A DNA stretch of 64,000 nt, taken from positions 22,304 through 86,303 of the forward strand of contig JABDHF010000002.1 in NCBI GenBank assembly GCA_013285595.1, given 5' to 3'. The position numbers and the translations under genes were made by a program. Source of the DNA: Bacteroidota bacterium (lineage in GTDB: Bacteria > Bacteroidota > Bacteroidia > Chitinophagales > Chitinophagaceae). Every line of letters starts with the position of its first letter. The first letter of the stretch is position 1. This document shows, piece after piece, positions 1-64,000 of this stretch. Under the pieces are notes generated by a model. It was given only the letters and a program-made list of their open reading frames with translations. It was not told where the DNA came from and ran no database searches.

Positions 1-3000
1 TATGGTGTATACCTCTGCGAGTGTTTGCGGCCCAAAGTCGAGCGAAGTACCGGTACCTGGCATTGGAGCGCCTACAAGCGTAACCCCGTAAAACAACTGG
101 TAGTTAACACCTGGCTGAGAACCGCTAAGCCCTACATGTAAGCCACCTGCGCCGGCACAGTAGTTTCCTCCGCCTGTAACTGTATACACCACAGGCAGCG
201 GGTTGATCGTTTCAATAGTAGTAAGATAGCAGCCTGTAGGCAACTTGTAAGTAATAGTGGCCGCACCAGCTGACAAGCCCGAAACAACACCGTTAGCAGC
301 ATTAACCGTAGCGAGCGCCGTATTGCTGCTGCTCCATGTGCCGCCGGTAACAGCATCTGCCAGTGCAGCCGTGGTTGTAGCGCACAGCTGGGCAATACCG
401 GTAACAGGCGCAGGTAATGAGTTAACAAATATATTCCGGGTAGTAGTACACCCAAACTTGCTGTAAGTAATAATTGCATTGCCGGGCACAAGGCCTGTAA
501 TTTTACCAGTTGCATCAATATTTACGGTACCGGTACCAGCAGCGCTTGTCCATGCACCGCCTGGTGTAAGATCGGTAAGCAGTGTGCTGTCGTTCAGGCA
601 AACCGCATTAGCCCCTAAAATAGGCAGCGGTGACGGGTTTACTGTAAAAGCAACATCGGTAGCGCAGCCTGTAGGCAGTGTAAATGTAATATTGATAGTA
701 CCTGCAGCTACTCCGCCCACTGATCCCGAAGTCGGGTTTACTGTAGCTATAGATGTATTGCTGCTGCTCCATGTGCTTGTACCATCCGGGTTAGTAAGCG
801 AGGTTGTGAAACCTACGCACACCGCAGTGCTGCCCGCTATAGCCGAAGGCAGCGGATTAACCGTTACAGGCTTTACAGCAAAGCAGCCGGCAGGCAATGT
901 GTAGGTTATTGTCAGTGTGCCCTGCGATACGCCGTTAACTGTATTCGCGGTCAGGCTGCCTATACTGGCGTCGCTGGTAGCCCAGGAGCCGCCACTGTTA
1001 ATATCGCTCAATGCAACAGACGACCCAACGCATACATTGCCGAGGCCGGTAATTGCAGCAGGCGTAAGATTAACCGTTACATTAGTAGCGGTCTTGCAGC
1101 TTGTTGGCAATGTATAAGTGATCATGACTGAGCCTTCGCTTATACCAGTAACAGCTCCTGATCCCGCGTCAACCGTTGCAGACAGTGTATTGCCACTTGT
1201 CCAGCTGCCACCACCATCAGGGTCGCTAAGGTTAGTTATTGCACCTGTACAAACGTTGGTAATTCCCACAATGCCAGATGGCAGGGGATTAACTGTAAAG
1301 GCAGTGGTAGTAAGGCATCCGGTAGGCAATGTATAGGTAATGGTTGCAGACCCTGCTAAAACACCCGATACTATACCAGAAGAAGTACCTACCGTGGCAA
1401 TAGTACCATCGCTGCTTAACCAGGTGCCGCCACCTGCGCCAAATAAAGCTACCTGTGAACCAAGGCAAACTACATTGCTGCCTGAAATAGCAGCTGGCAA
1501 TGGGTTAACAGTAACAACAGTGGACATTGTGCAGCCTGTAGATAAAGAATAGGTGATAGCTGCAGTACCGGCAGCAATGCCAGATACGTCGCCGGAAGTT
1601 GCATCTACTATTACCGATGAATTACTGCCAGACCAGCTGCCGCCAGAAGTGCCATCCGACAAAATGATGTCAGATGCTTCACAAACCTCGCCCGGGCCGG
1701 TTATTACTGCAGGCAGAGGATTGATCATAACGGTATTGCTGGCAGCAGTTGCGCCGGTACAGCCATTAACGTCTATGTAATTTACGGTTACCATGGTGCT
1801 GCCAGGTGTCAGCCAGTTAAGCGATACCGTATTGCTTGCAGCGCCTATGCCTCCCGATGTAATAATATAGTCAGTACCCGCTACGCCCGGTACGCTCCAG
1901 GTATAAGATGCTTCTCCTGCCTGCGTGGTATACGTAGCACTGCCGGTAGCACATATATCTGTAGTCGGGGCTTCACTAAATGAAGGAACTGGTTGCGCAT
2001 TTACAGTGGTAGTGCTTGATGCAGGAACTATTCCGGTGCATCCGGCAGCAACGCCATAGTTAACAGTAACTGTTTTGCTGCCTGCGGTTAGCCACATAAG
2101 CGTTACCGTATTATCTGTAGCGCTAATGCCGCCGGAAGTGATGGTATAATCTACTCCCGCTACACCCCCAACTGTCCAGGCATAAGACAACTGTGAGGCC
2201 TGCGTAGTATATATTACGCTACTATTGGCACATGTACTTGCCGATGGAGAAGACGTAAACGTAGGCACTGGGGTTGCATTTACAGTGGTAGTGTTAGTTG
2301 CCGGGGTTGCACCTGTACAGCCCGCAGCGTCGGTATAATTTACCGTTACATTTTTACCACCCGTGGTTATCCAGGTAATTGTTATTGTATTGGTGCTTGT
2401 GCTGCCTGCTGTAATGTTATAATCAGTACCGGCAGTGCCATCGACCGTCCAGGTATAAGCTGACTGCCCGGATAATGTAGAATAGGTCAGCCCATAATTT
2501 GCACAAATATTAGCGCCCGGCGAAGAAATAAAGGTAGGCACAGGTAGCGCATCTACCGTAGTAGTGTTCGTTGCTGCACTTGCCCCGGTGCAACTATTGG
2601 CATTAGTATAATTAACGGCCACTGTTTTACTGCCGGGTGTCAGCCATACTATTGTTGCTGAATTGCTTGTACTGCCAATATCACCTGCCGTTATATTATA
2701 GTCGGTCCCGGCAACACCCGGTACACTCCATACATAAGACGACTGGCCTGCTTGCGTTTGGTACACTGTCGCGCTCGCCGCACAAGTAGCAGGAGCTGCA
2801 GAAGAAATAAATGTAGGCGTGGGCAGCAGGTTCACAGTAGTTGCAGCCGATGCCGCAACAGCTCCCGGGCAACCGCCAGCGTTAGTATAGTTTATCGTCA
2901 CTGTTTTACTGCCTCCGGTAAGCCAGGTAAGTGTTACTGTATTGCTGGCGCTGCCAATACCGCCCGAGGTGATGGTATAATCAGTACCAGCAGCGCCCGG

Positions 3001-5469
3001 CACTACCCAGTTATAAGAAGATTGGCCTGCCTGCGTGGTGTAAGTTGCACTGCTGTTAGCGCAGATCGACGCACCCGGCGCAGCAGTAAACGTAGGCACC
3101 GCCAATGCATTTACCGTTGTTGTGTTAGATGCAGGGCTTGCGCCGGTGCAGCCTGCTGTATTTGAATAGTTAACCATTACGGTTTTACTGCCCGTGGTCA
3201 GCCAGGTGAGCGTTACCGTATTGCTCGTACTGCTTATGTCACCCGCTGTAATTGTATAATCTGTGCCAGATATGCCCGGCACTGTCCAGTTGTATGCTAA
3301 CCGCGCTGCGGTAGTGGTATAAGTGACACTGCTGCCAACACAGGTATTAGGTGTAGGAGCCACTGTAAATGTAGGAACGGGTATGTTGTTTACTGTTGTT
3401 GTATTAGTGGCAGGCACTACACCCGCGCAGCTGCCAGTAGTATAATTAATGGTTACCGTTTTACCACCTGTGGTCAGCCATGTAAGTGTTACCGTGTTGC
3501 TGGCGCTGCCAGTGCCACCCGCTGTAACTGTGTAGTCTGTACCTGAAGTACCGGGCACGCCCCATATATAAGAAGACTGGCCAGGCTGTGCAGTGTAAGT
3601 TACGCTGCTATTCCGGCAGGTATTTGCACTGGCGGAAGCCGTAAACGCAGGCACGGGTGATAAGTTAACTGTTGTGGTGGTAGTAGCGGCGCTGGCACCG
3701 GTACAGCCACCTGTATTGGTATAATTTACAGTAACGGTTTTGCCGCCGCTGGTAAGCCAGGTAAGCGTTGCGGTATTGCTGGCGCTGCCTGTACCACCTG
3801 CTGTGATCGTGTAATCGGTACCGGACACACCTGGCACCGTCCATGTGTAAGCATTCTGGCCCGCTTGTGTGGTATACACTGTACTAACGCCGGAGCATGT
3901 AGCCGCACCGGGAGAAGCAGTAAACGTAGCTACCGGCAGCGGATTTACCGTAGTAGCGCTTGATGCCGCGGTTGCACCAGGGCAGCTGCCACTACTGTAA
4001 TTAACAGTTACCGTTTTGCCACCTGTAGTGAGCCACGTAAGCGTTACTGTATTGCTGCTGCTGCCAATGCCACCCGCAGTAATATTGTAATCTGTACCAG
4101 AAGCGCCCGGAACGGTCCATACATAAGATGACTGGCCCGACTGTGTAGTGTATGTTACGCTGCTGTTCACACAGATGTTAGACCCTGGGGAGGTGGTAAA
4201 TGTGGGTGTAGGCAGTGGGGTTACTGTAGCTACGTCAGCTGTGCGGGGAGTTGCAGCGGCATTCAGGCTTATTTTCCAGTTATAAAAATAAGCACGTTGG
4301 CCACCGCCTGTGATCACGCCCACAGCAGCGTCGCCCGTAAGAGAAAAACCGGCAACAGTAGCGGGATACGGCCCATAGGTAGTACCTACTCCCCTGTATA
4401 TCCAGGCTTCTGTACCATCAAATGAAGCATCGCCGCCAATCTGGTAATTGGTAGCGCCAGCCGGAACGGAAAAGCCTAGTGGTATGGTTACCGGCACTGT
4501 ATTAGATATCTGGCCGGCAGTAATAGTAACGATAGGTGCAGTGGCTAATAAGGTGCCTGCATTGTCTTTCATCACTATTATTAAATTGCCGGTAGTATTA
4601 GGGTAAACGTCGACTGAATTGATGGTTACCGCATTAGTTGATGAAAACCAGTGCAGGTCTGACCGCTGGTCCATCTGGTATGCAGCGGTAACAACAGTAT
4701 TGTCCGACAAGCTACCCGTCTGGATCGTGGCAGATTGTGATGCCTCAGCGTAATAAGTAGTTGTGCCGCTTATTGAAGGGGTGGTAAAAGATGTGCCGGT
4801 ACCTACGTTAGTGCCCGCAGTCAATGCATCAAACCAGTTGATCGTAGAGCCGGTGGAAGCTGTAGCGCTTAAAGATACAGTGCCGGTGCCGCACCTGCTG
4901 CCGGCAACAGCGCCGGTAATAACAGGATTTACAATAGTAACCGTACCGGTGGCCACGGCCGAACCAGTTACAGAGCCTGTAGATACCGCAATATTGGCAG
5001 CGGGTATAGATGCAACCGAAATGGTATGCCCAGATACCGGCGCTGAAGCAAAGGTAGGCACTACAAAGAAATAGTACGGAACACCAGAGCTTGTAGACAA
5101 GGTATAGGGCGTGCTTAAATTCATGGTCTGCAGCCCTGCGCCTGTAGCAGTTAATGTACCTGAAGGTACAAGAGTGGCGCCGCTGATGGAATTAACACCT
5201 GCATTTACATAGAGCGTAAATGTGGTAATATCTGTAGTTGTATAAGTTCCGGCTGTGGTAAATTTAACCTGTGTCACATTCGCATTGCCTACCGTTTGCA
5301 TTAAAGAAAAGCTGGCGATAGGATTACTCACCGCAGGGCTGGAGTTGATAATTGACGGGCCTATATTAGAGGTCACTATATTGCCATCGGCAAGAGCAGT
5401 GGCCTGGCCGTAACTTTTAGTTATTGAACAGCAAAGGAATAACAGAAAGATAAAATGTATCTTTTTCAT
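1..5469 (-). CDS. Giant secreted surface protein, C-terminus beyond window: signal peptide, PKD-like repeats, then Big-like repeats
   Basis: Reverse strand reads MKKIHFIFLLFLCCSITKSYGQA... from ATG at 5469; about ten repeats of the type 'TFTxSPGxxxCxxSxxxYTTQxGQxxYxWTVPGxxGTDYxITxGGxGSxSNTVTLTWLTxGGKTVTVNY'; nearer the window edge, units like 'ITGxxxVCxGxTTxLSDxxxGGTWSSSNTxIATV'. Missing from the ORF track because it runs off the edge. Confidence 0.85.
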   Translation of the reverse strand, partial: MKKIHFIFLLFLCCSITKSYGQATALADGNIVTSNIGPSIINSSPAVSNPIASFSLMQTVGNANVTQVKFTTAGTYTTTDITTFTLYVNAGVNSISGATLVPSGTLTATGAGLQTMNLSTPYTLSTSSGVPYYFFVVPTFASAPVSGHTISVASIPAANIAVSTGSVTGSAVATGTVTIVNPVITGAVAGSRCGTGTVSLSATASTGSTINWFDALTAGTNVGTGTSFTTPSISGTTTYYAEASQSATIQTGSLSDNTVVTAAYQMDQRSDLHWFSSTNAVTINSVDVYPNTTGNLIIVMKDNAGTLLATAPIVTITAGQISNTVPVTIPLGFSVPAGATNYQIGGDASFDGTEAWIYRGVGTTYGPYPATVAGFSLTGDAAVGVITGGGQRAYFYNWKISLNAAATPRTADVATVTPLPTPTFTTSPGSNICVNSSVTYTTQSGQSSYVWTVPGASGTDYNITAGGIGSSSNTVTLTWLTTGGKTVTVNYSSGSCPGATAASSATTVNPLPVATFTASPGAATCSGVSTVYTTQAGQNAYTWTVPGVSGTDYTITAGGTGSASNTATLTWLTSGGKTVTVNYTNTGGCTGASAATTTTTVNLSPVPAFTASASANTCRNSSVTYTAQPGQSSYIWGVPGTSGTDYTVTAGGTGSASNTVTLTWLTTGGKTVTINYTTGSCAGVVPATNTTTVNNIPVPTFTVAPTPNTCVGSSVTYTTTAARLAYNWTVPGISGTDYTITAGDISSTSNTVTLTWLTTGSKTVMVNYSNTAGCTGASPASNTTTVNALAVPTFTAAPGASICANSSATYTTQAGQSSYNWVVPGAAGTDYTITSGGIGSASNTVTLTWLTGGSKTVTINYTNAGGCPGAVAASAATTVNLLPTPTFISSAAPATCAASATVYQTQAGQSSYVWSVPGVAGTDYNITAGDIGSTSNSATIVWLTPGSKTVAVNYTNANSCTGASAATNTTTVDALPVPTFISSPGANICANYGLTYSTLSGQSAYTWTVDGTAGTDYNITAGSTSTNTITITWITTGGKNVTVNYTDAAGCTGATPATNTTTVNATPVPTFTSSPSASTCANSSVIYTTQASQLSYAWTVGGVAGVDYTITSGGISATDNTVTLMWLTAGSKTVTVNYGVAAGCTGIVPASSTTTVNAQPVPSFSEAPTTDICATGSATYTTQAGEASYTWSVPGVAGTDYIITSGGIGAASNTVSLNWLTPGSTMVTVNYIDVNGCTGATAASNTVMINPLPAVITGPGEVCEASDIILSDGTSGGSWSGSNSSVIVDATSGDVSGIAAGTAAITYSLSTGCTMSTVVTVNPLPAAISGSNVVCLGSQVALFGAGGGTWLSSDGTIATVGTSSGIVSGVLAGSATITYTLPTGCLTTTAFTVNPLPSGIVGITNVCTGAITNLSDPDGGGSWTSGNTLSATVDAGSGAVTGISEGSVMITYTLPTSCKTATNVTVNLTPAAITGLGNVCVGSSVALSDINSGGSWATSDASIGSLTANTVNGVSQGTLTITYTLPAGCFAVKPVTVNPLPSAIAGSTAVCVGFTTSLTNPDGTSTWSSSNTSIATVNPTSGSVGGVAAGTINITFTLPTGCATDVAFTVNPSPLPILGANAVCLNDSTLLTDLTPGGAWTSAAGTGTVNIDATGKITGLVPGNAIITYSKFGCTTTRNIFVNSLPAPVTGIAQLCATTTAALADAVTGGTWSSSNTALATVNAANGVVSGLSAGAATITYKLPTGCYLTTIETINPLPVVYTVTGGGNYCAGAGGLHVGLSGSQPGVNYQLFYGVTLVGAPMPGTGTSLDFGPQTLAEVYTI

Positions 5470-5654
5470 GTGGAGTGCGGTTTTTGTGCAGTATAAACCT
5501 ACCCATTAAAATTCAAATAAACAAATAGCGCAATTGATTATGAATGCACTATATATTGTTTAACCCGGAGTTATTATTAATAGCACAATGGCGAAAATAA
5601 TTCAGTTCAAAATCGGGTTTCCGATATATATAATAAAAAATATCAGGCAATCCT

Positions 5655-6200
5655 TTATAAACCGGTAACCACCTGTTTAAGCGCCTCAATGATATGATCA
5701 TTATAAGAGATGGCCGCCACCACGTACATTCCGGTTGCAAAGCCATTTATTTCTATTACGTTGCGCCCTGCCACATCTTCTTCCCACACTTTACGGCCCA
5801 GCATGTCGCGGATAACTATGGACTTAATATCCTTGTTACCGTTTATGCCTACGAAGAAGCTGCCATTCGTTGGGTTAGGCCACAGCACCATATTTCCGTT
5901 AGGGTTGCTTTGTGTATTTATGGTTACGGTGTCGGTATAGCTTGCATACCTCACTTATCTACCAGCACCAGGCGGTAGAAGCTTATACCCTGCCAGTCGT
6001 TAGAGTCAGTCCTGTTGTACACAGACCCTGCGGTCACCATGCCGGGCGCTTTGGACGCTACAGTGTCCAGAACTTTGAATTGGATCTCGTTACTCAGCCG
6101 GCGCTGCATGACGAAGTACTCGTTATTTATTTCGGGATTGGTAACCCAGTACAGGTATACTTGCTTATCGTTCAGCCTATGGCCAGCAAGGAGGAACCCT
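5655..6200 (-). pseudogene. C-terminal remnant of a T9SS-sorted surface protein, frameshifted
   Basis: Minus strand reads '..LNDKQVYLYWVTNPEINNEYFVMQRRLSNEIQFKVLDTVASKAPGM..DWQGISFYRLVLVDK*' then, in another frame, 'RYASYTDTVTINTQSNPNGNMVLWPNPTNGSFFVGINGNKDIKSIVIRDMLGRKVWEEDV..GMYVVAA' (sorting domain). No N-terminus. Confidence 0.75.
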
Positions 6201-6362
6201 ATACAGTAGATATAAGCCGCGATGAGCTTGCTACCCTTACGGGCACAGCCACAGAGTCACTCATCCGCCGTTAAGCGATTTTAAAAGCGAGCATCTTATA
6301 GACATCAAAACCGGCAAGGTGGTACTCATTAATAAAAAGAGGCTGGAAAACCTGGTAAGATA
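6190..6362 (+). pseudogene. Remnant of a Crp/Fnr-family regulator HTH domain, frameshifted
   Basis: 'EEPYTVDISRDELATLTGTATESLIRR' then frame change at ~6270 to 'SDFKSEHLIDIKTGKVVLINKKRLENLVR*'; together typical of a Crp C-terminal winged helix. Confidence 0.6.
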
Positions 6363-6395
6363 GGTTTTTCAGCCTCTTTCATTTTTCGGCAATTA

Positions 6396-9300
6396 CTAAT
6401 TGCTAACCACAACCTTCGCCACATAACTTCTGTTAGCAGTAGCTGCTGTTATAAAATAAACACCAGCTGCCGCATTAAGTTTCAGCTCTGCATCTTTGTT
6501 GGCAGTAGTACTAAATTCCCTAACCTTTTCGCCTACAAGATTAGTGATGATCACCCGTACCGGCTCATCCGTTGCCGATGATAATACTATAGTGAATGTT
6601 CCATTATTAGGGTTAGGCCATACACGCAGCAGCTCTCTTTCTCCGGCAACAGCTTGTACCGCGCTTCCAGCAGGTGTACTGCACACTGATACCGGGAATA
6701 CAGCAACAGCCTGGCCACATGCATTACTCAACGTATACACAATAGTATCAGCCCCCGATGCCATACCCGTAATGATAACACCTGTGGGAGTTGCCGTAAT
6801 GGCTACGTTGTTATTGCTGGTAGTCCATGTGCCGCCCGGCAGTGTTACGGCCAGCGTATCCTTAGTGCCCACGCATATGGATGTTCCACCTGTAATAACG
6901 CCTGCTGCAGGCAATGCGCCTATGGTTACGGTATAATTTGCAGTCGCCGTACCGCACATGTTCGTAACAACATAGGTTATCGTATCAATACCCGTAGATA
7001 CAGCATTCACGATACCGGCACTGTTAACGCTCACGTGGCTGTTAGCCACGCTCCAGCTTCCACCTGTTACTGCGTCGGCCAGTGTAATATGGATTCCTGT
7101 ACACAGGGCATCATCCCCGGTAATGGGCGCTACTTCCGGTAGTGCATTTACAGTTATCGGTTTTTCAGCCATGGCAATACCACAACTGGTGGTAACGGTA
7201 TATTTTATAGTATCTAATCCTGCGGTTACACCGTGAATTGTACCGCCGGCAGCCGTTGTTGCCGCAGTGCTATTGCTCCATACCCCGCCGGCAGCCGCAT
7301 CTGCTAATGTAATATTGTTGCCCGCACATACACTGGCAGCTCCCGTTATTACACCTGCAAATGGCAATGGATTAATGGTAACGGATCTTGTGGCCACAAC
7401 GCTGCCGCAACTATTGCTTACCGTATAGCTGATAATGCTTGTACCCACTGCTACCCCTGAAACAAAACCATCCAAAACCGTTACCGAGAGATTACTTCTG
7501 CCCCATATGCCCCCCGGCGCCACATCTGATAACGCGGTAACATCACCTATACACACAGAAGCAACACCATCAATACTACCCGCAGATGGAGGTACATCGA
7601 CCGTTATAGTCTCTGCCGATGAGCAACCGGTAGGCAATGTATAGCGAACAGAAGTAGTACCCGCTAATATCCCGGAAATAACACCAGCGCCTGAAATTGC
7701 ACCCACCGCGGTATTACTGCTGCTCCACGCGCCACCAGCCGTGGTATCACTTAGGTTTTCGGTACTTCCTAAACATAAATGATTCAGCCCTACAACCGGA
7801 CCCGGTGATGGGTTTACTATCAGCGTTGTCGTAGTATAGCAACCAAGCAGCAATGTATAAGTAACCGTAGTGATCCCCGAAGAATAAGGTGTTACTACAC
7901 CCGTAGACGATATGCTTGCCGAAGTGCTTGTCCAGAAACCTCCCGTTACAGCGTCAGACAGGGATAGCGTACTGCCATAAGCACACATATCACCCATCCC
8001 CGTTATTGGTGGCACCGCTATTACGGTTACTAAACGTATGGCCGTGCATCCTGCACTGTTGGTATAACTTATAGTAGACGCGCCCCCGGTCAATCCATTG
8101 ACCACACCGCTGCCCGTGATCGTAGCAATTGCTGTATTACTGCTGCTCCAGGCGCCGCTGGCCGATGCATCGGCCAGCAACGTAGCATAACCAATGCATA
8201 CCTCTGTAGTGCCTGTAATAGGCAACGGCGTTGCATCTACAGTCACTATCGCAGTCACTGTGCAGCCTGCACCCATAGAGTAAGCAATAACAGCATTCCC
8301 GGCAGATACACCGGTTACCAGCCCGGTTGATGCCACTACCGTTGCCACCCCTGGTGATATACTGCTCCATACACCGCCACCTACATCTGATAATGAGGTG
8401 GTTGTTCCTGCGCATATCCTTGCAGCCCCGCTTATAGCCGCCGGCAGCGAATTAATGCTAACTATCGTAGTTCTTATACAGCCGTTTACTGCATAGCTAA
8501 TGGTGGCCGTCCCCAGGTCGTTACCACTAACGGCACCGGTGGCAGACACCGTGGCCACCGTTGTATTATCACTGCTCCATACCCCGCCACCCACGGCATC
8601 GCTGAGCAATGTTACAGCGCCAACACAAATACCGGTAATCCCAGAAACAGGTGGTGGCGCGCTATTGATACTTATAGTAACCGCAACGCCGCACCCTGCA
8701 GCCAATGTGTAGCTAACTATTGCCGTACCCGCAGCTACCCCGGTAATATCCCCGGTCAGGGCATTTGCGTTGGCAATGCCCGTATTACTGCTGCTCCATA
8801 TGCCTCCTGTAGCAGCATTCCCCAGCGTTGTCATCGTACCTGCACATACATGCAGTATGCCGGTTATAGCGCCCGGCAGTGTGTTCACCGTTACCGTTGT
8901 ATTTACGGCACAGCCATTTACAGTATAAGAAACCATAGCAGTGCCCGCAGTAGCAGTGGTTACCACTCCTGTACCACTTATCGTAGCCGCAGTAGTAGCA
9001 GCAATGCTCCATATGCCACCTGTAGCAGCATCGGCAAGCAACGCCGTGGCGCCTGCGCATAAATTAACTGTTCCTGTTATAGCCGCCGGCGCAGCATTAA
9101 CTGTAGCTACTGCCGATGTAGTGCAGCCACCGCCCAGGGAGTAAGTGATCGTTGTAGTACCATGAATACTACCAGACACAACCCCCGAGCCTGTAACCGT
9201 AGCCACCGTAGTATTGCTGCTGGTCCATACGCCGCCACTGGCGCTATTGCCCAGAGTAGTAGTTGCTCCTGCGCATACACTCAGCACACCACTTATAGCA

Positions 9301-12300
9301 GACGGGGCAAGATTCACTGCCACCACACTGTTGATAATGCAGCCGGCGGGAGTAGTATAAGTGATCATAGCAGTACCCGGGGTACTGCCTGTTACTAAAC
9401 CGGCAGCATTCACCAAAGCTATAGAGGTTGCCCCGCTGCTCCATGTGCCACCCGTTACCGCGTCAGATAATGTTGTTGTGGCTCCCACACACATACCAGT
9501 ATTCCCCGTTATCGTGGCAATAGGATTTACTGTCACTACCTTCGTTACCACACAGGTTGCACCCAGTGAGTAGGTAATATTAGTGGTACCGGGCAATGCC
9601 CCCGTCACCGTGCCCGTGGCATCAATGCTGGCAATAGCAATATTGCTGCTTGTCCATGAGCCACCAGCTACTGCATCGCCTAGTATAGTTGTGGCGCCCG
9701 CGCACACATGCAGCGTACCCGATATTGCTGATGGTGTCAGATTCACCGTTACCATCGTGCGGGTCATGCAGCCTGCCCTGGTATATGTGATGGTATCAAC
9801 ACCTGCAGCACTACCTGTCACCAATCCCGTGCCCGATATATTGGCAACCGTTGTAGTGTTGCTGCTCCATACACCTCCTCCTGTTAAGTCAGCCAGTTGT
9901 GTAGTGGCGCCTATGCATATGCTTGTTCCCCCGGTTATAGCCAGCGGGGCAGGATTTACCGTTATTGTTTTATTTACAGTGCAGCCCGTACCCAGTGAAT
10001 AGGCAATACTGGTAGTGCCTGCTACCACACCTGTTACAATTCCGTTCAGTGAACCTATGGTAGCCACGCCCGTATTACTGCTGCTCCACGCGCCACCACC
10101 TACAGCATCGTTCAGGCTCATAGTATCGTTAGCGCATACAGCAGCGCCTCCTATGATCGCTGTTGGCGAAAGGCTTACGGTAATAGTAGTAAGCGCAGTG
10201 CAGCCGGCGGTAGTAGTATATTTAATAACCGTAGTGCCCGTAGCTGCACCGGTTACTGTACCCGACGATCCTACAGTGGCCACACTGGTGGAAACACTTA
10301 TCCAGGTGCCACCTGCAGGGCTCGTACTTTCGGTTATTGTTGCACCCACACATTCTGCGGTAGGCCCTGTAATGGGCGATGGCAGCGGGTTTATACTCAT
10401 TATAGCTGTTCGTGTGCAGCCTGCTGTGTAAGAAATTACCGCAGTTCCACCGCCAACACCGCTTACCACGCCACCCGGCGTTATGGTAGCTACAGAGGCT
10501 GGGCTGCCCGTCCACAGGCCACCGGTGGCCACATCATGCAGTGTAAGTGTGGCGCCCGCGCAAATGGCAGCTACTCCGGTAATAGCCGGAGGCAACGCAT
10601 TTACAGTGATCACTGCACTTCTACTGCAGCCGGTAGGTAAGGTATACGTTATTGTAGCGGTACCGGGTACCGAGCCACTTATCATACCTGTAGCGTTTGT
10701 CGTTGCTATGATCGTGACGCTGCTGCTCCATGTCCCTCCTGTCGAAATATCGCTTAGCAGTGTAGTTGCTCCGGGGCACATACTCATACTGCCGCTTATA
10801 ATTGCCGGCAAGGGGTTGATAGTTATCGTAATATGCGCGGTGCAGCCATTGGCTGCAGAGGTAAACGTGATCGTTGCCGTACCGCCCGCTACACCGGTGA
10901 TAACACCTGAGGACGAGCCTGCAGTAGCAATAGCAGTATTATTGCTGCTCCAGGTGCCGGTGCCATCGCTTAGCAGTGTAGTGCCTGCAGCGCAGGCAGC
11001 AGCAGTGCCGCCTATAGCCGGGGGCAGCGGGTTTACCGTTACAATAGCCGTTGAGCTGCAACCCACACCCAGCGAATAGGTGATGACAGATGTGCCGGGT
11101 ATTATACCGCCCGTTATACCTGTGGCGCCTATCGTTGCTACCCCGGTATTGCTGCTGGCCCAGGTGCCACCGCCACCATCAGTAAGGGTGGTGGTGAGCC
11201 CCGGGCATAAATGGATTGTACCACCTATAGGGCTTGGCGATGAGTTCACCGTAACAATGGTAGTCACAGAGCAGCCCGTAGGCAGCCTATATACGATAGA
11301 GGCAATGCCAGGGCTATTCCCCCGCGCCAGGCCGGTGGCTATATTCACCGAAGCTACAAAGGTGTTACTGCTGCTCCAGGTGCCACCGCTTGTAGCGTCG
11401 CTAAGAGTTGTTGTAAGGCCGGCGCACACTACTGTAGTGCCCGTTATAGCCAATGGCAGCGGGTTCACCGTAACTATTGCGGTAACGGTGCAGGTAGCAA
11501 AGGTGTAAGATATAGTCGTTGTGCCTGGCGATACGCTATATAAGCCACCTATGCCATCTATTGTTGCTACCGTTGTATTGTCGCTGCTCCAGCCACCACC
11601 GCTTATATCGTCGTTTAAAAAAGTGGAGGCTCCCGCACATACTGAGAATATGCCGGTTATAGGTAGCGGCCCTATGTTAACGGTCAATATCGCCGTTGCA
11701 GCACAAGTGGTGCCCAGGGTATACGAGATCGTGGTAGTGCCGGTAGATAGCGCCCCCGCTGTTACAACACCGGAAAACGGATCGATAGCCGCTGTAAAAG
11801 AGTTACTGCTTGTCCAGAAGCCCCCTGTTGTGGCATCTGTTAAAGTGGTAGTAGTACCCATACAGATATTGAGTGCGCCGGCGATGGGGGCCGGCACTGG
11901 GTTCACGGTCATTATGGCGGTAGCAGAGCAGCCGCCGGCCATGGTGTAAGATATAACCGAGGTTCCCGGCGCTCCACCCGTTACATTCCCGGTAGCCACT
12001 ATAGATGCTACTCCCGTATTGCTGCTCCCCCAGGCGCCGCCTATAGGAGTACAAGACAACAAAGACGTTGATCCCTGGCAAAGAAGAATGTTCCCTGATA
12101 TAGAAGATGGCTGTGGATTAACAGTAACTATTTTCGAGGCGCTGCAGCCTCCTGCTATGGTATAAGTAATGGTTACCAGGCTCACCGCGGTAACATTACC
12201 ACCTGTCACAATGCCTGAGCCAACATTTACCGTAGCAATAATGGTATTGCCACTACTCCAGGTGCCACCCGTGGTCGACTCGCTTAAAGTAGTCGTTGTG

Positions 12301-13634
12301 CCACTGCACACCGCCGCTGTGCCGGTAATAGGTGTCGACAGTGAATTCACTGTCGCTGTTGCTGTCGTTGCACAGCCGGTAGGCAATGTATAGGTGATCA
12401 TTGATGTACCCACCGCCACGCCACCCAATACGCCGGTCCCGAATCCCGCAGTGGCAATACTGGTATTGCCGCTGGTCCAGGTGCCGCCTGTCAGGCCATC
12501 ACTCAGTGTGGTGGTTACCCCCTGGCACACGCTTAGGCTGCCGGTAATTGCCGTGGGCAGCGGGTTTACAGTTACAGTTATTATGGAGTATACACTGCCG
12601 CATGGAATGGTAACAGAATAAGTGATAATGGCCGTTCCTGCTGATATTCCGGATACGACCCCTGAGGAAGATACTACCGTGGCAATGGCTGTATTGTTGC
12701 TGGTCCATGTGCCGCTGCTGTTGCCTACAGTATCTATAAGCGTTGTTGTGGTGCCGTTGCAGATTGATGTATTTCCCGTTATAAGCCCGGCGCTGCAGTT
12801 CACAACTATACTCACATAACCATTGCCCGTGCGAACGCCCGGGGTAGTAGTACCACCGGTTACTCCCACGCCGCCATAAAACGACGATCCGCCACACCCG
12901 CTCCCGCTATATGACCCGCCGGCGCCGAACCAGCCGCCGCCGCCACCGCCGCCCCAGAAATTACCAAATGCATCTCCTCCAAACCCAAATCCGCCTGCCG
13001 TTCCGTTTTGCCCTACCATACTAGAACCCAATGTTCCTCCCGACACCTGCGTCCCGGGCGAACCTGCCTCTGCCGGATTGTACGCTGTGCAGGATATCCC
13101 GGTTCCCCCGGTAAGTCCACCGCCAACGCCTCCATTTTCGTTTCCGCAATCCCACGCGCCGCCACCGCCGGCGCCCGCAGCTATTAAACGGCTGCTCAAC
13201 GATGTAGCAGGGCTTGCCGTATAAGATACGGTACGTATATCTGTAGATCCGCCACCGGCAGCGCCACCCTCATTCATGCTTCCGGCGCCGCCATTCGCGC
13301 CCCCTCCCGAATTAGTGCCACCAGGAGGTGGGGCCACAAGGCCACATGGGTAGCACCCTGCAGTGCCTTTTTGCCCTACATAAATATACAGTAGCTCACC
13401 GGGCGTTACCGCTAAGTTGCATTGCACACGCCCCCCCAGCCCGCCCGATGCTACAGGCGCCGTAGTATAATCGCCGCCCTGGGCGCCATAGATATCTGCA
13501 CTAAGGGATATTACCCCTGGCGGAACCGTATAAATTTGTACAGCGCCGGTATACACATAGGTGCTTGTTTGGGCTGATGTCTTGCAGAAACATCCGGAAA
13601 GGATGAGTAAAAGGAGAGTTAGGGTACGTTTCAT
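6396..13634 (-). CDS. Giant T9SS-sorted adhesin-like protein: glycine-rich N-terminal domain, ~28 Big-like repeats, C-terminal sorting domain
   Basis: 2412 aa; signal peptide MKRTLTLLLLILSGCFCKTSAQ; Gly-rich block (aa ~30-280); about 28 manually counted 'ITGxxxVCxGxTTTLSDxxxGGxWSSSN' units; C-terminus 'LLRVWPNPNNGTFTIVL..GVYFITA..VAKVVVSN'. Confidence 0.92.
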   Translation of the reverse strand: MKRTLTLLLLILSGCFCKTSAQTSTYVYTGAVQIYTVPPGVISLSADIYGAQGGDYTTAPVASGGLGGRVQCNLAVTPGELLYIYVGQKGTAGCYPCGLVAPPPGGTNSGGGANGGAGSMNEGGAAGGGSTDIRTVSYTASPATSLSSRLIAAGAGGGGAWDCGNENGGVGGGLTGGTGISCTAYNPAEAGSPGTQVSGGTLGSSMVGQNGTAGGFGFGGDAFGNFWGGGGGGGWFGAGGSYSGSGCGGSSFYGGVGVTGGTTTPGVRTGNGYVSIVVNCSAGLITGNTSICNGTTTTLIDTVGNSSGTWTSNNTAIATVVSSSGVVSGISAGTAIITYSVTIPCGSVYSIITVTVNPLPTAITGSLSVCQGVTTTLSDGLTGGTWTSGNTSIATAGFGTGVLGGVAVGTSMITYTLPTGCATTATATVNSLSTPITGTAAVCSGTTTTLSESTTGGTWSSGNTIIATVNVGSGIVTGGNVTAVSLVTITYTIAGGCSASKIVTVNPQPSSISGNILLCQGSTSLLSCTPIGGAWGSSNTGVASIVATGNVTGGAPGTSVISYTMAGGCSATAIMTVNPVPAPIAGALNICMGTTTTLTDATTGGFWTSSNSFTAAIDPFSGVVTAGALSTGTTTISYTLGTTCAATAILTVNIGPLPITGIFSVCAGASTFLNDDISGGGWSSDNTTVATIDGIGGLYSVSPGTTTISYTFATCTVTAIVTVNPLPLAITGTTVVCAGLTTTLSDATSGGTWSSSNTFVASVNIATGLARGNSPGIASIVYRLPTGCSVTTIVTVNSSPSPIGGTIHLCPGLTTTLTDGGGGTWASSNTGVATIGATGITGGIIPGTSVITYSLGVGCSSTAIVTVNPLPPAIGGTAAACAAGTTLLSDGTGTWSSNNTAIATAGSSSGVITGVAGGTATITFTSAANGCTAHITITINPLPAIISGSMSMCPGATTLLSDISTGGTWSSSVTIIATTNATGMISGSVPGTATITYTLPTGCSRSAVITVNALPPAITGVAAICAGATLTLHDVATGGLWTGSPASVATITPGGVVSGVGGGTAVISYTAGCTRTAIMSINPLPSPITGPTAECVGATITESTSPAGGTWISVSTSVATVGSSGTVTGAATGTTVIKYTTTAGCTALTTITVSLSPTAIIGGAAVCANDTMSLNDAVGGGAWSSSNTGVATIGSLNGIVTGVVAGTTSIAYSLGTGCTVNKTITVNPAPLAITGGTSICIGATTQLADLTGGGVWSSNTTTVANISGTGLVTGSAAGVDTITYTRAGCMTRTMVTVNLTPSAISGTLHVCAGATTILGDAVAGGSWTSSNIAIASIDATGTVTGALPGTTNITYSLGATCVVTKVVTVNPIATITGNTGMCVGATTTLSDAVTGGTWSSGATSIALVNAAGLVTGSTPGTAMITYTTPAGCIINSVVAVNLAPSAISGVLSVCAGATTTLGNSASGGVWTSSNTTVATVTGSGVVSGSIHGTTTITYSLGGGCTTSAVATVNAAPAAITGTVNLCAGATALLADAATGGIWSIAATTAATISGTGVVTTATAGTAMVSYTVNGCAVNTTVTVNTLPGAITGILHVCAGTMTTLGNAATGGIWSSSNTGIANANALTGDITGVAAGTAIVSYTLAAGCGVAVTISINSAPPPVSGITGICVGAVTLLSDAVGGGVWSSDNTTVATVSATGAVSGNDLGTATISYAVNGCIRTTIVSINSLPAAISGAARICAGTTTSLSDVGGGVWSSISPGVATVVASTGLVTGVSAGNAVIAYSMGAGCTVTAIVTVDATPLPITGTTEVCIGYATLLADASASGAWSSSNTAIATITGSGVVNGLTGGASTISYTNSAGCTAIRLVTVIAVPPITGMGDMCAYGSTLSLSDAVTGGFWTSTSASISSTGVVTPYSSGITTVTYTLLLGCYTTTTLIVNPSPGPVVGLNHLCLGSTENLSDTTAGGAWSSSNTAVGAISGAGVISGILAGTTSVRYTLPTGCSSAETITVDVPPSAGSIDGVASVCIGDVTALSDVAPGGIWGRSNLSVTVLDGFVSGVAVGTSIISYTVSNSCGSVVATRSVTINPLPFAGVITGAASVCAGNNITLADAAAGGVWSNSTAATTAAGGTIHGVTAGLDTIKYTVTTSCGIAMAEKPITVNALPEVAPITGDDALCTGIHITLADAVTGGSWSVANSHVSVNSAGIVNAVSTGIDTITYVVTNMCGTATANYTVTIGALPAAGVITGGTSICVGTKDTLAVTLPGGTWTTSNNNVAITATPTGVIITGMASGADTIVYTLSNACGQAVAVFPVSVCSTPAGSAVQAVAGERELLRVWPNPNNGTFTIVLSSATDEPVRVIITNLVGEKVREFSTTANKDAELKLNAAAGVYFITAATANRSYVAKVVVSN

Positions 13635-13951
13635 GGGTGGTGGTTTGAGTTTGTTACTAGAGTATCATCGTTATTTTTTTACTGATTTTTTTAACCTAAT
13701 ACAAAAGAAATTCAATGCGGCACGATCCGTTTTCAAAGCAGCATTCACCTAAATCTACCCTTTTTTAAAAAAATATTACCTACTAGTCATGACTATTTTA
13801 TTTCATTAACAAAAAATATATAACTGTATTAATCCACAGTTATTATTGCCCGCCAAAAAATTGCCAAAGTTATTTTGGGATGCTTCGAAAAGGTGGGAAT
13901 TAATGGTTGGAATGTATTTTCGTACCTAGGTTTTAAGCTAGCGCAACGGTT

Positions 13952-14092
13952 ACTTTCCGATACAGAATATTCCCAATCTTTTGAAACGCACTAGAATCAA
14001 TATTCTTCACGAAATTTTCTATTCCGAGTAACAACGAAAGACCAATAAAAAGGCAAACAATAGCAAACAAACGCAAATAAAGGAAAGATGCA
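13952..14092. repeat. att-like site A (left edge of island)
   Basis: TACTTTCCGATACAGAAT, then TTGAAACGCACTAGAATCAATATTCTTCA (13981-14009) and a CAAA-rich arm ending AAATAAAGGAAAGATG. Confidence 0.7.
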
Positions 14093-14220
14093 AAGTAATA
14101 TTAATTAGTTCTTTGTAGCCAGTTATCTTCCTTGTTTTTGCTCTATTAAGTTGTTTTTTATGATAACAAAAAAGGATGTTCTTATCTATTTTTTAGTAGA
14201 GATAATTAGTTGTTTGTACA

Positions 14221-15342
14221 TCAATATAATTTAAGGTACTCTTCAAAGGAATACATTCTACCTCTTTTGCCTCCAGTTAGTTCTTTTAATATTCCGAGTG
14301 TTTCTAAATCACTAATTAGTTTGTATCCAGATGCTGCCGATATTTCTGCAGCTTCGCTTATTTTGGCCGCATCTGCAATTGGTCGCTGATAGAGATAATT
14401 TAGTACTTTCTGCGCATTTGCAGCCCTGCTTCCCAATGTATGAATTTGGGCTTCAACTTTTCTTTGCAGCCTTAGTATACTGTCAAATGTCGTAATGCCA
14501 TTTTTTGCTGTTTGTATTATTCCAACTAAAAAGAATTTAAACCATTGCGCTAAATCATTTTTTTCTCTTACCCGCATAAGGTTATCATAGTAAGCAGTTC
14601 TATTCCTTTCAAAAAAATCTGACAAATATAAAATCGGCATTTTGAGTATGCCTTTGTTAACTAAATAGAGAGTAATGAGTAATCTACCCACACGACCATT
14701 TCCATCCAGAAACGGATGTATAGTTTCAAATTGGTAATGAATCAAAGCAATTTTTAAGAGCTCAGGAAAATATACAGATTCATTGTGTGCAAATTTTTCA
14801 ATATCACTCATTAATTCTTGGATAGAAGTTGATACTGGAGGGACAAAGACTGCATCATTAATTGAAGCACCACCAATCCAATTTTGACTTTGTCTAAAAT
14901 CGCCGGGTTGTTTATGCTCTCCTCTAACTCCCTTTAATAAGACTTTGTGTGTCTCACGGATAAGGCGGGATGAGAATGGAAGAGTTTGTAACAATTCCAT
15001 TGCATGGTTCATAGCGGCTATATAATTCTGAACCTCCTCCCAATCATCTCTTTTATCTAGAGGAATATCCTCGCGATCAAGCAAAGCTTCTTCTATATTT
15101 GTTTGAGTACCTTCAATTTTACTTGATTGAGTTGCTTCTTTTAGTACGTGCATACTGATAAACAAATCAATATTGGGTATATAGTCTGAATACATGTCTA
15201 ATCTTCCTAGTTCTCTATCGGCTTGGCTTAGAAGTTGAATTACTTCCATATTATCCAATTGCCAATCTTTGTTTATTAACGTAGGCTGAAAGCTTTTATA
15301 ATACCTTTGACTTACATAAGTTCCTGCTTTGAATCCTTTCAT
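14221..15342 (-). CDS. Fic family protein (AMPylase-like), Fic N-terminal domain and C-terminal winged helix
   Basis: Motif HPFLDGNGRVGRLL; N-terminus 'SSKIEGTQTNIEEAL' typical of Fic proteins. Confidence 0.93.
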   Translation of the reverse strand: MKGFKAGTYVSQRYYKSFQPTLINKDWQLDNMEVIQLLSQADRELGRLDMYSDYIPNIDLFISMHVLKEATQSSKIEGTQTNIEEALLDREDIPLDKRDDWEEVQNYIAAMNHAMELLQTLPFSSRLIRETHKVLLKGVRGEHKQPGDFRQSQNWIGGASINDAVFVPPVSTSIQELMSDIEKFAHNESVYFPELLKIALIHYQFETIHPFLDGNGRVGRLLITLYLVNKGILKMPILYLSDFFERNRTAYYDNLMRVREKNDLAQWFKFFLVGIIQTAKNGITTFDSILRLQRKVEAQIHTLGSRAANAQKVLNYLYQRPIADAAKISEAAEISAASGYKLISDLETLGILKELTGGKRGRMYSFEEYLKLY

Positions 15343-15372
15343 TAGTATTGAAATTTAAAATAAAGATAAGGC

Positions 15373-15420
15373 TTATTTTAGTTTTTGATGAAAATCTAAA
15401 ATAACGAGCAGGCTTATTAT
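15373..15420. promoter_or_regulatory. Candidate operator upstream of fic
   Basis: TTATTTTAG-N14-CTAAAATAA perfect 9-bp inverted repeat, third partial half-site TTATTAT 9 bp further; a homologous element sits at 27517-27566. Confidence 0.55.
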
Positions 15421-15461
15421 CGATTTAAACTAGCTTAAAGAGATATGGAAATAACTCATAA

Positions 15462-18400
15462 TTGCCAAGTATGTTAAGCTATGCAAACATAGAGAATTAC
15501 ATATCCCTCTTTAGAGGCAGGGATGATGTATTTGCTGTCAGATGGGAGAAAAAGGATAAAAGTGGGTATATGCCTGCCTATGAAGTTGATTGGAATGGCT
15601 TCGATTTACATAAAACAAATGGAGGAACATTTAAAAACTATCCAAATAAGAAATACTTAAAGCTAAATCAACAAAAAATAATAGACCATTTAGATGGAAA
15701 CGAAGTAATAGGTATATATCCCCTATTATCAGACAACACATCATGGTTCCTTGCGGTGGATTTTGATGAAAAGAATTGGAAAGATGACGTTCTGAATCTT
15801 TATGAACGATGTCAACTGCATAAATTGACTGCATACATCGAACGTTCTCGTTCTGGCAATGGAGGACATTTATGGATATTTTTTGAAGAGCCTTACCCTG
15901 CTATTAAAAGCAGAGCAATTATTAAGCACCTATTAAATGAAGCCAGTATTAATCTCAAATTAGCCAGTACTTCCAGCTTTGATCGAATATTTCCCAATCA
16001 AGATTTTCACACGGGCAAGGGCTTAGGTAATCTCATTGCATTGCCTTTACAAAAAGCAGCATTGGAATTAGGGAATGCATGTTTTATAAACCCACTAACA
16101 CTTGAAGCATACTCTGATCAATGGGATTTTCTTGCGACTATAAAAAGAGTAACTGTAGACACGCTTGAAGAAATCAATAGTCAATTCGGACATATCGCGT
16201 CAAAGGTTACAGATAGTACGCCCGCTCTAAAAAATGATGAAAATCACATAGAGATAACCTTAGACAACACAATAACTATTGCGAGAAACAATCTGTCGTC
16301 TGAGGTTGTCTTATTCTTGCGCAATAGTCTCAAATCAAACAACCCAAATTTCTTCATTAGGAAAGCTACCGGACAAAATACCCATGGTATTGCTGCATCC
16401 TCCACATCACTTGAAGAATATACAGACAGAATAATTATCCCTAGGGGTTACATTGGTACAATAATTCGATATTTCAAAGCAAACAGAATTAAATACCAGC
16501 TAAACGACAATAGAAAGAAATTGCCGGAGGTGAATTATGAAATGCGAGGTCAGTTATATGATTTTCAGCTTCCCGCACTGTTGATTACTGAAAAAAAAGA
16601 AATGGGCGTTATTGTTGCACCTCCGGGTTCCGGCAAGACTATTATCGGTTTATCCATCGTCGCCCATAAGAAACAGCCGACACTTATTATTGTTCACCGC
16701 CGACAACTGTTTGATCAATGGATACAACAAATACAATCATTCTTGGGCATACCAAAATATAAAATTGGTAGAATCACCAAGGGTCATATAGATATAGGAG
16801 AGGCTGCAACAGTAGCGATGATACAAAGCATAAGTAATAGTCGTGAAGTACTAACAAAAATCAAAAATGCTTTTGGTACTATTATTATCGATGAGTGCCA
16901 TCATGTACCATCTGATTCTTACAAAACAGTCTTACAACAGTTGCATACTTACTACCTCTATGGATTAACCGCCACTCCAATTAGAAAGAATAAGGACGAA
17001 AAAATAATTTTCACACAAATTGGCGACGTTATCAATGAAGTGATACTCCCGAATGACAACAATGAGAGTGGTTTGTTCATAAATGTAAGGGACACCGATC
17101 TAGAAGTCCCATTTAACGAAGCAAATGATAATTTTGAAACGTTATCCGATATACTTATCCATGATGCAGCAAGAAATAGTTTGATTACAGATGATATACG
17201 TTCGGAAATAAATAATGGCAAAAGTGTTTTAGTACTTACTGAGCGAAAGGCGCATATAGAAATACTCAATCAATTTCTAAAACAAGATTGCGAAACCATA
17301 GTCTTATCTGGCGATGATACAGATTCCTCAAGAAAAGCTAAAATTAGACAAATTGAATATGGTCGGTTTCAGGCAATAATTACAACAGGGCAATTTATGG
17401 GAGAAGGTATTGACATTGGTATACTTGACTGTCTGTTTCTTGTCTATCCTTGTTCATTCGAAGGCAAACTGATTCAGTATATAGGTAGAGTTCAAAGAAG
17501 TAAAAATGCGCCTATTATTTACGACTACCGTGACCTGAATATTCTTTATTTAGAAAAGATGTTTCAAAAAAGAAATAGGTACTACAATAAGCTTGCAAAC
17601 TCGGGTCATGTAAAAGTCTCAGAAGAATACCTGCTGAAGTTTGAAGATGATAGATTTTATATTGACAACTATACAAACGCGTACCCCGTATCTATTCTAG
17701 ATATAGGTATGAATATTGAGGGGTTTCAACCTGGAGTAATATGGAGGATCAAGGTTCTTAAATATCAAGAACAGGAATGTAGCGTATTTGCTGAAATTCT
17801 TAGTTACGGGGTAACAATTCTGGAAGTATCACAGCAACTTTCATTGCCATTGCTGCCAATTGAACAAATCAGGTTTAGAACTCTTGATACGGCGGGGTTA
17901 TTGAAGTCTGTTGTTTTGAAAAAGTCTTTACTCCCTTTGCCCAATACCGAACGAGTTTTTGTAAATTCAATACCCTCACAACAAATAGGGCAATGGTGGA
18001 TTTTTGAAAAAATCATCAAAGTGCCATTTAAGAAAGTTACGTTTGGAAATGGCTATGTTAATGTATCATTCTATTTGGCGGCCATTAAACACGACGTTAC
18101 AATAGAGATTCAAAATCCTGATATCCGGCCGGAATTTGAAGTAATCAAAGAGTATTTCTCAAAAATTCTCAAATCAAAATCCATTTCAGTATCTCTTATT
18201 ATTAAGCATGATAAGAGAAAGGTTCTTTCTTACGAAGCAGCATCAGATGAAATCAATGCTATTAACACTGATATTATCGATTCCGTGCGATTTGAATTTG
18301 TACGTAAACATTTCATCAAATTACGAGATGTTGATAATGACAAATTGCTTCAAACGTTTGATGATCTGAAAAAAACAAGCGATGCAGTCAATACACTTCT

Positions 18401-18812
18401 GCAAGACGAAACGGCATTGTTAAATGAAGTTTTAAAAATCGAATCGGCAAAACACTACTTACAATTAAAATATCTGGCCGAAAAGCATGAAGCCGCGGTA
18501 TTGAAACTTCGTTTTGTTTTACAGCCATTTTCTTTCATTTTTCTCGCTTCTGGTGAAAATAAATATCATATAGTATGGGAAACATTCGACAGTGAAGAGG
18601 CAACATACTTATGGCATATTGATAAAAATAAAGAAGCGCTACGTAATGCTATCGGGCAAATTGAGATAAGTTTGAGCGAAATGAAGCAAACTGGAAGAAA
18701 CTCTTATATCAAAAAGGCTCCAGACTATTTTAGCCGAATAATACATGACTACTCTGATGCAAAAAAGGGGTTTATAGAGTGGAAAGGGCTCTTGGAGGAA
18801 CGTCTTGTATGA
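15462..18812 (+). CDS. TOTE conflict system-type protein: AEP-like primase domain fused to SF2 helicase
   Basis: AEP motifs 'WFLAVDFDE' (hhDhD) and 'SGNGGHLWIFF' (sxH); helicase motifs 'APPGSGKT', 'IDECHH', 'LTATP', 'QYIGRVQRS'. Confidence 0.8.
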   Translation: MPSMLSYANIENYISLFRGRDDVFAVRWEKKDKSGYMPAYEVDWNGFDLHKTNGGTFKNYPNKKYLKLNQQKIIDHLDGNEVIGIYPLLSDNTSWFLAVDFDEKNWKDDVLNLYERCQLHKLTAYIERSRSGNGGHLWIFFEEPYPAIKSRAIIKHLLNEASINLKLASTSSFDRIFPNQDFHTGKGLGNLIALPLQKAALELGNACFINPLTLEAYSDQWDFLATIKRVTVDTLEEINSQFGHIASKVTDSTPALKNDENHIEITLDNTITIARNNLSSEVVLFLRNSLKSNNPNFFIRKATGQNTHGIAASSTSLEEYTDRIIIPRGYIGTIIRYFKANRIKYQLNDNRKKLPEVNYEMRGQLYDFQLPALLITEKKEMGVIVAPPGSGKTIIGLSIVAHKKQPTLIIVHRRQLFDQWIQQIQSFLGIPKYKIGRITKGHIDIGEAATVAMIQSISNSREVLTKIKNAFGTIIIDECHHVPSDSYKTVLQQLHTYYLYGLTATPIRKNKDEKIIFTQIGDVINEVILPNDNNESGLFINVRDTDLEVPFNEANDNFETLSDILIHDAARNSLITDDIRSEINNGKSVLVLTERKAHIEILNQFLKQDCETIVLSGDDTDSSRKAKIRQIEYGRFQAIITTGQFMGEGIDIGILDCLFLVYPCSFEGKLIQYIGRVQRSKNAPIIYDYRDLNILYLEKMFQKRNRYYNKLANSGHVKVSEEYLLKFEDDRFYIDNYTNAYPVSILDIGMNIEGFQPGVIWRIKVLKYQEQECSVFAEILSYGVTILEVSQQLSLPLLPIEQIRFRTLDTAGLLKSVVLKKSLLPLPNTERVFVNSIPSQQIGQWWIFEKIIKVPFKKVTFGNGYVNVSFYLAAIKHDVTIEIQNPDIRPEFEVIKEYFSKILKSKSISVSLIIKHDKRKVLSYEAASDEINAINTDIIDSVRFEFVRKHFIKLRDVDNDKLLQTFDDLKKTSDAVNTLLQDETALLNEVLKIESAKHYLQLKYLAEKHEAAVLKLRFVLQPFSFIFLASGENKYHIVWETFDSEEATYLWHIDKNKEALRNAIGQIEISLSEMKQTGRNSYIKKAPDYFSRIIHDYSDAKKGFIEWKGLLEERLV

Positions 18813-18971
18813 AATCTGCAACCTCCTGTCCAAATTTATAGACAAAAATAATGGCTATTTTTGTCTATAATACCAGTAATCCGAATTGATAAGTATCGCC
18901 TGCAATGCAGTGGTATCAATGCTTTTAGCAGACATCATCAATTAAAATAATAGCAAACAAAAAGTGACATA

Positions 18972-19075
18972 TCCGCGATACAGAATGTAAAGAGTACTGA
19001 TTCTAGTGCCTTCTACGTTGACGAGTACCAAAATAGTACCAAATTTGAGGAAAACATCGGAAAATAAAGGAAAGA
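18972..19075. repeat. att-like site B (internal scar)
   Basis: CCGCGATACAGAAT core, AGAGTACTGATTCTAGTGCCTTCTAC motif, GAGTACCAAAATAGTACCAAAT direct repeats, AAATAAAGGAAAGATG. Confidence 0.6.
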
Positions 19076-19087
19076 TGAAATAAAGTT

Positions 19088-19885
19088 CTACTCTGTGTCG
19101 TTGGCTTTCCTCATAGAATAATGCTTCTTAAACCAGATCGGATCATTTTTCTTTTTTCTCTTATCCCACTTCATCTTTTTATCTACTCTTTTGAAGTGGG
19201 CAAACATCTTAAAATCCGTTCCTTCCTCAGAATTATCAAAATAGTATGCCTGATAAGCAATTTGTGAGGCCTCAAACAACAATTCAAGAGAGCGATAGTA
19301 TCTGCTAATGATTTTATCCTTCGGAACGTCATGCCCTCCCTTTGTCTTTCTCGCTAGCACCCTAAATGTATTGATGTGTGGAGATTCAGTTGAAACAAAG
19401 TATAGGTATACTTTGTAACCCATGTTGGCAGCCTGTTTCATTATATCCAATTTAGACGGATGTGAAAAAACAGTCTCAAATGAAAATTTCTTTTTTTCCA
19501 GCAATAATTTTTTTCGCAGGAAATCTGCGATTATCTGAGCCAGCCTTTCATCAACTTTCTTATCTCTTAGTTTAAGATTATTGTCTTTAAGGGTATAGGA
19601 TTTTTTGAAAGCCGTCTCATCAAATTCTCTGCCGATGAGACCAGATTCTAAAACAATCTCAACAAACTCATTAGCACTTACTTGTATTTCGTAGTTGTCA
19701 AATGAAAATTCGCCTTCTCTTAAGCTTCTCGCAATATCGTCCGCATTTATATAAATCCCAAAGTCAATGGGCCGTCCATTTACTTTTTGATCTCGCACAT
19801 ATTGTATTACTGTACTTTTACCTGAGCCATTTGGCCCTGCAAATACTCGTAACCGAAGATGAGTATCTGTTTTAGAAGAACGCAT
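19088..19885 (-). CDS. Zeta toxin-like P-loop kinase
   Basis: 'LRVFAGPNGSGKSTVIQYV' Walker A, 'YINADDIARSL', 'FSFETVFSHPSKLDIM'. Confidence 0.8.
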   Translation of the reverse strand: MRSSKTDTHLRLRVFAGPNGSGKSTVIQYVRDQKVNGRPIDFGIYINADDIARSLREGEFSFDNYEIQVSANEFVEIVLESGLIGREFDETAFKKSYTLKDNNLKLRDKKVDERLAQIIADFLRKKLLLEKKKFSFETVFSHPSKLDIMKQAANMGYKVYLYFVSTESPHINTFRVLARKTKGGHDVPKDKIISRYYRSLELLFEASQIAYQAYYFDNSEEGTDFKMFAHFKRVDKKMKWDKRKKKNDPIWFKKHYSMRKANDTE

Positions 19886-19886
19886 T

Positions 19887-20120
19887 TTATGGATTTATAG
19901 GTTCAATCTGCTCTACTCTTCCATCAGCGTATTTCTTAACAACCCAACCATTTTGAGCAATTACTATATACCCCATGATTTGCATTGTTTCGACAGCAGC
20001 TTTACGTATTCCACGTTTCGCAGCACTTACTAACAAACGCTTAGTCAAATATGGTTTGGAGTCCTCTGCTTTTACCTTAGCGGAAACTTTTTTATGAGTT
20101 ATGTCAGCATTCTTTCTCAT
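19887..20120 (-). CDS. Small protein, putative antitoxin partner of the zeta-like kinase
   Basis: 77 aa, directly upstream with a 1-nt gap, same strand; analogous arrangement at 28365-28655. Confidence 0.55.
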   Translation of the reverse strand: MRKNADITHKKVSAKVKAEDSKPYLTKRLLVSAAKRGIRKAAVETMQIMGYIVIAQNGWVVKKYADGRVEQIEPINP

Positions 20121-20246
20121 AACTATAAAGGTACAACATTAACGTTATCCACTGGAATCATTGCGAACATTTTGTATATTTTTTAATAGTGTCCAAGGAA
20201 AATGAAATAGGCACTTATATAGTAAAGCGTTTTATTATCTTAGCGC

Positions 20247-20271
20247 AATAAAGGATAACTAAACATTATCA
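20247..20271 (+). repeat. Inverted-repeat arm 1L
   Basis: AATAAAGGATAACTAAACATTATCA, exact 25-bp inverted match to 22904-22928. Confidence 0.9.
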
Positions 20272-20275
20272 GCCT

Positions 20276-21421
20276 ATGGACTTTAATAAGTATTTCGATA
20301 AAGATGAATATCCAGAGTTAAACAGACAGTTTTTCTTACCACTAAGAGAGAGTGGAGATATTTCTGCTGATCCCTCTGGCTGGACTGATACTCATTCAAA
20401 CGTCGATATTTATTCTCCATTCAAACAAGAAATACAGAACTACTATTCTGATTTTTACAGCCAGCTCAATCCACTAAAAAATAAACTTTTGCCACTTTTT
20501 AGTGAATGGGATGACATTTCTCTACTGCCCGAAAATATTACTCTTTGCCATTCTGCAACAGTAGGGTCTGCAATAACATTAGCTTTCCTAAAGGCGAAAG
20601 GCATTAAAAATGTTATTCTTGAAACCCCAAATTACTTTGCTACCTACTACCAAGCCGAAATCTTAGGGCTTAATATTGTTCGAATTCCAACTTACCATGA
20701 GCAGGGATATTGGTTGAACATTTCCAAAGAAATAATCAAGTGCTATTCGCCGTGCGCTATTTTTCTAACGCAACCTCGTACTGCTTTGGGTATAAATCAA
20801 GAAACAACTGATCTATTGAAATTATCAGCAATGCTCAACCCAAACGATTTTATAATAATTGATGAGGCAACAGAACAAATGTTTCCAAGTAAATTGTACG
20901 ATTTTAATTTCAACAATTTTGAAAACGTAATTAAAATAAGAAGTGTTTTCAAGGGGATGGGTGTAAATGGAGTAAGAATTGCTTACATAATCCATCATAC
21001 AAGACATAGAGCTTTAATTGCCGAAGAAATGGAGGTCATGCAGGGAGCTCTCGACATTCATAGCTTAAAAATGGCAATAGAAATTGCCGCAGATATTCCG
21101 AGGTTTAAACAATTACTTTACATAGCAAATAGTCAAGTCATTGATTTGAGAAAAAAAGCTCAAAATCACATTATTGGATCTAATTGCCATTTATCACAAA
21201 TAACTAACGGATATATTGGAAGCGTTGCGGTAAGACTTTCCGGCGAAAACGAAAAACGTGAATTTGTAGAATATTGCGCACGGAAAAAAATGCCAATAAT
21301 CATCGGCTCTAGTATGGGCTTTCCGAAGCATAACGAATTAGAATTTGTTAGACTAAACTATTTCAATAGGGAACGGCATATCCTTGATGGCTTAGACATA
21401 ATGACAAGCTTTGGACAATAG
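20276..21421 (+). CDS. PLP-dependent aminotransferase (fold type I, class I/II-like)
   Basis: 'IIDEATEQMF', Schiff-base lysine context 'KIRSVFKGMGVNGVRIAYI'. Confidence 0.8.
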   Translation: MDFNKYFDKDEYPELNRQFFLPLRESGDISADPSGWTDTHSNVDIYSPFKQEIQNYYSDFYSQLNPLKNKLLPLFSEWDDISLLPENITLCHSATVGSAITLAFLKAKGIKNVILETPNYFATYYQAEILGLNIVRIPTYHEQGYWLNISKEIIKCYSPCAIFLTQPRTALGINQETTDLLKLSAMLNPNDFIIIDEATEQMFPSKLYDFNFNNFENVIKIRSVFKGMGVNGVRIAYIIHHTRHRALIAEEMEVMQGALDIHSLKMAIEIAADIPRFKQLLYIANSQVIDLRKKAQNHIIGSNCHLSQITNGYIGSVAVRLSGENEKREFVEYCARKKMPIIIGSSMGFPKHNELEFVRLNYFNRERHILDGLDIMTSFGQ

Positions 21422-21423
21422 TG

Positions 21424-22902
21424 CTAGGCTACTTTATCTTTTTTGTCAAAAATGATAATATCCTTCACTATTTTCATAAGCCTTTTATATCGATCTGGAC
21501 TAATTTGCAATACTAAATTAAGTCCTGTTTGGCCTGGCAGTAATGTTTTCAGACGAAATGAAAAGTTATTAGACTTTTCAAGGAAGCCGGATTCTAATGT
21601 TAAAATTTCATTGCCTCGCGTAATTTGTTGGCTTCTCGTTTTTATCAGATTGGTTTCAGAGTCAAGTTTATACAACTCAATCTTGAATTTTGTTGAAAAA
21701 ATAAACACGATTAATGGCCACAAATGCTTAATGTCTTCCCAGTGTACAAATATTTCATTTGGAGAATTGTGTTTTATTATTTTCATAAACTTAATAGGTG
21801 CTATCTCCAAAAGATCCTTTAATTCAGTGGAATAAAAACTGAGTTCTAGTGGCCCTTCAACTAGTATGCGACAAACGTCGTCTTGTTCACATTTCGCAAG
21901 AATAATTTTCGCGACGGTAAAGTAATATTCAAGAATTCGCTCCAAAGTCAGAAAAACACCATCAACCGTTCGCTGTAATTCGAGCAAATCTGGGCGTTGT
22001 GATATCGTTTCAGATAATTCCGAACTGACTTCAAATAGTTGAAACAAAGTTCTTAGTCTTATATTGTTTGAATCAAACTGATATAGTAGGAAAGCGTGAA
22101 GCTTTTCAATCTGTAGTTTAAATCTATTAGGATTACGGCAGAGCTTGAGCCAATCACCGATGTCGAATAGATTATCCATTTGTTTTGATACGTCACCTAT
22201 AAGTTTGGGATTGAGAAAATATTCAAGTTTAAATTTCTGAATGTTGTTTACTTCATTTTTTAAAATTTCATCTATAAGTTGTATTGACTTTTTAGCTGTG
22301 CTTTTCTTTGGTTTGCCATCTGCGATTTTCCATATCGAACAGTCAATAACATTCGCTGACGAAAGGCCAAAATTGCCTAGAATTGTCTCAACTTCGATAT
22401 TCATTGCCCTAAAACTACAGTCAAAAATCAAGCTCGACTCGATCATCTTATTCGATGTGATACAACTGCTAAAGACGCAATTTAAAAACTTACAATCGCT
22501 AATAATGACATTGGTAAAGTCACAATTAGTAAACGTGCAATTTGAAAAATCTGATAAAGTTATTGATGTTTGGCTAAAGGTGCAGTTTGAAAAATGACTG
22601 TCTTTTATCCAATTATTATTGTGAGAAGAATTATTGAAATTACATTTTTCAAAAACACAATTCTTAATTCTAGAGTCTTTAATATCAGAATTATTAAAGC
22701 TAACTTGAAGAGCATGTAATGAATCTAAAAAGGATGATATGATATTTGCTTTCGTTAGTTTGTGAATTTTGGTCATTTCACCCGTAAGCCTTGCATTTGA
22801 AATATTCTTTCCTTTAAAGACAAATTCTTTTGCAGCAATAAAAACTATATTGATCTCAAGCTCTGAATTATTTAGATTGCTATTTAAATCGAGGTTAGGC
22901 AT
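21424..22902 (-). CDS. Pentapeptide-repeat-like protein with unknown C-terminal region
   Basis: N-terminal 'NCVFEKCNFNNSS..HFSNCTFSQTSITLSDFSNCTFTNCDFTNVIISDCKFLNCVF'. Confidence 0.7.
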   Translation of the reverse strand: MPNLDLNSNLNNSELEINIVFIAAKEFVFKGKNISNARLTGEMTKIHKLTKANIISSFLDSLHALQVSFNNSDIKDSRIKNCVFEKCNFNNSSHNNNWIKDSHFSNCTFSQTSITLSDFSNCTFTNCDFTNVIISDCKFLNCVFSSCITSNKMIESSLIFDCSFRAMNIEVETILGNFGLSSANVIDCSIWKIADGKPKKSTAKKSIQLIDEILKNEVNNIQKFKLEYFLNPKLIGDVSKQMDNLFDIGDWLKLCRNPNRFKLQIEKLHAFLLYQFDSNNIRLRTLFQLFEVSSELSETISQRPDLLELQRTVDGVFLTLERILEYYFTVAKIILAKCEQDDVCRILVEGPLELSFYSTELKDLLEIAPIKFMKIIKHNSPNEIFVHWEDIKHLWPLIVFIFSTKFKIELYKLDSETNLIKTRSQQITRGNEILTLESGFLEKSNNFSFRLKTLLPGQTGLNLVLQISPDRYKRLMKIVKDIIIFDKKDKVA

Positions 22903-22903
22903 A

Positions 22904-22928
22904 TGATAATGTTTAGTTATCCTTTATT
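22904..22928 (-). repeat. Inverted-repeat arm 1R
   Basis: Reverse complement is AATAAAGGATAACTAAACATTATCA, identical to 20247-20271; abuts the start codon. Confidence 0.9.
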
Positions 22929-22944
22929 CAGATAACCAACACTA

Positions 22945-24255
22945 TCAATATTGTTTCTTTTGAAGATTCCTTTGTGCAAATCGCCAAGCTACATGTGCGC
23001 TAATTATCAATAAAAAAACCAGTCCAAACGCCTTCAATGCATCTTCTTCTTTCATCAAAATATCAGTAAATGCAATTAAATATATAGTAGTAGGGATTAA
23101 CAGCATTACACAAAGGCCAATAGTATTAAGGGGTATCTTGAATGGCCTGAGTATATTCGGTTCTCGAATTCTAAGAACGATGAGACTTAAAAACTCAAGT
23201 GTCATGCCTAAAAAGTACATTGATATATCCACTATCAACAACTTGTCAAAAGTAAAGGCAACAAGAAATGTTACAACAATAGCACACAAAAGAATCGATA
23301 AATAGGGAGTTCCAAACCGAGGGTGCAAAGCACATATTTTTTGCGGCAACAGTTTGTCGATAGACATTTTCTCCGGAACTCGTGCGATAGAAAGAAGTAC
23401 TGCTAAGAATATCCCTATTGAGCTAATCATTCCACCAATGGCAACAAACGTGGAGAGCCACTTACCACCAATCTTCTGTGCTAGGACAGGATAACCATTA
23501 TTTTTAAGGTCGGATATTGGAATACCGGAGTTTACAGCGATTACAGTTACAAGAATATACATACAGAAAATCAATACAAAAGCTGAACTAATCCCTTTTA
23601 AGTAAGAAGTAGTTGGTTTCTGAACTTCTTCTGCATAGGTTGTGACATTATCCCACCCTATATAGTTCCAAATGATTGTAAATATCGCCAATCCAAAATA
23701 AGAAGGCGATGAAGTCGTTTTTTGAAGGCCGTTGAAATACAAGTGACTACTACCCAAAAAGAACATAACAATAAAGGGAACTAAAACGAGAATGCCTAAT
23801 ACAATAGACGTTCGGCCTACTTGTACAATTCCTAAAATATTAATGATGGCACCCATCCAAACTATAAGAATGCACATAGGTATTCTATATGGCGCAATTT
23901 CAGGAAATAGAAGACTTGCATACATTATAAATAGTTGCGGGTAGATTGCTAGATCAATAAAGGTGGTTAACCAAGACCACCAGCCCTCATAAAATGCCCA
24001 TCTAAGCCCCAATGCATGTTTAATCCATAAATAATATCCTCCTATTTTAGGCATCATGCCATTTAGTTCAAGTACTGTCAGAATAATGGGTATATCCCAA
24101 AGGATCGGTACTACAATAAGTAGAATGATCGATTGTTTACCACTACAATAAGAAAGTAAAGGTTCTAAGCCGTAAGGACCACCTGAAATAGTAAAAAAAA
24201 TCACTGCAACAAGTGAAAGCGTACTCAGCTTCTTAATTGATGGGTTAGTGGGCAT
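22945..24255 (-). CDS. APC family amino acid permease
   Basis: 436 aa polytopic protein; 'VAVIFFTISGGPYGLEPLL', 'GMMPKIGGYYLWIKHALG'. Confidence 0.85.
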   Translation of the reverse strand: MPTNPSIKKLSTLSLVAVIFFTISGGPYGLEPLLSYCSGKQSIILLIVVPILWDIPIILTVLELNGMMPKIGGYYLWIKHALGLRWAFYEGWWSWLTTFIDLAIYPQLFIMYASLLFPEIAPYRIPMCILIVWMGAIINILGIVQVGRTSIVLGILVLVPFIVMFFLGSSHLYFNGLQKTTSSPSYFGLAIFTIIWNYIGWDNVTTYAEEVQKPTTSYLKGISSAFVLIFCMYILVTVIAVNSGIPISDLKNNGYPVLAQKIGGKWLSTFVAIGGMISSIGIFLAVLLSIARVPEKMSIDKLLPQKICALHPRFGTPYLSILLCAIVVTFLVAFTFDKLLIVDISMYFLGMTLEFLSLIVLRIREPNILRPFKIPLNTIGLCVMLLIPTTIYLIAFTDILMKEEDALKAFGLVFLLIISAHVAWRFAQRNLQKKQY

Positions 24256-24332
24256 TCAGAAACCATAGTTTAGATATAATCATACTTATAAATGTATTAC
24301 TTTTACTTTGCTTTATAACTACACTTTCTAAC

Positions 24333-24352
24333 GAAGGATAACTCTTTATTAT
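24333..24352 (+). repeat. Inverted-repeat arm 2L
   Basis: GAAGGATAACTCTTTATTAT, exact 20-bp inverted match to 26057-26076; overlaps the next gene's start codon. Confidence 0.88.
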
Positions 24353-25481
24353 GTCAATTTCAGACGCTGAGGGTATTTATGAGAATTATCCAATATTTCG
24401 TTTTATAAAAAGAATAACTTTTTTTACAAGACGAGCGATTGTTTATAAATCGCTTTTGTGGACAATTCTATTTTGCCTTGGTATTCTGTTGGGGTCTTTA
24501 TTGGATGGTACGCTCATTTTATCAGGAGAGAATTGGGGGCTTTTACAACATCCGACAATTTGGGCTTTTTTTTTTATTCAAGCAATCGTACCATTTAGCA
24601 TAAACTTCTCACTAAAAAGGTTATTTCTTTTCTTGAAGAAAAACGACTTAATCGACTCTGACCTAGATTTAGCAAAATATATTGACGTACTAAAAACGTA
24701 TACAACACGCAGCACTAATTTAAGTAGAATGTGTTACTATCTCCTATTTTGCGTGGGTGTAATTTGTTTTGCTTGGAATTCTTATCAAAATCAGGCCCCG
24801 TATAAATTTGTAGGATTCGATTTTTGGGATTCAATAAATCATCCCTTCGGTTATTGGACAACTAGACTATATAAAATTTATCTGTGGCTGTTTTTCTTGC
24901 CGGCCTTGGTTCACATTCAATTTTCAATATTAATGACGGTAAATAAGCTATTAAAAGAAGTAAAAGCAGGAAATCGTTTGAGGTTAAAACCATATCATCA
25001 AGACGGATATGGAGGCGTCGGTAGAATCATAAAAATTGTGATTAATCCAGTTATTCCTGTTTTGATTATTTCTTGCTGCGGGGTTATCGGAGTTTTTATT
25101 ATTCATAGAAATTTTGGGATTACACTAGGTATTGGACTTTTAATTCTTAGTTCTCTATTTATTTTCATCTACTTAGTCCCTGCAGTGAAATTGAGAAAAA
25201 TAATAATCGCCGAAAAAAAAAGACAACTTACTGAAATAAGCAATACGCAGAACTCAATTTTTTATTCTTTGATTAAAAATAAGCCGGACTTAATGCATAG
25301 TAACATAGACGTACTAAATGCCTTGGAACCCGTCACAAAGCAAATAAAATCGATTTCAAACTGGCCATATCTTAATTCCGTTATTAAGGTAATTAGTATC
25401 GTAAATACTCCAATTATCCTGAGTGGAATCAAACAATTAGTACCATTTGCATATGCGATGCTCGGTAATATCAGACACTAA
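24351..25481 (+). CDS. Polytopic membrane protein of unknown function
   Basis: 376 aa with several hydrophobic segments; no family recognised. Confidence 0.75.
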   Translation: MSISDAEGIYENYPIFRFIKRITFFTRRAIVYKSLLWTILFCLGILLGSLLDGTLILSGENWGLLQHPTIWAFFFIQAIVPFSINFSLKRLFLFLKKNDLIDSDLDLAKYIDVLKTYTTRSTNLSRMCYYLLFCVGVICFAWNSYQNQAPYKFVGFDFWDSINHPFGYWTTRLYKIYLWLFFLPALVHIQFSILMTVNKLLKEVKAGNRLRLKPYHQDGYGGVGRIIKIVINPVIPVLIISCCGVIGVFIIHRNFGITLGIGLLILSSLFIFIYLVPAVKLRKIIIAEKKRQLTEISNTQNSIFYSLIKNKPDLMHSNIDVLNALEPVTKQIKSISNWPYLNSVIKVISIVNTPIILSGIKQLVPFAYAMLGNIRH

Positions 25482-25491
25482 AAATTCTTAG

Positions 25492-26055
25492 TTATTGCTC
25501 AAAAGATAATAGAATTTGTTTCCAATTATAAGTTATCTTATAAACTAAGTTAGATAGAAAGATCAATCCAATCATCCAATAGTAATATTTAAATATTACC
25601 AAGGGAATTTGTAAGACTTCAGGTGCTTGCAACAAAAGAATAGCGCCTAGCCATACTGGAAGAATTGTTAAGGTCCCCAGTAGTCTTTGCGGAGGAAACA
25701 ATGGTTTGCCATCTAACAAAATATTCCTCATGGACAAAAGAAATACTTCGCGCAATATTGCCAGAGAGCAAGGAAGTATGGGCATTCCTCTAGCTATCGC
25801 ATATGTCAGCGAAATAATAGTCAAAAACTTATCTCCGAATAAATCTAGAATGCCTCCGGTATTACTTGTAGAGGATAGTTTTCTTGCAACAAAGCCATCT
25901 AACATATCACTAATGCAGGCATAGGAAAGCAGCGCTGTTGAGAAAATATTATTGTGACAATTTAGAGCAATAGTAATAAACCCTAATCCAGCTAACGCTC
26001 TACTTAGTGTTATACTCTGTATTAAAATCAATTTCTTTTGTCGCAGAGAAAGCAT
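25492..26055 (-). CDS. CDP-alcohol phosphatidyltransferase family protein
   Basis: Signature D-G-x2-A-R-x8-G-x3-D-x3-D: 'DGFVARKLSSTSNTGGILDLFGD'. Confidence 0.88.
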   Translation of the reverse strand: MLSLRQKKLILIQSITLSRALAGLGFITIALNCHNNIFSTALLSYACISDMLDGFVARKLSSTSNTGGILDLFGDKFLTIISLTYAIARGMPILPCSLAILREVFLLSMRNILLDGKPLFPPQRLLGTLTILPVWLGAILLLQAPEVLQIPLVIFKYYYWMIGLIFLSNLVYKITYNWKQILLSFEQ

Positions 26056-26056
26056 G

Positions 26057-26076
26057 ATAATAAAGAGTTATCCTTC
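26057..26076 (-). repeat. Inverted-repeat arm 2R
   Basis: Reverse complement GAAGGATAACTCTTTATTAT; overlaps the stop codon of the upstream recombinase gene. Confidence 0.88.
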
Positions 26077-27033
26077 ATTGGAACAACTAAATATATCAAT
26101 AGAGAAATCCTTTCTAGGGTGTTTTGTTCGAAGAATTTGTTTCTGTTTTTCCTTATTGACATGCGTGTAAATTTGTGTAGTCATTATAGAACTATGACCT
26201 AGCATGGATTGAATGTATTTTATGTCAACATCTTTTTCCAGAAGAAGAGTTGCAAAGGAATGTCTAAAGACATGGGGGGTAACGTGCGTTTGTATTTTCG
26301 CTTTCTTTGATAAGGCACTTACAATATTTCTTATAGACTGATCGGATAGTTTATTGTTGAAGCGATTTACTAAGAAATAGTCATTAGCAGCTTTTATTTT
26401 GCTATGAGATATTCGCCTATATTTTTTCAAGAGAGTAATAGTCTCTTTATTGCAGATCTGAATAATTCGTTCCTTTTCCCCTTTTCCTTTTATGATAACT
26501 TGGCCAGAATTCAAGTCAATTTGATTATCCTTGAGGTTCGAAATTTCAGAAACTCTTCCACCAGTCGCAAAGAGCAGTTCGATCACCGCAATATTTCTTA
26601 TCTCTGCAAAATATGAATAACAGTTTTTGTCTTCCGACGTTGCATTAGCGTTATATACGGACTTAAAGATGTCGCAAATTTCTTTTATGTTCAGTGCTCG
26701 TGGAAGTTGTTTAGGTTCCTTTATTTTTATCCGCATTTTTCGCAACGGATTCAATGAAACAACATCATCGAATTCTAGATAGTTGAACATAGCTTTGATT
26801 GTTGCAATCTTTCTTTTTATTGATTTAGCTTTTAGACCTGAGATTACTTCCAGATAATCACGCACCTCAACCTTTGTAATTTTGACAACGTCTATACTAT
26901 AGCCTTTGTCCAACAAGAACTTCTGGAATTGATTTAAATCGGTCTGATATGCCTTTATCGTTTTTGAGCTAAGGTTCTTTTCAAATTTGCAGTGACTGAT
27001 AAATTCGCTTGTAGCAATTGGAAGAGTACACAT
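26068..27033 (-). CDS. Tyrosine site-specific recombinase, Xer-like
   Basis: 321 aa; 'LLFATGGRVSEISNL', 'HVFRHSFATLLLEKDVDIKYIQSMLGHSSIMTTQIYTHV' (R..H-x-x-R..H..Y). Confidence 0.92.
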   Translation of the reverse strand: MCTLPIATSEFISHCKFEKNLSSKTIKAYQTDLNQFQKFLLDKGYSIDVVKITKVEVRDYLEVISGLKAKSIKRKIATIKAMFNYLEFDDVVSLNPLRKMRIKIKEPKQLPRALNIKEICDIFKSVYNANATSEDKNCYSYFAEIRNIAVIELLFATGGRVSEISNLKDNQIDLNSGQVIIKGKGEKERIIQICNKETITLLKKYRRISHSKIKAANDYFLVNRFNNKLSDQSIRNIVSALSKKAKIQTHVTPHVFRHSFATLLLEKDVDIKYIQSMLGHSSIMTTQIYTHVNKEKQKQILRTKHPRKDFSIDIFSCSNEG

Positions 27034-27271
27034 TATAATATTTGTTTAGGTTAATAAAAGAATTATCCCTACAAATATGATATCCCTTATCGTGCCGTCC
27101 TATTGTTATGCCATTACTAGTTTCTGTGGAGCAAATAAATGGTAACAGAATTTGCCATGTAGCTACTTGTATCGTTGTGTTGCAATAACAAAGTAAAGCG
27201 GAACAATACCAGTAAAATCAATACTTGTAGCTGTTTTGAATATTTAATTATAGAAATGGAAAGTAACGGGA

Positions 27272-27408
27272 GCCGCGATACAGAATCTAATCAATTCCTT
27301 GAAACGCACTAAAATCAATGCTCTTCAATTAAAAAAGATTTTGAAGTAACATTATAGCAACAAAAACAAGTCAACCACTAGAAAACAGAAGAAAACAAAG
27401 GAAAGACA
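27272..27408. repeat. att-like site C (internal scar)
   Basis: CCGCGATACAGAAT core (shared exactly with site B), TTGAAACGCACTAAAATCAATGCTCTTCAA motif (27299-27328), arm ending ACAAAGGAAAGACA. Confidence 0.62.
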
Positions 27409-27516
27409 CATCCAACTATAAATCAGTTTCTTAGAACTTTTTTACACCATCATTCTAATGGTTTAGATGCAATTTTTATGGTAACAAAAATCGAAGCTAC
27501 CTTTAAGATTCAACGC

Positions 27517-27566
27517 TTATTTTAGTTTCTCGCAAATATCTAAAATAAGGTCGGTTCTTATTTTAG
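27517..27566. promoter_or_regulatory. Orphan copy of the fic-type operator
   Basis: TTATTTTAG-N14-CTAAAATAA-N9-TTATTTTAG, same spacing as upstream of fic, but no fic gene here. Confidence 0.6.
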
Positions 27567-27615
27567 ATTCCAACTGGAAAACGAATTAACGAAAGCCATA
27601 CCATGCAAGAATTTA

Positions 27616-28365
27616 CTAGATGTTTTTCAGTTTGTTTACCACATTCTTAATATACCAATTGGGCAATTCCTCCTCTGGTACTTGCAAATGGATTTTCTTG
27701 TCTCGATTTACGCGGGCGATCAAATGTGAGCTCTCTTTTGAGTTATCAAACAGATAAGACTTGTAACTCGCCTTTAGCGCATTCAACAATAACCCAAGAG
27801 ACCGAGAATATCTCGCTTTGATTTTATCAGCACTCACATGATGGCCGCCTTCAGCTACCCGTGTAGCTACCCTGTCAATATTCAATTTGTAGTTATCAAG
27901 ACAAACATAATATAAGTACACTTTATATCCTTGCTCGGTTGCTTTCTTGATAAAGGAAACTTTGTCCTTGTGGCTCATTACAGTTTCAAAAGAAAAATCG
28001 TTCCCGTTTTCAAGATTAAACTCTCTTAAGAACTCGGATATTATTGCAGCAGAATATTTAGGCGTTATGTCGGTTATAGACTTAACTTTCAGATTGTTTC
28101 TTTCTACAAAAAAGATCGATTTGAGTTTATCAAGATCGGACTTCTCTTTCACAAAAGAAGATTGTTCGAAAAAGTTATAGAGTATTTCTGTATTAGCTTT
28201 GACCCCGTATTTATTTAGACCTATCCCAAGCCCATTTGTAATGCTTCTTTCAATATCATCCGCATTAATATAATAACCAAGATCAACGGTAGAAGGAAGT
28301 AATTGCAGGATTGTTGATTTGCCTGATCCATTAGGCCCTGCGAAAATCCGTAAGCGTTTTTCCAT
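27616..28365 (-). CDS. Zeta toxin-like P-loop kinase, second copy
   Basis: 'LRIFAGPNGSGKSTILQLL', 'YYINADDIERSI', 'FSFETVMSHKDKVSFI'. Confidence 0.8.
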   Translation of the reverse strand: MEKRLRIFAGPNGSGKSTILQLLPSTVDLGYYINADDIERSITNGLGIGLNKYGVKANTEILYNFFEQSSFVKEKSDLDKLKSIFFVERNNLKVKSITDITPKYSAAIISEFLREFNLENGNDFSFETVMSHKDKVSFIKKATEQGYKVYLYYVCLDNYKLNIDRVATRVAEGGHHVSADKIKARYSRSLGLLLNALKASYKSYLFDNSKESSHLIARVNRDKKIHLQVPEEELPNWYIKNVVNKLKNI

Positions 28366-28655
28366 TAAGAAAGGGACATGACTTTTTGAATTTTAACTTT
28401 AGCAGCAACCTTCTTTATTTTACCAATTACTTTAGTAGTTTCATCAGGATTGATACGAACGATCTTACTTCCTCTTACAACAGTTATTGACGCATTACTT
28501 TTAAATGCTTTTTCTTTTACCATAGAGGGCAGACGCTTTATAGCAATCTTTATTTCCCTTTCAAACAAGGCATCCTTGGATTCAGCTTTTTTGTGTGCGA
28601 TTAAATTTGCCGCTTTTTTCATAATATAAAGATACGACATTGTCCGATTTGTCAA
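28365..28655 (-). CDS. Small basic protein, putative antitoxin partner
   Basis: 96 aa, 1-nt overlap with the downstream zeta-like gene, same strand. Confidence 0.55.
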   Translation of the reverse strand: MTNRTMSYLYIMKKAANLIAHKKAESKDALFEREIKIAIKRLPSMVKEKAFKSNASITVVRGSKIVRINPDETTKVIGKIKKVAAKVKIQKVMSLS

Positions 28656-28656
28656 G

Positions 28657-28688
28657 TTGGTTTAAAACAACATCGTGACATAATTTTG
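28657..28688 (+). promoter_or_regulatory. Candidate Bacteroidota-type promoter
   Basis: TTGG ... TAATTTTG (fits TAnnTTTG) about 20 bp apart, just upstream of ATG 28705. Confidence 0.4.
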
Positions 28689-28704
28689 CAAAAATACCGT
28701 TACC

Positions 28705-29481
28705 ATGATTGTAATTACTCGTAAAGACTATCAAGCTGCGATTGAAACTTGCCAATACTCTATGGGAAGTTTAGGGCTAAAGAACTTTATCGATGATTTT
28801 ATACGAGAACACAACTCATCTAATACAGACATTCTTTCCACACTAATGGAATATGTTCTAGAAATTTATCCTGAAGTTGAGGATAGTGATAACTGGGAAA
28901 ATTTTCACGAAAAAGACTATAGTAATTTTAATGAAGAGGTTCGTTGGTACGATCAGCCCCAATTACAGTATCTCTATAGTTACTTGGTCTATTTATCAGA
29001 AAAAGAATTTGGATACTTAAATGAAAACGGAGAGGTTGACTACACTCCAAGTAAAATAAAAAAAGTTGCAATAACTAATGGCGATGTTTCTCTAAAATCT
29101 GATCTATCAAAAGAAAAACTTAGTGCTATTTGTGATTGGCTAATTGAACATAGGCTCATTGAAAAAATCAAGAAAGATGATTTCACAAAAATATTTAGTT
29201 CAATACCACTTGCCAAAATAAATGCGCATATCAAATGGCAAGCAAAATATGGTAATGGCAACGACAACGTCTTATTATTTTACTTATTGGACAGGCTCTC
29301 AACATCTAATGTTGATCCATCTTACACACATACTTGTGTTTTAATAAAGAATCTGTTTACCCTGAGAAATACGCAGAAGTCATTAAGTAAATCTTTCAAC
29401 ACTTTTAAAGACCTAACCATTGACAAGAGAAAACGCTTAAGAGATTTAGAGAATTTTCTCGATACAATAATTCTCCACTAA
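28705..29481 (+). CDS. Hypothetical protein of a mobile element
   Basis: 258-aa intact ORF, no family recognised. Confidence 0.65.
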   Translation: MIVITRKDYQAAIETCQYSMGSLGLKNFIDDFIREHNSSNTDILSTLMEYVLEIYPEVEDSDNWENFHEKDYSNFNEEVRWYDQPQLQYLYSYLVYLSEKEFGYLNENGEVDYTPSKIKKVAITNGDVSLKSDLSKEKLSAICDWLIEHRLIEKIKKDDFTKIFSSIPLAKINAHIKWQAKYGNGNDNVLLFYLLDRLSTSNVDPSYTHTCVLIKNLFTLRNTQKSLSKSFNTFKDLTIDKRKRLRDLENFLDTIILH

Positions 29482-29627
29482 ATCACTTTCTGAACTCGGA
29501 CGATAGTGATATTCTAAGAAATATCACTATGCGCTACTATGTTCCACTATGCCGCAAGATAGCTTCGCACTATAGAATTGATATTGTATATCAGTTCTGT
29601 ATTTCGAAACTATAAAATGCTATTTCA

Positions 29628-29927
29628 ATGTGCGAGTTTGAGATTATTCTGAAGAAGCTAAATGTTCTGGAAGAATTAGTTACGACACAAAAGCCTGTAC
29701 TTAATATCGATGAATGCGCTCGTTTAACAGGTCTCAGCAAGTCGTACATATATAAGCTAACTTCTTCTAAACGCATACCACATTATACTTCGATGGGAGG
29801 CTCACATCTCTTTTTCAAAAGAGACGAGCTCCTAAACTGGATGACAGCCCACCGTGTACCTACGATGGATGAAATCGAAGCACAGGCAATCAGTTATGTG
29901 AATAAGACCAAATTGAAAACAAAATAA
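29628..29927 (+). CDS. HTH (MerR/excisionase-like, HTH_17) DNA-binding protein
   Basis: 'LNIDECARLTGLSKSYIYKLTSSKRIPHYTSMGGSHLFFKRDELLNWM'. Confidence 0.85.
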   Translation: MCEFEIILKKLNVLEELVTTQKPVLNIDECARLTGLSKSYIYKLTSSKRIPHYTSMGGSHLFFKRDELLNWMTAHRVPTMDEIEAQAISYVNKTKLKTK

Positions 29928-29938
29928 ATAACTAGAAC

Positions 29939-31012
29939 ATGGCGAAGGCAAAGTTAACAACGGAAGACACGCTCTTAAAGTCTGATGGTGGGTTTAAATA
30001 TTTTAAATCATTTTTTCCGCAGCTTAAACTACGTAGTAATGACAATACTAAGTGTATTAGCATTGATAGTCCTTTTCATAATGAAAGACCCAAAAGCCTA
30101 AGTATATATCTACGTTACGGCAAATGGCAATTTAGCGACCATGCCGGGCAAAATTATTGGGGCGATGTCTTCAAGTTTGTTGCTTACACTAAGAAACTTA
30201 ACTACCAAAAAGACTACTATAAAATTCTACAGATAATAAACGAAACTGTTGAAGGACACAACATTCCACAAGAAAGGAGTTCAAATACCAACGAGCAAAT
30301 CTCAATTACATATGCTGGTGACTATACCTGCAAAATTTTATTCAAAAAATATTTTGACGAAATATGCGGTAATCTTTCAAATACACAATTCAAAGTTAAA
30401 TTAGTTGAAAAAGCAAGATTCTTCGATGAAAACGGAGAAGTTATAGAACTTGAAAGCGACCTTAAGGATAACGAGGAAATATATTTTTCATTTGCCAATC
30501 CTTATTCAGAGGTAGAACTAATATACAACCCCAGGCAACAGAAATTCTATTACGCTTGTAAAGATGGTGCATTGCCGACAACATACATATTCGGCTGGTA
30601 CGAAGCATTGATGCACATGAACTTTTCCTATCCTGACGTTGCTGGCAATTTGATCATAACTAATTCCATCGAAAATACACTGCTAATCCAATCTCTTGGC
30701 TTTCCTGCAATTGGGCTAATTGATGATGTACCAGAAGCATCTGCCTACTTATTGGCTGTCGTATTACCACAGTGCAAAAATGCTCGAATATTTTTTGATA
30801 GATCAAGTAAACTTAATCAAGCTGCCAAAAGGCTCTCAAGGCAAACTCGAATACCCATTATTGAATTTAGCCAGGAGATGATGGGGTATGTAGAAGATAT
30901 CACAAATGCAGATAAGACAATGCAGGTGGAGATTTCAGCCTACCACCAATGGATTGATGCTGACCATGTGGGCGAATATTTATCTCAATTTATGAATTAC
31001 ACAGAAATTTAA
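29939..31012 (+). CDS. Primase/Toprim-like protein of an integrative element
   Basis: 'SPFHNERPKSLSIYLRYGKWQFSDHAGQNYWGDVFKFV' resembles a CHC2-type primase N-terminus without the usual Cys ligands; later 'NLIITNSIENTLLIQSLGFPAIGL' Toprim-like. Confidence 0.5.
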   Translation: MAKAKLTTEDTLLKSDGGFKYFKSFFPQLKLRSNDNTKCISIDSPFHNERPKSLSIYLRYGKWQFSDHAGQNYWGDVFKFVAYTKKLNYQKDYYKILQIINETVEGHNIPQERSSNTNEQISITYAGDYTCKILFKKYFDEICGNLSNTQFKVKLVEKARFFDENGEVIELESDLKDNEEIYFSFANPYSEVELIYNPRQQKFYYACKDGALPTTYIFGWYEALMHMNFSYPDVAGNLIITNSIENTLLIQSLGFPAIGLIDDVPEASAYLLAVVLPQCKNARIFFDRSSKLNQAAKRLSRQTRIPIIEFSQEMMGYVEDITNADKTMQVEISAYHQWIDADHVGEYLSQFMNYTEI

Positions 31013-31037
31013 ACAATAGAAAAATCAAGCACTAAAT

Positions 31038-32360
31038 ATGAAAGATCAAAGAATCAATTTCGATTTTGCAGGGAACGGCCCAGCCTTGGATGCGCTTAAC
31101 CTAACAGTGAACAGTAAACATTCGATTCATTTATCTGGTCACACTGGCACCGGCAAAACCACGCTAATTAACAAAATAAAACAAGCAAAATTTGCAATGA
31201 ATAAAAGCGTTGTAGTACTCGCACCGGATTGGCATTCCGCTAATAGGATAAAAGGAGTAAGTATTTCAAGATTTTTCAATTTACAAGACAAAGGAATTAC
31301 ATCAGTGCTTCCGGAAAAATTAGACAAAGTGAAGCATTCATGGGATGATTTAGTATTTATTAGAAATCTAGACTTAATAATTATTTATAAGGTGGAAAAT
31401 GTTTCTGGACAATTGCTTGATATAATGGATTACATGTTGAGAAAGATAAGAGGAAATACTTTGCCCTTCGGTAATATTCAGGTGCTAACTGTGGGTGATC
31501 ATTTTAATTGTGCGCCTCACGCGCTAAAGGACTTCAATGGTAATGATGTTGAAGGCACTAATTTCTTTTCTTCTCGGTCATTCCAATCTCTTAACATGTT
31601 ACATATATGCCTAAGAAAGTGCTATGCAAATATTGACCCATTGCATTTGGAAATCCTTAATGGCATCCGTACAAAAAGAAAGTGCCTCAAATACTTCAAA
31701 ATTCTAAATGAAATTGTAGAAAAAAACAGAAATAAGCAGACAAAAAGAATCCGAGTGACTAAACGGTTAAGTACTGCACAATGGATTAATGAGAATGGGA
31801 TAAAAGAATCGATTTTGAATAGGATAACAGATAGAGGGCGCATCGAGCTTAACTTTCAGGTGTACGCGAGAGAAATAAAACGGCTAAAAAGGTGCTTTTT
31901 TGCTGGTGAGGACGGGGATTACTTTACATATAGATATTCTCAAATTGTTTTCTTGGAAGACGCCGAAGACGGTAGTTATAAAAAAGGAGATATTGGGATT
32001 GTCACGCGTGGTGGTGGTTTCGGCTGCGAACTCGACTTAAGCACTCTACACGTTAAGCTTCGATGGAAAAGGCAAAACGGATATTTGATCCCGCCTCCAG
32101 TTAGAGTTTGTCAGGCGATATATATTTCTGAATGCATCGATGTAAAATTGGAATATGTCGAATTTGAATTGGAGGAAAATGAAATTCATGGTAAAGCACA
32201 CATTGCATTAGCGATGTGTAGAAGTTTAAAAAGTTTGACATTTTCAAGACCATTAAATCTTAATGACGTTACCTCACCAGATCCAATCTTTGCGTTTGAT
32301 GAAATTGTAAAAAGTTCAAAAGCGGCTAATTTAGTGGAACGCGCTTTGTCAGATATTTGA
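31038..32360 (+). CDS. Pif1/RecD-like P-loop protein with degenerate helicase motifs
   Basis: Walker A 'GHTGTGKTTLI'; Pif1-like 'LLDIMDYMLRKIRGNTLPFGNIQVLTVGD' and 'AHIALAMCRSLKSLTFSRPLN'; the expected DE box reads 'IIYKVEN'. Confidence 0.65.
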   Translation: MKDQRINFDFAGNGPALDALNLTVNSKHSIHLSGHTGTGKTTLINKIKQAKFAMNKSVVVLAPDWHSANRIKGVSISRFFNLQDKGITSVLPEKLDKVKHSWDDLVFIRNLDLIIIYKVENVSGQLLDIMDYMLRKIRGNTLPFGNIQVLTVGDHFNCAPHALKDFNGNDVEGTNFFSSRSFQSLNMLHICLRKCYANIDPLHLEILNGIRTKRKCLKYFKILNEIVEKNRNKQTKRIRVTKRLSTAQWINENGIKESILNRITDRGRIELNFQVYAREIKRLKRCFFAGEDGDYFTYRYSQIVFLEDAEDGSYKKGDIGIVTRGGGFGCELDLSTLHVKLRWKRQNGYLIPPPVRVCQAIYISECIDVKLEYVEFELEENEIHGKAHIALAMCRSLKSLTFSRPLNLNDVTSPDPIFAFDEIVKSSKAANLVERALSDI

Positions 32361-32597
32361 AAATAGCACAATCCTTATTCTCACTTTTTCAGGTACTGTT
32401 ATTTACAACTTGAAGAACAGCACCTAAACATTCTATTGCCATTCGCTGCAAAAGAGTAACATGAAAAACATGCATTCTGCCGATTCTATATCGCGAGAGA
32501 TTAAATTCAATAGACAGAATTTCATTTTGGAATAATTACAAAAGACTAAGTTGAAAAATACTTTTTTGATTTTTCTTTACCACTATATTATATACTA

Positions 32598-32682
32598 TAT
32601 AGTTAACAATATAGTTACAATATTGTTTTTTTAAAAAAACTATATAGTTAGAACAATATAGTTATTGTTTACAATATAATTA
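32598..32682. repeat. Cluster of TATAGTTA direct repeats in AT-rich intergenic DNA
   Basis: TATAGTTA at 32598, 32610, 32643 and 32657, variant TATAATTA at 32675. Confidence 0.7.
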
Positions 32683-33150
32683 GTGGATTTCTCAAAAAAA
32701 TCGAAGAAAGATAGTGATGTACATGTTTGCACTTGCATAAAATGACATCTTACTATTATCTCTTGCATTCTATAAAAAGAGTAATCAAAGAAATAGTGTT
32801 CCTGCTCATTTTACGATTTGAGTTTACTCTTCTGTAATGATAATTTCAAAGTATGAGCTTTCCTCTGCTTGATAAGTGTTAAAACGTTTGGATTAGGCAC
32901 TAAGCGTCCCCACCTTTGCATAATAATTTGCGATTGCTATAACTTACTTTGGCAGATAGGGCCGATTTTTGACGTAAAAAAAGTGATCTTCTGCGCCCAG
33001 GTATGCAGTCTGCTTCAAATCTTTGTTATAGCTCATTGAATATTCTTAGTAGTGATGCTCTGCTGTATCGGCATAAGCTGTATTTTGAAATTAAAAGTAC
33101 AAATTGTAATTATGTAGTCACATGACAGGTCATCTTACCCCTTAAAAGTA

Positions 33151-33798
33151 TTGATCATGCCACGAATTAAGAAAAGAGTAGAATATCACCACCAACCAAG
33201 CACACACGAAATTCTATTGTGTCTTGAATCAATGCCCAAATGGGTTGACATACTGTTGGAAAATTCGGACAAAGCATACTGCACGTTTGTCAAGTGGTAT
33301 GCAGATAATGATTTTTTTAAGGAAAGAACTGATAGGGTAACGGTAAAACAGTTATCGAAAGATTACGGTAAGGCTGATACAGTCAAAATAACCAAATGGA
33401 TAGCGGAGGTATATAACGACATTTTGGACTTGCACATTGAAAAGCCGCAGGTATTTAAGGAAGAAAAAGGAATTAGACAAAACTTCTATTGCAAAAACAA
33501 TGATGATTCGGCGTCAATCACCATGTATCTCCCGGTGGTTCCGAGAATGTACGAAGAATTAAAAATTCCTTTTCTGAAAGGAAAACTAGGAGTGGATTTC
33601 TTTTGGGTCTGTAAAGTAAATTATGAAATTGAAAATGATGAATTATTGATAACAGTATGGCTGCGGGGCGGATTTGCGAATCAATACAGGGACACGCTTT
33701 TACAACGAGCCGAATTTGAGCGAGTAATTAGCTTCTATGAGCGGTACACTAAACATGACTATGAGCTTGACGATGAATTGCGGCAATGGTATAAGTAA
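33151..33798 (+). CDS. Hypothetical protein
   Basis: 215-aa intact ORF; no family recognised. Confidence 0.6.
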   Translation: MIMPRIKKRVEYHHQPSTHEILLCLESMPKWVDILLENSDKAYCTFVKWYADNDFFKERTDRVTVKQLSKDYGKADTVKITKWIAEVYNDILDLHIEKPQVFKEEKGIRQNFYCKNNDDSASITMYLPVVPRMYEELKIPFLKGKLGVDFFWVCKVNYEIENDELLITVWLRGGFANQYRDTLLQRAEFERVISFYERYTKHDYELDDELRQWYK

Positions 33799-34106
33799 TG
33801 ACGATAATCCCTCCCATGTATTATAATTTCATAGGTAATATTTCATTTAAGCTAATCTTTGTTTTAAACAAGAAATTGGCAGAAGTAAGGCAATACTATG
33901 ATTTTAGCACTTTCGGACGTTTAAACACAAGATAATCGCGCGTTTTGCATGTTTTTATAGTTTTACAAGACACTGGACAAAATACGGATTAAAAAACATT
34001 GTGAATGTGGAATTAAAGACAGAATTTTATGATTGAAAATAATCATCAAGAACAATGACATAGATATAAGATATTGATATAAAGATTTTGCATTTAGCAA
34101 ACTATC

Positions 34107-34225
34107 CTCGCCTCTGAAAGGTCGAAAATTCAAGTGCAACGAGGGAAGTGGGCAAGTGCTCAGGCGTGGGCTTGGGCTTTGCTTCACTTTCGTTGCACAG
34201 GGATTCGACCCCCTCAGAGACGGAG
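34107..34225. repeat. ~115-bp GC-rich imperfect inverted repeat (large hairpin)
   Basis: Left arm CTCTGA..GGTCGAA..GTGCAACGA..AGTG pairs with right arm CACT..TCGTTGCAC..TTCGACC..TCAGAG. Confidence 0.75.
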
Positions 34226-34285
34226 TGAATGCTAAGGTTCCAAGCCTGTTTGTTTTACCCAACGCACAAAACAAAACACCTGAGT

Positions 34286-34903
34286 ATGAAAAACCGGATC
34301 AACTATAAAATAGGGTCGATTTTTATTGCGTCGATAATATTTTTTTGTTTTCAAAATTGCAATTCATACAACAACAATGAGAACATTGACTCCTTGAAAA
34401 ATCAAAAAGGAGAATTTAAATATGAATGGATTCCCGATAAAAAAGATGATTTTCAGATCGACTATCAGGAATATGGTGATAGAAAGCTCTATCCTCATCT
34501 AATAAAATATATAATAGAAGGAAAAATTAAAAACAACACTTGCAACATTTATAAAAAGGCGAAGTTGACATTAATTTTATTATTCGAGCTCGAAAATGGC
34601 AAGATGTTATCAGGGGATGATGTGAATTATTCTAAGATGTTTGGGGGGTGTAATGATTTTACTATCTGGTCTAACTGGAAGCCATCAGAAGAAACAATAA
34701 TTTCAGATTTACATTCCTGTTCTTTTTCCACCGAATACATAGATTATCCGATAAAAAGAGCCATAATACAATGCCGGATAGAGTTAGTCGATCAGATTAA
34801 CGGAACAAACGAAACAATAATCAATTCACAAAATGATGTAACCGACAAATGGCAGGGTATTGTATCAAAAGTTAAAAAAGATGCTAAAGGAATACATAAA
34901 TGA
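34286..34903 (+). CDS. Putative lipoprotein
   Basis: From MKNRINYKIGSIFIASIIFFCFQNCNS: hydrophobic signal and lipobox-like Cys; internal start preferred to 34229. Confidence 0.6.
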   Translation: MKNRINYKIGSIFIASIIFFCFQNCNSYNNNENIDSLKNQKGEFKYEWIPDKKDDFQIDYQEYGDRKLYPHLIKYIIEGKIKNNTCNIYKKAKLTLILLFELENGKMLSGDDVNYSKMFGGCNDFTIWSNWKPSEETIISDLHSCSFSTEYIDYPIKRAIIQCRIELVDQINGTNETIINSQNDVTDKWQGIVSKVKKDAKGIHK

Positions 34904-35200
34904 CTTTGTGGGTCTTGTTGAATAATTGCAAATTGGTCTTGACCTTTAGTCCATCAACATAGCATGACTGTATTAATAGGAGGTCATGTTGTATTTTGTT
35001 TCTAGCTTTATTTTGAGACGATTTTTTCCTCCTTTATCAATCAAAAACCACTGAAAACTAAAGCTGGGATGATTAACGAGAAGGCGCCTTCGAGTTAATT
35101 TATTTTTCCAAGAATAGCACTCCATTCTTTTTTTTTGCTATATATTAGCCGCTATTTTGTATTTTCTATTGCAAACGGTAACATTAACTCGCAGGTTATT

Positions 35201-36679
35201 ATGGCACAAGAATTCATTAAAGCTGCTGCCGATATTTTACGAGACCATGGAGAGCCTTTGCTTGTAAAAGACATTTATCATCTTGCCCTTGAAAAACAGA
35301 TATTAAAATCGGGAGGAAAAACTCCTGTTAATACTCTTAGGGCAAGGCTATCAGAGCATATTCGAAGAGAAAAAGAAGCATCACTATTTAAGCGTATTAG
35401 TCCAAATAGATTTGCTCTTAGAGAATGGGATCAATTTACAGAATATAAGGCTCCTCCTTTTGACAAGAATAGAAGTAAGGAAGTAGTTGTTTGCATTACT
35501 CAAGAACTAGTTGACAAGAACGGTCGCTTTTTTGGATTCTCAACTCGATTTCAGCCATACTTGAAGGATCTGGAAGACACAGCTAATATCTTGTTGATTA
35601 ATCGCGAGGAGGCGAAAAATAGGACTGATATTAAGCAACTCGTTTCTTATGTACTTATTAGAGATGCCCAAGGGAGGATCTTATCATTCGTTAGGGGAAG
35701 CTATGGCCAAAAGGAGAGCCTATTATTAGGAGTCTTATGCATTGGATTTGGCGGCCATGTTAATAATAAAGACATTGATTTATTTACTGAAGATGCTGGC
35801 GTTTCAAATTCTGCCAGAAGGGAAATATATGAGGAAATTAAGGGGTTAGTAATTCAGAACTTAGCTTGTGTTGGTGTTATCAATGATGATTCATCGCCTT
35901 TAGGTTTGAACCATTTTGCTTTTGTCTACGAGGCTAAGCTGCCTAAATGCTTTCCTATAGAAAAGATACATAAAGAGAAAGCGATTAGCAAAGTAAAACT
36001 TTTAGATCCCTATGAGGCATGGGAGAAGTTTCATGAAATGGAATTCTGGTCGCAATTACTCATGAAGAAATTTATACCGAAGCCAGACAGCTACATTCCG
36101 GTATTTGTAAAGGATAAGACAGGACGGTACCATAATGCGCCGTTGGCAATAGTGGGCGAAGTTGGTTGCGGAAAGTCTGAAGCAGCAAGGTTTATGTCAA
36201 ATAGATATGACATGCCAATAGTTTCTACTCGGCAGTGTATTGCCAAGCTTATCAGAGAACCAGATTTTGGCGTTGGAGATCGACAAAAGTTTCAGATAAA
36301 ATCGTTAAAGTTTATTTCACAACCAGATGGAATAAAGAAGCTTGCAGAGAAAATTATTAAAGAAGTCAGGCGTTGTAAAGTGTCCAATGTAATTATCGAT
36401 GGAATAAGAAATGTTGAAACATACGACTATCTAAAAAATGAATTGCCCAATCTGAATCTGATGTATATAGATGTACCACGTGACACCGCATTGGGTTTAT
36501 TCACAAATAGGAGTAGAAATCGCAATGTTAGCATTAACGAATTTAGGCAAGCACGTGATCATCAGGTGGAAAAAGAAATAATACTATTCAAGACAAGAGC
36601 AGATATATATCTTTTCAACGGCGGTACGTTGGGTGACCTAACAAAAACAATAAAAAAATGGTGGGATGAAGCAGAATAA
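35201..36679 (+). CDS. HARE-HTH, Nudix-like and P-loop (nucleotide kinase-like) fusion protein
   Basis: N-terminus 'MAQEFIKAAADILRDHGEPLLVKDIYHLALEKQIL' (HARE-HTH-like); 'GGHVNNKDIDLFTEDAGVSNSARREIYEEIKGLV' (Nudix-box-like); 'AIVGEVGCGKSEAARFMSNRY' and 'NVIIDGIRNVETYDYL' (kinase). Confidence 0.75.
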   Translation: MAQEFIKAAADILRDHGEPLLVKDIYHLALEKQILKSGGKTPVNTLRARLSEHIRREKEASLFKRISPNRFALREWDQFTEYKAPPFDKNRSKEVVVCITQELVDKNGRFFGFSTRFQPYLKDLEDTANILLINREEAKNRTDIKQLVSYVLIRDAQGRILSFVRGSYGQKESLLLGVLCIGFGGHVNNKDIDLFTEDAGVSNSARREIYEEIKGLVIQNLACVGVINDDSSPLGLNHFAFVYEAKLPKCFPIEKIHKEKAISKVKLLDPYEAWEKFHEMEFWSQLLMKKFIPKPDSYIPVFVKDKTGRYHNAPLAIVGEVGCGKSEAARFMSNRYDMPIVSTRQCIAKLIREPDFGVGDRQKFQIKSLKFISQPDGIKKLAEKIIKEVRRCKVSNVIIDGIRNVETYDYLKNELPNLNLMYIDVPRDTALGLFTNRSRNRNVSINEFRQARDHQVEKEIILFKTRADIYLFNGGTLGDLTKTIKKWWDEAE

Positions 36680-37304
36680 ACACAAATACCAAGAAGAGTA
36701 TGAAAACACTGTCGGGCTATTTTGGGATAACAAGCCTGCAAAGTATGTTCGGCTATTTACTGAAACAATACAAAATGATTTGTCTAACTGGAAAGTTCTA
36801 GACCTTGGTGCTGGCGAGGGTAAGAATGCAGTATTCTTAGCGGGATTAGGTGGTAGAATAACAGCAGTTGACATATCGTCAGTGGCTTTATCAAAATTTC
36901 ATTTGCAGCCCAATTACGATAATTACAAGAATAATATAAATAGAGTAAATTGCAATATTTTAGATGTTGCGTTTGAAGAGTTGAGCTTTGATTTGATTAT
37001 CGCTTATGGAATACTTCATTGTCTGTCCGATAAAGAGGAAATAAAGCGGTTTGTTCAGCGGCTAAAAAAATGGGGCAAGAGTGGCAGTTACTTTATCGGA
37101 GCGACATTTACTGACGCTATTCCACCTCCAAGCATTCAAGATTACTTGGGCATTGAGGCCTTTCTTTCAGCAGGCGAGTTTGAAGAGTTATTTGGGGATT
37201 GGAGTGTTGTTTGTAGTGAAGATGCGATAATCACTGAAAGTCACCCCACCTCGGGACTATCTCATCAGCATTCAATAACTAGACTTATAGCCAAAAAAAT
37301 ATGA
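36666..37304 (+). CDS. Class I SAM-dependent methyltransferase
   Basis: 'WKVLDLGAGEGKNAVFLAGLGGRITAVDIS'; start overlaps the previous gene by 14 nt. Confidence 0.85.
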   Translation: MKQNKHKYQEEYENTVGLFWDNKPAKYVRLFTETIQNDLSNWKVLDLGAGEGKNAVFLAGLGGRITAVDISSVALSKFHLQPNYDNYKNNINRVNCNILDVAFEELSFDLIIAYGILHCLSDKEEIKRFVQRLKKWGKSGSYFIGATFTDAIPPPSIQDYLGIEAFLSAGEFEELFGDWSVVCSEDAIITESHPTSGLSHQHSITRLIAKKI

Positions 37305-38125
37305 CAATGCCACACTCTGAGGAAATTCAAAAAGCAAATCAAGAAGGCCGGTTAATACCGTTCGTAGGGTCTGGTTTTTCCAAACCACTTGGTTTGCCTG
37401 ACTGGCGTGGGCTTATTGCTCAGGTTGCCGAGAAAGTTGGATATGAGTCTGATCTTTTTTTTCTACACGGCAGCTACCCTCAACTTTTAGAATATTTGAG
37501 CAGGTATCACCAACATGAATGGAATGAATTTGTTCATAACATGACTGTGAAATTCGATTCCGAGGATGCAGTCCAAAAACGAAAAAAATCACCTACACAC
37601 ATAGCTTTAACGCAGTTGAACGTTAAAACAATTTACACAACAAATTACGATACTCATATTGAGAGTTGTTTGCGTGATAGTGGTAAATGCGTACGAGAGT
37701 ATGCAAGTCTTGCAGACTTTGTCCGGGCAGAAGACAAATCAATTGAATGCGAGGTAATCAAATTTCATGGAACATTGGTCGACCCTTCAACCCTTGTCTT
37801 AACGGAAAGTCAGTATTTCGATAGGATGTCATTAGAAGAGGCTGTGGATCAGCGCTTGAGGTCTGATTTATTAAGCAACAGTTTCTTATTTATGGGATAT
37901 AGTTTCAACGATACCAATATTAGATACATCTGGTATAAAATAAATAAGCTGAAAAGTCTGCAGAATAGGGCTTCTGGATTTACTTTAAGACCTTCATATT
38001 TTGTCACTTTCGGTAACGAGCCTATCCAATCGGAACTTCTGAAAAAGTGGGACATAATCACGATCAATCTTGACCCTGTTGACCCCACAAATAGCCTTGC
38101 TGACTTTCTAAATCAAATAAAATGA
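37301..38125 (+). CDS. SIR2-like domain protein
   Basis: 'IPFVGSGFSKPLGLPDWRGLI', 'TIYTTNYDTHIE', 'EVIKFHGTLVDPSTLVLTESQY', 'FLFMGYSFNDTNIRYI'. Confidence 0.88.
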   Translation: MTMPHSEEIQKANQEGRLIPFVGSGFSKPLGLPDWRGLIAQVAEKVGYESDLFFLHGSYPQLLEYLSRYHQHEWNEFVHNMTVKFDSEDAVQKRKKSPTHIALTQLNVKTIYTTNYDTHIESCLRDSGKCVREYASLADFVRAEDKSIECEVIKFHGTLVDPSTLVLTESQYFDRMSLEEAVDQRLRSDLLSNSFLFMGYSFNDTNIRYIWYKINKLKSLQNRASGFTLRPSYFVTFGNEPIQSELLKKWDIITINLDPVDPTNSLADFLNQIK

Positions 38126-38682
38126 CACAACTCTATTTTAATACGGTCAACAAAAATAAAATGGCGGAAATAACTGCTATTTTTTCAGATGTTGATGTGG
38201 AAATAAAATTTTTGGAGTATGATATTCAAGAAGTATTGTCTCATGACCTGAAAACTGTGATTCAGGCAAAAGCAGCAGAAGCATACAAAGCATGTAGAGT
38301 TCCTGTCATTGTGGAGCATGGTGCATTATGTGTTGAATACTTTAATAATTTTCCTGGGGCCTTATCTAAACCAATGTGGGACTTGATGAATGCGAAAATC
38401 TGCAAATTAATTCCGCATGGAGAAACAAGAATTGCATCTGTGTATTCGGGCGTGTGTTATTGTGACGGCAAAATCAGAAAGTCCTTCATTGAAAAAACAG
38501 AAGGAACAATAGCTATTGATGGAAGGGGAACTTTAGGATTTCAATTTGATCCAATTTTTATTCCAAATGGAGCGACATTAACTTATGCTGAAATGGCACT
38601 TGATGAAAAACTAAAACATTCGCAGGCAGTAAAGGCATATAACATGTTAAAAAAAGAACTTAGACTAAGCAAAAAAAAATAA
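38122..38682 (+). CDS. Non-canonical purine NTP pyrophosphatase-like (HAM1/RdgB family)
   Basis: 'LYFNTVNKNKMAEITAIF', 'VIVEHGALCVEYFNNFPGALSKPM', 'LGFQFDPIFIPNG'. Confidence 0.82.
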   Translation: MTQLYFNTVNKNKMAEITAIFSDVDVEIKFLEYDIQEVLSHDLKTVIQAKAAEAYKACRVPVIVEHGALCVEYFNNFPGALSKPMWDLMNAKICKLIPHGETRIASVYSGVCYCDGKIRKSFIEKTEGTIAIDGRGTLGFQFDPIFIPNGATLTYAEMALDEKLKHSQAVKAYNMLKKELRLSKKK

Positions 38683-38686
38683 AAGA

Positions 38687-39532
38687 TTGGAAAAGAAAAG
38701 CACAGCAGAAATCAAGGGAACAAAAGCAAAGCCATTTTTACGATGGGCAGGAGGTAAAAAATGGTTACAAAAGCATTTAAATTCATTACTACCCACATCC
38801 GGCTTTAATAATTATCATGAACCATTTTTGGGTGGAGGGGCTATGTTTTTTTCCTTACAGCCATCAAATAAAGCATTTTTATCTGATCTCAATAATGATT
38901 TGATTGCAACTTATCAGACTTTAAAAATAGATGCGTCTGAAGTAATTAAAGAGCTAAAAAAATACAAAAATGAAGAAGATTTTTATTATGAAATAAGAGA
39001 TAAGAAATATAGGAACTCAGCTCGTTTGGCTGCGAAATTCATATACCTAAATCAAACTTCTTTCAATGGTATTTACAGAGTAAATCTAAGGGGCGAATAT
39101 AACGTTCCATTTGGCTATCGAACAAAGGACTTTGTTGAAACGGAGAATTTACTATCAGTAAGCAAAACCTTAAAATCTGCGACAATCTTTAATGGCGATT
39201 TTGAATTGGCAACAGACAACATAAAAAAGAAGGATCTGGTTTTTTTAGACCCACCTTACACAGTTTCACACAATGACAATGGCTTCATAAAATATAACCA
39301 AAAGCTGTTTTCGTTAGAAGACCAATACAGATTGAGTAAGTTAATTGATGTCGTTAAATCGAAGGGGGCATACTACATACTAACAAATGCGGCACATGTG
39401 GCTATTGATGAAATTTTTGAGAAAGGAGACAGGAAATTAGAATTGAGTCGAGCTAATTTGATAGGAGGTACTAATGCACAACGTGGCCATACCAAAGAAT
39501 TTATTTTCACTAATATTGAAAACGAATTATGA
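38687..39532 (+). CDS. Dam-like DNA adenine methyltransferase (D12 class)
   Basis: 'KPFLRWAGGKKWLQKHL', 'YHEPFLGGGAMFFSL', 'LVFLDPPYT'. Confidence 0.92.
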   Translation: MEKKSTAEIKGTKAKPFLRWAGGKKWLQKHLNSLLPTSGFNNYHEPFLGGGAMFFSLQPSNKAFLSDLNNDLIATYQTLKIDASEVIKELKKYKNEEDFYYEIRDKKYRNSARLAAKFIYLNQTSFNGIYRVNLRGEYNVPFGYRTKDFVETENLLSVSKTLKSATIFNGDFELATDNIKKKDLVFLDPPYTVSHNDNGFIKYNQKLFSLEDQYRLSKLIDVVKSKGAYYILTNAAHVAIDEIFEKGDRKLELSRANLIGGTNAQRGHTKEFIFTNIENEL

Positions 39533-41841
39533 CAGCAGAACAAAAAGATAAATTTTGGGAGAATATTATTTCTCCTAAAAATTTCAATAGTTTAATTAAA
39601 AATCGGACTAGTCCATTTGTCATAGAATCCGTGCCAGCCGCAAACGAGGCTGAATATATCACTGCTGGATGGACAATCGAAAAACGTTTCAAGAATAAAG
39701 TACGTGTTAAGAAAGCAAAACCGACAGATATATTGTTTGAGGATGAGGTATGGGCTACAATTGCAGAATTAGGGTTTCTGCATTTGAATAAATCCAGAAA
39801 ATTCAAAGTGCCATATTCCGATGACTTGGTATCATCGCAGGACGTTGATGTAGTTGCAGCTGACAATGAAACAATTTTATTAATTCTCTGTAAAGCGACA
39901 GATGGTGAACCTAAAAGAGGAAATTTTAAAGATGTAATTGAAACTATAGGAGGGAGAAAGGAAGGGTTATTGAAAAATCTGAGAAAATTTTTTCCCGGTG
40001 CGAAGCATAAAGTGAAAATTATTTTTGCTACTAAGAACTACATTTTATCAGAACCAGACAAAGAACGATTGGATAATTTCGGCATACTACATTTTGATGA
40101 AGAAATTGTCGCCTATTATAAAGACCTAACAAAACACTTAGGGTTATCGGCCAGATTTCAGCTTCTTGGTAATTTGTTTGAAGGACAAACCATACCAGAA
40201 ATGGATAATCAAATTCCTGCTATTCAAGGGCGAATGGGAGGTCATGTGTATTATTCATTTTCAATTGAACCCGAGAAACTATTAAAAATTGGTTATGTTT
40301 TACATCGAAATAAAGCTAACAAAAAATTGATGCCTACCTATCAAAGGTTAATTAAAAAAGCAAGATTAAAATCAGTACAGAGCTTTGTAGAGAATCACGG
40401 ATTTTTCCCAAATTCGATAATAATAAACATCAACACTAATGGAAAGAAAGTGAGGTTTGATTTTTCTGGATTGCAATCAGAACATTCAATTTCTAAAATA
40501 GGATTGCTATACTTGCCCAAGTCCTATAGGTCTGCGTTTATTATTGATGGGCAACATAGATTATATGGTTATGCCAATTCTATCTATAAAAGTACCAACA
40601 CTATCCCCGTGGTTGCGTTTATTGATCTTGATAGAAATGAGCAGGTCCGTCTTTTCATGCAGATCAATGAAAATCAAAAAGCGGTTCCAAAAAATCTTAG
40701 AAATACGTTGGATTCTGATTTGTTATGGAATTCCGATAAAATTACCGAGCAAATAAAGGCTTTAAAATTACAGATTGCGCAGGACTTAGGTGAAGAATTG
40801 TCATCGCCATTGTTTGACAGAGTTATTGTAGGTGAGAATGTCAAGACGTCTACGCGCTGCATTACTATTGATACTATAAGGCAGGGACTAGAAAGAAGCA
40901 ACTTTTTTGGTGCGTTTTCTAAAAATGCGGTAAAAGCAGAAGGTACCTTTTATAAAGGTAATAACGATGATACATATAATGCCATACTTCCTTTTTTGAT
41001 CGGGTGCTTTAGTTTTATCAAAGAGCAAATACCGGATGAATGGAATAAAGGTGAAAACAACAATGGATTTATTGCAATTAACGCTGGTGTTGAAAATTTA
41101 ATTAGGATTTTTAGCGACATCATTGATCATCTTATTGGGGGTAATAAGCTTAATCCTAAAATTGACAAAACAGACATTGTTGTAAAAGAAGTAGCTTATT
41201 ATTTAGAACCGCTTACGGAGTTCTTTAAAAAGCTCAATAACGAGGAAAAGTCCGATCTAAGAAGAAGTTACGGTACAGGAGGGAGAGTCAAGTATTGGCG
41301 GAGATTGCAGAAAGCAATTAACCAATCAAGAAAGGATTTTATTCCCGATGGTTTTAGTAAATATTGGCAGGATGAAGCAAAGGCATTTAATGAAGATTCT
41401 TTTAGAATGATAAGAGATTTGGAGACGTTCATGAAAAATGATTTTCAACAGAAATTAAAGGATGCATTTGGGAATAAATGGTTTAAAGATGGAGTGCCAA
41501 ACGCAGTTCATATGGACGCAGTTACACGAGCCGCACAAAAAAATTTGGAGAATAGTGAAGAAGAAAATGAAGATTTTGAGCCTTGGGATTGCTTAAATAT
41601 TATCGATTACCGAAAAATTGCTACTTATGGTAAGAACTGGAGCGAAATATTTGAGGGTTGCTATACAATGCCCGGTGAAGAGAAAATAAGAGGTGGTAAG
41701 GAGGAAAAAACCAAATGGATGCAAAAACTTGAAAAGATCAGAAACCAAAATTTTCATTCTTACAGCGTAAAGGAAGATGAGTATAATTTTCTATCTAAGC
41801 TATATAAATGGCTTATTGAAAGAAAAGGGGAAGACGATTAA
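39529..41841 (+). CDS. DGQHR-domain protein (DndB/DpdB-like)
   Basis: 'SAFIIDGQHRLYGYANS', 'FIDLDRNEQVRLFMQINENQKAVPKNLRNTL'. Confidence 0.85.
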   Translation: MTAEQKDKFWENIISPKNFNSLIKNRTSPFVIESVPAANEAEYITAGWTIEKRFKNKVRVKKAKPTDILFEDEVWATIAELGFLHLNKSRKFKVPYSDDLVSSQDVDVVAADNETILLILCKATDGEPKRGNFKDVIETIGGRKEGLLKNLRKFFPGAKHKVKIIFATKNYILSEPDKERLDNFGILHFDEEIVAYYKDLTKHLGLSARFQLLGNLFEGQTIPEMDNQIPAIQGRMGGHVYYSFSIEPEKLLKIGYVLHRNKANKKLMPTYQRLIKKARLKSVQSFVENHGFFPNSIIININTNGKKVRFDFSGLQSEHSISKIGLLYLPKSYRSAFIIDGQHRLYGYANSIYKSTNTIPVVAFIDLDRNEQVRLFMQINENQKAVPKNLRNTLDSDLLWNSDKITEQIKALKLQIAQDLGEELSSPLFDRVIVGENVKTSTRCITIDTIRQGLERSNFFGAFSKNAVKAEGTFYKGNNDDTYNAILPFLIGCFSFIKEQIPDEWNKGENNNGFIAINAGVENLIRIFSDIIDHLIGGNKLNPKIDKTDIVVKEVAYYLEPLTEFFKKLNNEEKSDLRRSYGTGGRVKYWRRLQKAINQSRKDFIPDGFSKYWQDEAKAFNEDSFRMIRDLETFMKNDFQQKLKDAFGNKWFKDGVPNAVHMDAVTRAAQKNLENSEEENEDFEPWDCLNIIDYRKIATYGKNWSEIFEGCYTMPGEEKIRGGKEEKTKWMQKLEKIRNQNFHSYSVKEDEYNFLSKLYKWLIERKGEDD

Positions 41842-41908
41842 ATATTATAACAAATTGCAAAATGGTGGTTGATTTTTGATTGTTTGTTCTTTCATTGTTA
41901 CCGCTTAA

Positions 41909-41968
41909 AGAGAGCGCGTTGATTTTAGTGCATTTGAAAGCTGTTTTTACTTTCTAGCATAGAATGTA
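41909..41968. repeat. Possible decayed att-like site E
   Basis: AGAGCGCGTTGATTTTAGTGCATTTGAAAG then TACTTTCTAGCATAGAAT; same order as site D (motif then core). Confidence 0.4.
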
Positions 41969-42035
41969 CTTGGCGTTTAACGACTTTTATATATATGTTT
42001 GAATTGAAAAAATCTCTTAAATATCTATTTGCTTA

Positions 42036-43139
42036 ATGGAAAGGAAATATACTTTAGACGAATTGGTGCATTTGGCAGAAACCCAAGGGAGCTTAGAGGG
42101 TGTTAGTGGTGTTATTGTACGATTATACGAATCTGGCACACCAACAAGCTTAGATTTGCTTTTAAACCTTGCCTTGTCTGATTATGGAGGTATAACTTAC
42201 AAATCAGACTATCAAATGATTTCGATCATTGGAACAGTCTATTGGGGTGCAGTTGGACTACGCAAATTGGGTGAAAGAGCAATTGCGAATAATGGGTTCA
42301 GAGCGATAACGAACGTAACCTCTTTTTTGAGCCATGTTTCAAGCAAAACACTTAACGAATTCGCATCAACGTATAGAAACTTCGAGAATGTCCAGCAGTT
42401 AGATTTATCAAGTGATAAATACTTGACAGAAGAACTTGTAAGTACTGCAAAAGAAGTATTGATCGCTTTGATCCAATCAGTAGAAAAAGAAAATACTTTC
42501 CCAATGGGGATTATTCACAACTTGGGTTGGGGAGCGAACGAAATCGCCCAAGAACATGTTTTTGCAGCATTAATGGCTAGATGGTTCAATTTTAGTCCCA
42601 TTGGATTAGATAATTATCAAAAGTTAGTATCGAATTCGAAGACAACAGAATCGGAAGTTCACAATTTTCTTAAATCGGCACCATATGTCCTTGAGCCATT
42701 TCATGCTCAAATTTGGTCAAAACCAAAGTTTGGTGAAAAATTGATACCAGATTTCCTAATTAGATCAATGGACAATAATTATACGATCGTCGAAATAGAA
42801 CAACCAAGTTTTTCAATAATTACAAAGTCTGGCGAACTATCGGCGAAAGCCACTCATGCAAAAAGACAAGCGCTGGATTTTAGAAATTGGGCTATCAACA
42901 ATAGCTTATACGCAATCCAAACTTATAAAAATATTTATCGACCATTTTGTTTGGTGGTCATTGGTAATGAATCTACATTAAGTGCTATGCAGGCTGAAAG
43001 ATTGAAACAAGAAAATGAATCTACTCAAGGTGTTCTGAAAATTGTTGGATTTGACTGGCTTTATGCTCGCGCAAAAGCTACTTTTGATAATATCGTAAAA
43101 TTTGGTTTTGAAAGAAACACTTTCAAATCGGTAAGCTAA
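42036..43139 (+). CDS. Shedu-like (SduA/DUF4263-type) nuclease-domain protein
   Basis: 'TESEVHNFLKSAPYVLEPFHAQIWSKPKFGEKLIPDFLIRSMDNNYTIVEIEQPSFSIITKSGELSAKATHAKRQALDF'. Confidence 0.72.
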   Translation: MERKYTLDELVHLAETQGSLEGVSGVIVRLYESGTPTSLDLLLNLALSDYGGITYKSDYQMISIIGTVYWGAVGLRKLGERAIANNGFRAITNVTSFLSHVSSKTLNEFASTYRNFENVQQLDLSSDKYLTEELVSTAKEVLIALIQSVEKENTFPMGIIHNLGWGANEIAQEHVFAALMARWFNFSPIGLDNYQKLVSNSKTTESEVHNFLKSAPYVLEPFHAQIWSKPKFGEKLIPDFLIRSMDNNYTIVEIEQPSFSIITKSGELSAKATHAKRQALDFRNWAINNSLYAIQTYKNIYRPFCLVVIGNESTLSAMQAERLKQENESTQGVLKIVGFDWLYARAKATFDNIVKFGFERNTFKSVS

Positions 43140-43173
43140 TACTTATGAAATAAAGTTTTCGCAGTTAATTCAT

Positions 43174-44328
43174 TTGAAAATGTTTTTGCTACAATTGTTT
43201 AGAAACCATGAAAATTGGCTGAGATATCGGGTAAAGCGTATGATTGCTGTTAAGCATAAAGATGTTTTCGATTCAAATTTCCAATCAGTCAAAAAACGTT
43301 GCACACAGTATTTTTTTAACAGAAATAGATGGTGGCTAATACTACTATTGGTAATTATTGCATACACAGTTGGTGTGAGTATCGATGTGAAGTATTTGAA
43401 CATTCTATCGCTGTCAAATCTATCAGCCAAAATCATCATTGACCAGAGAGCAACAAATGTTGCGACTATTATTAGTATGACATTAGCAGTCGTTGGCTTT
43501 TTGATTGGCAATATAGCCATTAAAGAATCTCAGACGTATAAACTACTTTTTACAAACTCTAAGCTATATCCAATTATATACTTCACATTAAGCACGATAG
43601 GGTCACTGATGATAATCTCATTATTGCGTGATTCTGTTACTTCAGAATTTATTTATTCAAGATTGGTAATTACGGGAACATATCTTGTGATTGTTGTTTT
43701 ACTGCTTATAGGGTATCTTTTTAGGACAATCATACATTTTACTGATGCAAAAAAGATACATAATTTTTTGCATTTGGAATTTATAGAAGAAGGCAAGAGG
43801 AATTTGTATACTATCCTTATTGAAAAGTATAGTAAAATCGAGTACGATAGGCTGATGAATGATAAAAGTATTAAGCGTAGGAATTTCTTTGATGATCTCG
43901 ATTTCAATTTTGATGGAAGGCTGCCCTTAGAGGATAACGGCATGGCAACTGAGTTGGATGATTTGCTTGCACAGGACAAAGTATTGCTTGATGTCAATAT
44001 GGTTGATATAGAATACTATATTTCACTAAAACAGAAGCAAGGTCAACTCTATTATAGCGAGTTGCAGTTAGGGCAGTTTTTTGATGCGCAATCCCAATAC
44101 CTCTCATGTACGGATTCGCCAAATTCAAAGGCAGAGCAAAAATTATTGCGAAACAGTCTGGTAGTAAGAAAGAAAAATGTTGTTGATGATCCTTTCCCAA
44201 TGCGAAAGTACTTTGATCAAAAACTTGAGGAATATTCACAAGAAGGCAAACACAAGAACTTAGAACCGATTCTTCAATCATACTTAGAATATTATTCCTT
44301 GCAAATGAAATGTGAAGTCAAACCATGA
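43174..44328 (+). CDS. Membrane protein of unknown function
   Basis: Several hydrophobic segments in the N-terminal half; 4-bp ATGA overlap with the next gene. Confidence 0.7.
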   Translation: MKMFLLQLFRNHENWLRYRVKRMIAVKHKDVFDSNFQSVKKRCTQYFFNRNRWWLILLLVIIAYTVGVSIDVKYLNILSLSNLSAKIIIDQRATNVATIISMTLAVVGFLIGNIAIKESQTYKLLFTNSKLYPIIYFTLSTIGSLMIISLLRDSVTSEFIYSRLVITGTYLVIVVLLLIGYLFRTIIHFTDAKKIHNFLHLEFIEEGKRNLYTILIEKYSKIEYDRLMNDKSIKRRNFFDDLDFNFDGRLPLEDNGMATELDDLLAQDKVLLDVNMVDIEYYISLKQKQGQLYYSELQLGQFFDAQSQYLSCTDSPNSKAEQKLLRNSLVVRKKNVVDDPFPMRKYFDQKLEEYSQEGKHKNLEPILQSYLEYYSLQMKCEVKP

Positions 44329-46268
44329 ATGACAAATCAGACATAACGCTCGGCATTGACTCAATTGTGTTGACCGGGATTGAGAAAGCAATTGAAAGAA
44401 GCAGTAAAGAGACATTTAACATCCTCTTGGGATTCGTTAGAAATGTTTTACAACTGGCGATAAGTCACGGTACAATCAAGCACTTTCAAGAGTATATTTT
44501 TTCTCCAGCATTTATTTACGGAACATCGTATTTAAAGGCAAGACAAAATCCGGCGATTGCTTATTTACATCCGGTCTATTCAAAACAGGCCGCAGCAAAC
44601 TTAAAGGAAATCATTTGGTTTGATATTGGGGTTCTTATAAGCAATTCCAAAAATATCGAGCAAAAAAAGCAGTTAAATGAGTTTTACTATTGGGCGTTTA
44701 ATGGTTTTAGCAGGTTATTTTTTTTCATAGCTAACAATGGGGATGTTGCGACATTTAAAACTGCTATTCAGGAGTATAATCAGATTTTCAGTTTTCGCGA
44801 AGAAAAATATTATGAGCTTTCTCGTGCTAAGCTGGATATTGAGATGCAAAATCCTGAAGATAAAGACATACGCTTAAAGGTCTTGGATGATGAAATTGAG
44901 CTCGAAAAGAAGTTCAGTGAATATCGAAGACACGCCCTTTTAGGAGTCTATTATTGGATAGTTTTTTTGTTTTATGTTGGCAAAATAAATGCTGAGATCG
45001 CGAATGATTTGCTAAATGAAATTGCATTGCAGTATAACGATAGCAGAGAAATAATTTATGACATTCTTCAACTTAGGGATAAGTCCCCTTTGGGTTACTT
45101 TGAATGGCAGGGATGGGATTATATGGAAAGACCGTCTGGTGAAATGTACCATCCACCATATCCTAATGATTGGTTAACGATGGGTTTTGCTGCCGCACAG
45201 GTCAGAATTGACAATGCTTACTATGACTTTAGCGGTTTAGATTCTAAGCAATTGAAAAACGCTGTTTTTCTCGTTGACGCTGTGGAAAGCAACTTCAAAA
45301 TTTTTCAAAGCGAATTTGAAAAATGGGCGAAACTATTGAATGTGAAAAATAAGGAGGAATTAATTAAAAGGTGCGATAATGTTCTGCATCAGCTTGTAGT
45401 TGTAAAAAGGCAGAATATTGGAAACAAAGAGCAACAAATAGCACAAGCCCCGCTAAGCCAGGAGAAAATAGATGAATTCAGAAGAGTTATTGGCGAATCA
45501 TGGAAAACACAGGCTTTGGTGCGCCAAGTTTTTGAAAGAAAGAACTGTAAAGAGTTAATAACAAGTACAGAGGTAAAGCTAAAGATAATTGGGCAAAGAA
45601 CTTTTTTCGAAAAAGCTAAAATGATGTTTATTGAAGGAGAATACTATCAACCGATTTACAATATTGGGCAAATTGGCGGTCAAATCGGGAGATGGGAAGA
45701 TGATAACTTTTTTAACACTGCAATCGTAGGCAAGGGTGATAAGCTCACTGCGGCATCAATTTTGGTGTTGCTTGAAACTGCTCTTTCGAGTCTAAGAAAG
45801 GATAACGTAAATCCTGACATTATTTTCATGAGTCCCGAACATAGCTATCAAGATCACGAATTGTTAGCTTCTTCAAAATTTGTTTCGAGAATCAAAGGGG
45901 TAGATGCAGTTCAAGGTACGCTTGGATTCTTTGAAGATATTCCAATATACTATTCTTACAGTAATTTCTTAAATAATAGGGTTGTAGTCGCCAAGTTTAA
46001 TGACGCTTTCAAAATGCGTTTTAAGACAGATGAGCGATGGTACGAAAATGAGTTGAATGTGACAGTTGCGGCGATTACGGATGAGCAAGCCGAAAAAAGG
46101 TTACGCGAAGAACCTTCGAAATGGAAGATCACAGACGATGGAAGCGAACTTAGCGACAAGGAAGCATTAATGCTCATTAAAACGTCTGTTATTATTGATC
46201 TTTGGACAGTACTGGATTTTCAAATATTGAGTAGTGATGCTTATACCGTTGGGTTTCTTAAAAAGTAA
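44325..46268 (+). CDS. Large hypothetical protein, coupled to the upstream membrane protein
   Basis: 647-aa intact ORF with ATGA overlap; no family recognised. Confidence 0.7.
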   Translation: MNDKSDITLGIDSIVLTGIEKAIERSSKETFNILLGFVRNVLQLAISHGTIKHFQEYIFSPAFIYGTSYLKARQNPAIAYLHPVYSKQAAANLKEIIWFDIGVLISNSKNIEQKKQLNEFYYWAFNGFSRLFFFIANNGDVATFKTAIQEYNQIFSFREEKYYELSRAKLDIEMQNPEDKDIRLKVLDDEIELEKKFSEYRRHALLGVYYWIVFLFYVGKINAEIANDLLNEIALQYNDSREIIYDILQLRDKSPLGYFEWQGWDYMERPSGEMYHPPYPNDWLTMGFAAAQVRIDNAYYDFSGLDSKQLKNAVFLVDAVESNFKIFQSEFEKWAKLLNVKNKEELIKRCDNVLHQLVVVKRQNIGNKEQQIAQAPLSQEKIDEFRRVIGESWKTQALVRQVFERKNCKELITSTEVKLKIIGQRTFFEKAKMMFIEGEYYQPIYNIGQIGGQIGRWEDDNFFNTAIVGKGDKLTAASILVLLETALSSLRKDNVNPDIIFMSPEHSYQDHELLASSKFVSRIKGVDAVQGTLGFFEDIPIYYSYSNFLNNRVVVAKFNDAFKMRFKTDERWYENELNVTVAAITDEQAEKRLREEPSKWKITDDGSELSDKEALMLIKTSVIIDLWTVLDFQILSSDAYTVGFLKK

Positions 46269-46278
46269 CAGTTCAATC

Positions 46279-47394
46279 TCAAAGTTTGAACTTAGGCAAA
46301 CTATCAACAGCTTCACGTTTCTTTGAGTCAATCACCTTTGTATAAATCTGAGTGGTCTTGATGTGGCGGTGGCCGAGCAGCTTACCTACTGTATAAATAT
46401 CGGCACCGTTCGTTAAACTCATTGTAGCCATAGTGTGACGGGCAACGTGAAAAGTTACTTTCTTCTTTATACCAGCAGCCATTGCCCACTCTCGTAATTT
46501 CACGTTGTTCCATGCGCTATAGGTTAAATGAAATACTCTTTCTTTCTCGTCTTTACGTTCGCCTAAGAAATACAATGCTTGCTCTGACACAGGTAAATAT
46601 TCGATACCGCCTGTCTTTTTCTGTTGGAACATTATCATGTCCTCCCTAACTTCCGACCATTTTAGTTTCTCTATATCACTCCAACGCAGGCCTGTAAGAC
46701 AGCTAAACAAAAATGCTCTTTTTAACTGCGGATCATCACACTCGGTATTAATCAACTTTTGAACTTCCTCTGCTGTTAAATATTCTCGCTTGCTATCCTC
46801 TGATTTTACACCGATAGAAGCTTGTGCCGGATTGAAGTTTGTTAGTTTCTCTTTAAATGCTTGTTTAAGACATGCGACAACCTTATTGTAGTAAGAGAAA
46901 ATAGTGTTCTTTGATAATTTTTTCTCGTTTTTAGTTTTTGTTGTTTTTAAGTAAGAGTGCCATTCACCCAGCCAATTTTCATTTACCTGTGATAACATAA
47001 TATTTCCGCTCTCAAACGCTTGTAGGTGCTTTAATGTACTTTGCCAGTTCTGATAATTACTCTCGCTATCTTTTCGCTTTTCCATCTGCTTTTCAAAATA
47101 GTCAGTCAAAGGAATAGTCTTCTTGAAAGCAGGCATAAAGTCATAATCGCCGCTTGATATTTCCAGTTGCCTTTTGGAGCGGATGTTCTCTGCTAACAAT
47201 TCTACATTAGCATTATGGTCACGATTAATCTTGGTAGAGCCTTTTACTAAACGAAGGTTCAAGAACTCATAGTAACGTTTGCCTTGATAGTATATGTCAA
47301 GGAACAGAGTTGTTTCACCACTTTTCAGAACTTTCCTACGAATCTTCACAATTTGATTTTGCCGGGGTGCAGCTTTCTTCTTTTTATTTTCCAT
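46279..47394 (-). CDS. Tyrosine integrase of the island (Arm DNA-binding and SAM-like N-terminus)
   Basis: 'LTGLRWSDIEKLKW', 'TFHVARHTMATMSLTNGADIYTVGKLLGHRHIKTTQIYTKV'. Confidence 0.93.
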   Translation of the reverse strand: MENKKKKAAPRQNQIVKIRRKVLKSGETTLFLDIYYQGKRYYEFLNLRLVKGSTKINRDHNANVELLAENIRSKRQLEISSGDYDFMPAFKKTIPLTDYFEKQMEKRKDSESNYQNWQSTLKHLQAFESGNIMLSQVNENWLGEWHSYLKTTKTKNEKKLSKNTIFSYYNKVVACLKQAFKEKLTNFNPAQASIGVKSEDSKREYLTAEEVQKLINTECDDPQLKRAFLFSCLTGLRWSDIEKLKWSEVREDMIMFQQKKTGGIEYLPVSEQALYFLGERKDEKERVFHLTYSAWNNVKLREWAMAAGIKKKVTFHVARHTMATMSLTNGADIYTVGKLLGHRHIKTTQIYTKVIDSKKREAVDSLPKFKL

Positions 47395-47395
47395 T

Positions 47396-47760
47396 GTTGA
47401 AAATTTTATTGATGTCTTCTTTTTTGATTAGATGTTTAGTGCCGTGTTGGTATGTAGGAAGCAAGTCGCCTTTAATCCACCGAACAAAGTATTTCTGGAC
47501 ACACCGACTAAAGCGCATGTTTCCGTAACGCTTAAAAAGTCTTTTGCTTTTATTTCTGCTAATAGGAGGGTTGAAGTAGGTGCTGGTATTCCCTTTTTAT
47601 TTGGCAAGCTTTTATGGCTATCAATGCGCTCTTGTCGCTTAATAGCTTTGTACCCTTTTTTATTGCAGGTGTGAGAACAGTAACGTGTATATAAAGTGCG
47701 AGCTGTATATAGCTTACCGCAGTATTCACAGTTTTTGACGATTTCTATCTTGCTACTCAT
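47396..47760 (-). pseudogene. Zn-finger/HTH (excisionase-like) protein, apparently frameshifted
   Basis: 'CEYCGKLYTARTLYTRYCSHTCNKKGYKAIKRQ..FLSVTETCALVGVSRNTL', then the HTH continues in another frame as 'VRWIKGDLLPTYQHGTKHLIKKEDINKIFNNGK*'. Confidence 0.7.
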
Positions 47761-47770
47761 AAAAAGTGAT

Positions 47771-47820
47771 ATTCAAATCGAAGCAAAACGGATCAAAATA
47801 GCGCAAAACGTCGCAAAATC
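47771..47820. repeat. 10-bp-phased (K)CAAAA repeats near the island right end
   Basis: attCAAATcg agCAAAAcg gatCAAAAta gcgCAAAAcg tcgCAAAAtc: five units at 10-bp spacing. Confidence 0.7.
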
Positions 47821-47943
47821 ACCCCATCATTTGCATCGACCACCATAAAAGTAACAAGAAAAGACCACTAAAGTAACACTGCAATAACAAAAAATGAGAA
47901 AGGAATGATCAAACAACATCTAAAGAATAACAAAATAAATTCT

Positions 47944-48027
47944 CAAGAGTATTGATTTTAGTACGTTTTACATTTTGTACTCGTATTAAATAATTGTAAT
48001 AACACAGCATTTCACTTCCCGATACAA
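47944..48027. repeat. att-like site D (right end, overlapping mnmE stop)
   Basis: AGAGTATTGATTTTAGTACGTTTTAC then CTTCCCGATACAAAAC; the latter encodes the MnmE C-terminus FCIGK. Confidence 0.65.
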
Positions 48028-49412
48028 AACTTAGAAAATATATAGTCCAGTTTATCTTCAGTAGTTACCTCCCCGGTTATTTCACCAAGTGCATAGAGGC
48101 AGGTGCGGATATCGAGCGCTATAAGGTCGCTGGAGATATCATTATCTAAGCCGGTCTTAATATCGTGCAGCGAGGTGAGCACTTCTTGCAGGGCACTGTA
48201 GTGTCGTGCATTGGTAATGATAGTACCCTCCTGTTTTACTTTACCTTCAGTTACCAGGTCATATAAGGCGTCTTTCAGTTGATGTATGTTCTCTTTGTTC
48301 TTAGCAGAGATAAACAACACGTCTTTAGCAATAGGCTTAAACGTTTCCATGGCTTCGTTAATGTCAATATCATCCACCTTATTGCCGACCAATAAATATT
48401 TAATACCAGCAGCTTCGAAAGTCCCTTTTTGTTCCAGTACCCGCTCACTTTCGACTTTCGACTTTTGACTTTCGACCAAGTCAAACAAATACACCACCAC
48501 ATCAGCCTTATTCATGGCCGCCACGCTTCTTTCTATCCCTTGCAGCTCTATAACGTCTGTGCTATGCTCCCTTATACCGGCAGTATCTATAAGCCGGAAG
48601 AGAAGCCCGTTGATATTGAGCACCTCTTCTATGGTGTCGCGGGTAGTGCCTGCTATATCGCTTACTATGGCCCGCTCTTCATTCAGCAGTGCATTGAGCA
48701 GCGTGCTTTTACCCGCATTGGGCCTGCCTATTATGGCTACACTCACCCCATTCTTTATCACGTTACCCAGCCTGAAAGAGTCCAGCAGTTGTTGCGTAGC
48801 TATGGTCAGCCGCTGTATCAGCTCATAAAATTTTGTACGGTCCGCAAACTCCACATCTTCCTGGCTAAAGTCTAGCTCCAGCTCTATCAGCGCGCTAAAC
48901 TGTATCAGTTGCTCACGCATCTCTTTCAGATCTTCGCTGAAGCCGCCACGCAGGTTATGTATCGCTGCCTTATGCGCTGCCCCACTTTGGCTGGCTATCA
49001 GGTCTGCCACGGCCTCTGCCTGTGTCAGGTCCAGCTTGCCTTTCAGGAATGCCCGGAGGGTAAATTCTCCAGGTTGGGCCATCCTCGCTCCGTGCTCTAT
49101 ACACAAGTTAAGTACCTGCTCCAGCACATAATCCGACCCATGACAGCTTATCTCTGTCACATCCTCACCGGTATAACTTTTAGGCCCTTTATACAGGCTT
49201 ACTACTACCTCATCTATTATCTTATCGCCGTCTTTGATCTTGCCAAAGTGCAGCGTATGGCTTTGTTGTTTCGTAAGGTCCTTACCTGCAAATAGGGTAT
49301 TCGTTATCGTTATAGCATCACTGCCGCTAAGGCGTATTATGCCTATAGCCCCTTCTCCTGGCGGAGTGGCAATAGCTACTATGGTATCATTAAGATTAAA
49401 CATGGAGCGCAA
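48012..49412 (-). CDS. mnmE: tRNA modification GTPase MnmE
   Basis: 'TIVAIATPPGEGAIGIIRLSG', '[17 protein letters not shown]', 'DIAGTTRDTIEE', C-terminal 'FCIGK'. Confidence 0.97.
   Translation of the reverse strand: MRSMFNLNDTIVAIATPPGEGAIGIIRLSGSDAITITNTLFAGKDLTKQQSHTLHFGKIKDGDKIIDEVVVSLYKGPKSYTGEDVTEISCHGSDYVLEQVLNLCIEHGARMAQPGEFTLRAFLKGKLDLTQAEAVADLIASQSGAAHKAAIHNLRGGFSEDLKEMREQLIQFSALIELELDFSQEDVEFADRTKFYELIQRLTIATQQLLDSFRLGNVIKNGVSVAIIGRPNAGKSTLLNALLNEERAIVSDIAGTTRDTIEEVLNINGLLFRLIDTAGIREHSTDVIELQGIERSVAAMNKADVVVYLFDLVESQKSKVESERVLEQKGTFEAAGIKYLLVGNKVDDIDINEAMETFKPIAKDVLFISAKNKENIHQLKDALYDLVTEGKVKQEGTIITNARHYSALQEVLTSLHDIKTGLDNDISSDLIALDIRTCLYALGEITGEVTTEDKLDYIFSKFCIGK
48448..48475. 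repeat. Heptanucleotide tandem repeat inside mnmE
   Basis: CTTTCGA CTTTCGA CTTTTGA CTTTCGA; related 7-mers at 50948-50970 and 54012-54037. Confidence 0.85.
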
Positions 49413-49462
49413 AAGTAAATACTATTAGGCGATTCATTTATTATTGTCAATTTTGCACCATT

Positions 49463-49915
49463 ATGAGAGCAATTATCCAGCGGGTCTCTACCGCAAGCGT
49501 CACCATAGATGCCGATGAAAAAGCGGCCATAGGCAAGGGTTTTATGATCTTATTAGGAATAGAAACAGAAGATGCCACTGAAGATGTAAGCTGGCTATGT
49601 GGCAAAATAGCACAGTTAAGGGTGTTTGCCGACGACCAGGGCATGATGAATAAAGACATCAAAGAGATCAACGGCGATATACTGCTGGTCAGCCAGTTTA
49701 CCCTGCATGCATCTTATAAAAAGGGCAATAGGCCGTCATTCATAAAGGCTGCCCGGCCAGAACAAGCTATACCACTATACGAAGCTTTTATTGCCGACCT
49801 CTCCGAAAAGATAGGGCGCCCTATAGTTACAGGCACTTTTGGCGCAGATATGAAGGTGGCCCTGGTAAACGATGGCCCCGTGACCATTATTATGGATAGC
49901 AGAAACAGGGAGTAA
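49463..49915 (+). CDS. dtd: D-aminoacyl-tRNA deacylase
   Basis: 'MRAIIQRVSTASVTID', 'LLVSQFTLHASYKKGNRPSF', 'TGTFGADMKVALVNDGPVTIIMDS'. Confidence 0.95.
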   Translation: MRAIIQRVSTASVTIDADEKAAIGKGFMILLGIETEDATEDVSWLCGKIAQLRVFADDQGMMNKDIKEINGDILLVSQFTLHASYKKGNRPSFIKAARPEQAIPLYEAFIADLSEKIGRPIVTGTFGADMKVALVNDGPVTIIMDSRNRE

Positions 49916-50050
49916 AACCCCTGACCCCTAAAGGGGAACCTGCTATTTAGCTGCAGTTAAGACATTGAGCTTTTGAAGCTATATTTGGGTAAATTATTTT
50001 TAACAAATATCAAACTCCTACGAAACGAGGGGAAGCCCCTTTTAGGGGTT
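49914..50050. repeat. Inverted pair of CCCCTGAACCCCTAAAGGGGAACC-type elements
   Basis: acccctgacccctaaaggggaacc and ggggaagccccttttaggggtttgagg in opposite orientation; another copy at 50511-50534. Confidence 0.7.
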
Positions 50051-50063
50051 TGAGGTTAGAGTT

Positions 50064-50507
50064 ATGGAATTCAACGACGAATACTTTATGCGACAGGCAC
50101 TGCAACAGGCCAGGCAGGCTTATGACGCAGGCGAAGTGCCCGTGGGCGCAGTGGTAGTGTGGGACAACAAGATCATAGCCCGCGGGCACAACCAGGTGGA
50201 ACAGCTTAACGACAGCACGGCCCATGCCGAGATGATAGCGCTTACCGCAGCATTCAATACGCTGGGCAGCAAATACCTGCCTGAGGCTGCACTTTATGTA
50301 ACAGTAGAGCCCTGCCTTATGTGCTGTGGGGCCATGTACTGGTCTAAGCTGGCGCGTATAGTGTATGGCGCCGAAGATGTGAAAAACGGCTACCGCAAAA
50401 CCACTGGCGACAACTGGCCTTTTCACCAAAAGGCCGAACTGACAAAAGGAATAATGGCCGATGAGTGTGCCCAACTGATGAAGGACTTTTTTGTACAGAG
50501 AAGGTAA
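50064..50507 (+). CDS. Nucleoside deaminase (tRNA adenosine deaminase TadA-like)
   Basis: 'AHAEMIAL', 'TVEPCLMCCGAMYWSKLARIVYGA'. Confidence 0.92.
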   Translation: MEFNDEYFMRQALQQARQAYDAGEVPVGAVVVWDNKIIARGHNQVEQLNDSTAHAEMIALTAAFNTLGSKYLPEAALYVTVEPCLMCCGAMYWSKLARIVYGAEDVKNGYRKTTGDNWPFHQKAELTKGIMADECAQLMKDFFVQRR

Positions 50508-50588
50508 ACTCCTGAACCCCTAAAGGGGAACCATCTATTAAGCTTTGCTAGGAACCTTGAACAATAGGACAAGATTCAACTTTAAATT

Positions 50589-50921
50589 ATGGGCATGATT
50601 GTGTTTAACTGGCATAAAATAGACGCGGTTTCTTTTCCATCTCTTCCTGAAGGTAAAATGATTGAAACATTTGTATCTGGCAAACGTATTGGCTTGATCA
50701 AACGCAATAGCGCTGTTTATGCGTTTACCGCTGCATGCCCACATGCCGGCGCACCGCTGTGCGATGGCTGGATAGATGGCATGGGTCGCATAGTATGCCC
50801 TGATCATAAATACCGCTTCGACCCTGCGAATGGCCGCAATACTACTGGCGAAGGTTATAAGTTATTTACTTATCCGGTGGAGATTAAAGAGGACGATATC
50901 TATATAGGTTTTTTGCCTTAG
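50589..50921 (+). CDS. Rieske (2Fe-2S) protein
   Basis: 'CPHAGAPLCDGWIDGMGRIVCPDHKYRFDPANGRN'. Confidence 0.9.
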   Translation: MGMIVFNWHKIDAVSFPSLPEGKMIETFVSGKRIGLIKRNSAVYAFTAACPHAGAPLCDGWIDGMGRIVCPDHKYRFDPANGRNTTGEGYKLFTYPVEIKEDDIYIGFLP

Positions 50922-50970
50922 CTTTATTGGGCAACACCACTTTTTGGTTTTAACCTTTAACTTTTGACTT

Positions 50971-51918
50971 ATGTTCCACCCGCCATTCTTAAAGCCAAGT
51001 TCTGTAATAGGTATTACTGCACCAGCTGCGGGCCCTGTTATCGGTATTACCTGCCCGTCGGGCTATGTGTCTGATGAGCGCGTAGCGGGCGCCATTCCTA
51101 TATTAGAGCGCTGGGGATTTAAGGTAAAAGTGGGTGCCACTGTGGGTACACAGCACAATTACTTTTCCGGCACCGATGATGAGCGCCTTGCAGACCTGCA
51201 GGCCATGCTAGACGACCCGAATATCAATGCCATACTCATGGGCCGTGGCGGCTATGGCATGAGCCGCATTATTGACCGCCTCGATTTTACAGCCTTCCTG
51301 AAAAACCCCAAATGGATATGTGGCTTCAGCGATATAGTGGTGCTGCATAATCACCTGCAGTCCCGCTACGAAATGCCGTCCCTGCATAGCCCTATGTGCG
51401 GGGCCTTTAAGCCAGAAACGGAGCACGAGGCATATCTAAACACCTTCCATGCAGCGCTTACGGGAGAATCTATAATGTACCATATAGACCCATCGCCACG
51501 CAACAGGCCGGGAACGGCAAAGGCAATCCTGACCGGCGGCAACCTTGCTATACTCGCCCACCTTACCGGCTCTGCATCAGAGGTGAATACCGAAGACAAG
51601 ATCCTTTTTATTGAGGACATAGGCGAATACCTGTATAATGCCGACCGTATGCTCATGAACCTGAAAAGGGCCGGTAAGTTTGACCACCTGAAAGGCCTGA
51701 TAGTAGGCGGCTTTACCGATATGCAGGATACCGAGCGGCCTTTCGGGCAAACCATTGAAGAGATAATATGGGATAAGGTGAAAGAATATGACTACCCGGT
51801 ATGTTTCAATTTCCCCTGCGGCCACCAGGATATTAATTATACGCTAACCCTGGGCGTAGAGCACAAGCTGGCAGTAACCAATAATGGCGTGATACTGGAG
51901 CTGAAGCGGGAAAACTAA
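50971..51918 (+). CDS. LD-carboxypeptidase family protein (peptidase S66)
   Basis: 'ILMGRGGYGMSRIIDRLDF', 'WICGFSDIVVLHNHL', 'LHSPMCG'. Confidence 0.92.
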   Translation: MFHPPFLKPSSVIGITAPAAGPVIGITCPSGYVSDERVAGAIPILERWGFKVKVGATVGTQHNYFSGTDDERLADLQAMLDDPNINAILMGRGGYGMSRIIDRLDFTAFLKNPKWICGFSDIVVLHNHLQSRYEMPSLHSPMCGAFKPETEHEAYLNTFHAALTGESIMYHIDPSPRNRPGTAKAILTGGNLAILAHLTGSASEVNTEDKILFIEDIGEYLYNADRMLMNLKRAGKFDHLKGLIVGGFTDMQDTERPFGQTIEEIIWDKVKEYDYPVCFNFPCGHQDINYTLTLGVEHKLAVTNNGVILELKREN

Positions 51919-52229
51919 CCCACCTGTTCTTTCCAGCTATTCATACCGCCCGATAGATTGATAAGATTGTGAAACCCCAATGTTTCCAGCCGCTGTATGG
52001 CCAGCACACTGCGTATGCCCTTTTCGCAATAGAGCACTACGTCTTTATCTTTAGGCAGCTCATTCGTTCTGCCTATAAGATCACCAAGTGGTATGTGCCT
52101 GCCGCCGATGTTATAGCGCTCACGTTCCCAGTCCTCTCTTATATCTATCAGCACAAAATCTTTACCGCTGGCTATCCATTTTTTCAGTTCAGTAGGGGTT
52201 ACTTGTTTCATAGTTTGGATACTATTCAT
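51915..52229 (-). CDS. Rhodanese-like domain protein
   Basis: 'DFVLIDIREDWERERYNIGGRHIPLGDL', 'VVLYCEKGIRSVLAIQRLETLGFHNLINLSGGMNSW'. Confidence 0.93.
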   Translation of the reverse strand: MNSIQTMKQVTPTELKKWIASGKDFVLIDIREDWERERYNIGGRHIPLGDLIGRTNELPKDKDVVLYCEKGIRSVLAIQRLETLGFHNLINLSGGMNSWKEQVG

Positions 52230-52872
52230 TTTTCTCTATTATTTTCTCAGCCAGCACTTCATCGTCCACGCCATCGGGTATAAAAAACAATATAGGCGCT
52301 ACCGCAAAACATGCATAAGCCGCATATAAAGACCAGAACGAAGCAGGTATAGAAATAAGATAGGCTGCCATGCCTATATAGTTCTTTACTATCGCCCGCC
52401 TGTTTGCCTTGTTTACCGATGTATTTAGTGCGTGCTCTTCTTCCATGAAGAAAAAGTTGTGCCGTATAGCATACCTGCGCAGCAGCATAAAGGCAAACGA
52501 CGACATAAATAATACTATGCCGTATATAGCAGCAGAATAAGACAGATCGGGGGCAGCGCCCAATAGGTTGGTAGGGAATGGTATGAGGCTAAGCCAAAAA
52601 AGCAGGTGCAGGTTCAGCCACAGGAATTTCTCATCCGCCTTCCTGATCATGTGGAATAGGTGGTGATGATTGAGCCACATAATGCCCAGCACCGTAAAAC
52701 TAAACAGGTACGCTACAAGTTGGGGAGATAACACCAGTAGTTCCTTCAGCTCACGCTTGTTAGACAGGTGCATGATGTTATCAGGCAGCTTTATGTCAAA
52801 CACCATTATGGTTATAGCTATAGATATAACACAGTCGCTAAATGCCTCTACACGATTGGTAGCTATATTCAT
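52222..52872 (-). CDS. TMEM175/DUF1211-family membrane protein
   Basis: 'NRVEAFSDCVISIAITIMVFDIKLPD'. Confidence 0.85.
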   Translation of the reverse strand: MNIATNRVEAFSDCVISIAITIMVFDIKLPDNIMHLSNKRELKELLVLSPQLVAYLFSFTVLGIMWLNHHHLFHMIRKADEKFLWLNLHLLFWLSLIPFPTNLLGAAPDLSYSAAIYGIVLFMSSFAFMLLRRYAIRHNFFFMEEEHALNTSVNKANRRAIVKNYIGMAAYLISIPASFWSLYAAYACFAVAPILFFIPDGVDDEVLAEKIIEKNE

Positions 52873-52923
52873 ATTTGGCTATATGGGTTACACTAAAGTT
52901 AGTATAAACAATACAGAACAAAA

Positions 52924-53922
52924 CTATGCCGGGTCGGTCAGCGCCTGCCACAGCATATCTTTCAGTTCTACAAGCCCCTGGTTAGCAGCAGATGATATGA
53001 AAATGTGGGGAATGCCCTCTGGCAGTGTTTCTGCTATGGCATTTTTTAGTTCATCGTCCAGCATGTCACTCTTGCTGATGGCAATAATTATCTTTTTTTG
53101 CAACAGCTCGGGGTTATACTGCTCCAGCTCATTAAGCAGTATGTCAAATTCAGCAGCATGGTCGTTACTGTCTGCCGGTATCAGGAACAGCAATACGGAG
53201 TTTCGCTCTATATGCCTCAGGAAACGATGCCCTAATCCTTTACCTTCAGCCGCACCCTCAATAATGCCCGGCAGGTCTGCCATGGCAAAAGATTTGTTGT
53301 CCCGGTAAGATACTATACCCAACTGGGGAGTAAGGGTAGTAAATGCGTAGTTGGCTATCTTAGGCTTAGCAGCGCTCACTACAGATAACAGGGTAGATTT
53401 ACCGGCATTAGGAAAGCCTACCAGGCCCACATCGGCCAGTATCTTTAGCTCCAGCACCTTCCAGCCTTCAGAGCCCATTTCACCCGGCTGGGCGTATTGC
53501 GGGGTTTGGTTGGTTGCAGTGGCAAAGTTTGCATTACCCAGCCCGCCACGGCCGCCTTTTATCCATGTTACCTCCTGGCCATCTTCCAGTATCTCTACTT
53601 CTTCCTCACCGGTTTCCACGTCTCTTGCCACGGTGCCCAGCGGCACTTCCAGTATTATATCGGCGCCATCGTGCCCGGTAGAGTTATTCTTCAGGCCGTT
53701 CTCGCCGTCTTTTGCCAGCACGTTTTTATAATAGCGCATGTGTAGCAGCGTCCACAGTTGGGCATTGCCCCTGAGTATGATATGGCCGCCACGGCCGCCA
53801 TTGCCCCCGTCAGGGCCAGCCATTGAATCAAACTTATTGCGCTCGAAGTGAGCACTGCCTGCACCGCCCTTACCCGACCGGGTGAATATCCGTATATGAT
53901 CTACAAAATTTCCTCTCTCCAC
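52924..53922 (-). CDS. obgE: GTPase ObgE
   Basis: '[15 protein letters not shown]', '[40 protein letters not shown]'. Confidence 0.97.
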
Positions 53923-54036
53923 TATATAATTATTTCTCCTGCTTTAATAGAATCATGAATACTGCTGCGTACAGGTAGCTTTTGGCGCTGCGAATCGCAG
54001 ATACTTCCAGGCTTTAACTTTTAACCTTTAACTTAA

Positions 54037-54657
54037 CTAAGCTACTGGCAAAAGGTACTTGGTTACGTGCTTAGATAACGTCTTAAACGTTTCCGGTATG
54101 GTATGGTTGCCCACCACACGCTCTAACTTGCCCTGCTCATCGTAGTAGCTGGCTACGGGTTGCGTTTTCTGGTGGTATTCTTTTATGCGTTTGGTGATCA
54201 CTTCTTCCGTATCATCGCTACGGCCAGAGGTTTCGCCCCTGCCTATAAGCCTCTTTATCAGCTCCGGCTCCGGCACTTCCAGCGCCAGCACCAGGTTTAT
54301 TTTAGTGCCTTTAAATTCCAGCAGCTTATCCAGCGCTTCGGCCTGCGGGCGTGTACGCGGAAAACCATCAAATATAAATCCGCGGGCATCGGGCATGTCG
54401 TCTATTTTTCCGCTTATCATGCCTATCACCACTTCATCTGGCACCAGCAAACCCTGGTCCATATATTTTTTAGCCTCTGTTCCCAGTGGGGTGTGCCTCG
54501 TTACTTCATCGCGCAGGAGGTCGCCGGTAGAAATGTGCTGTAGTTTATACGTCTTTACTATATTTTCTGATTGTGTGCCTTTACCACTGCCAGGAGGGCC
54601 GAATAACACTAAATTAAACATGTACAAGAAATTGTTGTGCAGCGCAAAAATAACCAT
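54037..54657 (-). CDS. adk: Adenylate kinase (likely start at internal MFNLVLFGPPGSGKG)
   Basis: 'LVLFGPPGSGKGTQ', 'GFIFDGFPRTRPQAEALD'. Confidence 0.96.
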   Translation of the reverse strand: MVIFALHNNFLYMFNLVLFGPPGSGKGTQSENIVKTYKLQHISTGDLLRDEVTRHTPLGTEAKKYMDQGLLVPDEVVIGMISGKIDDMPDARGFIFDGFPRTRPQAEALDKLLEFKGTKINLVLALEVPEPELIKRLIGRGETSGRSDDTEEVITKRIKEYHQKTQPVASYYDEQGKLERVVGNHTIPETFKTLSKHVTKYLLPVA

Positions 54658-54825
54658 ACTTGTGAAATAGTAAGAAACTATTTAGTTAACGCACCCATGT
54701 TTGCCTGCCTATAATTGTTATTAACCTGTCAAACAGCTTAATGTAAGCGTTTAAATATATACTTCGATATTTAAATAGATTTGATAACACCTGGCTCTGC
54801 CAATATTCGTATGCATCGCAGATGC

Positions 54826-55461
54826 CTATTTCTCAAACAACATCTTTTTAATGCCCTCATCCATCAACCGGTGATGTCCCGGTTCTATCTTTTCTATTGT
54901 CACTCCACCAATAGAATATCTTATCAATCGCAAAGTAGGATATCCCACCGCTGCGGTCATCTTTCTTACCTGCCTGTTTTTTCCTTCAGTAAGTGTAAGT
55001 GCTATCCACGATGTCGGAATATTTTTCCGGAAACGTATAGGCGGGTTTCTTTCCGATACAACTGGCGCATCTAAAATTTTCGCTGTTGCTTTTTTAGTGC
55101 GGTATTGTTTACTGTCTACATTTATTAGCACACCTTGCTCCAATTGTTGCAGTGCTTCTTTAGTCAACTCACCTTCCACCTGCACCCAATAAGTTCGCGG
55201 ATGCGCAAATGATGGATCGAGCAATTGATGTGTGAGTAGTTTATCATCAGTGAGCAACAGCAATCCTTCACTATCAAAATCAAGACGGCCTACGGGATAA
55301 ATATTTTTGGGCAGCTGCGGAAAAAAATCGGCTAACGTTTTTTTATCACCCTCTTTCGAAAATTGAGAGAGCACCTGGTAGGGCTTGTGAAAAATATAAT
55401 ACTGCTGCATAAAAAATCGTGTTGTCTGAAAGCCGCGCCTGTAAAGGGTTGTAGAGGGCAC
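54826..55461 (-). CDS. Pseudouridine synthase, RluE/RsuA family
   Basis: 'YPVGRLDFDSEGLLLLTDD', 'LTEGKNRQVRKMTAAVGYPTLRLIRYSIG'. Confidence 0.93.
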   Translation of the reverse strand: MPSTTLYRRGFQTTRFFMQQYYIFHKPYQVLSQFSKEGDKKTLADFFPQLPKNIYPVGRLDFDSEGLLLLTDDKLLTHQLLDPSFAHPRTYWVQVEGELTKEALQQLEQGVLINVDSKQYRTKKATAKILDAPVVSERNPPIRFRKNIPTSWIALTLTEGKNRQVRKMTAAVGYPTLRLIRYSIGGVTIEKIEPGHHRLMDEGIKKMLFEK

Positions 55462-55616
55462 AAAAAAAGTCCGGCGAGGTTGTGGGCTGCCGGACTCTAT
55501 AAAGGATGGGTTAGTAAGTACAATCCTTACACAATATTAAAAAGAATTTCTTCCATAAAAAAAATATTTGCAAAAAAATTTCAGAATACTAAAAAGATAT
55601 TGACAGCTTATCCACA

Positions 55617-55800
55617 AAAACCCCTGAACCCCTAAAGGGGAACCATGCATTAAGCATCGTGCTTGCTCTCTGCTTCAGTTAAAAATTTAGCGATGCTATT
55701 TTTGGTATACTGTAAAAAAAATAGAACTGCTCAATGAAGAAATGAAGATGATGATTTTTAAATCAGCCAAATCTTGGTTCCCCTTTAGGGGTCAGGGGTG
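55617..55800. repeat. Inverted pair of CCCCTGAACCCCTAAAGGGGAACC elements bounding ~180 bp (MITE-like)
   Basis: acccctgaacccctaaaggggaacc at ~55620 and ggttcccctttaggggtcaggggt at ~55778. Confidence 0.7.
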
Positions 55801-55815
55801 AGGTCCGCACTGGCG

Positions 55816-57561
55816 TTACCAATCCTTCTGCATCTTCACGGGCACTCCTTTTTCTTTCTTCATTTTGTCCTGCAGTTTCCTTTCTTCTTGTTGCAGTGCG
55901 TTCAGCAATTGATCGGCTTGCTGCTGAGAAAGCTTGCTGGGCTGGCCTTGCGGGTGTTGGTCTTCTTTATCTTTCTCACCTTTGTCTTTATCGTCTTTGT
56001 TATCTTTATCCTGCTTGTTCTTGTCCTGGTCTTTATTCTTCTGGTTCTGCTTGTCTTTATCTTTCTGGTCTTTGTTCTGTTTATTTTGCTTGTCCTGTTT
56101 CTTGTCTTTGCTCTGCTGGTCTTGTTTCTTCATCATCTGCTCTGCATACGACAGGTTATACTTAGCATCTACATCCTGTGGATTATTGCGCAGGGTTTGC
56201 TTATACGCATTAGCAGCATCTTCCCATTTTTGCTGAGACATGTAGGTGTTACCTATGTTGTAATCCACAGCAGCCTTCGATGGTTTATCTTTTGCCAGCT
56301 TCTCAGTAGCGGCCAATACTTTTCTCGATGAGTCGTATTGCTTCTGCTGGTACAGCGAATTGCCGAGGTTAAAATATCCCGGTGTGTTATTAGGATCTCT
56401 GGATATCGCCTTGGCATAGTCAGCGGCAGCAGCTTTATAGTCTTGCTGCTCATAAAATTTATTACCCTGCTGCAAATACCTGCTCGTTTGCCCGAAAGCT
56501 GCGTTACTCACCAGTATCATTAACAGTACAAGCACAGCAGCAGGCAATGCCCCTTTAGTATTCTTGACCTTCTTCTTATCAGTACCCGGCAGCAGCCACT
56601 CTATAAGCAACGCCAGGAAGCCGGCAAAAAGGAAATACTGATAGTAGCTGGTAAAGTCGGTAAACACTACCGAGCCAAGGCTCTTTTGTTCCATACCTTC
56701 CAGTTCCCCCTCTATCTTCGTAGCTACATCATCTGTATTTTGCAGCAGGCTATAGGTGCCGTGCCCTGCACCAGCTATCGCCCGCATCTCTTCTTCATTC
56801 AGCTTGCTCACTATCGGGTTACCATTCTCATCCAGCTTTACCGACTTTGTTTCGGGGTCATACAGCGTAGTTCCCTGTGGCGATCCTATGCCTATGGTAT
56901 GAACGATCACTCCTGCATCTGCCGCTTCGCGCGTCTTTTGTATAGCGGTCTCGTCATGGTCTTCGCCATCAGATATAATGATGAGCGATTTAAACTTGCG
57001 TTCGTTCTTGGTATACGATTGCATCGCCATATCTATTGCATCGCCTATCACGGTGCCCTGGGTAGGTACCATATCCGGCGTTACGGTTTGCAGCAGCATT
57101 TTTACTGCGCTGTAATCTATAGTCAGGGGTACTTGCAAATACGCCTTGCCTGCAAATACCACCAGCGCCACCCGGTCGTTGTGCATTTTATCGGTCAGGC
57201 TCATGATGAATTGCTTGGCGCGCGTCAGCCTGTCGGGCGATATATCTTTTGCCAGCATGCTCTTGCTCACGTCGAGCGCCACCACTACGTCTATACCCTT
57301 CCGCTGCACCTTCTCGCTCTTATCGCCCATCCTCAGGTTTGCCCAGCCAATAATAATAGCAGACAAAGCAAACGTCATTAAAATGAACCGCGTGGCATTT
57401 CTGCCGGGTATAAAGCCACGTATCTGCTCGTTTACCAGCGTTTCATCGCCTAGCTTTTGCAGCTTCCGTTTTCTCCAGTATACTACGCTTATAAATAACA
57501 CCACCAGCAATGGCACTACGCCAAGCGCATACAAATGGTTTATGTGCTGAAATTGAAACAT
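55816..57561 (-). CDS. VWA-domain and TPR protein (BatB/BatC-like fusion)
   Basis: 'VVALDVSKSMLAKDISPDRLTRAKQFI' (MIDAS) followed by TPRs and a Lys/Asp/Gln-rich tail. Confidence 0.88.
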   Translation of the reverse strand: MFQFQHINHLYALGVVPLLVVLFISVVYWRKRKLQKLGDETLVNEQIRGFIPGRNATRFILMTFALSAIIIGWANLRMGDKSEKVQRKGIDVVVALDVSKSMLAKDISPDRLTRAKQFIMSLTDKMHNDRVALVVFAGKAYLQVPLTIDYSAVKMLLQTVTPDMVPTQGTVIGDAIDMAMQSYTKNERKFKSLIIISDGEDHDETAIQKTREAADAGVIVHTIGIGSPQGTTLYDPETKSVKLDENGNPIVSKLNEEEMRAIAGAGHGTYSLLQNTDDVATKIEGELEGMEQKSLGSVVFTDFTSYYQYFLFAGFLALLIEWLLPGTDKKKVKNTKGALPAAVLVLLMILVSNAAFGQTSRYLQQGNKFYEQQDYKAAAADYAKAISRDPNNTPGYFNLGNSLYQQKQYDSSRKVLAATEKLAKDKPSKAAVDYNIGNTYMSQQKWEDAANAYKQTLRNNPQDVDAKYNLSYAEQMMKKQDQQSKDKKQDKQNKQNKDQKDKDKQNQKNKDQDKNKQDKDNKDDKDKGEKDKEDQHPQGQPSKLSQQQADQLLNALQQEERKLQDKMKKEKGVPVKMQKDW

Positions 57562-57670
57562 AATTGATGCGCAAATTTAATCGGCTATGGCAGTAATACA
57601 ATAATAAAGGAATGTGATTTTGAATTTCTTTAACACATTGCATCTATGAAAATTGCAGAATGGAACGCTT

Positions 57671-58768
57671 TTATGACTTTACGTCGTCCTCTTTTACCTG
57701 CAGGGCAGGCTTTTTTTCGGTTTCTTCCACCCCTATCAGCAGCGCCCAGGCTTCCAGGCCTTCTACCCGCTCACATACAAGCTTTATGATGCCGGTAATA
57801 GGTATAAACAGGAACATTCCGGGAATACCCCATACAAACTCACCCACTATCACCGCTATAATGGTAATAAACGGGTTCATCTTTACCCTGCCGCCTACAA
57901 TGCGCGGGAATAATATATTAGAATCGAGCAGGTGTACTATAAATAGCCCTATACCTACTTCCAGCGCCATAGGTCCGGAACTGTTGGCAAACGTGACCAG
58001 CATACCTATAACTATAGAGGTATAAATGCCCAGGTAAGGAATAATATTGAGCACAGCGGCCATCACGCCCAGCAGCAGCGCATACTTTATGCCCATGATC
58101 AGGAACATGGAGCAGTTAACAATACTTATCAGCACCATCTCTATCACCAGGCCCACCACGTAGGAGTTGATCATGCTCTTAGTCTCCATGATCACTTCCT
58201 TTACCTTGTCCTGATGGCCTTTCTTAAACAGTTGCAGCACAAACTGCATCAGCATTTTGCGGTGATATAAAATGAAGAAAGTAAAGATCAGAACAAATAC
58301 CGTGAGCAGTAAAATACCGGTAACAGATACAAAAAGGTTACTTACTGACTGCGCCGCAGACCCCATAAAACCGTTTATAGACTTATTGATATAGGCGGTC
58401 TGCTGCGAGTTGTTGACATGGAACTTATAAGCAAACCAGTGCTGCAGATCGCCAAACATCTCCTGGAACCTTTTCTTCAGCAACGGAAAATCATCGGAGA
58501 AGCCAATGATCTGTATGGCAAGGAAATAAACGAACCCCAGCATAGCCGAAATAAATAGCATCACCGATAACATAGCTGACCCTGTGCGGCCAAGGCGCAG
58601 CTTGTTTTCAAAAAACTTATTGAGTGGGTACAGCAATATGGCTATCAGCAACCCAAACACCAGAGGGATGAATATATTACTAGCCTCTCGCAGTATTAAA
58701 TACAGCAATACCACTGCCAGTAATATAAGCGCTACTCTTGCATAAAAGGGGAACTTGACTTTATCCAT
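57671..58768 (-). CDS. AI-2E family transporter
   Basis: 'IPYLGIYTSIVIGMLVTF', 'IVGGRVKMNPFITIIAVIVGEFVWGIPGMFLFIPITGIIKLV'. Confidence 0.9.
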   Translation of the reverse strand: MDKVKFPFYARVALILLAVVLLYLILREASNIFIPLVFGLLIAILLYPLNKFFENKLRLGRTGSAMLSVMLFISAMLGFVYFLAIQIIGFSDDFPLLKKRFQEMFGDLQHWFAYKFHVNNSQQTAYINKSINGFMGSAAQSVSNLFVSVTGILLLTVFVLIFTFFILYHRKMLMQFVLQLFKKGHQDKVKEVIMETKSMINSYVVGLVIEMVLISIVNCSMFLIMGIKYALLLGVMAAVLNIIPYLGIYTSIVIGMLVTFANSSGPMALEVGIGLFIVHLLDSNILFPRIVGGRVKMNPFITIIAVIVGEFVWGIPGMFLFIPITGIIKLVCERVEGLEAWALLIGVEETEKKPALQVKEDDVKS

Positions 58769-58900
58769 GATATATTTTATAACCTATTTATATCAAACCT
58801 AATAGAATTATGCCACAGCGCAAAACTATGGGGATGTTATTTGCCGGTGCATAAATATTTCTGGTGCAATAGCCTGTAGTTATAGCCTTTTTCTTTTACT

Positions 58901-59545
58901 TTGTTTAAAAGAAAGGTGCCGGTGCTGAAACGTTTTTTTAAGAAGGGGCTAATAGAAGCAGGTTGCGATGAGGCAGGTAGGGGTTGCCTGGCAGGCCCGG
59001 TCTTCGCGGCATCTGTTATCCTGCCCGAAGGTTTCCGCCATACACTGCTCAACGACAGCAAGCAGGTGACTGAAGAAGACCGCAACAAACTAAGACCTAT
59101 AATAGAGCGCAAAGCCATAGCATGGGCCGTAGCAATGGTAGACCATGAGGAAATAGACCGCATCAATATACTCAAAGCTTCCTTCAAGGCTATGCACCTG
59201 GCCATAGACCAGCTAGCTACCCGGCCTGACCTGTTGCTTATAGACGGGCATATGTTCTCTCCTTACTTCGGTATAGTGCACCAGTGCGTAATACAGGGCG
59301 ATGCCATATACACTGCCATAGCTGCAGCAAGCATACTGGCAAAAACCCACCGCGACGAATACATGCTGCGCATGCACGAAGAATATCCCCACTACGGCTG
59401 GAACGATAATAAAGGTTATGGCACAGCCCATCACCGCAGGCAGATCAATGAGCATGGCATATCACCGTACCATCGCAAAACTTTTGGTATCTGCAATGAA
59501 TTCGCAGCAAAAGAACAATTAGCCGCCAGTGATGTACCAGCTTAA
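58901..59545 (+). CDS. rnhB: Ribonuclease HII
   Basis: 'IEAGCDEAGRGCLAGPVFAASVIL', 'LNDSKQ', 'ASILAKTHRDEYM'. Confidence 0.96.
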   Translation: MFKRKVPVLKRFFKKGLIEAGCDEAGRGCLAGPVFAASVILPEGFRHTLLNDSKQVTEEDRNKLRPIIERKAIAWAVAMVDHEEIDRINILKASFKAMHLAIDQLATRPDLLLIDGHMFSPYFGIVHQCVIQGDAIYTAIAAASILAKTHRDEYMLRMHEEYPHYGWNDNKGYGTAHHRRQINEHGISPYHRKTFGICNEFAAKEQLAASDVPA

Positions 59546-59731
59546 TAAGATATGAGAAGCAGGCCTAGCCTATTAATCTTCAGAAGAGCGCCCTTTGATA
59601 ACACCTATGATCACGATAATTACAACTAACCCAACAAAAAACAGCATACGATCGGTTTTGAAATAACAAGATACTTATTTTTTATTAGCCTCCTAATTTT
59701 GCGGAAACTACCGATCATATAATCCGTAAAT

Positions 59732-60565
59732 TTGGTAATGCCGCCAGTTGCAAAAACTATCATCAAAAAAGTAACCGCCACCAGTGCCATAGATGCCGAA
59801 GACCTGCTGGCCGCAGAAGAGCCGCTGGAAATAAAGCTGGCGTATGGCCCAGCCAATAAAAGGACGCAAAAAAGCATCTCCGTGACCATGCGCACCCCTG
59901 GCAACGACGGGGAACTGGCAACCGGCTTTCTATATACCGAAGGTATCATTACCTCCGCTGCCGATATAGTTTCATTTGAATACACCGGCACCAATAACGA
60001 AAATGTAGTGCGCCTGTCGCTAAACGATAGTGTAATGCCTGATACCGGCAAGTTGGAGCGGCACTTTTATACCACTTCCAGTTGTGGCGTGTGCGGTAAA
60101 GCATCTATAGAAGCCGTGCGGATAGCCTGCAATATCCCGGACAGGCCAGATAGCCTGCGGCTTCCTGCATCCCTTATTTACCTGTTGCCCGATATGCTCC
60201 GCAAACAGCAGGAAGTCTTTGAAAATACTGGTGGCCTCCATGCCTGCGCATTATTTGATACCAATGGCGCCTTACTGCTATCGCGGGAAGATGTGGGCAG
60301 GCATAATGCGCTGGACAAACTGATAGGCGCTGCGCTTATAGAAGATATACTGCCATTAGATAAACATATTCTACTCCTCAGCGGCCGTGCCAGCTTTGAG
60401 CTGATACAAAAGGCGGTGATGGCGGGGATAAAGATAGTGGCTGCAGTAGGTGCTCCATCGAGCCTGGCAGCGGAGATGGCGGAGGAATGGGGCATGACGC
60501 TGATAGGCTTTCTGCGGGGCGAACGGTTCAATATTTACTCCGGTGCCGAAAGAATATTAGTTTAG
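59732..60565 (+). CDS. fdhD: Formate dehydrogenase accessory sulfurtransferase FdhD
   Basis: 'TTSSCGVCGKASIEAV', 'GGLHACALFDTNG', 'REDVGRHNALDKLIG'. Confidence 0.95.
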   Translation: MVMPPVAKTIIKKVTATSAIDAEDLLAAEEPLEIKLAYGPANKRTQKSISVTMRTPGNDGELATGFLYTEGIITSAADIVSFEYTGTNNENVVRLSLNDSVMPDTGKLERHFYTTSSCGVCGKASIEAVRIACNIPDRPDSLRLPASLIYLLPDMLRKQQEVFENTGGLHACALFDTNGALLLSREDVGRHNALDKLIGAALIEDILPLDKHILLLSGRASFELIQKAVMAGIKIVAAVGAPSSLAAEMAEEWGMTLIGFLRGERFNIYSGAERILV

Positions 60566-60569
60566 CAGC

Positions 60570-60941
60570 ATGAAGATCAGGATAAAGGGCAACTCTATCC
60601 GTATACGGCTCACCCGCACCGAGATAGATAATTTTGGCAGCCACGGCTACCTTGAAGAGCATACCGAATTTAGCAACGGGTCATTTATCTATGCCCTCCA
60701 AAGCAGGGACGGTATCGACAATCTGTCGGCAACACTTGCGGATGGCAAGGTAACGGTGATAGTACCCTCTACCATTACCAAAGAATGGACGACCACAGAA
60801 ACCGTAGGCTACCAGCACAATATGGACATTAGCGACGGCAAACAACTATTCCTGCTGATAGAAAAAGACTTCAAGTGCATAGACGCTCCCGCTCACGAAG
60901 ACCAGTCTGATAATTTTGAGCACCCCACTAACGTTTGCTAA
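60570..60941 (+). CDS. Hypothetical protein coupled to fdhD
   Basis: 123-aa ORF 4 nt after fdhD; no family assigned. Confidence 0.7.
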   Translation: MKIRIKGNSIRIRLTRTEIDNFGSHGYLEEHTEFSNGSFIYALQSRDGIDNLSATLADGKVTVIVPSTITKEWTTTETVGYQHNMDISDGKQLFLLIEKDFKCIDAPAHEDQSDNFEHPTNVC

Positions 60942-60952
60942 TTAATTATATA

Positions 60953-61240
60953 TCATTATTTATTATTTTAAAATAAAAGCCGCTACTGGCTTGCATTTAA
61001 GGGCTGTTTTCGGGGAGGACTACGGTATATTTTCTTGCCTTGACTTTGCCCTGATCTGCTAACAGACTTTGTACCTTTTTATTTGTGTCGGCAAGGAAAA
61101 CATTGGGGAGGAAGAGCCTATTTATCATATAGCATTATTTACTGCCCGAAAAATGGAAGCCTTTCCAGGCTTGGCTTTTAGGGCGTTTTTCGGGGAGGAG
61201 GAGGGTATATTTTCTTGCCCTGGTTTTGCTATAATTTGTC
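60953..61240. repeat. ~95-bp noncoding direct repeat, two copies offset by 180 bp
   Basis: ggcttgcatttaagggctgttttcggggaggactacggtatattttcttgcc vs ggcttggcttttagggcgtttttcggggaggaggagggtatattttcttgcc. Confidence 0.8.
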
Positions 61241-61453
61241 GGTTTATCATTATTCAGTTTTGGTTTTATGAACATTGCTTTTACTAATGATCATGTGATG
61301 TTGAGGTTGAGGCATAGGAATACTAACCCGCTCAACAGCAGTTTTGAAGAGTATAAAACAAAGGTAGAAGGTATTAATGCGAGTGGAAAATATGTTACGG
61401 CTCTTAAGTTTGAAAATAAAGAAGTGGTAACGTTCCTTATATATACCTACGCC

Positions 61454-62761
61454 CTATTTCGCCAATAACCGGCTATCCACCTTCTCTTTTACCGGAAGCG
61501 ATATGATAAACGTAGTACCCTCGCCCACGGTGCTGGTGGCGTTAATGGAGCCGCCATGCTGCTCTACTATTTTTTTGCAGATAGAGAGGCCTATGCCTGT
61601 GCCTTCAAATTTGTCGTAACTGTTCAGCCGCTTGAAGAGTGTAAAGATGTCATCGGCATATTTCTGTTCAAAGCCTATGCCGTTGTCCTTTACATAGATG
61701 TTGTAATAATCATCCTGGTACAATTCATTCCTGATGCCGGGCATATGCATGCCCTTTATTTTCTCGGCATAGATCTCTATTTCGGGCGCATTGTCATCTT
61801 TAGAAAACTTAAGAGAATTGATCACCAGGTTTTGAAACAACTGCCTGAACTGGCTGGGGACGATCTTCAATACCGGCAACTGGCCAATATTTACCACGGC
61901 ATTCTTCTGCTGTATTGATATCTCCAGGTCTGATAAAATACCTTCCAGCAGCGTTTGCAGGTCTGTCTCCTCATAAGCATCAGAGTTGGCAGACGAGCGG
62001 GAAAAGCTCAGTATGTTCTTAATAAGCACACGCATGCGTTCAGAAGCCTTCATTATCCTTTCCACAAAATCATTACCTTCTTCCTTTAGTATTGTTCCAT
62101 ACCTGGCGGATAGCTGGTCGCTGAAAATAATGATCTTGCGCAGCGGTTCCTGGAGGTCGTGCGAGGCTACGTAGGCAAACCGTTCCAGCTCTTCATTGGT
62201 AGCTTTAAGCCGGTTGATATTCTCCATCAGCTGCTTATTCAGCGAGGTTATTTTGGCTTCAGAATTGATGCGCTCTTTAATTTCCCGTTCCAGCTGCCGG
62301 TTGGCGGCAGCCATCCGCTGTTCCTGCGCCAGCAGCTGGTGATTTTTCCGGTACAGCTCTACAAACACTGCTACCTTTGCCCGCAGCAATTCAGGGTTTA
62401 TGGGCTTGTAGATATAATCCACGCCGCCCATCTGGTAGCCTTTAAACACACTCTCATCGCCATAGTCGTTGGCGGTAATAAATATGATAGGGATATGCTT
62501 CAGCTTATCCCTATCATAAATCATTGTTGCGGTATCAAACCCGTTAAGATCGGGCATCTGCACATCCATCAGGATGAGTGTAAAATCATCTTCTTTCAAA
62601 AGGGTTCTCAGCGCCGCCCTGCCCGAATTCGCCTTCCTGATGGTATAGCCATCCTGCTCCAGTATGGTTTCGATAGAGAAAAGGTTGTCTTCCCGGTCGT
62701 CTACTACCAGTATTTTTATATCGGGCCTTGCGGGTAAAATAATTTCTGTTGCGTCCGCCAT
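61454..62761 (-). CDS. Response regulator-histidine kinase hybrid (REC, HisKA, HATPase)
   Basis: 'ILVVDDREDNLFSIETIL', 'LILMDVQMPDLNG', 'FAYVASHDLQEPLRKI', 'YDKFEGTGIGLSICKKIVEQHGG'. Confidence 0.95.
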   Translation of the reverse strand: MADATEIILPARPDIKILVVDDREDNLFSIETILEQDGYTIRKANSGRAALRTLLKEDDFTLILMDVQMPDLNGFDTATMIYDRDKLKHIPIIFITANDYGDESVFKGYQMGGVDYIYKPINPELLRAKVAVFVELYRKNHQLLAQEQRMAAANRQLEREIKERINSEAKITSLNKQLMENINRLKATNEELERFAYVASHDLQEPLRKIIIFSDQLSARYGTILKEEGNDFVERIMKASERMRVLIKNILSFSRSSANSDAYEETDLQTLLEGILSDLEISIQQKNAVVNIGQLPVLKIVPSQFRQLFQNLVINSLKFSKDDNAPEIEIYAEKIKGMHMPGIRNELYQDDYYNIYVKDNGIGFEQKYADDIFTLFKRLNSYDKFEGTGIGLSICKKIVEQHGGSINATSTVGEGTTFIISLPVKEKVDSRLLAK

Positions 62762-62772
62762 TCTCTACAATA

Positions 62773-64000
62773 TTATTTGTACATCCATACTCTCATTAAC
62801 GATAATAACTGGTCTATTTTCACCGGTTTGGTAATATAGTCTGATGCGCCTGCTTCTATACACTTCTCGCGGTCGCCCTTCATCGCTTTCGCTGTCACTG
62901 CTATTATAGGCAGGTGGCTATTGGTGTGCTCCCTGCGTATCTTCTGCGTGGTCTCGTAGCCATCCATTTCCGGCATCATTATATCCATCAGCACCATGTC
63001 TATACCGGGGTTCTCATTGAGGATGTTTATAGCATCCTGCCCGCTCTCTGCCGTTATGGTGTTGATGTTATATTTCTCAAATGCCGTGGTCAGTGCAAAC
63101 AGGTTGCGCACATCATCGTCCACCACCAGCACCTTCTTGCTTGCCAGCACATCTTCTTTCAGCCTCAGGTTCTCTATTATCTTTCTCTTCTCCGGCAGCA
63201 GGTCTTTATGGTTCAGGTGCAGGTGCATGACGGTTTCTTCCAGCAGTAGTTCCAGGGAGTTAACACTCTTCAGCAATACCCTGTTGGCATACTGTTTAAG
63301 CTGCGTTTTCTCTTTAGGTGAAAAGTCTTTAGCGGAATAAACGATCACCGGCATCATAGCCGTTTTCTTATGAACATTTATCTCCATCACAAAATCGAGG
63401 CCCGCAATGTCCGGCAGCATATAATCCACGATCACACAATCGAAATTCTGTTCCTTGATCAGGTCCAGCGCTTCTTTACCTGTAGATGCAATGCTGATGT
63501 TTATCAGCTCACCATTTTCCAGCTCTTTAACTATCTGGGAGCAGTCTATCTCATTATCTTCTACCACCAATAAACTCTTCTCTACCCTGCTGCCAAAGTC
63601 TACAATATCATTGTACAGCACAGACAGCGCTTCATTTTTCAATGGCTTCAAATGAAAACTTCTTGCACCGCGCTTGATAGCAAGGATCCTGTTTTCCTCC
63701 CCTGATATAAGATGAACAGGTATATGCCTGAAATTCATATCGTTCTTAAAGAGGTCCAGTATCTTCCATCCGCTGGCATCCGGCAACTTCACGTCAAGTG
63801 TTACGGCGCTTGGGTTATATTTATTGGTGAGCTCAAACACCTCGCCGAAGTTTGTAGCCACGATAGCTTTGAGGCTCATCTCATGCGCCTTGTCTATCAT
63901 TATCTTGGCAAACCGCAGGTCATCCTCTACTACCAGTACCACCTTGTCGCTTGGCGCTATATTGTTCCGGTCGTCGCCGGCGCTGTTAATGATCTCATTC
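62773..64000 (-). CDS. C-terminal part of a multi-REC hybrid sensor kinase (N-terminus beyond window)
   Basis: Three REC domains ('VTLDVKLPDASGW', 'CVIVDYMLPDIAGL', 'VLMDIMMPEMDGY'); frame stays open upstream of 63942 to the window edge ('NEIINSAGDDRNNIAPSDKVVLVVEDD'). Confidence 0.85.
   Translation of the reverse strand, partial: NEIINSAGDDRNNIAPSDKVVLVVEDDLRFAKIMIDKAHEMSLKAIVATNFGEVFELTNKYNPSAVTLDVKLPDASGWKILDLFKNDMNFRHIPVHLISGEENRILAIKRGARSFHLKPLKNEALSVLYNDIVDFGSRVEKSLLVVEDNEIDCSQIVKELENGELINISIASTGKEALDLIKEQNFDCVIVDYMLPDIAGLDFVMEINVHKKTAMMPVIVYSAKDFSPKEKTQLKQYANRVLLKSVNSLELLLEETVMHLHLNHKDLLPEKRKIIENLRLKEDVLASKKVLVVDDDVRNLFALTTAFEKYNINTITAESGQDAINILNENPGIDMVLMDIMMPEMDGYETTQKIRREHTNSHLPIIAVTAKAMKGDREKCIEAGASDYITKPVKIDQLLSLMRVWMYK

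Follow-up and report, generated by a model that had tools for sequence, protein, structure and literature searches.

Deaminated nucleotides serve immunity in cells, as Kongming and RADAR demonstrate. The Kongming signal, dITP, is produced by KomA together with a phage deoxynucleotide kinase and the host NDK; its binding to KomB activates the KomC NADase, which destroys NAD+ (PMC12948488, PMC12774641). ITP and dITP are also made by RADAR during infection (PMC9994260). We analyzed a window of 64,000 nucleotides from a partial assembly (59.6% complete) of a Bacteroidota bacterium, in which homologues of KomC and KomB (g3 and g4) lie among six closely packed genes, g1 to g6, all on the + strand. 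Each of the six reading frames is open over the coordinates given by the first-pass annotation, with successive overlaps of 14, 4, 4, -4 and 4 nt from g1 to g6, and its domain assignments were borne out by profile matches (PF05066, PF13207, SIR2_2, Ham1, D12/Dam and DGQHR).

That annotation had treated the six genes as one system. Homologous neighborhoods, however, keep g1-g4 and g5-g6 separately and, judged on this evidence, the six genes are two modules. In a sample of 396 genomes from the phylum, one other genome (G123) held a close relative of g3, and the same genome holds the only full-length relative of g1 outside the genome of the window. The G123 locus, L064, carries g1-g2-g3-g4-g5 in the order of the window, with identities of 52, 49, 56, 55 and 65%, respectively, and has no g6. 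SIR2 proteins of the g3 kind are present in 13 of 399 Pseudomonadota genomes, and the third locus, L092, comes from one of these; L064 and L092 belong to unrelated genomes, the latter in another phylum than the window. There, genes for the methyltransferase, SIR2 and HAM1 proteins stand in a row, and the full HARE-HTH/Nudix/kinase protein adjoins this trio on the opposite strand; no Dam gene adjoins the quartet, g5 and g6 both being absent nearby. The L092 HAM1 gene contains an in-frame stop, and this copy looks broken. The quartet is rare and is known from these three loci (window, L064 and L092), no more g1 loci having been found in further genome samples and no full-length g1 relative in the plasmids or phages searched. 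The other module is found elsewhere. Querying one-genome-per-species records with g6 recovered 58 loci, most of them with a Dam-type methyltransferase directly in front, and the g5-g6 pair stands without g1-g4 at ~50 loci. The neighborhood conservation proposed earlier as a check did appear for the quartet, in L064 and L092, but did not extend to the DGQHR protein g6, which accompanies relatives of g3 or g4 neither there nor at any of the 58 g6 loci. The usual position of Dam in front of g6, without relatives of g3 or g4, marks g5-g6 as a stand-alone cassette.

The g3 gene (37301..38125) encodes a protein of 274 aa that consists of SIR2 alone (SIR2_2, 1e-26). Its NYD and FHG motifs are conserved and the catalytic Asn115 and His156 are intact, in keeping with a SIR2 NADase. 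The best solved relative of g3 is a chain of PDB 9v0g (2e-80), followed by KomC (3e-43). In the SIR2 tree, g3 and the L064, 9v0g and L092 proteins, the last on a long branch, are separated from KomC and its relatives with support of 93/98, the g3 group being sister to that of KomC. A variant of the SIR2 chain in PDB 9v12 has Ala at both catalytic residues. Rhizobial SIR2 matches to g3 (L070-L072) lack a HAM1 neighbor, and no relative was detected in the viral contigs scanned with g3 and with the g1 and g3 alignments. Unlike the SIR2 protein of Thoeris, g3 has no ThsA-type C-terminal ligand-binding domain after SIR2, and no TIR protein was found among its scanned neighbors.

The HAM1-fold protein encoded by g4 (38122..38682; Ham1, 3e-31) is likewise closest, among solved proteins, to a chain of PDB 9v0g (9e-51) and then to KomB (1e-24). 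In g4 and in the L064 HAM1 protein the catalytic Asp is replaced by His (VEHG[AG]L), a substitution shared by the 9v0g HAM1 chain, which has the same VEHGAL as g4, and by most KomB copies (VEHT). The housekeeping HAM1 of each host examined, in contrast, retains DDSGL and SHR. Because the catalytic Asp is His, as in KomB, g4 looks like a sensor. Both g4 and the L064 protein have kept the Asn and Lys close to the N-terminus, which serve the triphosphate. In ITPases, the Arg of the SHR motif reads the 6-oxo group. This Arg is kept in KomB copies (S[MN]R), whereas both g4 and the L064 protein have SQA at the motif and 9v0g has SPL; its loss suggests, indirectly, that the ligand of g4 may differ from dITP.

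Both Kongming and the quartet pair a SIR2 NADase with a HAM1-fold protein whose catalytic Asp is His, and in both a nucleotide-modifying enzyme (in the quartet, a predicted one) adjoins the pair. Several features differ. KomA is absent among the scanned neighbors in the window, L064 and L092, its place being taken by the SAM methyltransferase and the HARE-HTH/Nudix/kinase fusion; SIR2 precedes HAM1 at all three loci, whereas HAM1 precedes SIR2, the Kongming order, at L062, L063, L068, L087 and L091; and the base-recognition Arg is lost in g4 and L064. By membership, then, the g1-g4 sequences are not Kongming, although the effector half may, by analogy, work like that of Kongming. The first reading did not recognize the combination, and none of the named systems compared here matched it exactly; that reading had overlooked the relationship of g3 and g4 to KomC and KomB.

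The company kept by KomB-KomC pairs elsewhere is informative. An adenosine deaminase stands with the pair in Vibrio, Zymomonas and Novosphingobium plasmids, and the pair lies behind adenosine deaminase at L063, L068 and L069, plasmid matches that were considered as relatives of the quartet and set aside as ordinary Kongming. A further plasmid, L062, carries the pair without a visible KomA. At L087, KomB-KomC lies behind RADAR RdrA-RdrB, an arrangement that resembles the window in having a nucleotide-modifying system in front of the pair. RADAR, however, deaminates (d)ATP, whereas the window has a methyltransferase and a Nudix/kinase fusion instead, and PADLOC found no match to RdrA or RdrB among g1-g9. 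Since the deaminase and RADAR neighbors both make inosine nucleotides, the neighbor of the pair is expected to be the maker of the signal. The simplest reading would be that KomB-KomC is a plug-in sensor-effector that reads a modified nucleotide supplied by its neighbor. In the window, the genes ahead of the pair encode a methyltransferase and a Nudix/kinase fusion, so that methylation is the likeliest modification here. If KomB-KomC is such a plug-in reader, open to other nucleotide-modifying enzymes, then methylation or other base chemistry may give rise to additional signals in immunity, and KomBC-like pairs in unfamiliar company would offer a direct route to them.

The candidate signal makers are g1 and g2. 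The g1 protein (35201..36679) combines a HARE-HTH domain at residues 5-76 (PF05066, 5e-14), a Nudix region at ~90-290 and a P-loop, NMP-kinase-like domain at ~311-490 (PF13207, 2e-6). The Nudix region is related to Tm1382 (3e57, 2e-9) and to phrog_8902 (4.5e-19) and has an RExxEE core, while the kinase-like domain carries the motifs GEVGCGKS and DGIRN. In an alignment of the window, L064 and L092 proteins, RExxEE, the P-loop and DGIRN are kept in all three. An AlphaFold model of g1 built from the single sequence was unusable (pLDDT 35). The g2 gene (36666..37304) encodes a TehB-like class I SAM-dependent methyltransferase (SAM MTase domain, 7e-13), proposed here to be a nucleotide methyltransferase although it could act on something other than nucleotides; the g2 proteins of the same three loci all share the SAM motif and a C-terminal HxHSI(T/S)R signature.

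We therefore propose, as a tentative reading to which we give a little less than an even chance, that g1-g4 form a Kongming-like anti-phage system that depletes NAD and is fed by another, most likely methylated, nucleotide signal. The sequences themselves show the gene content, its conservation, the homologies and the intact or altered motifs; the enzymatic reactions, the nature of the signal, what triggers it and any effect on phage are inferred. Upon infection, the starting nucleotide, probably a (deoxy)nucleoside monophosphate with a purine base, would be carried towards a modified triphosphate by g2 and the kinase domain of g1. This triphosphate would most likely be methylated, if g2 is indeed the enzyme that methylates nucleotides. 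The Nudix domain of g1 would limit or trim the modified nucleotide, and its HARE-HTH domain may tether the enzyme to DNA. Binding of the modified triphosphate by g4, without hydrolysis, would switch on g3, which would destroy NAD+ and abort the infection. The suggestion in the first-pass annotation of a defense based on modified nucleotides is a good fit to g1-g4, with their KomB/KomC homology and conserved neighborhood; its alternative, DNA modification, suits g5-g6, a separable cassette, and not g1-g4. A more specific version is possible, if doubtful: a new immune second messenger. In this version a dedicated methyltransferase and kinase would produce a methylated triphosphate of a (deoxy)nucleoside, and a HAM1-fold sensor would read it and in turn drive a SIR2 NADase; the breakdown of Dam-methylated host DNA might be an additional source of the messenger.

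Whether the combination is new is a separate matter from its mechanism. The g1-g4 combination appears new, but an earlier published description is possible, and it is conceivable, though on the doubtful side, that the system was already described in the work behind the PDB 9v0g series. Among solved proteins, those of this series, a SIR2-HAM1 complex, are the most closely related to g3 and g4, which both stand nearer to 9v0g than to KomC and KomB; there are seven PDB entries, catalytic mutants included. On the other hand, no g1 or g2 homologue of the same kind was seen among PDB chains, and no paper naming the 9v0g entries or describing this gene combination was found in a literature search that left subscription journals mostly uncovered.

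The proposed methylated signal has to be weighed against an unlikely case, in which the quartet is an ordinary Kongming variant supplied with dITP or ITP by some other host or phage enzyme, g1 and g2 being regulators or unrelated passengers. The homology of g3 and g4 to KomC and KomB would fit, as would the many KomB-KomC pairs that lack a visible adjoining KomA. Against this case, g1 and g2 recur with the pair at three loci, the gene order is reversed, and the SHR/SMR Arg that KomB keeps is missing in g4 and L064.

The main rival brings in the second module. The g5 gene (38687..39532, with a TTG start) encodes a Dam-family adenine-N6 DNA methyltransferase (D12/Dam, 2e-46) that probably methylates GATC, and g6 (39529..41841) encodes a protein with a DGQHR match of 6e-48. 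Together they would form a joined restriction-modification-type cassette, with g6 as its accessory protein. One sub-group of g6 loci begins with Dam, followed by a ~300-aa protein, g6 and one further protein; at L019 the ~300-aa protein is a DpnII endonuclease (PF04556, 4.5e-95), and at L018 the protein downstream of the g6 relative is an N6/N4 DNA methylase (5e-56), which places g5-g6 near DpnII-type restriction-modification. The window shares with these systems the Dam-family enzyme and, through L018 and L019, relatives of g6 in cassettes with Dam, a DpnII endonuclease and a second methyltransferase. It differs in that no DpnII-family endonuclease adjoins g5-g6 and that PD-(D/E)XK-like and HEPN parts are carried by g6 itself. 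An alignment of 52 members shows an N-terminal FED...(I/V)Dv.A.D.e..L..ECKs, the PD-(D/E)XK signature, followed by DGQHR and then RNxNxH, the HEPN signature (RNQNFH in the window). The first-pass annotation had rightly named g6 a DGQHR protein and missed the domains on either side; its statement that no restriction endonuclease is visible needs correction in view of the PD-(D/E)XK-like domain, though the Glu of ExK (position E120), present in 43 of the 52 members and missing in 9, is Leu in the window, so that this copy may be nuclease-inactive. A confident AlphaFold model of g6 (48 sequences, mean pLDDT 87) gave weak Foldseek matches to the PDB, none at E<=0.001; many of the better ones were PD-(D/E)XK nucleases (Card1/Cdn1, AF1548, EndoMS, McrC, Hjc and FokI), and the ParB-like PadC was also among them. 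The DGQHR domain is common to g6 and to DndB and DpdB (2e-24 and 2e-20), but g6 falls far below the curated cut-offs and has additional N- and C-terminal domains. As had been noted from the sequence before, DndACDE and DpdA partners are absent among g1-g9 (Pfam, NCBIfam and PADLOC).

According to this main rival, which we also consider improbable, the quartet is an alarm for the breakdown of host DNA. The g5 methyltransferase would place N6-methyladenine in the genome, a phage degrading that genome would release N6-methyl-dAMP, the g1 kinase would carry it towards the triphosphate, g4 would sense it and g3 would deplete NAD+, with g2 tuning or further modifying the nucleotide. L064 keeps Dam with g1-g4 though g6 is missing, and the Leu at the ExK Glu of the window g6 may mean that methylation, and not cutting, is the useful part. 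Yet this Leu is weak evidence, as 9 of the 52 g6 proteins lack the same Glu; Dam normally accompanies g6; and g2 is left without a clear job. The quartet of L092 has no adjacent Dam, and for this reason we keep the alarm as a rival only. A single DNA-modification defense system made of all six genes is very improbable and was rejected on the homologous neighborhoods, since the tight overlaps (g4-g5 and g5-g6 included) and the presence of g5 with g1-g4 in L064 are set against the ~50 loci with g5-g6 alone, the lack of g6 in L064 and the lack of both genes near the L092 quartet.

As for the genomic setting, Rfam gave no RNA match at the locus, promoter and terminator scans scored at chance level, and no exact repeat of at least 13 bases was shared between the integrase end and other parts of the island. 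The island itself, in which the six genes lie, is a low-GC stretch covering roughly 14-48 kb of the window (GC ~0.35 versus 0.45-0.54 outside), and it holds two tyrosine recombinase genes, at 26068-27033 and 46279-47394, the second of which lies close to mnmE.

At locus L087 (242-7250), the RADAR genes encoding RdrA and RdrB are followed directly downstream by a KomB-KomC pair, the sensor and effector of Kongming. The position of RdrA/RdrB directly 5' of the pair suggests that KomB-KomC acts there as a reader of the (d)ITP made by RADAR. In L092, a g1-g4 quartet from another phylum, the HAM1 copy looks broken because an in-frame TAG interrupts the gene (L092:7944-8414).

A variant cassette combining the Dam-family methyltransferase, a protein of ~300 aa and a g6-family (DGQHR) protein was found at six loci (L018, L019, L021, L043, L047 and L048). 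The ~300-aa protein belongs to the DpnII family in the L019 cassette, and an N6/N4 DNA methylase follows the g6-family protein in that of L018. HARE-Nudix-like proteins, apparently lacking the kinase, are encoded on Rhodobacterales plasmids (L100 and L101), and a related Nudix protein adjoins nrdEF and a dCMP deaminase gene on a Bacillus plasmid (L102).

Immediately 3' of the g1-g6 operon lies the gene for a Shedu-like SduA_C protein (42036-43139), likely a second defence gene of the low-GC island. The same island holds two Zeta-toxin-like P-loop proteins, both encoded on the minus strand (19088-19885 and 27616-28365). Just beyond it, also on the minus strand, a repetitive protein of 2412 aa (6396-13634) is probably secreted.
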